Source: an uncultured bacterium (GTDB lineage Bacteria; Cyanobacteriota; Vampirovibrionia; Gastranaerophilales; Gastranaerophilaceae). From it: DNA of 48,245 bases. Positions 1 to 48,245 of this stretch are shown piece by piece. Location: NCBI GenBank assembly GCA_902796515.1, contig CADBOZ010000136.1, positions 1 through 48,245 on the forward strand, in the 5' to 3' direction. The position numbers and the translations under genes were made by a program. The notes under the pieces were generated by a model, which was not told where the DNA came from, did not search any database, and was given only the letters and a program-made list of their open reading frames with translations. Every line of letters starts with the position of its first letter. Position 1 is the stretch's first letter.

Positions 1-210
1 GTTTTGTACGTTTTGTTGAGCAATTTTGTTACCGTCTAATTGAACAGCCATTTTTGCTGCGATAACGGTACCTGCTGCGTCATCCTTAGCGTTAAGTACT
101 TTTAAACCGGAAGACATTCTCTGCATAGCAGTTGAAAGTTTTCCTGTTGCGCCACTTAAGATGTTTTGAACTTTTAATGAGTCCACGTTTGTGTTGATAA
201 CTACTGACAT
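1..210 (-). CDS. Flagellin, N-terminal part (gene cut by window edge)
   Basis: The reverse complement from the ATG at 210 reads 70 codons without a stop to the window edge. The protein begins MSVVINTNVDSLKVQN and continues with MSSGLKVLNAKDDAAG, the conserved D0/D1 N-terminal signature of bacterial flagellins (NTN near the start, SSGL, then AKDDAAG). Flagellin is exported and polymerised into the flagellar filament. The start is fixed by AAAGGAG (219-225), 8 bases upstream. The rest of the gene lies to the left of the window, so the D2/D3 region and C-terminus cannot be judged. The leader is long and structured (see 219-293). Confidence 0.93.
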   Translation of the reverse strand, partial: MSVVINTNVDSLKVQNILSGATGKLSTAMQRMSSGLKVLNAKDDAAGTVIAAKMAVQLDGNKIAQQNVQN

Positions 211-218
211 AATTTATA

Positions 219-293
219 CTCCTTTATTTCTTGCGAACCGCTGAAAATAAAATGGGGAATTTTATTTTGTCATCCTTGCGGTTCAATATCCTT
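219..293 (-). promoter_or_regulatory. Flagellin mRNA leader: nested hairpin with AAGGA motifs
   Basis: On the minus strand just upstream of the flagellin start, a 7-bp outer stem (278-284 with 235-241) encloses a 10-bp AT stem (259-268 with 244-253) with loop UCCCC. The asymmetric internal loop on the 5' side contains AAGGAUGAC (269-277). AAGGA occurs three times: at 289-293 upstream of the stem, in the internal loop (273-277), and in the Shine-Dalgarno site (220-224). The internal-loop copy sits in CAAGGAUG (271-278), the core of the CsrA consensus. Pairing is read directly from the sequence; CsrA control is inferred. Confidence 0.55.
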
Positions 294-395
294 ATTACAC
301 TATTACTCTATTATTTTTTTTAACGGGAAAGAATTAAAAAGAAGTATAAGATTTGTCATACTTTAGTTTAAATTGAAATCGGATTTTAAACATCA

Positions 396-423
396 AAAAG
401 CAGAGGTTTACGCCTCTGCTTTT
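396..423 (-). terminator. Intrinsic terminator after ycf23
   Basis: An 11-bp perfect inverted repeat (396-406 with 413-423, core GCAGAGG/CCTCTGC) with a 6-base loop ends in a T run when read on the minus strand. It lies 23 bases past the ycf23 stop and separates it from the flagellin promoter region. It also has T residues on the plus side, but no plus-strand gene precedes it. Confidence 0.8.
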
Positions 424-445
424 AATTTCAACGTATTTTTATTTC

Positions 446-1207
446 TTAAACGTAAGAAATTTCTTTTATAATTGAATTTCTTCCTGCAACAGTACTTACA
501 ATAGCCATAATCGTAGCACACATTGCAACTTCCGAGTCAAGTTTATTAACCGCAGAACCGACACCAACAGCGCTTGCGCCTGATGCAAAAGCTAAAGGTG
601 CAGTCTTGGGAGTAATTCCCGAAGCAGTCATTATCGGTAAAGAAGTATGTTGAATTAATTCCAATGTATTTGCTATAGTTGCTTCCGCATAGCTTACAAG
701 GTGCGCCGACGGATTGGTTGAATTTGTATCAGCTTTTAAACCTTCGGTTTGAATTAAATCAACACCTAAAATTTCAAGTTTTTTTGCAAGTTCAATTTGT
801 TTTGAAATATCAATGCATCCCGGAATGGTAACACATATAAAAGGATTATAGCTTTCAGTTAAATTCATTGTTTCAAGAACGATATCATAAACTTCTTCAT
901 CACTGAAAGATTGACCTTCTTTATATAAAGCATCAAAGTTTCCGATTTCGATAGCATCAGCACCCCATTTAACCGCTTCAAGCAATTCAAAAGGATGAAC
1001 AGAAGAAACGAAAATCGGCAACTTGGTATTTTTTCTTGCCGTTTCATAAACTTCTTTATCGCAAGCAATATCTACCGCGCTTGCATGTGCTTTTTGTGAT
1101 GCGCGGCAAACTTTTGCAACATTTTCGATATCGTAGTTGTTAATTCCGGCAATAATTTTAACCGCTCTTTTTTCTCTGAGATGTTTTTTAAAAACTTCTA
1201 TGCCCAT
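446..1207 (-). CDS. ycf23: Ycf23/DUF561 family protein (TIM-barrel-like)
   Basis: 253 residues from the ATG at 1207. This start is preferred over an upstream in-frame one at 1246 because GAGGAAG lies about 8 bases before it and the family starts here. Features include RAVKIIAGINN near the N-terminus, then VDIACD, LPIFVSSVHPFEL, GADAIEIGNFDALY, ICVTIPGCI, and GVDLIQTEG. The C-terminus has PIMTASGITPKTAPLAFA and GASAVGVGSAVN, repeating strand/glycine-loop units like a phosphate-binding TIM barrel. The family is known mainly from cyanobacteria and plastids (Ycf23); its reaction is not established to my knowledge. It is monocistronic, with a terminator at 396-423. It is the best lineage marker in the window. 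Confidence 0.82.
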   Translation of the reverse strand: MGIEVFKKHLREKRAVKIIAGINNYDIENVAKVCRASQKAHASAVDIACDKEVYETARKNTKLPIFVSSVHPFELLEAVKWGADAIEIGNFDALYKEGQSFSDEEVYDIVLETMNLTESYNPFICVTIPGCIDISKQIELAKKLEILGVDLIQTEGLKADTNSTNPSAHLVSYAEATIANTLELIQHTSLPIMTASGITPKTAPLAFASGASAVGVGSAVNKLDSEVAMCATIMAIVSTVAGRNSIIKEISYV

Positions 1208-1320
1208 TATATCTTCCTCTTTTCTACTACATTTGAATTTTATCATAACTAAATATTATGTGCAATGTGCATTATTTAAAGCCGTGCTACATTAATTTCA
1301 TAATATTGAAGGTTATTAGT

Positions 1321-2016
1321 GTGCTTAATTATATAAAAACAAAAGTCCAAATTTTATTAATATTTTTCTTATTTTTTCTTAACTTATCTTCATACTCGTT
1401 TGAGTATATTTCAAACGAAGAAAAGAATTATATTGAAGTTTACGAAAAAACAATTCCGTCCATTGTCGCAATTGAAGCCGATATAGACAGAGGGACATCG
1501 GGCGGAACAGGATGTATAATATCAAAAAACGGTCTTATCTTAACCAGTTCACATGTTATAGATAAAGCGGAAAATATAACGGTCATTTCCAACAGCGGAA
1601 AAAAATATTCAGCCAAAGTACTTGCCGTATTAAAGAATAAAAATGACCTCGCAATAATAAAAATAGAACCGAAAGAAGATTTGGCATTATGCAAATTCGG
1701 AAACTCGGACAATGTCAAAGTCGGACAAAGAGTCTTGACCATAGGATGCCCGTTTGGGTTTAAAGACACTCTCACGACAGGAATAATTTCAAGAATAGAC
1801 TATCAAAGAAACAAAATCCAAACAGATGCCGCCATAAACCCCGGATGCTCCGGAGGCCCGCTTCTGAACATGCAAGGTGAAATTATAGGAATTAATCAAT
1901 CAATTTACAATCCTGACAACAATCGCTCAAACATCGGGATAGGATTTGCGCTTCCTTCCAATTATGCCGTTGATTTTATAAACAAAGCCGGCAGAAAGCT
2001 TGTTTCAAAAAAATAA
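1321..2016 (+). CDS. Secreted trypsin-like serine protease (S1C, HtrA/Deg-like, no PDZ)
   Basis: I chose the GTG at 1321, with GAAGG about 8 bases upstream, giving about 231 residues that open with a signal peptide (VLNYIKTKVQILLIFFLFFLN). An in-frame ATG at 1258 would add 21 residues that do not look like a leader. Catalytic triad, numbered from 1258: H99 in LTSSHVID, D130 in KNDLAIIKI, S198 in PGCSGGPLL. The oxyanion region has Cys where Deg proteases normally have Asn (GNSGG). The protein ends right after the protease domain (GFALPSNYAVDFI), so it lacks the PDZ domain of HtrA/DegP. Expected role: envelope protein quality control or processing. It is divergent from ycf23 with a short shared spacer. 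Confidence 0.85.
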   Translation: MLNYIKTKVQILLIFFLFFLNLSSYSFEYISNEEKNYIEVYEKTIPSIVAIEADIDRGTSGGTGCIISKNGLILTSSHVIDKAENITVISNSGKKYSAKVLAVLKNKNDLAIIKIEPKEDLALCKFGNSDNVKVGQRVLTIGCPFGFKDTLTTGIISRIDYQRNKIQTDAAINPGCSGGPLLNMQGEIIGINQSIYNPDNNRSNIGIGFALPSNYAVDFINKAGRKLVSKK

Positions 2017-2054
2017 CGTATATTATATATAAGAATGAAGTTTTATTAACATTT

Positions 2055-2082
2055 TTGAAATATAAAGCTCAAATTGTAGAAT
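2055..2082 (+). promoter_or_regulatory. Promoter with -10 box 6 bases before an ATG
   Basis: TTGAAA (2055-2060), 16-base spacer, TAGAAT (2077-2082), then 6 bases and the ATG at 2089. Transcription would start on or next to the A of the start codon, so the mRNA is predicted to be leaderless. No Shine-Dalgarno sequence is present. Confidence 0.55.
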
Positions 2083-2088
2083 GTATGT

Positions 2089-2637
2089 ATGGAATACATT
2101 TCACAGATAGAAAAACTATACAAATTTTTTGAGTTTACACTTGATTTTGAAGAAGTTCACTTAATGTACAAAATGAAACATTCTTTTAATGATGACTTAA
2201 ATTTAATAGGATGTTTTTTTAAGGATTTTCTGACAATTAAACAGGATGGCGTAATACCCGATGATGAAAGCATCTATGATAATTTCGTATTATGGTTTGA
2301 AGAAAACAGTATAAATTCAAAGCAAAATATTAAAGAAGTATATGAATATTCAATATACTATTTAAAAATCATATTTGAAGAATTTGAAGATAATGAAGCA
2401 CAATGCGCCGTTTCAACAATCAATGCATGCTTTGCTATTGATGTTTATCCGAACCTTATGTGTATTTTTTATAAATATTACATTCAAAAAACGGATACAC
2501 AAACTTTTTATAGCATGCTAAAATCGATAACGGATATTGTCTTAAAGAGATATGAAAAAGTTTCGGACAATATATTAAAATATAAAGACTTAAATGAAAG
2601 AATAGGCTTGGGAGAGCCGGAAAGAGCAGTAATATAA
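2089..2637 (+). CDS. Hypothetical protein upstream of obgE
   Basis: 182 residues, not recognised. It is acidic, rich in Phe, Tyr, Asp and Glu, and looks wholly alpha-helical (for example NIKEVYEYSIYYLKIIFEEF), with no signal peptide or obvious catalytic motif. Its TAA is followed directly by the obgE ATG with no gap, so the two are probably co-transcribed and translationally coupled. Its predicted promoter places the start codon at or next to the 5' end of the mRNA. A role linked to ObgE (ribosome maturation) is only suggested by position. Confidence 0.75.
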   Translation: MEYISQIEKLYKFFEFTLDFEEVHLMYKMKHSFNDDLNLIGCFFKDFLTIKQDGVIPDDESIYDNFVLWFEENSINSKQNIKEVYEYSIYYLKIIFEEFEDNEAQCAVSTINACFAIDVYPNLMCIFYKYYIQKTDTQTFYSMLKSITDIVLKRYEKVSDNILKYKDLNERIGLGEPERAVI

Positions 2638-3927
2638 ATGGTTGCTTTTATAGATAAAGCAAAAATAAGAGTTATTTCGGGTGCCGGCGGTAACGGTGCA
2701 TTAGCGTGGCGGCGCGAAAAATATGTTGATAAAGGAGGCCCCGCAGGCGGCGACGGCGGTGCGGGAGGAGATGTATACTTTGTTGCAACGTCAGATATGT
2801 CCACACTTCTTGACTTTACTCATAAATCAGTATACAAAGCTCAAAGAGGCGAAAACGGAAGAAATAAAAATTGCCACGGTAAAAACGGTGAAGACTTATA
2901 TATAAAAATGCCGGTCGGTGTTTTAGTTCGTGACTTAAAATCAAATAAGCTTATAGCCGATTTAGACTATGACGGCAAGACAATTCTTATCGCAAAAGGC
3001 GGAAGAGGCGGAAGAGGAAATGCAAGATTTGCAACAAGCCAAAAAAGAGCACCGCAGTTTTGCGAACCGGGAGAACCATCAATAGAACGCGAACTTGAAT
3101 TGGAATTAAAATTAATAGCCGATGTAGGACTGGTTGGTATGCCTAATGCGGGCAAATCAACTTTAATTTCAACAATCAGCGCGGCAAGACCAAAAATAGC
3201 AGATTATCCTTTTACAACACTTGTTCCCAATTTAGGTGTTGTTAAAAAGCCTGACGGCGACGGTTTTGTAATAGCCGATATTCCCGGATTAATAGAAGGT
3301 GCTTCGGAAGGACTCGGACTTGGTTATGAATTTTTAAGGCATGTTCAAAGGTGCAAACTGCTTCTCCACGTTGTAGATATTTCAAACGATCTGAATATTG
3401 AAAATTACAAAAAAATTAATATTGAACTTGAAAAATTTGATAAAGAACTTTCAAAAAGAGAACAGATTATCGTTTTAAATAAATGCGATGCGGTTAAAGA
3501 TGATAAAGCAGAGGAAATTAAAAAACAATTTGAGAATGAACTCGGCATTAAAAACGATATTTTTGTCATCTCTGCCGCAACAAGGCATGGCATAAAAGAA
3601 CTTCTTGATTATCTGTATATAAAACTGGATTCTCTTGAAGATATTAAAATTGAATTAGATATTGAAGAAGACGTGGCATCATTGGATAATGATGATTCGG
3701 ATTTTGAAATTACAAAACTTAATAAAAATACATTTGAAGTAACGGGAGGAAAACTTAAGCGTCTGGCTTCCGTTACCGATATCAAAAACATGTCGCAAAT
3801 GAAAAGATTTACAAATATATTAGATTCAATGGGGGTATATGATGGATTAAGAGAATGCGGTATAAATAACGGCGACACAATAATTGCCGCCGGAATTGAG
3901 TTTACTTTTGATGAAAATTATTATTAA
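2638..3927 (+). CDS. obgE: GTPase ObgE/CgtA
   Basis: 429 residues, a usual Obg length. The N-terminal glycine-rich Obg fold (about 1-158) has the repeated GGDGGAGGD and GGRGGRGN segments. The G domain shows G1 GMPNAGKST (167-175), the conserved YPFTTL switch I, G3 DIPGLIEGAS (214-223), G4 NKCD (281-284) and G5 SAA (312-314). The C-terminal OCT domain (about 360-427) ends with the typical GDTIIAAGIEF. Obg proteins are essential GTPases that bind the large ribosomal subunit. It starts immediately after the upstream unknown gene. Confidence 0.97.
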   Translation: MVAFIDKAKIRVISGAGGNGALAWRREKYVDKGGPAGGDGGAGGDVYFVATSDMSTLLDFTHKSVYKAQRGENGRNKNCHGKNGEDLYIKMPVGVLVRDLKSNKLIADLDYDGKTILIAKGGRGGRGNARFATSQKRAPQFCEPGEPSIERELELELKLIADVGLVGMPNAGKSTLISTISAARPKIADYPFTTLVPNLGVVKKPDGDGFVIADIPGLIEGASEGLGLGYEFLRHVQRCKLLLHVVDISNDLNIENYKKINIELEKFDKELSKREQIIVLNKCDAVKDDKAEEIKKQFENELGIKNDIFVISAATRHGIKELLDYLYIKLDSLEDIKIELDIEEDVASLDNDDSDFEITKLNKNTFEVTGGKLKRLASVTDIKNMSQMKRFTNILDSMGVYDGLRECGINNGDTIIAAGIEFTFDENYY

Positions 3928-3931
3928 TATT

Positions 3932-3959
3932 TTGACAAATTGAAAACTCATAGTAAACT
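3932..3959 (+). promoter_or_regulatory. Probable promoter of the gsp/pil-like operon
   Basis: A perfect TTGACA (3932-3937), 16-base spacer and TAAACT (3954-3959) lie just after the obgE stop and about 57 bases before the first gene of the secretion block. A second AT-rich box, TAGAAT (3991-3996), lies nearer the ATG. Confidence 0.5.
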
Positions 3960-4016
3960 TAAATTATATTATTGTTAACGTAATTAGTATTAGAATAGTA
4001 AGAGTTTAAAGTATTA

Positions 4017-5183
4017 ATGTTTTTTGAGAATGAAAAAGATATAGCTAGAGATGGGGCGGATTTACAGGTTTCGGATGACGGAACAATAACATGGGATGAT
4101 GTTCTTGATGTTTCGGATGATGACGTTGCCGATAAAGATACATCATTGGAAAATAATAATGTAACCCCCGATAAAACCGGAGAAATTACGGATGAAGAGT
4201 TTGCCGGCATGCTTGACGACACATCCGATGTTGCAGACAATACGAGCAATGCTAATTCGGATGATTTTGATTTAGACAGACAGCTGGAAAATATCTCAAC
4301 CGACGGCGGTAATGACGATAACGTTAACTCGGATTTTAAAATTCCCGAAAAGAAAAAGTCTAAAGGTTCAGGCTCTATGACTTTTCTTATCGCATTACTG
4401 TTTGGTATACTTCTTGCAGGCGGTGCATATTACGGATACACATATTTTAACGAGCAGGGAGTATCGGGCGACGATCTTCAAAGAAATCAGTCTGTTGAAG
4501 ATGTAATGAACAATACAACAAGTGAAGATATAGCTCAGAGAACTGAAAACCAAGAAGAAGGCATCCCTGTTGTAAATGAAGACGAAACGGACGAAATAAA
4601 ACCTGATGTACAGGAAGAAGAGCCGAAAACCGAAGAAAAGAAAGAGGTTATAACCGTTATACCGACAGGCAGACCCAATCCTTTTGTTCCTATAGCAAAA
4701 TATCTGAAGGTTGAAATTCCGGAAGTTCAGACGGTAGTGCAATATGACAAAGCTAAAATTACTCAGCCGCCGCTTGAATTTGCAAAAGAAGATCCGGCAA
4801 CGAAAAAGATGACCACAATAGCAGTATCAGGTATTATGTATGACGAACAAAAGCCTTCTGCAATCATCACTTTTGAAAACAATGATTATTTTGTTCAAAG
4901 AGGCGATAAGCTGGATGATTACAAAGTTGTGGATATAGCTAAAAACTCGGTAACTATTGCTTACGGTAAAAATTTATATAAAGCCAATGTCGGCGAGGAA
5001 TTTAAACTGACGGAATTCTACGGAAATGCAAAATATCTCGGCGGAGATTCTGCAAGCGGAAGACAATATTACTCAATAAAAGATAACGGAAACGAAAACC
5101 AAAATATTAAGAAACCAAACAGCAGATATTCCGAATTTGCGGAGTATGTTTCGGATAGTGATGTAACGATTAGAACAAGATAA
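4017..5183 (+). CDS. GspC/PilP-like inner-membrane protein of a type II secretion/type IV pilus system
   Basis: 388 residues. A very acidic cytoplasmic N-terminus (1-110) is followed by a basic stretch KKKSKG, one membrane helix (about 121-144), a Glu-rich linker (about 175-210), GRPNPF (217-222), and a beta-rich periplasmic domain (about 263-330: VSGIMYDEQKPSAIITFE, FVQRGDKL, VGEEF). This topology and the V-x-G-I-x-x-x-x-x-P-x-A-I pattern match the GspC HR/PilP domain, which docks on the secretin. It is the first gene of a block in the classical gspC-D-E-F order. The long acidic N-terminus is unusual. No clear Shine-Dalgarno site precedes the ATG. Confidence 0.72.
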   Translation: MFFENEKDIARDGADLQVSDDGTITWDDVLDVSDDDVADKDTSLENNNVTPDKTGEITDEEFAGMLDDTSDVADNTSNANSDDFDLDRQLENISTDGGNDDNVNSDFKIPEKKKSKGSGSMTFLIALLFGILLAGGAYYGYTYFNEQGVSGDDLQRNQSVEDVMNNTTSEDIAQRTENQEEGIPVVNEDETDEIKPDVQEEEPKTEEKKEVITVIPTGRPNPFVPIAKYLKVEIPEVQTVVQYDKAKITQPPLEFAKEDPATKKMTTIAVSGIMYDEQKPSAIITFENNDYFVQRGDKLDDYKVVDIAKNSVTIAYGKNLYKANVGEEFKLTEFYGNAKYLGGDSASGRQYYSIKDNGNENQNIKKPNSRYSEFAEYVSDSDVTIRTR

Positions 5184-5204
5184 TAAATCAGGAGAAAAAA
5201 TAAA

Positions 5205-7079
5205 ATGCAAAAATTTATGCTGAATAGCGCCGGAAAACTTTGTTTAGCACTTTTAAGCTTAACGCTTTTAAACCCGCCGGCATACAGTATGGAAGATAAA
5301 ATAACTTATTTGGATAATGTTTCAAGAGCATACACCCAGCCAAAAAGTAAAGTTTTAACAGACAATTCTTACGATGTTAATAACATTGAAACAACTTTAA
5401 AGCTTGACTCAAGTCCTATAATCGGAACTAGCGGATACAAAAGAGTAAACCTCTCTCTCCGTGACTCTGATATAAGACAAACTCTCAGAATGCTGGCTGA
5501 TAAAGCAGGCGTAAATATTGCATTTGATGAATCCGTTAACGGAAAAATAACTCTTGATTTGAATGATACAACATTAAATGAAGCATTTTCGATTATTTTT
5601 AAATCATCTCAGTTAAGTTACGTTCTTGACGGCAATACAATAATTGTTATGAGCCTTGAAAGTGCAAAAAATGTTGCATATACAAGAAAAAGCATGACTG
5701 TACTGCCTGTTAAATACGTTAATTCATCACGTATTGCGCAATTCTTAAATGCAAATTTATTTAACTCCAATATATACGGTTTATCAAGTAAACCTATCGT
5801 AACATCAAACCCCGGAACAAACCAGATTGTTATATTCGGTACAAACGCAGATGTAAATGCCGTTAAAAGAGTGCTGCCGGTGCTTGATACAAAGCCTATA
5901 ATGAATACTTTCAAAGTAAACCATACCACACCTAAAGAAATGGCAACATTAATTTGTAAATCATTATTCTACTCTGAAGATGGCGGTATGGAAGGCGAAG
6001 GTGATACAGGCTCCGATGGCGATACATTGGCGCTTGGCGGAGGTTCCGTTGCATGCAGAGATAAAGCGGAACAGGCAGGCGGGGAAGAAGGACTGTCTAC
6101 CTTTAAAGCAGCACCTCTCACCGTTACGTATTTTTCAGACCTCGGAAGAATATCGGTATACGGCGGTTCTCCCGAACAAGCCAATATGGTAAGAGATTTT
6201 ATTAAAGAACATGATAAGAAACAGTTGATGGCATATATTGAACTTTCGGTTATTGAATTAAACGAAAGCGGTTCAAAACAATTCTCAAATACTTGGGATT
6301 TATGGACACCGTTTATATCAATAGGTTTCGATCCCGAATCCGGACTTTCAACAAAATCATCAATTTTCTTATGGGGTAATCAATATCCGACCGTTGCTTC
6401 AAGATCGGTTACAGTTTCATCTAACAACGGTGTTACCACAACAACGCAGCCCGAAACAACACTTATTAAGCGCGGAAACAGCCACGCTTTAACATATCAG
6501 TTGAAGTATCTTGTTGAAAACGGAAACGGAAGAGTTTTAACAAATCCTAAAATTATGGTTACAAACGGAAGAAAAGCAACTATAGATATGACTTCAGACT
6601 ATATTAAATCCGTTACAAGCCAGATATTACAAAGCTCATCTTCAATCACAAGCGGTACTCAAAAAACATATGAAATCGGAAATGATGAAGGTCTGTTAAT
6701 TGAAATTACACCTTTTATTTCTCCTGACGGATATGTTTCAATGAACATTGCTCCTGAATTTGCAACTATCAAACAACAGGTTACATCAAGAGGTGAAAGC
6801 GGAGAACCGGAAATTGCCGCAACTTTATTACAAAGACGTGACCTTGACCTGAAAAATATCAGAGTTAAAGACGGAGAAACACTTGTTCTGGCAGGTTTAA
6901 TTAAAGAAAATGAAACACAAACGGTTAAAAAGATGCCGTTCTTGTCCGACCTCCCTGTCGTAGGTGCTTTCTTTAGAGGAAATTCAAGCAGTAAATCAAG
7001 AGAAGAACTTGTAATCGTTGTAACACCGCATATTGTAAAAGATGATGACAATACAAGCGGCAATATATACGATCTATAG
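5205..7079 (+). CDS. Type II/IV pilus secretin (GspD/PilQ family)
   Basis: 624 residues. A signal peptide (about 1-28) ends near PPAYS. An STN/N0-like domain (about 80-150: VNLSLRDSDIRQTLRMLAD, VNIAFDESVNGKITLDL) is followed by an N1-like repeat (about 163-230) and a second ring-building module interrupted by a Gly-rich insertion (257-295). The secretin core has VLTNPKIMVTNGRKATI (about 444-460), VLAGLI, PFLSDLPVVGAFFR (about 578-591) and ELVIVVTPHIV at the end. It should form the outer-membrane channel, implying a diderm envelope. There is no lipobox. AGGAG lies 8 bases before the ATG. The next gene begins 16 bases after its stop. Confidence 0.93.
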   Translation: MQKFMLNSAGKLCLALLSLTLLNPPAYSMEDKITYLDNVSRAYTQPKSKVLTDNSYDVNNIETTLKLDSSPIIGTSGYKRVNLSLRDSDIRQTLRMLADKAGVNIAFDESVNGKITLDLNDTTLNEAFSIIFKSSQLSYVLDGNTIIVMSLESAKNVAYTRKSMTVLPVKYVNSSRIAQFLNANLFNSNIYGLSSKPIVTSNPGTNQIVIFGTNADVNAVKRVLPVLDTKPIMNTFKVNHTTPKEMATLICKSLFYSEDGGMEGEGDTGSDGDTLALGGGSVACRDKAEQAGGEEGLSTFKAAPLTVTYFSDLGRISVYGGSPEQANMVRDFIKEHDKKQLMAYIELSVIELNESGSKQFSNTWDLWTPFISIGFDPESGLSTKSSIFLWGNQYPTVASRSVTVSSNNGVTTTTQPETTLIKRGNSHALTYQLKYLVENGNGRVLTNPKIMVTNGRKATIDMTSDYIKSVTSQILQSSSSITSGTQKTYEIGNDEGLLIEITPFISPDGYVSMNIAPEFATIKQQVTSRGESGEPEIAATLLQRRDLDLKNIRVKDGETLVLAGLIKENETQTVKKMPFLSDLPVVGAFFRGNSSSKSREELVIVVTPHIVKDDDNTSGNIYDL

Positions 7080-7095
7080 AGAATAAGCTAATAAG

Positions 7096-9408
7096 ATGGA
7101 CACCAACACATATACAAAAATAATCAAAAATATAAATTTTGACCTTGCTCAAAAGATAAATTTATCAATAGCGGACGAACTCGGTTTTGTTTTGCTCGAT
7201 ATTCAAAATGATATTTATTTTGTCGGAATAGGTAAGAATTCCGACAAAATGAGAATTAGAGAGTATTTGCAAAACGTAGTAGGGAATAATATAAACTTCA
7301 TCCCGTTTGAGGAAAGGTTTGACCCCTTATTTGAATACTTCTGCGGTCAAATGAACGCTCGATTTGGTATTAATTATACACCTCGAAAAAAAACCGCCGC
7401 AAATAATTCAGATGATTTATCGGGTGATGATATAGGCGAAGATGACTTAAATATAACCGATGACGATTTATCTTTTGATATTCAAATTGATGAAGGCGAT
7501 GATTCTCAAGATATACTTGACGAAGGTGACAACGACATAAACGATAGCAACGAAGACTCATTTATGACATCGGATGACGACCAAAGTTCGCAAGATGATG
7601 AAGCGGATATGGAAATAAATACATCCAAAAATATACCGGCACAAGAAAAAAAGTCAGCCGATATTAATCAGGTCAAAGCACCGCAAACTAAAAAGCTCGG
7701 TGAAATCTTAATTGAAGAAAAATTAATTACTAAAGACCAGTTAAATATTGCACTCGCTGAAAGCAAAGCGCAAAAGTTACCTTTGGGTGCAACATTGGTT
7801 AAACTCGGCTATATAAAAATTAAAGACCTGAAAGAAGCTCTTGGAGCGCAGTTGGGTCTTGATTTTGCTACAAGCGAACAATTACAATCTTTGCCGATTG
7901 AAACCTCGGTATTCCCCGAAGACTTTATCAGGTTAAATAAAGTTATACCGTTAAGTATGTCCGATAAAAAGCTGGTTGTCGGCATGGTTAATCCGTCCGA
8001 TACAAAAGTAATAAACGAAATCGTATTTCAAACCGGATACAAACCCGAGGTTAAACTTGTAACACATGCTGAATTTGATAACTTTTTAACCACTTATTTC
8101 AGTAAAGATAAAGAAGAAACAGAAAATCTTTATAAACAAATTGAAGAAGATAATCAAATGCTCGATCAGAGCAATCTTCAGGAAGATGCCGCTAAAGAAA
8201 CAGAAGATTCAGATGGTACTGTTGCACAATTAGCACAAAAAATAATTTCAATGGCAGTCGAAAGACGTGCATCAGATATTCATATCGAACCCTTATCGGT
8301 AGGCTACAGGGTAAGATTCAGAATTGACGGTTCATTACATGAGATTTTAAAAGTACCCGCAAAAGTTGATAGTGCATTATTATCCAGATATAAAGTTCTT
8401 TCCAGAATGAATATCGCAGAACACAGACGCGCGCAGGACGGTTCATTTACAGTTAAATTTAACGGTCGTCCTCAGGATTTCCGTGTAAACACTCTTCCTG
8501 TTGCCGGTCGTGAAAAGATGGTTATTCGTGTACTTGCGCCGCAAATGGATTCGAAACAGGCAAAAGCAAATAAAATCGAAATTGTCGGAGCATCCGAAGA
8601 AGATATTAAGAAAATCAATTTCCTTGTATCCTGCCCGAACGGTATTGTACTGACATCAGGCCCTACAGGTTCAGGTAAAACGACTACATTGTACGCAATA
8701 TTAAGATACATAAACTCTGATGATGTGAACATTACAACAATTGAAGACCCTGTCGAAATTAAACTTGAAGGTATTAACCAATCATCGGTTAATACAAAGG
8801 CGGGCATTACTTTTGCAAATTCACTTCGTGCAATCCTAAGACAAGACCCTGATACTATATTAATCGGGGAAATTCGTGACTATGAAACGCTTGAAGTAGC
8901 AATCTCGGCTTCACTTACAGGTCACCTTGTATTATCAACAATCCACACAAATTCCGCAGCGGCAACAATTACGCGTTTAATTGAAATGGGTGCAAAAGAT
9001 TACCTTATTTCTTCAACATTAGCAGGCGTTGTTGCTCAACGTCTTGTAAAACGCTTGTGCCCGAATTGTAAAGAAGAATATTACCCGACCGAAGAAGAAG
9101 CAAAACAAATTTTAACCGATCCCGAAGAAATTCGAAAATTAACTCAAACAAAATTATATCGTCCTAAAGGTTGTTCAAGCTGCAGAAATACGGGATACCT
9201 CGGACGACTTGCGGTATTGGAAATAATGGTTTTAAATAATGACATCAGAAAAATGATTGCTCAACGCGCACATGATGTTGAAATTGAAGAATATGCGGTT
9301 AGTCATGGTATGAAAACCCTTAGAATGTCTTGCTTAAGACACATTCTTGACGGCGAAACATCAATTGAAGAACAAGTTAGAATATTAGGTTTGGCAGGCG
9401 ACGAATAA
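7096..9408 (+). CDS. Type II secretion/type IV pilus assembly ATPase (GspE/PilB)
   Basis: 770 residues, longer than the usual 500-600. An unrecognised N-terminal module (1-96) is joined by a very acidic Asp/Ser linker (about 104-175) to an MshEN/GspE N-terminal domain (about 198-335: LGEILIEEKLITKDQL). The ATPase follows: ASDIHIEP (392-399), Walker A GPTGSGKT (522-529), Asp box TTIEDPVE, Walker B ILIGEIRD (588-595), His box TGHLVLSTIHTN. A tetracysteine zinc motif has C655, C658, C693 and C696. It should power pseudopilus or pilus assembly at the inner membrane. It ends one base before gspF. Confidence 0.94.
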   Translation: MDTNTYTKIIKNINFDLAQKINLSIADELGFVLLDIQNDIYFVGIGKNSDKMRIREYLQNVVGNNINFIPFEERFDPLFEYFCGQMNARFGINYTPRKKTAANNSDDLSGDDIGEDDLNITDDDLSFDIQIDEGDDSQDILDEGDNDINDSNEDSFMTSDDDQSSQDDEADMEINTSKNIPAQEKKSADINQVKAPQTKKLGEILIEEKLITKDQLNIALAESKAQKLPLGATLVKLGYIKIKDLKEALGAQLGLDFATSEQLQSLPIETSVFPEDFIRLNKVIPLSMSDKKLVVGMVNPSDTKVINEIVFQTGYKPEVKLVTHAEFDNFLTTYFSKDKEETENLYKQIEEDNQMLDQSNLQEDAAKETEDSDGTVAQLAQKIISMAVERRASDIHIEPLSVGYRVRFRIDGSLHEILKVPAKVDSALLSRYKVLSRMNIAEHRRAQDGSFTVKFNGRPQDFRVNTLPVAGREKMVIRVLAPQMDSKQAKANKIEIVGASEEDIKKINFLVSCPNGIVLTSGPTGSGKTTTLYAILRYINSDDVNITTIEDPVEIKLEGINQSSVNTKAGITFANSLRAILRQDPDTILIGEIRDYETLEVAISASLTGHLVLSTIHTNSAAATITRLIEMGAKDYLISSTLAGVVAQRLVKRLCPNCKEEYYPTEEEAKQILTDPEEIRKLTQTKLYRPKGCSSCRNTGYLGRLAVLEIMVLNNDIRKMIAQRAHDVEIEEYAVSHGMKTLRMSCLRHILDGETSIEEQVRILGLAGDE

Positions 9409-9409
9409 T

Positions 9410-10630
9410 ATGAGTACTTATACATATAACGCTTTAAAAAATAATAAAATTCAAGTTTCAGGAAAAGTAGAAGCCCTGAGTCCGTCTGATGCCAGAAAGA
9501 AAATTCGCGAGATGGGTTTGGTGCCTACTCACGTTGTTGATGTAGGCAACGGTAAACAGGAAAAAAAATCCGACAGTAAACGTGTTGCAAAAACCGTAGG
9601 AGCCTTAAGTTTAAGAGAAAAAATAGATTTTACCTCAACTCTTGAAATATTAACTTCAACAGGTATACCCATTATTGAAGCGTTGTTATTCGTTGAACAA
9701 AATTCCGATTCAATGAAAATAAGAAAAATTACACAGGACTTTAGAAAGCAAATCATTGACGGTTCAACTCTGGGTGAAACACTGGAAAAATATCGTCATA
9801 TATTCGGAAAGGTATATATAGGTCTTGTTAAAGCAGGTGAAGATTCCGGGGAATTAGATAAAACCTTAAGCCGTATGCTTGAACTGTTAAAAAAACAGGA
9901 TAACGTTAAAGGTAAGGTTATCGGAGCGCTTATATATCCTTCGGTAGTTGTAATTCTTGCTTTTATTGCCATTCTTGTAATGTTAATATTTGTATTTCCT
10001 GCATTTGATGAAATGTTCAACAATCTGGGTAAACCGTTACCTCCGATTACTAAAGCTTGTATGAATATGGGCGTATTCATGAAGCAAAATTGGATTATTG
10101 TAGTAGCAGCACTTGTCATTATTCCGCTGGCTTGTTTTAAATTATACCAGAGAGATGATGTAAGACAGGTTATCGACAGAGTTGTTTTAAGATTACCTAT
10201 GCTGTCTGAAATGATGAGATTTTCGAACTTTTCAAACTTTATTGCGGTGTTGCAGGTTTCATATGAAGCAGGTATCCCGATTATCGATTGTCTTGCTCTG
10301 GCAAATTTAACAATGGACAACTTTGTTTTAAGAAACGCTATTAAAGACGTTGCCGCAAAAGTTCAACAAGGTACACACCTTTCTGTTGCGCTAAGGGCGG
10401 TCAGTCAGGTTCCGAATATGATGACATTTATGATTGCAACGGGTGAGCAATCCGGTCGTCTTGGCGATTCTTTGTTCCATTGCGGTTCGTTTATTGATAA
10501 AAAACTTGATGCTACGATTGATGCATTTACAAAGTTAATTGAACCTATGCTTATGATATTCATAGGCGGTATCGTCGGTCTTTTAGGTTTAGCGCTTTAC
10601 CTGCCGTTATTTCAGGCTTATCAAACATAA
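9410..10630 (+). CDS. Type II secretion/type IV pilus inner-membrane platform protein (GspF/PilC)
   Basis: 406 residues with the N-terminal TYTYNAL/GKVEALSPSDARKKI region. Two T2SSF repeats (about 72-196 and 270-395) carry the paired motifs GEDSGELD (143-150) and GEQSGRLGD. Three hydrophobic segments lie near 172-197, 226-245 and 378-403. It is the membrane anchor on which the GspE/PilB ATPase acts. It is the last gene of the block; no pilin, prepilin peptidase or PilMNO gene follows. Confidence 0.94.
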   Translation: MSTYTYNALKNNKIQVSGKVEALSPSDARKKIREMGLVPTHVVDVGNGKQEKKSDSKRVAKTVGALSLREKIDFTSTLEILTSTGIPIIEALLFVEQNSDSMKIRKITQDFRKQIIDGSTLGETLEKYRHIFGKVYIGLVKAGEDSGELDKTLSRMLELLKKQDNVKGKVIGALIYPSVVVILAFIAILVMLIFVFPAFDEMFNNLGKPLPPITKACMNMGVFMKQNWIIVVAALVIIPLACFKLYQRDDVRQVIDRVVLRLPMLSEMMRFSNFSNFIAVLQVSYEAGIPIIDCLALANLTMDNFVLRNAIKDVAAKVQQGTHLSVALRAVSQVPNMMTFMIATGEQSGRLGDSLFHCGSFIDKKLDATIDAFTKLIEPMLMIFIGGIVGLLGLALYLPLFQAYQT

Positions 10631-10816
10631 AGAAAAACTTGAATTTATGTTGCTGCGCCATTATAAAGCCGGTATAAGATTGTTAAACTTTTAGCATGTA
10701 TATAAAATGGTTTAAAAAAGATTAACCAAGCTTTAGATAAATTAATTTGCCGGTTTTAAATATAAATAAAAAGTTCAAGAAATAACATTGATTTTGTCAG
10801 TCAATTTATTGCATTA
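10631..10816. other. AT-rich spacer without a gene
   Basis: The spacer between gspF and the convergent hairpin holds no ORF of useful size, and I recognise no structured RNA. It contains two GCCGG direct copies in AT-rich DNA of unclear meaning. Confidence 0.5.
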
Positions 10817-10852
10817 AAACAGCCTCCTTGTAATAAAACAATGAGGCTGTTT
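10817..10852 (-). terminator. Hairpin between gspF and the SPFH operon
   Basis: A 10-bp inverted repeat AAACAGCCTC / GAGGCTGTTT (10817-10826 with 10843-10852) with a 16-base loop. Read on the minus strand the stem ends in TTTT, so it mainly fits as terminator of the SPFH operon, 20 bases past its stop. It may also slow plus-strand transcripts from gspF. Confidence 0.6.
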
Positions 10853-10872
10853 AAAAGTTAAATCATTTATTG

Positions 10873-11670
10873 CTATTTAGCGGCTTTTGTTGCCATATTA
10901 ACAAATGGCATAGAGTTTCCGAACATATATTCCGGCAATTTACCGTCCCATTTCTGAACCGCTTCATATTCAACAAGTGCTTTATTCTGCGTAAGTGCCG
11001 TAGCTCTAATCTTCATTGATTTTGCCTCAGCCTCTGCAGAGATTAGCTTTTGCTTTGCTTCTTCTTCTATTTGAACAGTCTTATTTTTTGCTTTTAAGGC
11101 TTCTTGTTCCGCTGTTACTTTAGATTCAATAGCCTTTTCAAATACTTCGGAATAATTTATATCAATAATTTGAAACGACGTTACATTTATATATCTGTCT
11201 TTTAGCTGGTTTTGAAGTTTTGATAAAATTTCATAAGTGGCATTTGCTCTGTTCGCAACCAGGTCTTGAGCATTCCATTTACCTATGACATCTTTAATAT
11301 TTCCTTCAATTGCAGGCAAAAGGATTGTTTCAACGTAATTAGAACCGACTTCCCTGTACATTTTATGAACATTTTCGGGCTGCAAATTGTAGTTTGTAAC
11401 ATATTTTATTTTTGCCTGCTGGATATCTTTCGTATAAACTTCTGTTGCAGTTTCCCACTTTTGCGTTTTTACATCCATAGCTTTAATTTTAGATATAAAA
11501 GGAGTGACAAAATGAATTCCTTCAGAGTAGCTTTTAGGAGAAACCTTTCCCAATGTAACTTTTACCCCGCGTTCACCGACACCTACTATTGCTATCGGAT
11601 TACACCATACAATAAATATAATGAGCAAAATTCCGATTGCTATTGCCATAGCTGATTTTTCGTTATTCAT
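10873..11670 (-). CDS. SPFH/prohibitin-family membrane protein
   Basis: 265 residues. A single N-terminal membrane helix (about 8-27) is followed by the band-7 domain (VGVGERGVKVTLGKV, EGIHFVTPFI, VDVKTQ-like MDVKTQKWE) and a charged coiled-coil region rich in Ala, Glu and Lys (about 180-235). The family forms large membrane-bound rings and often regulates proteases or membrane domains; the specific role here is unknown. AAGGGG lies 6-7 bases before the ATG. The gene lies 9 bases downstream of the 63-residue membrane protein, so they form a two-gene operon. Confidence 0.88.
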   Translation of the reverse strand: MNNEKSAMAIAIGILLIIFIVWCNPIAIVGVGERGVKVTLGKVSPKSYSEGIHFVTPFISKIKAMDVKTQKWETATEVYTKDIQQAKIKYVTNYNLQPENVHKMYREVGSNYVETILLPAIEGNIKDVIGKWNAQDLVANRANATYEILSKLQNQLKDRYINVTSFQIIDINYSEVFEKAIESKVTAEQEALKAKNKTVQIEEEAKQKLISAEAEAKSMKIRATALTQNKALVEYEAVQKWDGKLPEYMFGNSMPFVNMATKAAK

Positions 11671-11679
11671 AAATACCCC

Positions 11680-11871
11680 TTAAATCAAACCTATTATTGC
11701 AAGTACAGTATAAACTACAACAATAAAAACTGCAAAAATTAAACAAAAATTAAGAATTTGTTTTCCGTAAACCTTATATAAATTTACACCCATAATAAGC
11801 CCTACACTTGCAAGCACTACATTTACGGCAATTGCCATTGCAATTAAAATAAATAAAATTCTTATAGCCAT
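11680..11871 (-). CDS. Small two-helix membrane protein paired with SPFH protein
   Basis: 63 residues made almost only of two hydrophobic helices (about 4-26 and 40-62) with a short polar loop VNLYKVYGKQ. GAGGAAAT just before the ATG gives a clear ribosome binding site. It is 9 bases upstream of the SPFH gene and is likely its membrane partner, though I know no family for it. The start lies in a divergent spacer shared with ilvA. Confidence 0.72.
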   Translation of the reverse strand: MAIRILFILIAMAIAVNVVLASVGLIMGVNLYKVYGKQILNFCLIFAVFIVVVYTVLAIIGLI

Positions 11872-11893
11872 ATTTCCTCTTTTTTATATATAC

Positions 11894-11899
11894 TATAAT
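11894..11899 (+). promoter_or_regulatory. -10 box of ilvA
   Basis: TATAAT about 52 bases upstream of the ilvA ATG, in the 80-base divergent spacer. The leader is about 45 bases and carries GAGGAA as the ribosome binding site, which contrasts with the leaderless starts elsewhere in the window. AT-rich boxes on the other strand overlap it. Confidence 0.5.
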
Positions 11900-11951
11900 A
11901 TATGAACTGATAGTAGCATCGTATTATTAAATTAATTTATGTGAGGAATAA

Positions 11952-13163
11952 ATGAGCATTTTATCTCTGGAAAAAATTTATGACGCAAAAAAAGTTTTAA
12001 GCGAAGTTGCAAGAAAGACAAATCTTGTGGATTCAAAAACTTTAAGCGGTAAAAATAAAATTTATCTTAAAGCTGAAAATCTGCAATTAACAGGTTCTTT
12101 TAAATTAAGAGGAGCATATTATAAAATTGCAAAATTAAACGAAGAAGAAAAGAAAAAAGGTATTATAGCTTGTTCGGCGGGAAATCATGCTCAAGGAGTA
12201 GCACTTGCGGCTCAAAAAAACAACATTAAAGCAACAATATTCATACCTGCAACAGCTCCCATTTCAAAAGTCGAAGCAACAAGAAGCTATGGCGCTGAAA
12301 TAAGACTCATTGACGGAGTGTATGATGATGCGTACAGAGAAGCTATAAAATTTCAGCAGGAAACAGGCGGCATTTTTATTCATCCGTTTGATGATATAGA
12401 TGTTATAGCAGGACAAGGCACTATTGCGCTTGAAATAGTTGAGCAGCTTCCGGAGGTTAATGCGGTAGTTGTCCCAATCGGCGGAGGCGGATTAATATCA
12501 GGTGTAGCCGCAACTATTAAACAAATTAATCCTTCTTGCAAAGTTTACGGCGTTCAGGCAACGGGCGCAAGCTCAATGTATGAATCAATAAAAGAAGAAA
12601 AAAGAATTGAACTTGAACATGTAAACACATTTGCCGACGGTACGGCAGTTAAACTCCCCGGAGAATTAACTTATCAGTTCTGTAAGGAATATGTTGATGA
12701 AATAGTAACCGTTTCGGATGATGAAATTGCAAGTGCCGTTTTAACTTTAATGGAAAAAGAAAAAGTTGTAGCGGAGGGCTCCGGAGCATTGCCGGTTGCA
12801 GCGATTATGTTTGATAAAATACCCCTTGAAAACAAAAATATAGTATGTCTTGTTTCGGGCGGAAATATTGATGTAAATATTTTATCAAGAGTTATCAACA
12901 GAGCATTGTTAAAGACGGGAAGAATTTCAAACCTGACAATTGAATTACTCGACAAGCCGGGACAATTAAGAGATGTAAGTACAATTATTGCTTCCCTCGG
13001 TGCAAATGTTATTCGTGTTCGCCACAATCAAGGCGGAGAAGGAACGGATATTAACGATTGCTACTTAAAAATCTCCATGGAAACAAGAAATTTTGAACAT
13101 TTTGAAAAAGTAAGACGGGCGCTTATTGACAAAGGATATAAAATTTTATCATCAGTACAATAG
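11952..13163 (+). CDS. ilvA: Threonine ammonia-lyase (threonine dehydratase) with C-terminal ACT domain
   Basis: 403 residues. The PLP-binding lysine is K51 in TGSFKLRGAY. The substrate loop SAGNHAQGVALAA and phosphate loop GGGGLISG are typical of fold-type II PLP enzymes. A single ACT domain fills the C-terminus (about 325-400). The enzyme converts threonine to 2-oxobutanoate and ammonia through an enamine intermediate. The length with one ACT domain fits the shorter, often catabolic class rather than the two-ACT IlvA of E. coli. ridA follows after 15 bases; it hydrolyses the reactive enamine/imine product, so the pair is a functional unit. Confidence 0.94.
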   Translation: MSILSLEKIYDAKKVLSEVARKTNLVDSKTLSGKNKIYLKAENLQLTGSFKLRGAYYKIAKLNEEEKKKGIIACSAGNHAQGVALAAQKNNIKATIFIPATAPISKVEATRSYGAEIRLIDGVYDDAYREAIKFQQETGGIFIHPFDDIDVIAGQGTIALEIVEQLPEVNAVVVPIGGGGLISGVAATIKQINPSCKVYGVQATGASSMYESIKEEKRIELEHVNTFADGTAVKLPGELTYQFCKEYVDEIVTVSDDEIASAVLTLMEKEKVVAEGSGALPVAAIMFDKIPLENKNIVCLVSGGNIDVNILSRVINRALLKTGRISNLTIELLDKPGQLRDVSTIIASLGANVIRVRHNQGGEGTDINDCYLKISMETRNFEHFEKVRRALIDKGYKILSSVQ

Positions 13164-13178
13164 CAAAAAGGAAATATT

Positions 13179-13556
13179 ATGAAAAAAACAATATACACTT
13201 CATCGGCACCGGAACCTGTAGGCCCTTACAGTCAAGCAATTCAAACCGATAAATATCTTTATTGTTCGGGGCAAATCGCAATCAATCCCGCCAATAATAA
13301 ATATATTAATTCAACAATAGAAGAAGAAACTTATCAGGTTGTAAAAAATATTGAAGCGGTACTATCCAAAGCGGGATATACTTTTGAAAATGTCATTAAA
13401 ACAACCTGCTTCTTATCCGATATGAACAATTTTTCGAAATTTAATGAAATCTATTCAAAATATTTTACATCATCTCCGGCACGCTCTTGCGTTGAAGCAA
13501 AGCTTCCGAAGGGAGCACAGGTAGAAATTGAAGTTATTGCATATAAAGAAGATTAA
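13179..13556 (+). CDS. ridA: 2-iminobutanoate/2-iminopropanoate deaminase RidA
   Basis: 125 residues, the standard YjgF/YER057c/UK114 length. It has the N-terminal APEPVGPYSQAI, YCSGQIAINP, KTTCFLSDMNNF, and the active-site region SPARSCVEAKLPKGAQVEIE with the conserved Arg and Glu. RidA forms trimers and speeds hydrolysis of enamine/imine intermediates made by PLP dehydratases. Its place directly after ilvA supports this role. Its last four bases overlap the convergent end of the GT-C protein gene. Confidence 0.95.
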   Translation: MKKTIYTSSAPEPVGPYSQAIQTDKYLYCSGQIAINPANNKYINSTIEEETYQVVKNIEAVLSKAGYTFENVIKTTCFLSDMNNFSKFNEIYSKYFTSSPARSCVEAKLPKGAQVEIEVIAYKED

Positions 13557-15340
13557 TTATATTCACCCTTTAAAAATATGCCCAGATGCGTTTTGAAGAG
13601 TTCTATTTTATCGGCTTTGTTTATGGCTTCATCCTTTAAATAAAGATTTAAAATATACGCTGCAAAAGGCGGATTGTTTTCTTCAAGAGGGTTGATGTCT
13701 TCTATGCCTTTATTTACGGGCAAATATATAATTTTTGTATTTTTATTATTCAATATATTTTCAAATTTTTTGTATCCCTTGACCGTATCTGATGCATATA
13801 TAATATTATTTTTACTGATATCTATATCATGCTTTATATATTCAAAATAGAGGTTATGATTGCAAAACAGATTTTGTTTATTTAATCTTGAATTCAGACC
13901 GAAAACAAATAGGATTAAAAATGATATTATAAAATTGTATTTTGTCTTAAAATCCTGAACTATAAATAAGCATACAACGGAAAGATACATAGGGTAAACA
14001 ATATAAAAATACCTGTATAAAAATATCGGTTTTACAACATATGAAAAAATAATTGAAGCAAAAAACACAAATACAATAGCAAATATATTGTATTTTAAAA
14101 ATATTTTATTCTTTCTTTTTCTTAAAAAACAATACAAAAGCGCAGTTCCGATTATAAATAAAATAAATACAGTACCACTTCCGGCAAGTGTTTTAAATAC
14201 AAGTTCAAAATCACCTCTAAGAGGCGGTTTTAGCCATGAATTAAAGTCCGAAGTTAAACCTTGAATTTTATAAATTATCAAAGGGATATAAAAAAGGAAG
14301 GAAATAAAATTTACCGCCAAGAACGATTTTATTCTTTTTTTTGATAAATAAAATATTCCGAATATAAAATTATACAAAAATAAAAAAGCGCCGTAATAAT
14401 GAGTGTAAAGCATCGCAAGTGTTGAAATAAAATAAAATATTCTGTTTTTCTTTTTAAAATCAAATAAAAAAACCGAACACAAAACACTTAGCAGCATAAG
14501 CAGCATATAGCATCTTATTTCCTGAGAAAAATAAATTAAAATAATATTAATTGAAACAAGGAAAAGTCCTGCCGTTGCACACTTATCAGAAACATTTTTC
14601 TTTAAATATATAAAAAACACAAAGCAGAATAAAAGCCCTAAAATTACGGATAAAAACCTAAAAAATAATTCATTTGCAAAAAACATCCTCCATATTTTAA
14701 ATAAAATAAAATACAAAGGAGGATTTCCGGGGTCATTAAACAGACTTACAACGGGAGAAAATTTATCGGTTACAACTATAGAATAAACCTCATCATCCCA
14801 AAACGGAATACCGTTGAGTGAAGAAATTCTTAATATAAACGCCAAAAGGAATATAACTGCGGGCATAATTTTAGTACTAAAATTAAAACCGTATCTTGAT
14901 AAATAAAACACAAGAAAAATATAAGATAAAATATAGAAATAGGGATTATAAAATAAAGAAAGGAAAAATACGGTAAAATAAGAAATAATATCCCTTGAAT
15001 TATCCGTAATTATTTCATTTTGAGGCTGAAAAAAGCTCATTTCGTTTCCGTTGTACAAAATTATTTTTTCAACGTTCTCAGGATTATTTAGAGTGATTTT
15101 ATTTATTTTAAAGTTATAGACAGGACTAATCAGGTAATGACCTTTATCTATTTTTAAAATCTTATTTATTTTACTTGTATTAAACAAGACTTCAGGTGCC
15201 ATATCATTTTTTAAAGTTAAATCAATACTTATATCTTTATATATTCCGCCAAAATAAGGAACGGAAATTCTTTTCATATTCAAAAAGAAAGATAAAAAAA
15301 TGCTTATAAAAAACAATGCCGCAATTATAGTTTTTTTCAT
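13553..15340 (-). CDS. Polytopic GT-C/GT39-like glycosyltransferase
   Basis: 595 residues. One N-terminal helix (about 4-20) and an extracytoplasmic segment (about 22-118) precede many membrane helices. WDDEVYSI (181-188) after the second helix and NDPGNPPLY (202-210) are the hallmark acidic motif and PPLY motif of lipid-linked-sugar glycosyltransferases (GT39/ArnT/RgtA-like). It probably transfers a sugar from a polyprenyl carrier to a periplasmic acceptor; substrate unknown. Its ATG overlaps the TGA of the protease gene upstream (ATGA), so it is co-translated with it. Confidence 0.75.
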   Translation of the reverse strand: MKKTIIAALFFISIFLSFFLNMKRISVPYFGGIYKDISIDLTLKNDMAPEVLFNTSKINKILKIDKGHYLISPVYNFKINKITLNNPENVEKIILYNGNEMSFFQPQNEIITDNSRDIISYFTVFFLSLFYNPYFYILSYIFLVFYLSRYGFNFSTKIMPAVIFLLAFILRISSLNGIPFWDDEVYSIVVTDKFSPVVSLFNDPGNPPLYFILFKIWRMFFANELFFRFLSVILGLLFCFVFFIYLKKNVSDKCATAGLFLVSINIILIYFSQEIRCYMLLMLLSVLCSVFLFDFKKKNRIFYFISTLAMLYTHYYGAFLFLYNFIFGIFYLSKKRIKSFLAVNFISFLFYIPLIIYKIQGLTSDFNSWLKPPLRGDFELVFKTLAGSGTVFILFIIGTALLYCFLRKRKNKIFLKYNIFAIVFVFFASIIFSYVVKPIFLYRYFYIVYPMYLSVVCLFIVQDFKTKYNFIISFLILFVFGLNSRLNKQNLFCNHNLYFEYIKHDIDISKNNIIYASDTVKGYKKFENILNNKNTKIIYLPVNKGIEDINPLEENNPPFAAYILNLYLKDEAINKADKIELFKTHLGIFLKGEYN

Positions 15341-16599
15341 AACTTACCCGATAATTCTTTTTCAAGATACTGTCTTGCAAACATTAATTGCGGATCAATA
15401 TTATTTATAAAATCCATATGTGAAAAATTGACCGTATAATCAGGTTTTATACCTTTATTATTAATATCCTGACCTTTTGGTGTTATGTATTTTGCAATAG
15501 TTAAATTCATTCCCGATTGATTTGGAAGAGAAAATACTTTTTGAACAAGTCCTTTACCGAAGGTTTTTGTTCCGACAAGAACCGCCCTTGAATTGTCATG
15601 AAGCGCGGAAGATAATATTTCCGATGCGGAGGCGGAATTTTCATCAATCAATACAACAAGCGGATTTGAATATATATAACCGTCATTTTCAACATTATAT
15701 ACATTTTTCTTTCCTTGTCTTGCAATAACGTTAACAATCCTTGTGCCGTTTTTCATAAAAAGGCTTGATATAGCTATTGCATTTTGAAACAATCCACCCG
15801 AATTACCTCTTAAATCAAGAATTAAAGCTTTTGAATCTTTTAACCTGTTCAGGGCAATAATAAATTCTTTTGCGGTATTTAGCCCGATAAAACTTGAAAT
15901 TCTGATATAACCTATATCATCAAATTTTTTAATATCTATTGTTTTAATTTTTATTTCTTCTCTTTTTACGGTTTTGGTTAATTTTTCACTGCCTCTCAAT
16001 ACTTCAAGGCAAATACTTTCATTAATATCACCCCTTATTAATCTTGCAACATGGTAAACAGATGCACCGTTAACATCTTCATCGTTTACTTTGATTAATA
16101 TATCCCCCGCCCTGATACCTGAATTATATGCGGGCGCATTTTCAAGCACGTTTATAATATATATTTTTCCTGAAATTGAAGCAATATTTATTCCGATTCC
16201 GTATAATTTTGAATTTATGGCACTGTTTTGAAGCGAGAATTCGTCTTTTGTCATAAATTTTGAATACGAATCATCAAGCGAAGCAAGCATGGAATTTATT
16301 GCAACAGCAGCATCTTCTTCGGTTTTAATCCTGTGTGCATAATGCTTTTTCCACCTGTTCCAATTTTGTTTATTTAAGTCGTTGTTATAATAATTATTTT
16401 TTATAATATTCCATGAATTTAAGAATAATTCTTCCGGCGGAACATTTCTTTCATCAATAAGATTAACTTCGGCAACATTGTTAATTCTGTTTGTCTGACG
16501 GATTTTATATGTATTATGATTAATTCCGAATAGCACAATAATGCTTAAAAAAAGCAACAAAAACTGTTTTATTTTACGCATATCCAAAAAATTTTTCAT
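15337..16599 (-). CDS. C-terminal processing peptidase (S41A, CtpA/Prc family)
   Basis: 420 residues. It has an N-terminal membrane anchor/signal (about 10-27), a helical N-domain, and a PDZ domain (about 133-205: YGIGINIA, PAYNSGIRAGDILIKVND). The S41 protease domain has LILDLRGNSGG (about 259-269), NSASASEIL with the likely nucleophile S324, and the general-base K349 in GTKTFGKG, the 25-residue Ser-Lys spacing of this family. It cleaves C-termini of envelope proteins. It lies 5 bases after the response regulator gene and overlaps the GT-C gene. Confidence 0.93.
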   Translation of the reverse strand: MKNFLDMRKIKQFLLLFLSIIVLFGINHNTYKIRQTNRINNVAEVNLIDERNVPPEELFLNSWNIIKNNYYNNDLNKQNWNRWKKHYAHRIKTEEDAAVAINSMLASLDDSYSKFMTKDEFSLQNSAINSKLYGIGINIASISGKIYIINVLENAPAYNSGIRAGDILIKVNDEDVNGASVYHVARLIRGDINESICLEVLRGSEKLTKTVKREEIKIKTIDIKKFDDIGYIRISSFIGLNTAKEFIIALNRLKDSKALILDLRGNSGGLFQNAIAISSLFMKNGTRIVNVIARQGKKNVYNVENDGYIYSNPLVVLIDENSASASEILSSALHDNSRAVLVGTKTFGKGLVQKVFSLPNQSGMNLTIAKYITPKGQDINNKGIKPDYTVNFSHMDFINNIDPQLMFARQYLEKELSGKL

Positions 16600-16604
16600 A
16601 TTTG

Positions 16605-17321
16605 CTACTTTTTTTCTACACCGGAAGCTAAAAGTCTGTATCCGCCACCATATATAGTCTGAATATATTTATTTTTTTCCGAAGATATTTTATCAATCTT
16701 GGTTCTTAAGTGAGTAAGATGAACTCTTATTGTATCTATATCATTTTCATCCTCATAGCCCCAAACTTCTTTAAGCAGGGTTTTTGCACTAACCATTGAA
16801 CCTTCATGCTGCATGAGCACATTTAAAATTTCGAACTCGATAGGAGTAAGACGTGTTTGTTTATCAAGAATTTTTACCGAATAGCTTTCGGGAATTAAAG
16901 TTATATCACCTTTTGATAATACTTCTTTAACCCTGAGAGATGTTAATTCCTGTCCCGAACGATTTAAAAGAGCAAGAACTCTTGCTTTAAGTTCATCAAT
17001 TTCAAACGGTTTAACCAGATAATCATCAACTCCCGAATTAAAGCCTTCAAGCTTATTATTTAATTCTCCGAGTGCCGTCAGCATGATAATGGGCGTTTTT
17101 GATATTTCGGGAGTTTGCCGAATTTTTTTTGCCACTTCAAATCCGTTAACATCCCCCATCATCACATCAAGTATCACAACAGACGGGGTTTCTTGTTTTA
17201 CAAGAGCAAAACCCCTGATAGGATCGGTTGAATAAATACAATCGTATCCGGCTAACTCCAGATTTATTTTAATTAATTCGCAAATTGCACTATCATCATC
17301 AATAATTAATACTTTATTCAT
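16605..17321 (-). CDS. OmpR/PhoB-family response regulator
   Basis: 238 residues. Receiver domain (1-118) with acidic pocket D8-D10, phospho-acceptor D52 in VILDVMMG, T81 in MLTALG and K103 in LVKPF. A winged-helix DNA-binding domain (about 140-235) has RLTPIEFEILNVL and YGGGYRL. No histidine kinase gene is next to it, so its signal source is unknown. It heads the operon with the processing protease and the GT-C protein, which suggests envelope-related control. Its promoter is predicted to give a leaderless transcript. Confidence 0.92.
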   Translation of the reverse strand: MNKVLIIDDDSAICELIKINLELAGYDCIYSTDPIRGFALVKQETPSVVILDVMMGDVNGFEVAKKIRQTPEISKTPIIMLTALGELNNKLEGFNSGVDDYLVKPFEIDELKARVLALLNRSGQELTSLRVKEVLSKGDITLIPESYSVKILDKQTRLTPIEFEILNVLMQHEGSMVSAKTLLKEVWGYEDENDIDTIRVHLTHLRTKIDKISSEKNKYIQTIYGGGYRLLASGVEKK

Positions 17322-17327
17322 ATAAAA

Positions 17328-17333
17328 ATTCTA
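17328..17333 (-). promoter_or_regulatory. -10 box 6 bases before the response-regulator ATG
   Basis: On the minus strand TAGAAT is followed by TTTTAT and then the ATG. A TTTACT-like -35 lies about 18 bases upstream. There is no Shine-Dalgarno sequence, so the mRNA is predicted to begin at or next to the start codon. Confidence 0.5.
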
Positions 17334-17444
17334 TATCCAAAAACAGTACAAGTAAACTTAGTATAAAGTTTTAGCAACATATTTTTTTTACGGTTTTTAT
17401 ACCTGTTAAATCCCCGATTAACAAGAAGGTTTAAGAAAGTAACC

Positions 17445-19100
17445 ATGAAAATTCTTCCGATTTTAAATAACCGCATCTTTTTATATGCAAATAAAAATCA
17501 AAACATAAGATTTAACAAATTAAATAAAGACTCTTTTTCGTATTCGAAAAACAACAATAAATCGTACAACCAAAACAACTTTGACAGTATTATCTTTCAA
17601 GGTAAAAAATTACCTGTTTATGCAATAGATCATGACGGAAACTATTTGAAATTCAGTACACAAACAGAAGCGTCAAAAGTGCTTGGTATAGATAAAAATT
17701 CAATGAGCAGAATTATTGCGGGAGAAAGAAAAACAATTCCGGGTTTAATCTTTACAACACCTGATAAAATTGAAAGAAAAGATAAAGACGGAAATATAAC
17801 GGTTGATAATAAAGCGGTACGCGAAATAATCAAAGAAGCAGATGAGGGTATGATAAAATCACCTGTTTATATCCTTGAATACAACGGAAATTACACAAGA
17901 TACAGAAGTATAAGAGAAGCAGCGGGTGCTCTCGGCATTAAAAATTTAAAGCCCGGAGCAATTGCAGAAAGAAAAGAGTTTGAAGGATATGTAATTGCTC
18001 TTGCAAAAGATGTTGAAACAGAAGATGAAAACGGAAACATAAAAGCGGATAATAGCAAAATAGCAAAAATTTTAGATAATGCGTTTAAAAATAAAAAGAA
18101 GCCGATTTATATAATATCGCCTGACGGCAGTTATGAAACATTCTATACGCAATACGAAGCAGGTGACGGCATAGGGGTATCTCATCAGGCGGTTAATCTT
18201 GCATTGTCCGAAAAAATCAAATGTCTTAACGGTAAAGTAATAGCTTATGCAAAAGACATCGAAACAAGACTTGAAGACGGAAGCATTGTAGCGGACAATG
18301 AAAAAATCGGTAAAATTCTAAATAAAAAATTACCGAAAAGAGATGTAAAAGCAATCTATGCAATAAGCTTAGACGGAGAATATGAAAAATTTGCAAGCAT
18401 CAGAGCAGCTTCAGAAGCTTTGGAAATATCGGTAAACAAAATAGATGATGTTTTAAGAAAAGCATGTAAAACAACAGGGAAATACACATTTGTATATGCC
18501 GAAGAAATCGAACAAGCGGATAAAAAAGGTGACGTTATTATTAATCCGAATGATATAAAAAGAATAACGGACAATTGCGCCCGTAAAAAAGGCAGGGCTA
18601 TATACTGCATAGATTACACAGGAAAGTACAAAAGATATCCGAGTATACTGTATGCATCAAAAGAGCTTAATATGTACGGTACCGCAATAAAAAGAGCGCT
18701 TGAGGAACACACACCCGTAAAAGGATACTCATTTGCTTATGCTGATGAAATTGAAATTCCAACCGGAAAAAACAAAGAAACTATCGTATGTAAAACTTTT
18801 ATCGGTATTTTTCAAATGGAAGCAAACAGCAAATTCTTCTACGGAATTAATAAAGACGGTGAATATAAGAAATTTTTCAGTATAAAAGATGCATCGAAAG
18901 AATGTAACGTTCCCGCGCAAAATTTGTACTATATTCTTGCAAACAAAGTTTTAAAACCGCATGAAGGAATTATATTTATTCATGCAAATGCAATTGAAAC
19001 AAAAGACGAAGAAGGAAATATTACGGTAAGCAAAAAAGCCGTACAAAAACTTCTTGAAAATTTTGCAGGCAAAAATAAATACGAAACCGAAGCTTTATAA
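17445..19100 (+). CDS. Six-repeat NUMOD1-like protein without nuclease domain
   Basis: 551 residues. After an Asn/Lys-rich N-terminus (1-52) come six units starting near residues 57, 140, 220, 303, 385 and 465, a period of 80-83. Each opens with an aromatic beta hairpin (pattern V/I-Y-x-I-x-x-x-G-x-Y-x-x-F/Y), then a helix with x-x-E/D-A, L-x-I/V and a second helix, as in NUMOD1 helix-turn-helix modules. Most then have a hydrophobic strand ending YA-x-x-I-E, an acidic D-x-x-G-x-I turn and a helix. NUMOD1 modules bind DNA in homing nucleases, but no GIY-YIG, HNH or other catalytic domain is seen. Candidate roles are DNA binding or scaffolding. A weak AAGAAAG precedes the ATG. Confidence 0.7.
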   Translation: MKILPILNNRIFLYANKNQNIRFNKLNKDSFSYSKNNNKSYNQNNFDSIIFQGKKLPVYAIDHDGNYLKFSTQTEASKVLGIDKNSMSRIIAGERKTIPGLIFTTPDKIERKDKDGNITVDNKAVREIIKEADEGMIKSPVYILEYNGNYTRYRSIREAAGALGIKNLKPGAIAERKEFEGYVIALAKDVETEDENGNIKADNSKIAKILDNAFKNKKKPIYIISPDGSYETFYTQYEAGDGIGVSHQAVNLALSEKIKCLNGKVIAYAKDIETRLEDGSIVADNEKIGKILNKKLPKRDVKAIYAISLDGEYEKFASIRAASEALEISVNKIDDVLRKACKTTGKYTFVYAEEIEQADKKGDVIINPNDIKRITDNCARKKGRAIYCIDYTGKYKRYPSILYASKELNMYGTAIKRALEEHTPVKGYSFAYADEIEIPTGKNKETIVCKTFIGIFQMEANSKFFYGINKDGEYKKFFSIKDASKECNVPAQNLYYILANKVLKPHEGIIFIHANAIETKDEEGNITVSKKAVQKLLENFAGKNKYETEAL

Positions 19101-19112
19101 CGAATTTTATTG

Positions 19113-19118
19113 TATAAT
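19113..19118 (+). promoter_or_regulatory. -10 box 6 bases before the purB ATG
   Basis: A perfect TATAAT, then AAATAT, then the ATG at 19125. No Shine-Dalgarno sequence and no good -35 are visible. A leaderless purB mRNA is predicted. The box lies 13 bases after the stop of the upstream gene. Confidence 0.6.
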
Positions 19119-19124
19119 AAATAT

Positions 19125-20396
19125 ATGATTGAAAGATATTCAAGAGCTGAAATGTCAGCCATTTGGGATTTAGAAAAGAAATTTTCTTATTTTTTAGAGG
19201 TCGAACTTGCAGTTGTAAAAGCAAGAGTTAATCTGGGCGAATACACTAAAGACGTATATGACAATATCAAGAGTACGGCTAAATTTGACGTTAAAAGAAT
19301 TGATGAAATTGAAAAAATAACCCGTCATGATGTTATAGCTTTCCTTGAAAATGTTAATGAAAATGTCGGAAGCAAATATTCTCCATATATCCACAGAGGC
19401 CTGACAAGTTCGGATGTTATAGATACGGCGTTTGCTCTTCAAATTAAAGATGCTTCAAATATTATTTTAAAAGACCTTGATGATTTGATTAATGTTGTTA
19501 AAGATTTAGCATTTAAACACAAACATACGGTATGTCTTGGAAGAAGCCACGGCATGGGGGCGGAAGTTATAACTTTCGGTTTTAAATTACTAAATCTTCT
19601 TGATATGCTAAAAAGGGCAAAAGAAAGATTTTGTTTTACACTTAACGACATTCTTCAAGGACAAATCTCAGGCCCGTGCGGAACATACTCAAATATAAAT
19701 CCTGATATCGAACAAGAAACATGTAAAATATTAGGATTAAAACCCGCTAAAATTTCTACCCAGATAATATCAAGAGATAGACATGCCGCATTCATCGGTG
19801 CAATTGCATTAATAGGATGTGTTATAGAAAATTTTTCGGTTGAAATAAGACATCTTTCAAGGTTTGAAGTTTTAGAGGTTGAAGAAGGTTTTAAAAAAGG
19901 TCAAAAAGGTTCTTCCGCCATGCCGCACAAGAAAAATCCCATTGCAAGCGAAAATCTCTCAGGGCTTTCAAGAATTTTAAGAAGCAATTCCATTGCCGCG
20001 ATGGAAAACATTACACTATGGCATGAAAGAGATATATCCCATTCTTCCGTTGAAAGGGTAATTTTTCCGGATTCAACAATATTAATAGACTATATGCTTG
20101 CAAGATTTAAGAGCGTTCTGGAAAATCTTGTTATAAAAGAAGAAAATATGATTAAGAATACGAAAAAATATGGCGGGATAATCTATTCTCAAAGCTGTCT
20201 GTTAAAATTAACGGAGCATAATTTAACACGGGAAGAAGCATATAAAATAGTTCAAAAAGAAGCACTCGATGCAATGAAAACAAACGGAAGTTTTATTGAA
20301 AACATGAAAAAACATTTATCAAACGAGGAAATTAACGAATGTTTTAATGAAGAAAAATACCTGAAAAATATTGATAGTATTTTTGACAGATTTTAA
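19125..20396 (+). CDS. purB: Adenylosuccinate lyase
   Basis: 423 residues from the ATG at 19125, which gives the family start MIERYSR-EMSAIW; an in-frame TTG 15 bases upstream lies inside the promoter and is rejected. The superfamily signature SSAMPHKKN is at 263-271, with TSSDVIDTA at 94-102 and RSHGMGAE at 140-147. The enzyme acts twice in purine synthesis, releasing fumarate from SAICAR and from adenylosuccinate. No other purine genes lie nearby. Confidence 0.96.
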   Translation: MIERYSRAEMSAIWDLEKKFSYFLEVELAVVKARVNLGEYTKDVYDNIKSTAKFDVKRIDEIEKITRHDVIAFLENVNENVGSKYSPYIHRGLTSSDVIDTAFALQIKDASNIILKDLDDLINVVKDLAFKHKHTVCLGRSHGMGAEVITFGFKLLNLLDMLKRAKERFCFTLNDILQGQISGPCGTYSNINPDIEQETCKILGLKPAKISTQIISRDRHAAFIGAIALIGCVIENFSVEIRHLSRFEVLEVEEGFKKGQKGSSAMPHKKNPIASENLSGLSRILRSNSIAAMENITLWHERDISHSSVERVIFPDSTILIDYMLARFKSVLENLVIKEENMIKNTKKYGGIIYSQSCLLKLTEHNLTREEAYKIVQKEALDAMKTNGSFIENMKKHLSNEEINECFNEEKYLKNIDSIFDRF

Positions 20397-20416
20397 ATTC
20401 TTTTGGGGGAGTTTTT

Positions 20417-22015
20417 TTGAAAAAAATTTCATTAGATATTTCTTGTTTTATAATTGTATTTTTATTTTTGATATTTGCCGTTTCAAATATCGGATTTATT
20501 TTTAATTTATCCGTAAATTTTGCTTATATTTTTGTTTCATTGATAATTTCGCTTCTTATACTTTATAAAATCAGGGGATTCAAGCATTCTGCCATAGTTT
20601 TCTTATTATTTATTGCCGTATTTATTTTATCTTTTGTACTTGCAAACCTTTTTATAGATACATCATTTGATGGCAGATGTTACCATTTTACAATTGAAAA
20701 CTTGCTTAAATCGGGTTATAATCCCATACGTCACGATATAACAACTTTTGCAAACAAAAACAATATTTTTTACAATCTTCTTTTTGCCGGAAGCTATCCT
20801 AATTTTGTTGAACTAATAAGAAGTAACTTTTATTTAATATTTAACAATATGGAATCTTCAAAAGTTATTAATTTTCTTTTTATTTTCGTCGGGGGTTTTT
20901 ATTCATTTTATTTTTTCAGAATTAATAAATTAAACAAACTTAAATCATTAATTCTAAGCTTCTGCATATTTTTGTGCCCTGTTGTAATATGCCAGATGAA
21001 TACTAAAATGGTTGATTTTATTTTATATTATATTTTTCTTATTCAACTGATATCGCTTTCATTGATTAACAACAAAAAAGATGTTAAGATAAACAGCGCA
21101 ATTTTAATACTATCTTCCGTTGGTGCAATAGCAACAAAGTACACAGGAATTTTAAATACATTTATTATTTTTCTTTTTTACTTAATTTTTAATTTTTCAA
21201 AACAAAGATTGAAGATATTTTTTATTTTTGTATTAACAGGCTTAATACTTTGTATCCAGCCTTATATAACAAATATTATTAAGTTTAAAAACCCGTTCTA
21301 TCCGTCTGCAGGACACAACAAACTTGATTTTATGACAAAACAAAATCCGATTGAATTTAATAAAAAGCCGTATATATATAAATTTATAAGAAGCATGTTT
21401 TCTTCGGCTTCGGATTCGAGGATAGGAAATCCCGAAACTCCGCCTATTTTTTGGAAAATTCCTTTTACAAATCATTTTGATATGCCGTTTATATCGGAAG
21501 ATGTCAGATTATCAGGCTTCGGACACCTTTATTCAGGGATATTTATTTTAACAATTTTAGGCTCCATACCTTTATTTCGAAAGAAAAAATATACTATGCC
21601 GGTTTTAATAATTTATCTTTCCACTCTGCTAAATCCCATATGCTGGTGGGCAAGGTTTGTTCCGTGGTTATATTTATCAAGTGTTTTCGTTACTTTTTTC
21701 TTCAGAAAAAACAATTTAATTTTTTATGTTTTATCTTTACTTCTTATTATAAACGGCCTTTGGACGGCAAAAGAAAACATCTCGGTCACGGCTTATAAAA
21801 CTTATGTTATGAATAATTTTTATAATAATTTATACGGCAAAAAAATATCTGTTTATATGGATAAAACTCCCTATGACGAGGATGATGCAACAATTCTTCC
21901 GAGATTAAAAGAATACGGTATCACCTATGAATTATCAGACAAGAAAGATAATACGTTCAAACAGATAAAAACGGATTGCACTATTACAAAATCTTATTAT
22001 ATAAAAGAAAACTAA
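20417..22015 (+). CDS. Polytopic membrane protein, GT-C-like
   Basis: 532 residues from a TTG start, supported by GGGGGAG five bases upstream. It has about ten or more hydrophobic helices. After the third, the loop DTSFDGRCYH (81-90) has spaced acidic residues followed by His, where GT-C enzymes carry their catalytic Asp/Glu. The C-terminal 80 residues are soluble. A lipid-linked glycosyltransferase or flippase role is possible but I cannot name a family. It overlaps the convergent TSCPD gene by 4 bases. Confidence 0.6.
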   Translation: MKKISLDISCFIIVFLFLIFAVSNIGFIFNLSVNFAYIFVSLIISLLILYKIRGFKHSAIVFLLFIAVFILSFVLANLFIDTSFDGRCYHFTIENLLKSGYNPIRHDITTFANKNNIFYNLLFAGSYPNFVELIRSNFYLIFNNMESSKVINFLFIFVGGFYSFYFFRINKLNKLKSLILSFCIFLCPVVICQMNTKMVDFILYYIFLIQLISLSLINNKKDVKINSAILILSSVGAIATKYTGILNTFIIFLFYLIFNFSKQRLKIFFIFVLTGLILCIQPYITNIIKFKNPFYPSAGHNKLDFMTKQNPIEFNKKPYIYKFIRSMFSSASDSRIGNPETPPIFWKIPFTNHFDMPFISEDVRLSGFGHLYSGIFILTILGSIPLFRKKKYTMPVLIIYLSTLLNPICWWARFVPWLYLSSVFVTFFFRKNNLIFYVLSLLLIINGLWTAKENISVTAYKTYVMNNFYNNLYGKKISVYMDKTPYDEDDATILPRLKEYGITYELSDKKDNTFKQIKTDCTITKSYYIKEN

Positions 22016-22284
22016 ACTTTAGCTCTGGTTTTACTTTCAATATACTGTTCAAGACAAGTTGCAAGCTGATCGGGACAACTTGTAGGTTTACCGTTGCAGC
22101 TTATTCCTTTTAATTTACTTTTTACTTCTTCTATATTTGCACCGATAATAAGGTTTCTTATACCCTGCAAATTTCCGTTACAGCCGCCTATAAATTCAAT
22201 ATCTTTTATAATGTCATTTTCAATTTCCACATTCATCAATCGGCAGCAGGTTCCCGTTGTTTCATAAGATATTTTATCCGACAT
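22012..22284 (-). CDS. TSCPD domain protein (TIGR03905-like)
   Basis: 90 residues. The motif TSCPDQLATCL near the C-terminus and the pattern GTCCR, GGCNGNLQGI, ISCNGKPTSCPD match the small stand-alone TSCPD family, also found at the C-terminus of B12-dependent ribonucleotide reductases. The conserved cysteines suggest metal binding or redox. Start supported by AGAGGA before the ATG. The function of the stand-alone form is not known to me. Confidence 0.82.
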   Translation of the reverse strand: MSDKISYETTGTCCRLMNVEIENDIIKDIEFIGGCNGNLQGIRNLIIGANIEEVKSKLKGISCNGKPTSCPDQLATCLEQYIESKTRAKV

Positions 22285-22303
22285 AAATCCTCTTTTCTTA
22301 ATA

Positions 22304-22312
22304 TGATATAAT
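22304..22312 (+). promoter_or_regulatory. Extended -10 promoter 6 bases before the pgeF ATG
   Basis: TGATATAAT is a perfect extended -10 (TG-n-TATAAT), followed by CAATTT and the ATG at 22319. No Shine-Dalgarno site is present. This is one of the clearest leaderless candidates in the window. Confidence 0.65.
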
Positions 22313-22318
22313 CAATTT

Positions 22319-23014
22319 ATGTTTAAAGTTAAAAAAGTTTTAAATAAGGATGTATATTATTCTTCTTTGCTTGAAGATATTCCTCATTTTTTTACTTCAA
22401 GAGAACTTATTGTAAAGGATAATATAAATTCTCTCGGTCAATATTTTAATATAAAACCCGAAAATTTAAAACATCCGACTCAGGTTCACAGTGCAAACAT
22501 CGATATTGCAAGTGAAGATAAAAATACCTATAATGAAGTCGATGCTTTGATTTTAAAAGATAAAAACCTTGCAATATACTTAAATTTTGCGGATTGCACA
22601 CCAGTTATTTTATACGATACAAGGAATAATATCGGAGCAATAGCTCATGCCGGCTGGCGGGGAACCGCACAAAGAATAGCACCTAAAACTTTTTTAAAAA
22701 TGAAAGAACTTTTTAATTCAAAAGCAAGTGATATAATTGCGCTTATCGGCCCCTGTATATCGTTTCAATGTTTTGAAACAAGCAGCGAGGCTATATTTGA
22801 GCTTAAAAAATCCGTAAACGACCCGCACGGGCTATTTAAGGAAAATTATGCAGACCTTAAAGGAATAAATGAAAGGCAGCTGAAAGAAGCAGGGGTTAGT
22901 CAAATTGATGTTTGCCCTTATTGTACCGTTTTAGATAACGACAAATTCTTTTCATACAGAAAAGAAAATAAAACAACAAAAAGACACAGTGCCGTATTAA
23001 AACTTCCCGATTAA
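22319..23014 (+). CDS. pgeF: Peptidoglycan editing factor PgeF (YfiH/YlmD, multicopper-oxidase-like fold)
   Basis: 231 residues. The zinc-site residues are visible: H57 in HPTQVHSA, C93 in FADCTPVIL, and H110 in AIAHAGWRG. GPCISFQCFE and the C-terminal CPYCT...FFSYRKE are family-typical. PgeF homologues hydrolyse muropeptide precursors that carry Ser in place of Ala, and some cleave purine nucleosides. It lies next to anmK and murQ, so a cell-wall role fits the context. Its end nearly touches the convergent anmK. Confidence 0.9.
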   Translation: MFKVKKVLNKDVYYSSLLEDIPHFFTSRELIVKDNINSLGQYFNIKPENLKHPTQVHSANIDIASEDKNTYNEVDALILKDKNLAIYLNFADCTPVILYDTRNNIGAIAHAGWRGTAQRIAPKTFLKMKELFNSKASDIIALIGPCISFQCFETSSEAIFELKKSVNDPHGLFKENYADLKGINERQLKEAGVSQIDVCPYCTVLDNDKFFSYRKENKTTKRHSAVLKLPD

Positions 23015-23015
23015 T

Positions 23016-24140
23016 TTATCCTGTTATTTTACCCAGTACAACGGATTTTTTTGCACCCGTACAACTCGGAACATTATTCGGGATATTATAATATGTACAA
23101 TACCCGAGGAGTGCAAAAGCCATGGCTTCTTTATAATTATTTGAAATATTATAGTCTTCATGGGTTTTAAGGTTAATCTCCTTCGGAAGATAATCTCTGA
23201 TTATTTTCATCATAACAGGATTATAAGCACCGCCCCCGCCTATAACAACGTCTTTGATTTTAATTTTATTAAATATAAATCTTTCGTAAGAAAGAACAAT
23301 TGATTTTGCGGTAAGCGCAGTTAATGTTGCAATAATATCTTCCGGTTTTTCGGGTGCAAATTTTAAAATCTTTTCAATATATTCGGGGGAAAAATATTCT
23401 CTCCCCGTTGTCTTTGGAGGTTTTTTAAAATAATATTCGTCCTTTAATAAATATTCAAGCCATTTATCGGATATTTTTCCAAAGCTTGCGATTTTACCGT
23501 CTTTATCAAATTTTTGGTTATAAAATTTATTTGCACAGTAATCAATCATTATATTTCCGCAGCCCGTATCAAAACCGAATGTTTCAATTTCGTTTGATAC
23601 AACGGTTACATTTGCTATCCCGCCTATATTTTGAACAAGAGTGTTTGAATTTTTAAACCATATTTTATCTGCAAAACAAACAAGCGGTGCACCCTCACCT
23701 CCGTATGCAATATCTTTTTCTCTGAAGTTTGATATAACCGTACATCCTGTTTTTGCATTTATTACGGAACTTTCACCAATTTGAAGAGTGCTTTTTAAAT
23801 TAAGATTTCCGTTTTTTTCGTTAAACGGATAATGGTATACCGTTTGCCCGTGACTTGATATAAAGTCGGGTTTTCCGAATTCCTTTATAAGTTCACATGA
23901 AGCATCCGCAAAACATTCGCCTATCAGAAAATTAAGCTGGCAAAGTTCTTTAATGTTAATTTCTCCTCTGAACGCTTTAAAGATTAAATCTCTTACAAAT
24001 TCAGGATAAGAATAATTTATTCCTTTAATAAGCTCAACCTTTAAATCGGGCTTAACCAGACAATATGCGGCATCTATCGAATCGCAGCTTGTTCCCGACA
24101 TTAAACCTATAACTTTTTTTGTTTCCCTTTTATTATTCAT
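23016..24140 (-). CDS. anmK: Anhydro-N-acetylmuramic acid kinase
   Basis: 374 residues from the ATG at 24140; an in-frame TTG at 24149 would overlap the promoter box. It has the N-terminal ATP-binding motif GLMSGTSCDSIDA, the middle GFDTGCGNIMIDYC and a C-terminal VVIGGGGAYN. AnmK opens and phosphorylates 1,6-anhydro-MurNAc to MurNAc-6-phosphate, the substrate of MurQ. murQ is transcribed divergently 38 bases away, so the two salvage steps share one control region. Confidence 0.96.
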   Translation of the reverse strand: MNNKRETKKVIGLMSGTSCDSIDAAYCLVKPDLKVELIKGINYSYPEFVRDLIFKAFRGEINIKELCQLNFLIGECFADASCELIKEFGKPDFISSHGQTVYHYPFNEKNGNLNLKSTLQIGESSVINAKTGCTVISNFREKDIAYGGEGAPLVCFADKIWFKNSNTLVQNIGGIANVTVVSNEIETFGFDTGCGNIMIDYCANKFYNQKFDKDGKIASFGKISDKWLEYLLKDEYYFKKPPKTTGREYFSPEYIEKILKFAPEKPEDIIATLTALTAKSIVLSYERFIFNKIKIKDVVIGGGGAYNPVMMKIIRDYLPKEINLKTHEDYNISNNYKEAMAFALLGYCTYYNIPNNVPSCTGAKKSVVLGKITG

Positions 24141-24178
24141 TTGACTCAATTATACTACATCAGGTTATAATAATTAAT
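24141..24178. promoter_or_regulatory. Bidirectional promoter between anmK and murQ
   Basis: The 38 bases between the two start codons hold two TATAAT boxes in opposite directions. For murQ, TATAAT at 24166-24171 ends 7 bases before the ATG, with TTGACT (24141-24146) as a possible -35 at a long 19-base spacing. For anmK, TATAAT (24154-24149, minus strand) ends 8 bases before its ATG. Neither gene has a Shine-Dalgarno site. Confidence 0.6.
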
Positions 24179-25063
24179 ATGAATAAAATTATTACGGAAA
24201 ACAGAAACGAAAACACAAAAGATATTGATTTAATTTCGACCGTTGAAATGGTAAGAAAAATCAATAATGAAGATAAACTTGTAGCATTAGCGGTTGAAAA
24301 GGAAATTGAAAATATAGCACATGCCGCAGATATAATTTCCGCCCAATTTCAAAAAGGAGGCAGACTTTTTTATTTCGGTGCCGGAACATCGGGAAGACTG
24401 GGAGTATTGGATGCTTCCGAATGTCCGCCGACATTTGGAGTCGATTATGATATGGTACAGGGAATTATTGCAGGCGGAGATAAAGCACTAAGGTTTGCAA
24501 TCGAGGGTGCTGAAGATAATTTTGAAATGGGATATAAAGATGCGGATATTTTATCGGATAAAGATGTATGTGTTTTAATCTCTGCAAGCGGAAATCCTAA
24601 TTATCTTCTCGGTGTAACCAAACATGCAAAAGAAAAACAATGTAAAATTATAGCCCTGACCTGTAACAGTGATGCAAAAATTTTAAACGGTGCGGATGTA
24701 AAAATAGTAACGATTATCGGGGCGGAAGCAATATCCGGCTCAAGCCGCATGAAAGCCGGAACAGCGCAAAAAATGGTATTAAACATGTTATCCACGGTTT
24801 CAATGATACGTATAGGAAAAACATATGAAAATTTTATGATTGATGTTAAGGCAACAAATGACAAGCTAAAAAAAAGAGCAACTCAAATTGTTGTTGATTT
24901 ATGTAATATTGAAGAAGACACTGCCGTAAAAGTATTAATCGAATGCGATTGGAAAGTAAAAACCGCGGTTTTGACAATTAGAAACCATATATCCAAAGAT
25001 GAAGCAGCTAAACTTCTTAATGAAAATCAAGGAGTTTTAAGGAAAGTTTTAATAAATGGATAA
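24179..25063 (+). CDS. murQ: N-acetylmuramic acid 6-phosphate etherase
   Basis: 294 residues from the ATG at 24179, close to the usual 298. The SIS-domain motif FYFGAGTSGRLGVLDASE contains the likely catalytic E81, and GSSRMKAGTAQKMVLNML is the family signature. MurQ cleaves the lactyl ether of MurNAc-6-phosphate to give GlcNAc-6-phosphate and lactate. Its 3' end overlaps the MFS transporter gene by 8 bases. Confidence 0.96.
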   Translation: MNKIITENRNENTKDIDLISTVEMVRKINNEDKLVALAVEKEIENIAHAADIISAQFQKGGRLFYFGAGTSGRLGVLDASECPPTFGVDYDMVQGIIAGGDKALRFAIEGAEDNFEMGYKDADILSDKDVCVLISASGNPNYLLGVTKHAKEKQCKIIALTCNSDAKILNGADVKIVTIIGAEAISGSSRMKAGTAQKMVLNMLSTVSMIRIGKTYENFMIDVKATNDKLKKRATQIVVDLCNIEEDTAVKVLIECDWKVKTAVLTIRNHISKDEAAKLLNENQGVLRKVLING

Positions 25064-26210
25064 AGCCAAAAGAACATTATGGGGATTGAGCACGGGGCAT
25101 TTTTTTCTTGATATGTATGCCGCAATACTAATTCCCCTGTATCCTCTTATAGCGGAAAGATTAAACATAAATCTTGCTCAAATCAGTTTTGTAATAGCCA
25201 TAGGACACAGTATATCTTCAATATTACAGCCGCTGTTCGGATATATCTCGGATAAATTAAATAAACGGGTATTTATGTTTTTCGGGCTTGTTTTTGCTTC
25301 ATTATTTATGCCGCTCGGTTTCATATCTCCAAATTCTATAATATTAACGCTATGCCTGATTTTTGGTATGGCGGGAAATGCTTTTTATCATCCGCAGGTT
25401 ACAACAATGATAAAAGATTGTTATACCGACAATATAAAATTGTCGGGTGCAATGGGGTTGTTTTTGGGACTGGGTACAATAGGATATGCTTTCGGCCCCT
25501 ATTTTTCAACGTATATAATAAAAACATTCGGCGAGAATAATTTTATATATACGGGTTTAATAGGCTTATTATTGAGTTTTGTTATATTGTTTTTTGTGCC
25601 GCGATTAAATAATAAGCATGTTGACCGTAAAAATAATTTCTTAAAAACCGTTAACGAGATTTTAAAAAATAAAATTTGTATATTTTTGATATCGGTAACA
25701 ATTATAAAAGCGGCTTTAATTATGTCTTTTGGAACATATGCACCGTTTATATTAAAAAAATTCGACTTTTCTCTTTCTCAAACCGGTATTATTATGACAA
25801 TATTTTATATTGCCGGCGGACTTAGTATGATATTTGCATCCAAAATAGAAAAAACAGTCAAGCTAAAAGGCATTATTATAATTTCTTATCTCCCGCTTTT
25901 ACCTTTAACACTGGCTTTTTTGTTCTTTTTAAAATTTAATAAATTTATTTCCGCTGCCATTCTTGTTACAATAGGATTTTTTATATTGCTTGCGGCGGGC
26001 TGTGTATTAGCTTATGCTCAAAAAGCGGTTTTACATGCAGGAACAATCAGCGGTATAATTCAAGGATTTACGCTTGCAATCGGGTCAATAATTCTTATTC
26101 CTTTTGGATTTATAGGTGAACACTTCGGTATTGAATACATTTTCATTCTTATAACTTTAATTGCATTTATAATATCAATATATACGTTTAAAATAAAATC
26201 GGAACTATAA
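25056..26210 (+). CDS. MFS transporter (Fsr-like), in operon with murQ
   Basis: 384 residues, about 12 membrane helices. The N-terminus STGHFFLDMYAAILIPLYPL and the conserved FGYISDKLNKR loop resemble the fosmidomycin-resistance (Fsr) branch of the major facilitator superfamily, followed by AGNAFYHPQ in helix 4. The ATG lies inside the 3' end of murQ, so translation is probably coupled. Placement suggests import of a muropeptide or amino sugar (an AmpG-like job) or export of a drug; the sequence alone does not decide. Confidence 0.75.
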   Translation: MDKAKRTLWGLSTGHFFLDMYAAILIPLYPLIAERLNINLAQISFVIAIGHSISSILQPLFGYISDKLNKRVFMFFGLVFASLFMPLGFISPNSIILTLCLIFGMAGNAFYHPQVTTMIKDCYTDNIKLSGAMGLFLGLGTIGYAFGPYFSTYIIKTFGENNFIYTGLIGLLLSFVILFFVPRLNNKHVDRKNNFLKTVNEILKNKICIFLISVTIIKAALIMSFGTYAPFILKKFDFSLSQTGIIMTIFYIAGGLSMIFASKIEKTVKLKGIIIISYLPLLPLTLAFLFFLKFNKFISAAILVTIGFFILLAAGCVLAYAQKAVLHAGTISGIIQGFTLAIGSIILIPFGFIGEHFGIEYIFILITLIAFIISIYTFKIKSEL

Positions 26211-26228
26211 TTAAATTGAGGAGGAAAA

Positions 26229-26831
26229 ATGGACACCAATGCACTTTTTAAAATAGGGTACGGACTTTATATATTAACTGCGCATGACAAAGACAAAGAT
26301 AACGGATGCATTATAAACACCGTTATGCAAGTAACCTCCTCGCCATGTCAGATTGCGATTTGCGTAAACAAAGCAAACTACACAAATCAACTCATAAAAA
26401 ACACAGGGAAATTTAATATATCAGTCCTTACGGATAAAACGGATTTTGAAATCTTCAAACACTTCGGCTATCAATCAGGAAAATCGGTAAACAAGTTTGA
26501 AAATTTTAAAGATATCAAAACGAGTGCAAACGGAATAATCTATATAACAAAAAATACCAATTCATATATTTCGGCAGAAACCGTTCGGGAGATAGATTTT
26601 GAAACCCATACAATGTTTATTGCAAAAGTAACAGATGCGCAAATATTATCCGACAATTCAACCGTAACTTATGATTTTTATCAAAGCAACATCAAACCAA
26701 AGCCCGAAAAAACAAAGAAAACCGGTTGGAGATGTAAAATATGCAATTATATATATGAAGGCGAAGTACTGCCGGATGACTTTATATGTCCCTGGTGCAA
26801 GCATGGTGTAAGTGATTTTGAAAAGATTTAG
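26229..26831 (+). CDS. Flavin reductase-like domain fused to rubredoxin (high-molecular-weight rubredoxin)
   Basis: 200 residues. An FMN-binding split-barrel flavin reductase domain (about 1-150, with VMQVTSSPCQIAICVNK and KFNISVL) is joined by a Lys/Pro linker to a C-terminal rubredoxin. The iron ligands are C169, C172, C187 and C190 in WRCKICNYIYEG and FICPWC. In acetogens such a protein (Hrb) passes electrons from NADH to a flavo-diiron oxidase that removes oxygen or nitric oxide. That partner is not in the window. GAGGAGG lies about 6 bases upstream of the ATG. Confidence 0.88.
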   Translation: MDTNALFKIGYGLYILTAHDKDKDNGCIINTVMQVTSSPCQIAICVNKANYTNQLIKNTGKFNISVLTDKTDFEIFKHFGYQSGKSVNKFENFKDIKTSANGIIYITKNTNSYISAETVREIDFETHTMFIAKVTDAQILSDNSTVTYDFYQSNIKPKPEKTKKTGWRCKICNYIYEGEVLPDDFICPWCKHGVSDFEKI

Positions 26832-26916
26832 AATTATTTCAAAAATTTCCATTTTTTAGTGTTTTATTTTATAATTATAGAAAATAAAGTTATATTGAGG
26901 TAAAGGGGAAGTATTT

Positions 26917-28011
26917 ATGTGCGCTGCCGTAAAAGAAGCTAAAGAAAATGAAATTGATGATAAAGAATTAAAAGCCATTCAAGAGGGAAAAAACAAGGCT
27001 CTCAAAATGGCTCTGGATAAAATTGAAAAAGATTTCGGCAAAGGCTCGATTATGCGTCTTGGAGATAAAACAAGCGTGAATTGCGAATGCATACCGACAG
27101 GAGCACTGGCGCTTGACCTTGCACTGGGTATAGGCGGCGTTCCGAGAGGAAGAATTATTGAAATATACGGCCCTGAATCTTCGGGTAAAACGACACTGGC
27201 TCAACATATCGTTGCAAATTGCCAAAAAAAAGGCGGAATAGCAGCATTTATCGATGCCGAACATGCACTCGACCCTGAATATGCAAGAAATTTAGGGGTT
27301 GATGTTGACCAGCTGTTAATATCACAGCCTGATACAGGAGAACAGGCACTTGAAATTACCGAAGAACTTGTACGCTCGGGAGCAATAGATGTTATAGTTA
27401 TAGACTCCGTTGCGGCACTGGTTCCGAAAGCCGAAATAGAACATGCTATGGATGAACAACAAATGGGTCTTCAAGCCCGATTAATGTCAAAGGCTTTAAG
27501 AAAGTTAACCGGTATAGTAGGAAAAACCAATACGACAGTAATTTTCATTAACCAATTAAGACAAAAAATCGGTATTATGTTTGGTAATCCCGAAACAACA
27601 ACAGGTGGTAACGCTTTAAAATACTACGCTTCGGTCAGACTTGATATCAGAAGATGCGACAGTGTTAAAAACAAAGATAACGAGGATATAGGAAACAGGG
27701 TTCGTGTAAAAGTTGCCAAAAACAAAGTAGCTCCTCCGTTTAAAGTTGCCGAATTTGATATAATTTACGGACAGGGAATTAGTGCACTGGGTAACATTAT
27801 TGATGTTGCCGTTAACTTTGATATCATCAAAAAAGCAGGCGCATGGTTCAGCTATAATGATGAAAAATTGGGACAAGGAAGAGAAAAAGCAAAAGAATTT
27901 CTTGAACAAAATCCGAAAATTTTAGAAGAAATTGAAGCAAAAGTAAGAGAAATTATTGCAAATAAAAACAAACCCGCACAAGCATCGGAAGAAAGCAAGG
28001 AAGAAAAATAA
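26917..28011 (+). CDS. recA: Recombinase RecA
   Basis: 364 residues. Walker A GPESSGKT is at 85-92, and [10 protein letters not shown] and [22 protein letters not shown] are family-typical. An N-terminal extension of about 20 charged residues precedes the usual start region ([21 protein letters not shown]). RecA forms filaments on single-stranded DNA for repair and recombination. The ribosome binding site is AGGGGAAG. A -10-like TATAAT sits at 26870-26875. I see no LexA-type operator of the classic B. subtilis or E. coli form. rmlA starts directly after the stop. Confidence 0.98.
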
Positions 28012-28881
28012 ATGAAAGGTATAATACTTGCTGCGGGAGCAGGCTCAAGACTTTATCCCGCCAGCATACCGATATCTAAAATATTACTTCCTGTTTACGA
28101 TAAACCCATGATTTATTATCCTATTACAACTTTGCTTCTGGCAGGGATAAGGGATATTTTAATCATTACAAACCCCTATGATATTGATAATTTTAAAAAA
28201 GTTCTGGGGGACGGAAGTCAAATCGGGGTAAAATTTTCTTATGCCGTTCAAAAGATTCCGAGAGGAATAGCGGAAAGTTTTTTAATTGCCGAAGAATTTA
28301 TAGAAAATTCTCCTGTTGCTCTTATACTTGGTGATAACATTTTCCATGGCTTTGGCTTTTCTTCAATGTTAAAAGAAGTAGGTACAAGAACAAAAGGTGC
28401 GACAGTATTCGGATATCAGGTTCAAGACCCTGAAAGATTTGGTGTTGTTGAATTTGATAAAGAAAACAGGGCTATATCAATTGAAGAAAAACCGAAAAAC
28501 CCGAAATCAAATTATGCCGTGACGGGTCTGTACTTCTATGATAACAACGTCGTTCAATATGCAAAAACTCTAAAACCCTCCAATCGCGGAGAATTGGAAA
28601 TTACCGACCTGAATAAAATATATCTTGAAAAAAATGAACTCAAGGTTGAAATCTTGGGCAGAGGCTTTGCATGGCTTGACACCGGAACATTTGAAAGCTT
28701 GCTGCAGGCTTCAAATTTTGTTCAATCAATGGAAATTAATACGGGCATGAAAATAGCTTCAATTGAAGAAGTTGCTTGCAGAATGGGCTACATATCAAAA
28801 GAACAGTTGATTTCAATTTCAAAAAAATACAAACAAAACGGATACGGCAGATATTTGGAGAAAATCGTAAATACAATTTAA
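28012..28881 (+). CDS. rmlA: Glucose-1-phosphate thymidylyltransferase
   Basis: 289 residues, the standard RmlA/RfbA length. The nucleotide-binding loop [11 protein letters not shown] (6-16) has Ser where Thr is usual, followed by [13 protein letters not shown] (25-37), GDNIFHG, VVEFD and [13 protein letters not shown]. It makes dTDP-glucose for surface polysaccharides. The ATG is adjacent to the recA TAA, with AAGGAAG inside the recA 3' end as ribosome binding site. No rmlB, C or D gene is nearby, so the pairing with recA looks accidental. Confidence 0.95.
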
Positions 28882-28969
28882 TTGTTAAAAGTATCCTCTA
28901 AATAGAGTTAAATTATTGTATATTTTACACTTTTTATTTTAAACGGGTATTTTCGTTGCATATTGCAAT

Positions 28970-29010
28970 ATGTTACAAATTGTTAAAATTGTTACAATTG
29001 TAAATTGTAC
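28970..29010. repeat. AT palindrome and repeated TTACAA half-sites
   Basis: In the spacer after rmlA, the perfect 12-base palindrome TTACAATTGTAA (28992-29003) is preceded by further copies of TTACAAATTGTTA-like sequence. The cluster lies about 80 bases upstream of the -10 box of the 53-residue gene. It could be a binding site for a dimeric regulator. The reading is direct; the role is inferred. Confidence 0.4.
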
Positions 29011-29081
29011 CCAATACCCTTGTTTATCTAGTCTTTCTGGGCTATTTTTAGATTATAAATGTAACTTTTTCTTTACTTTGT

Positions 29082-29089
29082 GCTATAAT
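29082..29089 (+). promoter_or_regulatory. Extended -10 promoter of the 53-residue gene
   Basis: TG-C-TATAAT is a perfect extended -10. The predicted start near 29096 gives a 40-base leader ending in AGGAGG (29124-29129). The -35 region is weak. Confidence 0.6.
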
Positions 29090-29135
29090 ATAACAAAAGT
29101 TCAGTTGTTAGTTGTAATTCGCTAGGAGGTTTTCT

Positions 29136-29297
29136 ATGTCGCTTGCTACTCAAAATTTAAAAAACCAAACCCCGGTAAAATCAAAATTCAATGAAGAATT
29201 TCAGCATTACTTAAAGAAACAGTGCTTGAAAACAACATTCAACGGATTAGAATTAGAAACATTCGGTTGGTACAAAAAAGTATTGGGTTTAGTTTAA
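29136..29297 (+). CDS. Small 53-residue protein, isolated transcription unit
   Basis: Reading from the ATG at 29136 gives MSLATQNLKNQTPVKSKFNE, then a basic helix around FQHYLKKQCLK, TTFNGLELE, and WYKKVLGLV at the end. I do not recognise it. It is convincing as a gene because it has a perfect AGGAGG 6 bases before the ATG, an extended -10 promoter and its own terminator. It is basic, has one Cys and no membrane helix or signal peptide. Strong signals around so small a gene suggest high expression. A regulatory RNA that also encodes a peptide is an alternative. Confidence 0.7.
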   Translation: MSLATQNLKNQTPVKSKFNEEFQHYLKKQCLKTTFNGLELETFGWYKKVLGLV

Positions 29298-29306
29298 AAA
29301 AAAATT

Positions 29307-29332
29307 AAAGCGGAGTTTAACCCCGCTTTTTT
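29307..29332 (+). terminator. Intrinsic terminator of the 53-residue gene
   Basis: Stem AAAGCGG / CCGCTTT (29307-29313 with 29323-29329), 9-base loop, followed by a run of six T (29327-29332). It begins 9 bases past the stop codon. Confidence 0.85.
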
Positions 29333-29336
29333 ATTT

Positions 29337-29409
29337 GGAACTGTTTAGGTTGGCAATTTTGACAGTTCCCTTATTGTTGTCTTTGTGCAAAAACGAATAT
29401 TTACACAAA
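29337..29409. repeat. Two inverted repeats upstream of an unknown gene
   Basis: GGAACTGT (29337-29344) pairs with ACAGTTCC (29362-29369). Separately TTTGTGCAAA (29382-29391) pairs with TTTACACAAA (29400-29409), one mismatch and 8-base spacer. Both lie between the terminator and the 203-residue gene. The second resembles an operator by size and symmetry; no regulator is assigned. Confidence 0.4.
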
Positions 29410-29466
29410 TTATTTTTTTCACCGGTTTTATATATTCAAAAGAGAATATTTTAAAAGGGAAAGTAA

Positions 29467-30078
29467 ATGCAAATCGGCAAAGTGAATTCTTGGGCGTTTA
29501 ACGGTGTTAATATCGTAAGAGTATCAAAGGACGTATTTAAAAAAGATAAGAGCGAACACAACATTGAATTTAACGATATATTGTGCGAAACAATTGAAAA
29601 AAACAATAATTTTAATTTAAAAGATAAATTAGGATTATGGCTTCAAACCAAAAAAGCCGTAAAAATATATGATGTACTGGAAAGCCCCGGTTACGACGTA
29701 GTATGTCAGATGTTGCCCCAGTATAAACCTGCACATGTTGATGCAAGCTGGTTAAGCATGCATACAAAAACACCGATAACCTTACCTGAAAGTGAAAATT
29801 ACCATAAATTTTATGTTTTAACGGGGGATGAAAAAAACAAAGCCTTTAGAGAATTCGGCTGGCTGAATTGCAAAAAACTTGAACATATTGCATCAAAAAA
29901 TTATGAAAAAACAAACGATACAATGACAAATACATTAAGAGAATTAGCAAAGCTGTCACAAATTATCGATGAAAGGTTTCACTCAATTATAGACGGAAAA
30001 CCGATTAAAGAATGGAAAGCTGATTCCAAAGAAGAATTGGAAAAAATTACGGTTGAAATTTATAATCAGAAAAACTAA
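29467..30078 (+). CDS. Hypothetical protein, 203 residues
   Basis: Not recognised. The N-terminus MQIGKVNSWAFNGVNIVRVS is short and polar with an F-N-G motif. The middle has LWLQTKKAVKIYDVLESPGY and MLPQYKPAHVDASWLSM, and the C-terminal half is mostly helical and charged. There is no signal peptide of the classical type and no membrane helix. GGGAAAG about 5 bases before the ATG acts as ribosome binding site. It stands alone between a terminator and the tyrS promoter. Confidence 0.72.
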   Translation: MQIGKVNSWAFNGVNIVRVSKDVFKKDKSEHNIEFNDILCETIEKNNNFNLKDKLGLWLQTKKAVKIYDVLESPGYDVVCQMLPQYKPAHVDASWLSMHTKTPITLPESENYHKFYVLTGDEKNKAFREFGWLNCKKLEHIASKNYEKTNDTMTNTLRELAKLSQIIDERFHSIIDGKPIKEWKADSKEELEKITVEIYNQKN

Positions 30079-30144
30079 TTTGTGTTTTTATCAATAAAGA
30101 CTCTTTAAGCAAGCAATCTTTTTTGTAAAATATGCTTGATTTAG

Positions 30145-30150
30145 TATAAT
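30145..30150 (+). promoter_or_regulatory. -10 box of tyrS
   Basis: TATAAT with a predicted leader of about 30 bases that ends in AAGGAAAAG before the ATG. The leader is too short for a T-box. Confidence 0.5.
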
Positions 30151-30186
30151 CTATAGCAGATATATTTATGCAAATAAGGAAAAGTT

Positions 30187-31398
30187 ATGGAAATATTTGA
30201 AGAACTAAAACAAAGAGGGTTAATTGCTCAAATTACGGGTGAAGAAGAAGTAAAAAATCTAATAAATAAAGGAAATGCAAGATTTTATATCGGTTTTGAC
30301 CCGACCGCCGATTCTCTTCATGTAGGACATTTTATGGCTCTTTGTTTAATGAAAAGACTTCAAATGGCAGGAAACAGACCCGTTGTACTGGTAGGCGGAG
30401 GAACAGGACATATAGGCGACCCGTCAGGAAGGTCTGATATGCGCTCAATGATGACAAAAGAAACAATTGACCATAACTGCGAATGCTTTAAAAAGCAAAT
30501 GGAAAGATTTATTGAATTCGGCGAAGATAAAGCAGTTATGGTAAATAATGCCGATTGGCTGTTAAAATTAAATTATGTTGAACTTTTAAGAGAAGTCGGT
30601 GCTTGTTTTTCGGTTAATAATATGCTTAGAGCCGAATGCTATAAACAAAGAATGGAGCATGGTTTAAGCTTTTTAGAATTCAACTATATGATTATGCAGG
30701 CATACGATTTTTATTATCTAAACTCCCATCTTGACTGCAATTTGCAGTTCGGCGGAGATGACCAATGGTCAAATATGCTGGCGGGAACAGAACTTATAAG
30801 AAAGAAAACAGGACGTGATGCACATGCTATGACAATCACTCTGCTTTTGAATTCACAAGGTAAAAAAATGGGAAAAACTGCCTCAGGTGCTGTATGGTTA
30901 GATAAAAACAAAACATCCGTTTATGATTTTTATCAATACTGGAGAAACGTTGAAGATGCAGATGTTTTAAAATGCATAAAAATGCTTACATTCTTGCCGC
31001 TCGAAGAAATAAAACAAATGGAAAACTGGCAGGGAGCGGAACTCAACAGAGCAAAAGAAATACTCGCATATGAATTAACAAAACTTGTCCACGGTAAAGA
31101 AGAAGCGGACATTGCGCAGAAATCGGCCGTTGCATTATTTGGTAAAGGCGCGGATGACAGCAATATGCCTTCAACGAAACTTAATGTTGAAGGAGATAAT
31201 ATTCTTCTTGTTGATGTCCTTGTTCAAACAGGGTTGTGTCAGAGTAAAGGCGAAGCAAAAAGGCTTATTCAACAAGGAGGAATAAGTCTGGACGATATTA
31301 AAATCGATAAAATCGATTATCTAATCACAAAAGTTGATTTAACAAAAGGAATAAAAATTAAGAAAGGCAAAAAAATATATCATAAAATTTATGTTTAA
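30187..31398 (+). CDS. tyrS: Tyrosyl-tRNA synthetase
   Basis: 403 residues. The class I motif appears as HVGH (45-48) in GFDPTADSLHVGHF, followed by GGGTGHIGDPSGR (70-82). Tyrosine-binding residues lie in FNYMIMQAYDF and QFGGDDQWSNM. The KMSKS loop is KMGKT (227-231). A C-terminal S4 domain (about 340-403) has SKGEAKRLIQQGGISL. It charges tRNA-Tyr. It is transcribed alone. Confidence 0.97.
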   Translation: MEIFEELKQRGLIAQITGEEEVKNLINKGNARFYIGFDPTADSLHVGHFMALCLMKRLQMAGNRPVVLVGGGTGHIGDPSGRSDMRSMMTKETIDHNCECFKKQMERFIEFGEDKAVMVNNADWLLKLNYVELLREVGACFSVNNMLRAECYKQRMEHGLSFLEFNYMIMQAYDFYYLNSHLDCNLQFGGDDQWSNMLAGTELIRKKTGRDAHAMTITLLLNSQGKKMGKTASGAVWLDKNKTSVYDFYQYWRNVEDADVLKCIKMLTFLPLEEIKQMENWQGAELNRAKEILAYELTKLVHGKEEADIAQKSAVALFGKGADDSNMPSTKLNVEGDNILLVDVLVQTGLCQSKGEAKRLIQQGGISLDDIKIDKIDYLITKVDLTKGIKIKKGKKIYHKIYV

Positions 31399-31484
31399 AA
31401 TGTTAATTTTTGTTCAAAACTGGTAATCATGCACTGTTTTAATATATGATGTTAATTAAATATACAAACTAGAGGAAAAAAATT

Positions 31485-32345
31485 ATGGGATATGAAATTT
31501 TATATAAAAAAGAGCTTTGTAAAAATCAATACGAAATAAAAGTACATGCTCCTTTTATCACAAGAAATGCAAAAGCGGGACAATTTATTATCCTAAGAAC
31601 GGATAAAAATTCGGAAAGAATACCGCTTACTATTGCCGATTACGACAGACAAAACGAAATTCTTACAATCGTATATATGGCGGTGGGTTATACAACAAAA
31701 AAACTTGCAAATCTTGATGTTGGCGACTTCATAGAAGATATAGCGGGGCCGCTTGGCATGCCGACGCATATTGAAAACTACGGAAATGTTATATGCGTTG
31801 CGGGAGGATACGGAGCAGCACCCTGCTATCTTATAGCAAAAGCATTTAAAGATGCGGGAAATAAAGTTCATATGGTAATGGGAGCAAGAACAAAAGACTT
31901 GATTTTCTGGGAAGATAAAATGAAAAATGCCGTATCGGAACTTCATATAACAACAGATGACGGAAGTTACGGAATTAAAGGTTTTACAACAAACGTTGCC
32001 AAAGAAATTATTGAAAAAGAAAAAGTTGATTATGTTATTGCTGTAGGCCCGATGCCTATGATGAGAGCAGTTGCAGAGCTAACGCGTCCGTACGGAATTA
32101 AAACCGAAGCATCAATGAATCCTATAATGGTTGACGGAACAGGCATGTGCGGGGCATGCCGTTTAACTGTCGGCGGAAAAGTAAAATTCGCATGTGTTGA
32201 CGGCCCTGATTTTGATGCACACAAAATAGATTTTGATGAAGTTATAAACAGAACAAGAATTTATAAACAAGAAGAAAAAAGATGCGATGAAACCAAATGT
32301 AATCTTATAAAACAAGGTATAGAATTAGAAAAAGCAAATGTATAA
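31485..32345 (+). CDS. NfnA/SudB-like FAD and 2Fe-2S flavoprotein subunit
   Basis: 286 residues. An FAD-binding barrel (1-98, with RIPLTIADYD) precedes an NAD-binding domain (about 100-200, with VAGGYGAAPCYLIAKAF and VIAVGPMPMMRAV). The 2Fe-2S ligands C222, C225 and C237 lie in MCGACRLTVGGKVKFACVDG, with D217 as the possible fourth ligand known for NfnA. The C-terminal KIDFDEVINRTRIY is typical of the ferredoxin:NADP oxidoreductase/sulfide dehydrogenase small subunit, not PyrK. Its usual partner, a GltD-like NfnB, is absent from the next positions. AGAGGAAA is the ribosome binding site. Confidence 0.87.
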   Translation: MGYEILYKKELCKNQYEIKVHAPFITRNAKAGQFIILRTDKNSERIPLTIADYDRQNEILTIVYMAVGYTTKKLANLDVGDFIEDIAGPLGMPTHIENYGNVICVAGGYGAAPCYLIAKAFKDAGNKVHMVMGARTKDLIFWEDKMKNAVSELHITTDDGSYGIKGFTTNVAKEIIEKEKVDYVIAVGPMPMMRAVAELTRPYGIKTEASMNPIMVDGTGMCGACRLTVGGKVKFACVDGPDFDAHKIDFDEVINRTRIYKQEEKRCDETKCNLIKQGIELEKANV

Positions 32346-32357
32346 AGGATGGTAATT

Positions 32358-32543
32358 ATGTCGGAAAATGTTACAACAAAAAAGAAACTTCCGTTTTGCC
32401 CCTTGCTGTCGGCAGGTGCAACGGATTATAGAATATGTCTGCAGGAAAATTGCGCATGGTATATTCCGAGCACAAAAACTTGCGTAGCATACGTTATAGG
32501 ACACAATAACGTTCTTGAAATCAAGGCAAAACAAGGAAAATAA
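32358..32543 (+). CDS. Small four-cysteine protein
   Basis: 61 residues from the ATG at 32358, chosen over an in-frame ATG at 32349 because AAGGATGG then lies at proper distance. Cysteines at 14, 27, 32 and 42 occur in [17 protein letters not shown] and TCVAYVIG, a spacing that could bind zinc or an iron-sulfur cluster. Similar small CAWY proteins occur in anaerobes, function unknown to me. It lies 12 bases after the NfnA-like gene and one base before leuC. Confidence 0.8.
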
Positions 32544-32544
32544 A

Positions 32545-33816
32545 ATGACACCTCCGATGACGCTTACGGAAAAGATTTTCGCACTTCACTCGGGGAAAGA
32601 GTATGTTTGTGCGGGAGATTTGATTGAAGCAAATGTTGATATCACTCTTGCAAATGACATAACGGGCCCGATTGCCATAAATGTCTTTAAAAGCATCGGA
32701 TTAGATGATGTATTCGATAAAGAAAGGGTAGTATTTGTTCCCGATCACTTTGTGCCGAATAAAGACATTAAATCGGCAATTCAGGCAAAAACCCTGAGAG
32801 ATTTTGTTAATGAATACAATTTAAAACACAGGTTTGATGTCGGAACTATGGGAATAGAGCATGCTTTATTACCCGAAAAAGGAATTGTTACCGCAGGAGA
32901 TTTGATAATAGGTGCTGACTCTCATACCTGTACTTATGGCGCTCTTGGCGCATTTTCAACAGGTGTCGGCTCAACGGATTTGGGTTGCGCCATGGCTTCA
33001 GGCTCCACATGGTTTAAAGTTCCGCAAACAATAAAAGTTGTTTTTAACGGAAAGTTAAATAAATATGTAACCGCAAAAGATTTAATATTACATCTTATAG
33101 GAGATATCGGGGTAGACGGCGCTTTATATAAAGCCCTTGAATTTACGGGAGATACTATTTCTTCCCTTGATATGGAGGGTAGATTTACGATTTGCAATAT
33201 GGCAATAGAAGCAGGAGCAAAAAACGGTATAATTGCACCCGATGAAATTACCAAAAAATATCTGAAAAACAGGAGTTTGAGAAAGCCGCTATTTTTAAAG
33301 AGTGACGATGATGCTCATTTTGAAAGAATTATCGAATACGATGCGTCTAAAATTGAGCCTACCGTAGCTTATCCGAGCTTGCCGGAAAATACTCATTCGA
33401 TAACCGAAGCTATTAAAGATAATATCACGATAAATCAAGCGGTTATAGGAAGTTGTACAAACGGAAGATTGAGCGATATTGAAGCTGCGGCAAGCATCCT
33501 TAAAGGTAAAAAAGTTCACCCAAATGTAAGGCTGATTATAATTCCCGCAACGCAGGAAATTGTCTTAAAAGCAATAGAAAAAGGGTATTATCAAACGCTT
33601 ATCGAAGCGGGTGCCGCTATATCAACACCCACATGCGGCCCTTGTCTTGGCGGATATATGGGCATACTGGCTCAGGATGAAGTTTGTATATCAACCACAA
33701 ACAGAAATTTTGTCGGAAGAATGGGACATACAAGCTCGAAAATATATCTTGCAAGCCCTTATATAGCCGCAGCAAGCGCTATAAAAGGAAGAATTGCAAG
33801 TCCGGAGGAAGTTTAA
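32545..33816 (+). CDS. leuC: 3-isopropylmalate dehydratase large subunit family (LeuC/HacA type)
   Basis: 423 residues from the ATG at 32545 with AAGGAAAA upstream; this is the archaeal-type length. The 4Fe-4S ligands are C304 in IGSCTNGR and C364/C367 in [22 protein letters not shown] is typical. The family isomerises 2- to 3-isopropylmalate in leucine synthesis, or acts as homoaconitase or methylmalate isomerase. The small subunit LeuD is required but no leuD is adjacent; dacB follows after 2 bases. Confidence 0.9.
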
Positions 33817-33818
33817 TT

Positions 33819-35168
33819 TTGAAAAGAATAATTTTAACCGTTTTAACTTATTTAGTTTTGGTATTGCCGAATTATGCGGACGAAATTTCAAAATATATAA
33901 GACAATCGGATTTTGAACTTAAGTCAACCGTCAGCGTGTTTGTTAAAGATACAAAAAATAATAATATTCTCTATAAAAAAAATGAGCAAAAACTCCTAAA
34001 TCCCGCAAGTATTTTAAAAGTTCTAACATTCGGAACGGCATACAAAGTACTGGGGCAGAATTATAAATTTGAAACAGCTTTATACAGAGATAAATCCAAT
34101 AATTTATATATCAAGCTCGGCGGAGATATTTTACTGACAGAAGCAAATTTAAAGGAACTATTTGCACAATTTAAGCAAAAATATCCTGATTTTAAAATAA
34201 ACAATATATATATCGACGATACGATTATTGATAAAACCCCGTATCCTTCAGGTTGGATGGAAGATGATATTTGGCCGAATTCAAGGGCTATAACTCCGTA
34301 TATTGTTGATAATAACTACACGGATATATTAATCAAACGGTCAAGTTTATCAAAAAGGATTGATATTATTCAAAACGACGACTATAAACTGCCGATTGTA
34401 AATGAATTAAATGCAACAGATAAAGACACGGGCATTCAAAAAATAAGCTTTGAAAGACAATACGGGGAAGAATCTTCGATTGTCAATCTTAAAGGTGACG
34501 TTATAAAGGATGAAATAATAACATTACCGGTTTTAAAACCCGAAATTAACTTTAACATTAAGCTTCAAAACGCAATAAAAAAGAATGATATAAAATTTAA
34601 CAAACAAATAATTTCAAAGAAAATGCCTGATAGCGCATATAAAGTTGCATTTGTATATCATACAATTGAAGATGTTTCAAAAAAAATTCTTTTAAACAGC
34701 GATAATTTCGGAGCAGAAACGGTATTTAAAGTTGCCGGCGCCAAATATATCAATTATTCTCATCCTGCAACACTGGATGATGCCGTTACCATGTTTAATG
34801 AAATTAACGCTAAATATATAACGGACGGCATAAAAATCGCGGATGGAAGCGGAGTTTCAAGATATAATCTTGTAAGTGCCGAATTTGTATCAAATGTTAT
34901 TGAAGATTTATTTAAAAATACAAACATTAAACCTCTGCTTGCAACTTCATCGGAAGGAACATTAAGCGAAAGGCTTTTATTTTTAAAGGATAATTTAAGA
35001 GCAAAAACGGGAACATTGTCAAAAATGTCTTCCATAGCAGGGTTTGTTACAACAGAAAAAAATACCGATACAATATTTGTAATTATTGTACAAAATTCAC
35101 CGAAAAGAAAAGCTGTCTTAAAAAACTTTGAAAATACGATTATAGGCTTGATTTATAAAGAGTATTAA
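33819..35168 (+). CDS. dacB: D-alanyl-D-alanine carboxypeptidase/endopeptidase (PBP4, S13)
   Basis: 449 residues from a TTG at 33819, supported by GGAGGAAG 7 bases upstream and by the signal peptide that follows (MKRIILTVLTYLVLVLPNYA). All three penicillin-binding motifs are present: S64-I-L-K67, S294-D-N296 and K396-T-G398. DGSGVSRYNLVS (342-353) is the S13 hallmark before the third motif. It trims D-Ala or cleaves peptide cross-links in periplasmic peptidoglycan. It is the last gene of a run that begins with the NfnA-like gene. Confidence 0.93.
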   Translation: MKRIILTVLTYLVLVLPNYADEISKYIRQSDFELKSTVSVFVKDTKNNNILYKKNEQKLLNPASILKVLTFGTAYKVLGQNYKFETALYRDKSNNLYIKLGGDILLTEANLKELFAQFKQKYPDFKINNIYIDDTIIDKTPYPSGWMEDDIWPNSRAITPYIVDNNYTDILIKRSSLSKRIDIIQNDDYKLPIVNELNATDKDTGIQKISFERQYGEESSIVNLKGDVIKDEIITLPVLKPEINFNIKLQNAIKKNDIKFNKQIISKKMPDSAYKVAFVYHTIEDVSKKILLNSDNFGAETVFKVAGAKYINYSHPATLDDAVTMFNEINAKYITDGIKIADGSGVSRYNLVSAEFVSNVIEDLFKNTNIKPLLATSSEGTLSERLLFLKDNLRAKTGTLSKMSSIAGFVTTEKNTDTIFVIIVQNSPKRKAVLKNFENTIIGLIYKEY

Positions 35169-35175
35169 TTTATAA

Positions 35176-35214
35176 AAAATATGCACTCCTTCAAACTGAA
35201 ATCGTGCATATTTT
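35176..35214. terminator. Bidirectional terminator between dacB and rpoD
   Basis: An 11-bp perfect inverted repeat AAAATATGCAC / GTGCATATTTT (35176-35186 with 35204-35214), 17-base loop, lies between convergent genes. It is AT-flanked on both sides, so it can end both transcripts. Confidence 0.75.
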
Positions 35215-35239
35215 GTTCTATGATTAATTTTTATGTATT

Positions 35240-36313
35240 TTATACTTCAACGTATTCTTTTAGTCGTTTTGAACGGTTGGGATGACGAAGTTTTCTCAAT
35301 GCTTTTGCTTCAATTTGTCTGATACGTTCACGTGTAACACCAAAAAGTTGACCTACTTCTTCTAACGTTCTTTGTCTTCCGTCGTCCATACCGAAGCGAA
35401 GTCTTAAAACATCTCTTTCACGAGGAGAAAGCGAGCCTAATACTTCAGCAAGGTCTTCTCTTAAAAGTTCATGGGCTACAGTTTTAACAGGAGCATCAGC
35501 ATCTTTATCTTCAATAAAATCACCCAATCTTGAATCTTCTTCTTTACCGATAGGAGTTTCAAGACTAAGAGGTTCCTGAGCAACTTTAATAATTTCTCTT
35601 AATTTATTAATTGAAATACCCATTTCAACCGACAATTCTTCTTCGGATGGTTTTCTTGCAAGCTCCTGAGCAAGCTTTCTTGTTACTTTTTTAAGTTTAT
35701 TAATAGTTTCAACCATGTGAACGGGGATTCTGATTGTTCTTGCCTGATCGGCTATAGCTCTTGTTATAGCCTGACGAATCCACCATGTAGCATAAGTTGA
35801 AAATTTATAGCCTCGTTCGTGGTCAAATTTTTCAGCGGCACGAATTAAGCCCAGATTACCTTCCTGAATTAAATCAAGAAAAAGCATGCCTCTTCCTACA
35901 TATTTTTTTGCAATCGAAACAACAAGTCTTAAATTAGCTTGAACAAGTTTCCTCTTTGCAATTGCACCTGCGTTTCCGCCTGCTACAATTTTTCTTGCCA
36001 AATCAATTTCTTCATCAGCAGTCAAAAGTTTAATTCTTCCGATTTCTCTTAAGTACATTCTGACAGGATCATCAACCGATATGCCTCTTAGGGGGGTCAT
36101 GTCATTTTCGGAAGAGTCACCGTCGGCATCTTGCTGATCGAAAAATACCGGCGAAATAGGAGATTCCGCTCCTGTCATGCCTTGAGTTCTCATAATATTG
36201 GATATCTGATCGGTTTCAAGTCCGGTACCTTCAAAATACTCGTCTTCTTCAATCATTTCAGATTTATCCAATACATTTATTACTGAATTTTCAGAATTTC
36301 TCTTTCTGCTCAT
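35240..36313 (-). CDS. rpoD: Primary RNA polymerase sigma factor (RpoD/SigA)
   Basis: 357 residues. An acidic N-terminus is followed by region 1.2 ([17 protein letters not shown]), region 2 with [17 protein letters not shown], region 3, and region 4 with the helix-turn-helix [20 protein letters not shown]. The complete 2.4 and 4.2 regions indicate normal TATAAT/TTGACA recognition, matching the boxes seen in the window. GGAGAT precedes the ATG. It follows dnaG by 16 bases, the dnaG-rpoD order of the macromolecular synthesis operon, without rpsU. Confidence 0.97.
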
Positions 36314-36329
36314 TAAATATCTCCAATCT

Positions 36330-38207
36330 TTATTGATTTTTTAATTCTTGAAAAATTTTTGCAGAGATTTGAATTTTTTCCTCTTCTGATATAGAGTCGT
36401 CTTTCAATTTTCTCTTTAATTCTTCTTTCTGGTTCTTTGCTTTCAAATCCTTTAATCTCGATAAAGTTTCGTCTATCGCCTGTTGATATGCTTCGTAAGT
36501 TAAATTATTAAATTCATGCGATGAAAAAATATTATCTGAAATTTTCTTTTGAATATGCTGTTCATTATAAAACCCGAAAAAAAGTTTTTTTGCTAGTTCA
36601 TCAACATTATTTACCTCGCTGAATTTCTTGTCAATTGTATCAAGTATTTTAGAGTTTTCTTCGTTTATTGAAGTATAGTTTTCTATATTTTCCATTATGT
36701 AATTACGTTTTTCGGGCGTATTTGCCGCAAAGGCAAGCTTAATTAAATTTTCTTCCATTGATTCATATAAATCATCGGAATTTCTAACCGAAACACGTAC
36801 AGGGTTAATTATGCTTTCATTTTCAATTTTTAATGCTCCGAATTCTTCCATCTGCTTGTTTAGAATTTGCGTTTTTAAAATACTTTCACTAACCTGCAGT
36901 TTAAAAGCTGCCTGTTTAATATAATCGTCCAAAATAACAGGACTTTTAATTTGATACAAAATTTCAGCTATTTGGATGACATATCTGCTTTTATCCTGAG
37001 GGGTCAAATTAACATTTTTAATTTCTTCATATATTTTTTCAATCTGATAATCCAAAAGAAGAGGGGCACTTTTTACTCTGTTTAAATATTCTTCTCCTCC
37101 GAATTCTCTTATAAATTCATCCGGATCTTTTCCTTGAATTTCCTGTACAACCCTAATTTCACAGACATTATCCGAAGCATCCCTGAAATTAGAGTCATAT
37201 TGTTTAATATCACCCAGATTGCTAAATATATTTTTTATAACTTCAGCTCCATGTTCAACCGCTTTTTTTCCTGCGGAATCCGTATCAAATGCAAGATAAA
37301 TTCTTCTTGAGCGGCTATATCTGCTTATTAACTTAATATGTTGAGGGGTGAGCGCTGTTCCGCAAGTAGCGACAGCATTTTCAACACCGCCAAGATGAGC
37401 GGATATAACATCAAAATAACCTTCCATAAATATAACGCTGTCATGCTCAACAATAGCATCCTTAGCGCGATTTAAACCGAACAGAACGGAACTTTTGTTA
37501 TATATTATGCTTTCGGGTGAATTAATGTATTTCGGACTTTGACCGTCAATTATTGCTCTTGCGCCAAATGCCACGGTATCCGAGTTAACATTTTTAATCG
37601 GAATAATAATCCTGTTTCTAAACCTATCAAGAAACGTTCCGTCTTTTTCGTATACAAGACCGGCTTTTGAAAGTTCATCAACAGTAAAACCCAGATTGGT
37701 TAAATAATTTTTTAGTTCAAAGTTTCCCTTTGGAGCAAGCCCGAGAGAAAATTTTCCGATTGCAACTTCGCTCATGCCTCTTTTTTCAAGATATTCAAGA
37801 GCTTTTTGGTTAGAAGTTAAGTTTCTGTTAAAAAACTTTTCCGCCTGTGCCATAGCATCATACAAGCGTTCTTTTTCGGCTTTATTTATATTTGATTTTG
37901 CGGAATTAAATTTAGGAAGCTCAATCCCTAACGCAGCAGCCTGTTCTTCAATCATTTCATTAAAATTCTGATTATTTATTTTCATCAGAAAAGTAAATAC
38001 ATCTCCGCCTTCGCCGCATCCGAAGCACTTAAATATTTGTTTATCGGGAGTAACAACAAAGGAAGGAGTTTTTTCATTGTGAAAAGGGCATAAACCTTGA
38101 AAATTTCTGCCCGCTTTTTTCAGCACAACATATCTGGATACAACATCCACGATATCAAGGCTATTTTTAATTTGTTCGACCGCTTGCTGAAAAGTTACTT
38201 CCGACAT
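36330..38207 (-). CDS. dnaG: DNA primase DnaG
   Basis: 625 residues from the ATG at 38207; an in-frame TTG three codons earlier is less likely. The N-terminal CHC2 zinc ribbon has [11 protein letters not shown] and [10 protein letters not shown]. The TOPRIM core has [11 protein letters not shown] and [12 protein letters not shown]. The C-terminal 180 residues are helical, as expected for the helicase-binding domain. It makes RNA primers for replication. No Shine-Dalgarno site is obvious before the ATG. Confidence 0.96.
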
Positions 38208-38342
38208 AAAATACAAATTCTTTTACATTCTGTTATGTTTTAACACCAAAACAGCATGTTTTAAAGGGTAAAATTACACTTATTTAAAAAAAGTTTACAA
38301 GAAATTTGCTTTATACTAAAATTAACGAAACAGGGCTTTGGT

Positions 38343-39254
38343 ATGGAAGAGTTTCAAGATGATATAATTTCATATTTTGAAGAAAATTGTCATAAAGACT
38401 CAAATTATGATGAAATATTCAAAGTAATAACCGAAACTTTCCTTAAAAGCAAGCTTCCCGTTTTATTTGAATACATATTAAAAACAAAATCAGATACAAG
38501 ACTTTTGGATAAAACCATAAGATGTATAAATAACCTGAAATTAAAGGATAGCTTAAACAGTCTTGTTGATTTTATATTAAGACCGTCAAATGAAAGTTCT
38601 TTTTTGGATTTAAAAGTCCTTGCAATAAAAACTATTTCGGTTTTTAAAGACACATCATGTGTTCAAGCACTTCTGTATTGCTTGAATGATAAAAATTCAA
38701 ACTATAAAATAAGACTGGCAGCTGCGGATGCCCTCGGCAAAATAGGCGACAAAGCAGCATTTGAAACACTGGGAAAAGTAGCAAGCGACGAAGAAGAAAA
38801 ATCCGTATATGTAAGAGAATCAGCCGCTTCCGCGCTGGGCATGCTCGGAGATAACAGAGCGCTCGATATTTTTGAATCAATAATAAATACAAAACAAATG
38901 TTTCTTGATAAATTTTCATACTTGAAAGAAAAAATAGTGGAAGCGATGTCAAAACTTGATATAGAGCGAGATAAAAAAGCATATGAAATTTTGAAAAATT
39001 CCCTTTTAGACCAATCGGAAAGCGTTAGAATTGCAGCTATCGAAACAATCATGAATTCAAATATTGAAAATTCATATGAACTTATATATGAAAGATTAAG
39101 AGCGGATGACAGTATAGAGGTTAAAAAAAATGCACTTGTTGCACTATACAATATTTCCGACAGATTAATTCTTGATGAAGTCGTAAACGGCGAGTATCCC
39201 GATGAAATTAAAAACTATGCAAAAGAAATAATTGAGGAATATGAAAATGACTAA
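38343..39254 (+). CDS. HEAT-repeat protein
   Basis: 303 residues, all helical. PBS-lyase-type HEAT repeats are clear from about residue 85: repeated units such as AAADALGKIGDKAAFETLG and SAASALGMLGDNRALDIF, then IAAIETIMNS and KKNALVALYNI. Such proteins are usually protein-binding scaffolds. It overlaps queC by 8 bases and so is probably translated with it, though a shared function is not evident. Confidence 0.85.
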   Translation: MEEFQDDIISYFEENCHKDSNYDEIFKVITETFLKSKLPVLFEYILKTKSDTRLLDKTIRCINNLKLKDSLNSLVDFILRPSNESSFLDLKVLAIKTISVFKDTSCVQALLYCLNDKNSNYKIRLAAADALGKIGDKAAFETLGKVASDEEEKSVYVRESAASALGMLGDNRALDIFESIINTKQMFLDKFSYLKEKIVEAMSKLDIERDKKAYEILKNSLLDQSESVRIAAIETIMNSNIENSYELIYERLRADDSIEVKKNALVALYNISDRLILDEVVNGEYPDEIKNYAKEIIEEYEND

Positions 39255-39906
39255 AGATAAAGGAATTGTTTTATTGTCCGGCGGGCTTGACAGTCTTGTG
39301 TCACTGGATATTGCTTCAAAAGTTATTGACGTAAAGCTTGCAATAATATTTGATTACGGACAAAAACCCTACAGAGAAGAAAAAGAAGCTTCGATTAAAA
39401 TAGCAAAATATTACGGTATTCAACATAAGATTATAAAACTTCCGTATTTAAAAGAATTTTCAAATTCGGCTCTTGTTGGTAATAATAAATCAAAGCTTGA
39501 CAATCTGAAGTCCGTATGGATTCCGAATCGCAACGGTTTATTTTTAAATATAGCAGCTTCGATTTGCGAAAGTTTAAAATATAATACAATTATTTTTGGC
39601 GCAAATAAACAGGAGGCGGCAGATTTTCCGGACAACACAATTGAGTTTGTAAATCTTGCAAATGAATTTTTCAAGTATTCAACAATCAGGAATGTAAAAG
39701 TTGTTGCGCCATGTTTACAATTTGATAAAATTCAAATAATAAACTATGCTATAGATAGCTCACTTCCTATCGGCCTGATAAAGAGTTGTTACAATACAAA
39801 AACAAACACAAAAAAAAGGCACTGCGGAGAATGCTTGTCATGCAAGTTTTTATATGATGCTATATTAAAGAGTAAAAAACCGGAACTGGTTAAGGAGATA
39901 TTCTAG
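39247..39906 (+). CDS. queC: 7-cyano-7-deazaguanine synthase (QueC-like)
   Basis: 219 residues from the ATG at 39247, chosen because GAGGAA lies 7 bases upstream. The PP-loop is SGGLDS (11-16). IIFGANKQEAADFPD and the zinc motif with Cys in SCYNTK and CGECLSC near the end match QueC. The enzyme turns 7-carboxy-7-deazaguanine into preQ0, using ATP and ammonia, for queuosine. queD, queE and queF are not in the window. DUF366 follows directly. Confidence 0.88.
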   Translation: MTKDKGIVLLSGGLDSLVSLDIASKVIDVKLAIIFDYGQKPYREEKEASIKIAKYYGIQHKIIKLPYLKEFSNSALVGNNKSKLDNLKSVWIPNRNGLFLNIAASICESLKYNTIIFGANKQEAADFPDNTIEFVNLANEFFKYSTIRNVKVVAPCLQFDKIQIINYAIDSSLPIGLIKSCYNTKTNTKKRHCGECLSCKFLYDAILKSKKPELVKEIF

Positions 39907-39908
39907 TT

Positions 39909-40466
39909 TTGAAAACCCTATTTACAGAAGAAGAAATTAAATATACAGGTGTACAGCTAAGTCCCCATTGGATTTATAAAAAATTCAACGTTCTTGGCGA
40001 CAGTGTTGTTGCTTTTATCGGTGAAGTTGAAGTAAAACTTTCAGAAATGGTTGATTTGGAAGATGTTATAAATAATGAACCGATTTATTCAAAAAAAATG
40101 TTAAATTTCATAATAGAAGAATTTAATATCCCGCTTGAACAAATGGTGTATATTCAAAGATTGTTTATATCAATAATTAAAGAAACAATTGAAAAAACCA
40201 ATAAAAACATAACAAGAAGCGGGGATGATTTGTTTTTTGATAACAGAAAACTGTCAGTTTCCATTGCAACAAAATCATCAACCTCCTGCTTAATTCATAC
40301 CGCATTAAACATAATAAAAGAAGGAGCACCCGTTCAAGCTTCCGACTTAACGGAAATCGGAATTAAAGATATAAAACAATTTGCAACGGAAATTATGGAA
40401 AAGTTTAAAGAAGAAACGGAAAGTATTAAAGATGCAGTATGCAAAGTAAGGGGTGTTGCGGAATAA
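39909..40466 (+). CDS. DUF366 family protein
   Basis: 185 residues from a TTG start, with AAGGAG 11 bases upstream. The N-terminal YTGVQLSPHWIYKKF and GDSVVAFIGEVEV...EMVDLEDV, and SVSIATKSSTSCLIHTALNI in the second half, fit DUF366, a family found in archaea and some bacteria with no proven function known to me. Its tight placement between queC and the SPOR gene (stop and start overlap in TAATG) makes a link with deazaguanine metabolism possible. Confidence 0.75.
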   Translation: MKTLFTEEEIKYTGVQLSPHWIYKKFNVLGDSVVAFIGEVEVKLSEMVDLEDVINNEPIYSKKMLNFIIEEFNIPLEQMVYIQRLFISIIKETIEKTNKNITRSGDDLFFDNRKLSVSIATKSSTSCLIHTALNIIKEGAPVQASDLTEIGIKDIKQFATEIMEKFKEETESIKDAVCKVRGVAE

Positions 40467-41230
40467 TGAGAAATTCATCTGATTACTTTGAATACAAAAG
40501 AAATAAAATACAATCGACGGCTGAAAAAACCAAAAAACCCATATCAAAGATTAATTTTTTAATACAGTTGTTTATTGTGACCTTTATTGTAATGTTTATC
40601 ATTATTGCAATTTCAATAATGAAGTATTCTTCAAAAGTTGATATCGAATACACAAAGGGCGAATTATCTTCAAATAATATTGAAGTAGGGCAAAACTACA
40701 ATTACGACCCGGCTGACGACAAGCAGGGTAAAATAGATAAAAGACTGATACTTATTCAACAGGAAGAAAATGCACCGAGCGAGGCAAGAATAATTGAAAA
40801 AGATGTTAACAATGTCGAAACGGAAGTAATTGATCCTAAACATCTTGAATTAAATAAAAAAATTGAAAAAGAAGAAAAGAAACAGAAAGCACAAAATTTA
40901 ATTATTCCCGATAAAGAAGAAAACAAGCTTGTTAGTGCGCTTGGAGAAATTACAAACAGAAAAAAAGAAAGAGAAGAACCTATACTTCCCGAACAAAATA
41001 ATGTAACAATTATGTCAAAAGTTCTTATAGGTAAATATGCGACTTTTGAAGATGCACAAGCTATGCAAAATGAAATAAAAACCAAAGACCCAACCCACAC
41101 ACCGTTTGTAAGAAAAATCGGAGAAGTATACAGTGTTCAAATGGGTTCTTATCAGGATTTTGAAATTGCAAAAAAACAGGCTCAAGCTTTAAAAGCCAAA
41201 GGACTTGATGTTTGGATATATCAACAATAA
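40466..41230 (+). CDS. Single-pass membrane protein with C-terminal SPOR domain
   Basis: 254 residues from the ATG at 40466, whose A overlaps the DUF366 stop. A cytoplasmic N-terminus (1-29) leads to one membrane helix (about 31-52), a long charged periplasmic linker rich in Glu and Lys (about 55-180), and a SPOR domain (about 180-254: VLIGKYATFEDAQAMQNEI, YSVQMGSYQDFEIAKKQAQ). SPOR domains bind peptidoglycan lacking stem peptides at division sites, so a cell-division role is likely. Confidence 0.86.
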   Translation: MRNSSDYFEYKRNKIQSTAEKTKKPISKINFLIQLFIVTFIVMFIIIAISIMKYSSKVDIEYTKGELSSNNIEVGQNYNYDPADDKQGKIDKRLILIQQEENAPSEARIIEKDVNNVETEVIDPKHLELNKKIEKEEKKQKAQNLIIPDKEENKLVSALGEITNRKKEREEPILPEQNNVTIMSKVLIGKYATFEDAQAMQNEIKTKDPTHTPFVRKIGEVYSVQMGSYQDFEIAKKQAQALKAKGLDVWIYQQ

Positions 41231-41244
41231 TATTTTCTTTGTTG

Positions 41245-41250
41245 TATAAT
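41245..41250 (+). promoter_or_regulatory. -10 box of the DUF2229 gene
   Basis: TATAAT 35 bases before the ATG at 41286, with TAGGA as ribosome binding site 7 bases before the start. A conventional leader is predicted. Confidence 0.45.
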
Positions 41251-41285
41251 GAATTTAATAAAAACTTTATTAAATAGGATTTCAA

Positions 41286-42323
41286 ATGAAAAAAGAAAAA
41301 ATTGTAGGTATTCCGCGTTCAATGTCTTATTATAACTATTTTCCTTTCTGGCATGGAGCTTTGACGACTCTTGGAATAGAAGTTACAGTGTCGGATGCCA
41401 CAACAAAGAAAACAATATCGGACGGTGCATCACTTGTTGTTACGGAAACATGCCTGCCTATAAAAATATATGTAGGTCACGTTTTAAATTTAATAGATAA
41501 GGGTGTAAAAAATATTTTTGTGCCGTCTATTCAATCTATTGCGCCGAAAATTTATAACTGCTCAAAAATAAGAGGACTTCCCGATTTAATCAGAAACATA
41601 ATAAAAGCGGATATAAATATAATAGAAGCAACATTGGATAAATCCGAAAAAAATAACGATGAGATTGATTTTTTGAAAGAAATTGCAAATCAATTCGGTA
41701 TACAAGATACAAATCTTATTAAAAAGGCTTATGAAAACGGTTCAATAGAACAAAACAATTTTCATGTTATGCTGCAAAACGGAGTTGAATTCAACGAAGC
41801 TCTTAAATGTGCAAAAGAAGGCAAAGTAATAATTCCGCCGAAAAAAGCACAGAAAAACGTAAATATAGCACTCATCGGGCATGGTTATAATATATATGAC
41901 AAAAAAGCCTGCATGGATATTCAAAAGAAGCTTGAAAAAATGGGCATTGGCGTATATAGTGCATACGAGCTTACATTAGAACAGCTAAAAGGCGGAATGC
42001 ATTCACTTGAAACTTCATTATACTGGGCAAATCAGTATGAAATGACAGGATGTGCCGGATACTATTTTCAAGATGAAAAAATTGACGGTATAATCACTCT
42101 TACTGCATTTGGTTGCGGGCCGGACAGCTTAATGATTGAAGACATCAAAAGAAAAGCTAAAAAATATAATAAAGCTCTTTTAAATTTAACAATCGACGAG
42201 CATACAGGTGAAGCAGGCTTCATTACAAGACTTGAAGCATTCTGCGATATGCTCTACAGAAACAAAAGAGCAATGATTATGAAACAAAGACAAAAAGAAG
42301 AAGAGATACTTTCTAAAATATAA
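41286..42323 (+). CDS. Acyl-CoA dehydratase activase-related protein (DUF2229)
   Basis: 345 residues. IVGIPRSMSYYNYFPFWHGAL at the start, LVVTETCLPIKIYVGHV, FVPSIQSIAPKIYNCSKIRGLPDLI and TLTAFGCGPDSLM match the DUF2229/COG3580 group linked to 2-hydroxyacyl-CoA dehydratases and their ATPase activators. The conserved cysteines (in TETCLP, YNCSK, FGCGP) could hold an iron-sulfur cluster. No dehydratase subunit or ASKHA activator gene is next to it, so its substrate is unknown. It is convergent with DUF1292. Confidence 0.78.
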   Translation: MKKEKIVGIPRSMSYYNYFPFWHGALTTLGIEVTVSDATTKKTISDGASLVVTETCLPIKIYVGHVLNLIDKGVKNIFVPSIQSIAPKIYNCSKIRGLPDLIRNIIKADINIIEATLDKSEKNNDEIDFLKEIANQFGIQDTNLIKKAYENGSIEQNNFHVMLQNGVEFNEALKCAKEGKVIIPPKKAQKNVNIALIGHGYNIYDKKACMDIQKKLEKMGIGVYSAYELTLEQLKGGMHSLETSLYWANQYEMTGCAGYYFQDEKIDGIITLTAFGCGPDSLMIEDIKRKAKKYNKALLNLTIDEHTGEAGFITRLEAFCDMLYRNKRAMIMKQRQKEEEILSKI

Positions 42324-42605
42324 CTATTCGGCTTCTTCCAATTCATCGGAATCGGTTATTGCAGAGGCGACACTGTTAAATTCTTCATCATCTTCGATAA
42401 TTTCAAAAGTACATTCGTCTTCCGTTTTATTCATGCGCATAATTATAAGCTCATCAGCTTCATCATCATCCGGTAAACTGTTTTCTTCAACAACCGATAA
42501 TAATGCGTAGTCTTTATCATCAACGGTAACTATTTCCTGAAGCTTCATAAATACTTCTTCACCGTTTTCACCTGTTGTTTTGATTATTTGAGATGTTTCT
42601 TCCAT
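42324..42605 (-). CDS. DUF1292 family protein
   Basis: 93 residues, strongly acidic. It has the family pattern of a short beta domain: EVFMKLQEIVTVDDKDYALLSV, ELIIMRMNKTEDECTFEIIEDDEEFNSV. Function unknown. The ATG is 4 bases after the ruvX stop, with AAGGAG inside the ruvX 3' end. The ruvX-DUF1292 order is also seen in Firmicutes (yrrK-yrzB). Confidence 0.82.
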   Translation of the reverse strand: MEETSQIIKTTGENGEEVFMKLQEIVTVDDKDYALLSVVEENSLPDDDEADELIIMRMNKTEDECTFEIIEDDEEFNSVASAITDSDELEEAE

Positions 42606-42609
42606 CTGG

Positions 42610-43038
42610 TCATTTCTCCTTGGTTTTTATATTTTCCAAATATTCTTGCAGTATAACACAAGCCGCCGTTATATCAACAAGCTGTTTATTTTTAGTATAT
42701 TTCTTTCCCTGATTTTTTAAAATATCCTCTGCGGTTGATGAAGATAATCTTTCATCCTGCTCCAAAACGGTATATTTATTTCTTAAAGGTTTTATAAATT
42801 CAAGACAGTTCTTAGCCTGAAATCCTGAAGTTCCGTCCATATTATAAGGAACACCGATTAAGATTACATCGGTATTGTATTCTTTTAAAACAACTTCTAT
42901 TTCATTACGCGCAGCATCGTCCGATGTTCTTCTTATAACTTTGACCGGACTTGCTCCCATCCAAAAAACATCCGAAATTGCAACACCGATTCTTTTTGTT
43001 CCTATATCAAGAGATAGTATTCTTTTTTTTATTTCCAT
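42610..43038 (-). CDS. ruvX: Putative pre-16S rRNA nuclease / Holliday junction resolvase YqgF
   Basis: 142 residues from the ATG at 43038, which gives the family start (MEIKKRILSLDIGTKRIGVAIS); a TTG at 43050 would add four residues. DVILIGVPYNMDGTSG and VLEQDERLSSSTAE contain the conserved acidic residues of the RNase H-like fold. It matures the 16S rRNA 5' end in E. coli. It starts 4 bases after the 536-residue gene. Confidence 0.92.
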   Translation of the reverse strand: MEIKKRILSLDIGTKRIGVAISDVFWMGASPVKVIRRTSDDAARNEIEVVLKEYNTDVILIGVPYNMDGTSGFQAKNCLEFIKPLRNKYTVLEQDERLSSSTAEDILKNQGKKYTKNKQLVDITAACVILQEYLENIKTKEK

Positions 43039-43042
43039 AAGC

Positions 43043-44653
43043 TTATTCAAATTTATTTTCTATGTCTTTTAAGATTTTTTTTACCTGACTTTTTGTAAAT
43101 GAATTATCTTTTTCTTTCTTAAAAATATTATTTTCTTCTTTTGAATTCAAGTTGTTAAGAAAATACGCATAAACACTTTTATATATCAAAAATTCCGTTA
43201 ATTTGTTAAAGTATTTTTCATTGCAGCAAACCGAATATAAAACCGAGGAGCTGACGGTAAATTTTGCAATAAACGACACATAAGCCTGTATTATTAATCT
43301 TAATTTCATATCGTCAACAAATGCATTATTTTTAAGCATTTTATCCGAGTTTTTTTTGATTATGTCATCAATGCTTGCAATTTCCAATTGTTTCAAACTT
43401 AAGACAGACTTAATTATCTCATCAATTGTTGCATTTTGACCTTTTGCAAAGTACCAATTTTCAATTAATTTAGATTTTAAAATTTTGCCAAATTTAATCT
43501 CATCAAGAGGCATAACCTGAAGTTGTGTTTTAAAAAAGTGTATAATATCCAAATTTTTTACGTCAATATCACCCGTAAATTCATTCCACACCTGAAATTC
43601 ATACGGCGGAAGCTCATTATTTTCAATATTTTTGCATTCAAAATATTCTAAAAGCGCTTTAACGGTATAGTAAATAACCGGCGTCGGAATTGAATCCGTA
43701 AAAAGTCTTTTGAATATTTTGTTAAAATATTCATCATCAATATTGTAAAATCCGATACAGGAAGTTATGCCCGTACTCAAATTAATTGTCGTAAAAAAAG
43801 CAACTATTGAATTATCGGAATATTTTCTTGAAAATATAAGCGAAAAATCAGAATTACCGTCAACAAAACTTATATAACATTTATACGGGGCAGAGTCGCC
43901 CAAAAGATTATCGTCGGGTTTGTTTTTATATTTTAATTCGGCGTTCTTTAAAAATGTTCTTATTTTTATTTTGTTTGTCGCTTTTTTTACCTTATTTGAT
44001 TTTATGATATTTAACAGAGCCCTGTATGAATAATAAGAATCATTTTGCAGAAGAAAATTAAGCATTATTTCCGCTTCGTCATAATCAAGGTCAAGGGTTG
44101 ATAATACGCTGAAAGCATTAGCAAGATTATCTCCCGTATACTCGTTTGCAAGATTATCAATAAGATAAAGTCTTTCTTCATGTGAAATGTTTGAATAAAA
44201 ATCAAGCAAGTCTATTCTTGACTCGGGATTTTTCACAGCATCGCCTAAAAATTCCTTTATCCCTTCATTTGCTGCTTTAGATGCATCTTTTATATAAAAA
44301 TCAAGGTTTTCATAATCTATCTTTATTCCTTTGTGTTCAAGCAAAGATATAAAATAGAATTTTTTTGCATCGGTTACGGTTTTATCTTCAAGGAACTTTA
44401 TTCCGAATTCTAAAAAAACATCTTTATCCAAAACGGAAAATGCGATATTTGCACAAACATCCGCATATTGTCTGTTATCGGAAAATATTTCTTTAAAAAG
44501 TATTTGAGCCAAAAAAGCTTTTTCTTCAACGGATGCTAATTTTTCAACATCAGCATTAAATCTTGCTTGTTTAACAGGGTTTCCGCCGGCATAATAGTTT
44601 AATACCGAAAGTATTTCCGCCCTTAATTGCATTTTATTTTTTGCGGGAGTCAT
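43043..44653 (-). CDS. Hypothetical protein, 536 residues
   Basis: Not recognised. The N-terminal half is helical with repeat-like units (LAQILFKEIFS, YFISLLEHKG, LYLIDNLANEY, LNFLLQND), compatible with a HEAT/TPR-like solenoid. The middle (about 250-320) looks beta-rich (KCYISFVDGNSDFSLIFSR, SIVAFFTTINLSTGI). The C-terminal half is again helical and ends with KSQVKKILKDIENKFE. There is no signal peptide or membrane helix. Its ATG overlaps the stop of the zinc-finger gene (TAATG), so the two are co-translated. Confidence 0.8.
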   Translation of the reverse strand: MTPAKNKMQLRAEILSVLNYYAGGNPVKQARFNADVEKLASVEEKAFLAQILFKEIFSDNRQYADVCANIAFSVLDKDVFLEFGIKFLEDKTVTDAKKFYFISLLEHKGIKIDYENLDFYIKDASKAANEGIKEFLGDAVKNPESRIDLLDFYSNISHEERLYLIDNLANEYTGDNLANAFSVLSTLDLDYDEAEIMLNFLLQNDSYYSYRALLNIIKSNKVKKATNKIKIRTFLKNAELKYKNKPDDNLLGDSAPYKCYISFVDGNSDFSLIFSRKYSDNSIVAFFTTINLSTGITSCIGFYNIDDEYFNKIFKRLFTDSIPTPVIYYTVKALLEYFECKNIENNELPPYEFQVWNEFTGDIDVKNLDIIHFFKTQLQVMPLDEIKFGKILKSKLIENWYFAKGQNATIDEIIKSVLSLKQLEIASIDDIIKKNSDKMLKNNAFVDDMKLRLIIQAYVSFIAKFTVSSSVLYSVCCNEKYFNKLTEFLIYKSVYAYFLNNLNSKEENNIFKKEKDNSFTKSQVKKILKDIENKFE

Positions 44654-44913
44654 TATTTTTTAGCCGAACCCCATAATAAATCAAGTATTCTTTGAGCATC
44701 AGCACTTGCAAGTCCGTCCTGTAAAATCAGATATTGTACTGCAATCAAAACACATTCCGAACATATATTAACTCCGGGCCCTTTTACCATTTTAGGAACA
44801 AGAGTGTTCGGGCGTTTACAAAAACTGCAATATTCCACTTCCTGTTTCGGTGTTTGTTTATTTGTTTCTTTCGGATGTTTTTTTCCGAATGATACAACTT
44901 TCTTTTCTTCCAA
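44653..44913 (-). CDS. Stand-alone ClpX-type C4 zinc-finger protein
   Basis: 86 residues from a TTG start, supported by GGAGG five bases upstream. Cysteines C29, C32, C51 and C54 lie in EYCSFCKRP and NICSECVLIA, the pattern of the ClpX N-terminal zinc domain, which dimerises and binds adaptors and substrates. The AAA+ ATPase part of ClpX is missing; only a short helical tail follows (ADAQRILDLLWG). It might act as an adaptor for ClpXP or as partner of the co-translated 536-residue protein. Confidence 0.82.
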   Translation of the reverse strand: MEEKKVVSFGKKHPKETNKQTPKQEVEYCSFCKRPNTLVPKMVKGPGVNICSECVLIAVQYLILQDGLASADAQRILDLLWGSAKK

Positions 44914-45007
44914 AATTGCCTCCGATATTTTTATATAATTATTTTAGAATATTTTTTTAATGTATACAATAACGTGTTATGTTTCGTAACATATAAAAAA
45001 CAAGTCA

Positions 45008-45016
45008 TGGTAAAAT
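45008..45016 (+). promoter_or_regulatory. Extended -10 promoter 6 bases before an ATG
   Basis: TG-G-TAAAAT, then AATTGT and the ATG at 45023. No Shine-Dalgarno site. A leaderless mRNA is predicted for the small secreted protein. Confidence 0.55.
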
Positions 45017-45022
45017 AATTGT

Positions 45023-45379
45023 ATGAAAAAAATATCAATATTATCAATATTATTACTATTTTTAGCCGGTATTGCTTTTGCTTTTAAAGCGGAAACTCCC
45101 GAAGACGAACAACTTTTTTATAAAAGTATCGGTCTGAATAATGAACAAATAATAAAAGTTCACAAGATAAATAACAGCTATAATTTAAAAATTGAAGAAG
45201 CATTAAACAAATCAAGGGAATACAGAAAAAAATACCCGACATTATCTAAAGAAGAAGGTAATGATTATCTTAATAAAATGCTTAACAGGATAGATAAAGA
45301 ACGGGAACGGGAAATAAATAAATTTATGAATCCGTGGCAAAAAAATAGGTATTTAGAATATAAATCACGGGTATATTAA
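45023..45379 (+). CDS. Small secreted helical protein
   Basis: 118 residues. A clear signal peptide (about 1-20, ending FAFKA) is followed by a charged, entirely helical mature part (LFYKSIGLNNEQIIKVHKI, INKFMNPWQKNRYLEYKSR). Size, export and the L-x-x-E-Q-I-x-K pattern recall CpxP/Spy-type periplasmic chaperones, but I cannot confirm the family. The thioredoxin gene follows after 51 bases. Confidence 0.72.
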   Translation: MKKISILSILLLFLAGIAFAFKAETPEDEQLFYKSIGLNNEQIIKVHKINNSYNLKIEEALNKSREYRKKYPTLSKEEGNDYLNKMLNRIDKEREREINKFMNPWQKNRYLEYKSRVY

Positions 45380-45430
45380 ATTTCAAATCTCCGAGTGATA
45401 ATAACCGAAAGATTTAAAAAGGAGAAAATA

Positions 45431-45736
45431 ATGTTTCAGGAATTAAATAATAATAATTTTGAAAACGAAACTTCATCAGGATTAAAGCTTGTTGATTTTT
45501 ATGCAAACTGGTGCGGATACTGCAAAAAGCAGCAGGAGGTTCTTGATGAATTGAGCAACAACGGATTTTGGATAGGAAAATTAGATTGCGATAAAAATCC
45601 GGAGCTTGCTCAAAAATATGGTGTAACAGGATTGCCCACAATGCTTCTTTTTAAAAACGGCGATTTAGTTGCACAAATTACGGGATATCATACCAAAGGA
45701 CAGCTTCTTGACAGATTAACACCTCATTTAAGTTAA
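45431..45736 (+). CDS. Thioredoxin-fold protein with WCGYC active site
   Basis: 101 residues from the ATG at 45431, with AAGGAGA upstream; an in-frame ATG 36 bases earlier lacks a good site. The active site is WCGYC in FYANWCGYCKKQ, where canonical thioredoxin has WCGPC. The cis-proline loop is GVTGLPTMLLFKNG. There is no signal peptide, so it is cytoplasmic. Tyr in place of Pro should shift redox potential and suggests a special reductase rather than the housekeeping thioredoxin. Confidence 0.9.
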   Translation: MFQELNNNNFENETSSGLKLVDFYANWCGYCKKQQEVLDELSNNGFWIGKLDCDKNPELAQKYGVTGLPTMLLFKNGDLVAQITGYHTKGQLLDRLTPHLS

Positions 45737-45833
45737 TTTATGCCGTATTTTTCAATTCTGTTTTAATCATTGCACTTAAACAGCCTTTATAATAAAATCA
45801 AAATATAAGTAAAAAAAGAGAAAGAAGTAGAAA

Positions 45834-47975
45834 ATGATTAAACCTGAAACAAAAAAAATGGTACTTACGGTTGGCGGGAAAACCGTAGAAGTGGAAACAG
45901 GAAAGTATGCCAAACAAGCAACTTCCTCTGTTACCGTAAAATGCAACGGTACAATGTTATTTATTCATGCAACAGTTAGCAAGGAACCGAGAGTCGGGAT
46001 TGATTTCTTCCCGTTGCTGATTGATTACGAAGAAAGAATGTCTTCAATAGGTAAAATCCCCGGAGGATATACAAGAACTGAAGGCAAATCCTCGGAAAAA
46101 GCAATTTTGGTTTCAAGATTAATAGATAGACCCATAAGACCGCTTTGGCCAAAGGGATACAGAAATGATGTTCAGATTGTTTCGCAATTATTTGCATACG
46201 ATCAGGAAGAGCAACCCGATATTTTATCAATAATCGGAGCTTCAACCGCTCTTATGTTGTCAGGTGCTCCTTTTGAAGGCCCTGTCGGTGCGGTAAGAGT
46301 CGGTCGTATTGACGGTCAATTTATCGCAAATCCGACCCACAGTCAGGATGAAAAATCCGATATGAACATCGTAATAGCAGGTACTAAAGAATCTGTTATC
46401 ATGGTTGAAGCAGGATGTAATTTTGTAACGGAAGACGATATAATGGCTGCCGTTGAATTTGCTCAGGTTGAAATCAGAAAACAATGTGAAGCTCAAGAAG
46501 CATTTGCGGCTGAATGCGGTGTAAAAAGAGAAGAATTTGTTAATCCGTATGACACATCGGAACTTGCAAATATAATAAAAGAAACAGCTTATGATGCCGT
46601 AGTTGACGCTTATCATACTACGGACAGAGATGAAAGAAGTGAAAAATTAGACAAAATCAAGGAAGTTGTTAAAGAAAAAATTGAAGCTCTGGGAGAAGAA
46701 CATCCTATAGCTAAGATGATTGAAGAAACGGGAATTGATTTTGTTGCCGAAGAATTCAAATACTTAGAAAAGAAAATCATGCGTGCAATGATTAAAAACG
46801 AAGGTGTTAGAGCGGACGGCAGAACAACAACCGAAGTAAGACCAATATGGTGTGAAGTTGGTGTATTGCCGACAGTACACGGAAGTGCGGTATTTACAAG
46901 AGGTCAAACTCAAATATTATCCGTTGCAACACTTGCAGGCCCCGGTATGGCGCAAGAATTGGACGGAGTTGACCCGATTAAGACTAAACCGTATATGCAT
47001 AAATATATATTCCCCGGATTCTCCGTCGGCGAAGTTAAACCTCTGAGAGGCCCCGGCAGACGTGAAATCGGACACGGTAATCTGGCAGAAAGAGCAAATG
47101 TTCCCGCTCTGCCAAGTCAGGAAGAATTTCCTTATGCAATAAGAGTAACATCAGATGTACTTGAATCAAACGGTTCAACATCAATGGGTTCAACATGCGC
47201 TTCATCTATGGCATTAATGGATGCAGGCGTTCCTGTTAAATGTATGATAGGCGGCGTTGCAATGGGTTTAATCCATGAAGAAGATACCGATATTGTTTTA
47301 ACCGATATTCAAGGCATAGAAGATTTCTTAGGAGATATGGACTTTAAAGTTACGGGTAATGAAGAAGGTATTACCGCTCTTCAAATGGATATGAAGATTA
47401 AAGGTATATCAAATCCCACTTTAAGAAGAGCATTGGCTCAAGCACGTGACGGCAGACTTCACATTATGAATTGTATGAGAGAAGCAATTTCCGCTCCGCG
47501 TCCGGAAATTTCTCCGAATGCTCCGAGATTATTGTCCATGACAATTGCTCAAGAAGATATCGGAACCGTAATCGGGCCCGGCGGAAAAATGATTAGAAGC
47601 ATTATCGATGCAACAGGCGCTGAAATTGATATTCAAGATGACGGTAAAGTTACAATTACGTCAAATGACAGAGATGGCGCAGAACTTGCTCGCAAGATGA
47701 TTAACGATTTAACGTTCAAACCTGAACCGGGTATGATATGCAAGGGTAAAGTTGTAAGAATTATACCTATCGGTGCGTTTGTGGAACTTGCACCCGGAAA
47801 AGACGGAATGGTTCATATTTCACAAATTTGCAATGAAAGAATTGAAACAATTGAACCGCATCTTACTATCGGTCAGGAAGTAATTGTTAAAGTTCAAAAG
47901 ATTGACGACAAAGGCAGGGTTAATCTGACAATAAAAGGCGTCAGTGAAGAAGAAAAAGCAAATGCGGGATTTTAA
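45834..47975 (+). CDS. pnp: Polynucleotide phosphorylase
   Basis: 713 residues, the full family length. Two RNase PH domains flank a helical linker; RPIRPLWPKGYRNDVQIV and VHGSAVFTRGQTQIL are typical. A KH domain (about 565-628, VIGPGGKMIRSI) and an S1 domain (about 630-705, GKVVRIIPIGAFVEL) follow. It degrades RNA 3' to 5' with phosphate and is part of the degradosome. The usual upstream neighbour rpsO is absent. AGAAAGAAG is a weak ribosome binding site. A terminator follows. Confidence 0.98.
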   Translation: MIKPETKKMVLTVGGKTVEVETGKYAKQATSSVTVKCNGTMLFIHATVSKEPRVGIDFFPLLIDYEERMSSIGKIPGGYTRTEGKSSEKAILVSRLIDRPIRPLWPKGYRNDVQIVSQLFAYDQEEQPDILSIIGASTALMLSGAPFEGPVGAVRVGRIDGQFIANPTHSQDEKSDMNIVIAGTKESVIMVEAGCNFVTEDDIMAAVEFAQVEIRKQCEAQEAFAAECGVKREEFVNPYDTSELANIIKETAYDAVVDAYHTTDRDERSEKLDKIKEVVKEKIEALGEEHPIAKMIEETGIDFVAEEFKYLEKKIMRAMIKNEGVRADGRTTTEVRPIWCEVGVLPTVHGSAVFTRGQTQILSVATLAGPGMAQELDGVDPIKTKPYMHKYIFPGFSVGEVKPLRGPGRREIGHGNLAERANVPALPSQEEFPYAIRVTSDVLESNGSTSMGSTCASSMALMDAGVPVKCMIGGVAMGLIHEEDTDIVLTDIQGIEDFLGDMDFKVTGNEEGITALQMDMKIKGISNPTLRRALAQARDGRLHIMNCMREAISAPRPEISPNAPRLLSMTIAQEDIGTVIGPGGKMIRSIIDATGAEIDIQDDGKVTITSNDRDGAELARKMINDLTFKPEPGMICKGKVVRIIPIGAFVELAPGKDGMVHISQICNERIETIEPHLTIGQEVIVKVQKIDDKGRVNLTIKGVSEEEKANAGF

Positions 47976-47996
47976 AAAATATAAATCATAATAAAT

Positions 47997-48030
47997 AATA
48001 AGCGGAAGGTAATTATACTTTCCGCTTATT
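47997..48030 (+). terminator. Intrinsic terminator of pnp
   Basis: Inverted repeat AATAAGCGGAA / TTCCGCTTATT (47997-48007 with 48020-48030), 12-base loop, 22 bases past the pnp stop. It is followed by a weak T-rich stretch. Confidence 0.75.
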
Positions 48031-48177
48031 ATTTCAGACAATTTTTATATAATAAAATATTCTTGCAAAAAAATATTGTTGTAATAAAATTAATAATGTC
48101 AGAAATCCCAACATCGAACATAATTTTTGCTTTTGTTTAATAATACTAAAACAGGGCAGATTTTGGTGTTCATTAAC

Positions 48178-48195
48178 TTTCGGGGAAGCCTGAAA
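48178..48195 (+). other. Small hairpin in the leader of the last gene
   Basis: TTTCGGG / CCTGAAA form a 7-bp stem (one G-U pair) around a GAAG loop, 41 bases upstream of the GTG at 48237. It may be a leader structure. The rest of 48031-48236 is AT-rich and shows no gene. Confidence 0.35.
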
Positions 48196-48236
48196 ATAAG
48201 AATAAGAACTGAATTACATTAAGAAAGGTAATAAAC

Positions 48237-48245
48237 GTGGAAGAA
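48237..48245 (+). CDS. Start of a gene cut by the window edge
   Basis: GTG-GAA-GAA at the very end, with AAGAAAGG (48221-48228) 8 bases upstream. Only three codons are present, so neither the frame nor the product can be verified. Confidence 0.4.

Follow-up and report, generated by a model that had tools for sequence, protein, structure and literature searches.

NUMODs are known mainly as accessory modules of homing nucleases. In I-HmuI, the HNH homing endonuclease of Bacillus phage SPO1 (PDB 1u3e), one C-terminal NUMOD-like domain follows the nuclease in a phage intron and the protein ends after this module, without a tail. In the GIY-YIG homing endonuclease I-TevI, a helix-turn-helix (HTH) is one of several DNA-binding elements of different kinds that follow the nuclease (DNA-binding domain, PDB 1i3j). 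In phage homing enzymes, NUMODs are attached through loose tethers, and the DNA sites that they contact can be as long as 30 bp (PMC3943268). DNA-binding sCTPs of Paulinella are organelle-imported eukaryotic proteins of a single module (<90 residues); they form an expanded family of more than 200 members, are reported to bind dsDNA, and show that a NUMOD-type fold functions in nuclease-free proteins (PMC12176269). The sCTP motif had been recognized earlier in NUMOD proteins of bacteria (PMC7729196). Code-like DNA-reading repeats such as TAL effectors are built from tandem, near-identical units with variable exposed positions in a DNA-facing element, and their paralogues vary in unit count. The open-licence literature text yielded no mention of NUMODs together with Melainabacteria.

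The window analyzed here is a stretch of 48,245 nucleotides (contig CADBOZ010000136.1) from an uncultured member of the Gastranaerophilaceae. As judged from the open reading frame list, Pfam and a unit profile, a gene on its plus strand at positions 17445-19100 encodes a 551-residue protein that starts with ATG and consists of a leader and six NUMOD units. Direct reading of the sequence places a candidate ribosome-binding site, a purine-rich AAGAAGG stretch, immediately 5' of the start codon (17419-17444, plus strand). The self-built unit profile matched the protein six times, at residues 57-136, 139-217, 219-299, 302-382, 384-463 and 463-543. In Pfam, PF22083 (I-HmuI NUMOD-like) matched in five stretches (E=8.9e-33, 112.1 bits against a cut-off of 27) and PF07453 (NUMOD1) in three (E=6e-14, 52.2 bits against a cut-off of 22.8). 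The six NUMOD1-like modules that an earlier note had proposed from the DNA letters are therefore far beyond chance by independent Pfam models. The note had also described regular units that fill nearly the whole protein, and this description held: after a leader of 55 residues the units start near residues 56, 139, 219, 302, 384 and 463 and are 83, 80, 83, 82, 79 and 80 residues long. Each is larger than NUMOD1, with a NUMOD part of about 50 residues followed by a strand/helix tail of about 30. As the note had stated, a nuclease is missing; Pfam models detected no nuclease domain in any of 35 array reading frames (the window protein and 34 others), and HNH_3 had zero matches in this genome. 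The premise that NUMODs always come attached to a nuclease did not survive comparison with the nuclease-free Paulinella proteins; tandem sets of three modules also occur in phage HNH enzymes.

Two AlphaFold models were used to assign the fold. The two-unit model (ten sequences; MAFFT had shifted the input unit-pair alignment, but the model was usable) had a pLDDT of 84.7 and a pTM of 0.50, and the full-length model (two sequences) a pLDDT of 69.9 and a pTM of 0.33. Both agree on the predicted unit: a beta-hairpin, two helices and a strand make up the NUMOD part, and the tail consists of a short helix or strand, a strand and a long helix. The best matches among solved structures were I-HmuI (Z 9.3, rmsd 2.1 over 56 residues), the I-TevI DNA-binding domain (Z 6.6, overlap with the HTH subdomain over 44 residues) and Paulinella sCTP-23166 (PDB 8b6e; Z 6.4, Foldseek probability 0.97-0.99, TM by target 0.66-0.81), all three of which are DNA binders, whereas the match to AcrVA3 (9kja) was weaker (Z 4.8). 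A 12-unit profile recovered I-HmuI from sequence alone (E 2.7e-5). The value for sCTP-23166 lies where fold alone is no proof of kinship, and the identity of sCTPs to the units is 12-26%. Both the secondary structure in the models and the match to 1u3e indicate that the unit has the beta-hairpin and HTH of I-HmuI, in line with the HTH per unit that had been predicted; the outcome that would have spoken against it, a protein with no NUMOD1 or HTH profile match, did not occur. The structure comparison touched the tail only marginally, and within this coverage it listed no other fold for it. The array differs from I-HmuI and the sCTPs in having six modules in series, and from I-HmuI and I-TevI in lacking a nuclease. 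With pTM values this low (0.33-0.50) for the placing of the units relative to each other, a rigid form of the solenoid suggested in the earlier note found no backing, and the models make beads on a string at least as likely. We propose that each unit of about 80 residues would fold alone as a NUMOD1/I-HmuI-type beta-hairpin and HTH, that its tail would join it to the next unit, and that the string of six could bind to an extended site on DNA.

The second helix of an HTH is the recognition helix, and its predicted position was located in each unit by combining the unit profile with the AlphaFold models (all plus strand). It occupies residues 84-91 (17694-17717) of unit 1 (residues 56-138; 17610-17858), residues 247-254 (18183-18206) of unit 3 (residues 219-301; 18099-18347), residues 330-338 (18432-18458) of unit 4 (residues 302-383; 18348-18593), residues 412-421 (18678-18707) of unit 5 (residues 384-462; 18594-18830) and residues 491-499 (18915-18941) of unit 6 (residues 463-542; 18831-19070). 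In unit 2 (residues 139-218; 17859-18098) this helix is poorly formed, with a pLDDT below 50 at residues 169-175, and the unit is possibly a degenerate reader. Variable peptides had been noticed before and interpreted as turns between units that might set base specificity. Their hypervariability was confirmed, but it belongs to the recognition helices: AlphaFold puts IDKNSMSR in unit 1, VSHQAVNL in unit 3 and VPAQNLYY in unit 6, each on the second HTH helix and not between units.

We compared the units by structural element, both within one protein and between orthologues. Between units of one protein, the exposed recognition-helix positions had the lowest identity of any element (11%, against 20-42% for all others), whereas between orthologous units the same positions were 66% identical, within the range of the other elements (65-78%). 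Divergence among units is thus greatest at the positions that would be expected to contact bases in a NUMOD helix, and it is inherited. Since surface positions are more variable than buried positions in any helix, the comparison is supportive and not decisive. Each unit of the window protein and its positional counterpart in the sister genome G276 were one another's best match, with values of 0.38-0.56 on the diagonal and 0.23-0.37 elsewhere. The pattern fits modules that would have different DNA contacts and are held in a fixed order; each recognition helix would bear its own set of exposed residues, with the order and identity of the units kept between species. Like TAL effectors, the arrays are tandem, vary at exposed positions of the putative DNA-facing element and differ in unit count among paralogues. 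Their units are only about 25-40% identical, unlike the near-identical repeats of TAL effectors, and they are HTH domains in what is probably a flexible series; a two-residue code of the TAL effector type was not evident in them.

A different reading of the same features is that the protein coats DNA as a low-specificity, nucleoid-type architectural factor, many weak modules binding or bridging with little choice of bases. Weakly basic modules in a flexibly linked series, an isoelectric point of about 9 in most array members and a freely varying number of units would all suit such a coater. It would have no need of distinct units in an ordered row, yet the residues of the recognition helix vary from unit to unit and are preserved in orthologues, and we regard this explanation as unlikely. 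The charge of the window protein bears on whether every module acts on DNA. As a sequence-level measure of a basic DNA-binding face, the net charge per NUMOD part ranges from -1 (unit 3) to +4, with a family mean of +2.6, and the tails are acidic on average (-2.2 across the array family). Because some units have a low or negative charge, not every unit need bind DNA. These charges and the acidic tails would also agree with a scaffold that uses the NUMOD fold to bind protein or RNA in place of DNA. We consider such a scaffold highly improbable, as canonical NUMOD signature residues are kept in 167 units and the three closest solved folds belong to DNA-binding proteins. We favor, with a probability of roughly 0.6, a nuclease-free tandem-NUMOD protein that binds a long DNA site sequence-specifically, perhaps as a regulator. 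The predicted DNA binding as such is well supported by the profiles and models, and the protein would probably act by occupying DNA, whether to regulate, to mark a site or to bridge. Against the favored reading stand the charge of unit 3, the other low-charge units, the poorly predicted recognition helix of unit 2, the low pTM for the placing of the units and the lack of a conserved neighbor.

The array gene lies in a bacterial chromosome with housekeeping genes on either side. A divergent response regulator gene (16605-17321, minus strand) and purB, encoding adenylosuccinate lyase (19110-20396, plus strand, 9 bases or slightly more downstream), form its context and are not part of the system; both are syntenic in G276, at 93% and 91% identity, respectively. 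On the strength of the housekeeping neighbors and this synteny we rejected a phage, intron or other mobile-element setting, so that the array departs from HNH and GIY-YIG homing endonucleases in this respect as well as in having no catalytic domain. Adjacency of purB and an array was restricted to this genome and G276, with no array adjoining purB in other genus members, and comparison of neighbors across genus members revealed no conserved neighbor or operon that would suggest which process is regulated. Identity between the array and its G276 counterpart is 44.5%, and between the two paralogues of this genome and their counterparts 58% and 65%, against 75-96% for neighboring genes. The dN/dS ratios were 0.14-0.37 for arrays and 0.05 for purB and the response regulator, with dS near or past saturation in the G000/G276 pairs and less so in the g20 pairs. 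The ratios for the arrays indicate that these proteins are constrained, that is, functional but fast-evolving.

Kinship with phage enzymes is visible in sequence. The nearest phage proteins, Lactobacillus phage LP65 gp143 and phage P2 g001, combine HNH_3 with three units that match the same profile; those of gp143 are 74-75 residues apart, and its unit 2 matches the tail too. Both differ from the arrays in being phage-borne, in retaining HNH_3, in having three units where arrays have up to nine, and in having no N-terminal leader. A nine-unit relative matched phage proteins only, mostly annotated as HNH, whereas a five-unit relative had no match in the viral_contigs set and the window protein had no relatives in the viral_contigs, phages or plasmids sets. 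The three-unit phage HNH enzymes suggest the ancestral architecture, and the most likely origin would be a phage HNH-(NUMOD)3 homing-type enzyme that lost its HNH domain and duplicated its units, followed by multiplication in one gut lineage. The protein looks like the targeting part of a cutting enzyme that has lost its blade and been multiplied into a lineage-specific DNA-binding family, and it is a candidate case of a host taking over the targeting part of a selfish enzyme. The alternative that the arrays are remnants or accessories of a selfish homing element, useless to the cell, draws on the same phage kinship, on a patchy distribution and on matches to the PADLOC homing-endonuclease model. 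We judge it improbable: the arrays lack a nuclease, sit among housekeeping genes in synteny with a sister species, have intact frames under purifying selection, and have expanded to as many as nine units and to clusters of up to six genes. A defense function was discarded, as PADLOC gave only the homing-endonuclease match and a weak match to mad1.

PF22083 matches occurred in 19 of 286 genomes of an order-wide sample, all from one taxonomic family, and a phylum-wide sample added one outlier; within the genus, the window protein was matched in 11 of 28 genomes. The distribution of the array family is patchy. The paralogues with differing repeat counts that had been anticipated were present, with six and three units in the same genome and two to nine in relatives. 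The fetched loci yielded 34 array proteins (fragments included) with 2-9 units, plus one single-NUMOD protein, together 173 units. By multiplying NUMODs into arrays that stand alone and reach nine units, this bacterial lineage provides some 170 divergent modules, hypervariable in the recognition helix, as a natural set for learning the base choice of the NUMOD helix. Some genomes have clustered array genes; the largest run, at L059:5612-13056 (G200:C1), comprises six consecutive genes of 3-7 units each on one strand and is apparently a tandem gene family. In the sister genome, a 631-residue protein at L053:2961-4853 (G276:C34) has repeated zinc-ribbon-like motifs, a stretch that by eye is endonuclease-like, and a single C-terminal NUMOD, which by eye is a conventional nuclease-plus-NUMOD layout.

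The leader of the window protein (residues 1-55; 17445-17609, plus strand) is Asn/Lys-rich, predicted to be disordered (pLDDT 23-28), and ends in IIFQGKK (17589-17609). A loose motif around N-[IL]-[STN]-F-x-[GA]-K preceded unit 1 in 27 of 32 arrays and internal units in 8 of 138 cases; a strict pattern occurred 18 times before unit 1 and twice before internal units. The motif as a component of the repeat was ruled out by its rarity before internal units. A position-specific leader score was enriched at the N-termini of unrelated proteins (16 of 720, against 13 of 2049 internal windows; p=7.5e-4, a rough value given mechanically called starts, a partial sample of stretches and the inclusion of related proteins), and a simple regular expression showed no general enrichment outside array-bearing loci. 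Leader-bearing loci besides the window are L124:7800-8840, L044:3710-5530, L061:12703-13902, L107:1373-3379 and L097:9300-10997. The general form is M-[KRN]-[IV], an Asn/Lys-rich stretch and N-[IL]-[STN]-F-x-[GA], and it is found on arrays and on unrelated proteins (an NTP transferase, a DHH protein). From these sequences it looks like a lineage-wide N-terminal tag, exposed by the work on the arrays.

Such a leader might direct export, possibly through the FlhA/FlhB-type apparatus of this genus, so that the arrays would act on the DNA of other cells. The placement of the motif before unit 1, its enrichment at unrelated N-termini and an FlhB-family protein in all 28 genus genomes (two in 24 of them) are consistent with this. 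We nevertheless consider export very improbable, as the same leader is present on seemingly cytoplasmic enzymes (the NTP transferase and DHH protein) and at least one of two export loci carries the flagellar genes FliE, FliF and FliH. A conserved sequence motif is also not a known feature of type III signals. More tentatively than the favored reading of a sequence-specific binder, one may join the observations: lineage-specific arrays might be independent readers in conserved order on long composite sites, placed by an undescribed leader that is shared with unrelated proteins, a combination that we hold doubtful as a whole. The two flagellar or type III-type export loci are at L159:7656-12701 (G000:C93) with L160:2292-3464 (G000:C116), and at L162:9177-17137 (G120:C1); one has no recognizable flagellar structural gene beside its export genes, and the other has FliE, FliF and FliH in G120. 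Elsewhere in the window, a 203-residue reading frame with zero Pfam matches (29467-30078, plus strand) has an N-terminus, MQIGKVNSWAFNGVN, that resembles the leader. Small, mutually related leader-bearing proteins adjoin array clusters at L055:11169-11579 (G179) and L049:6111-6473 (G109), and both contain a stretch, FYVISPDANLVKSPEGLYNY, that faintly resembles the start of a unit.
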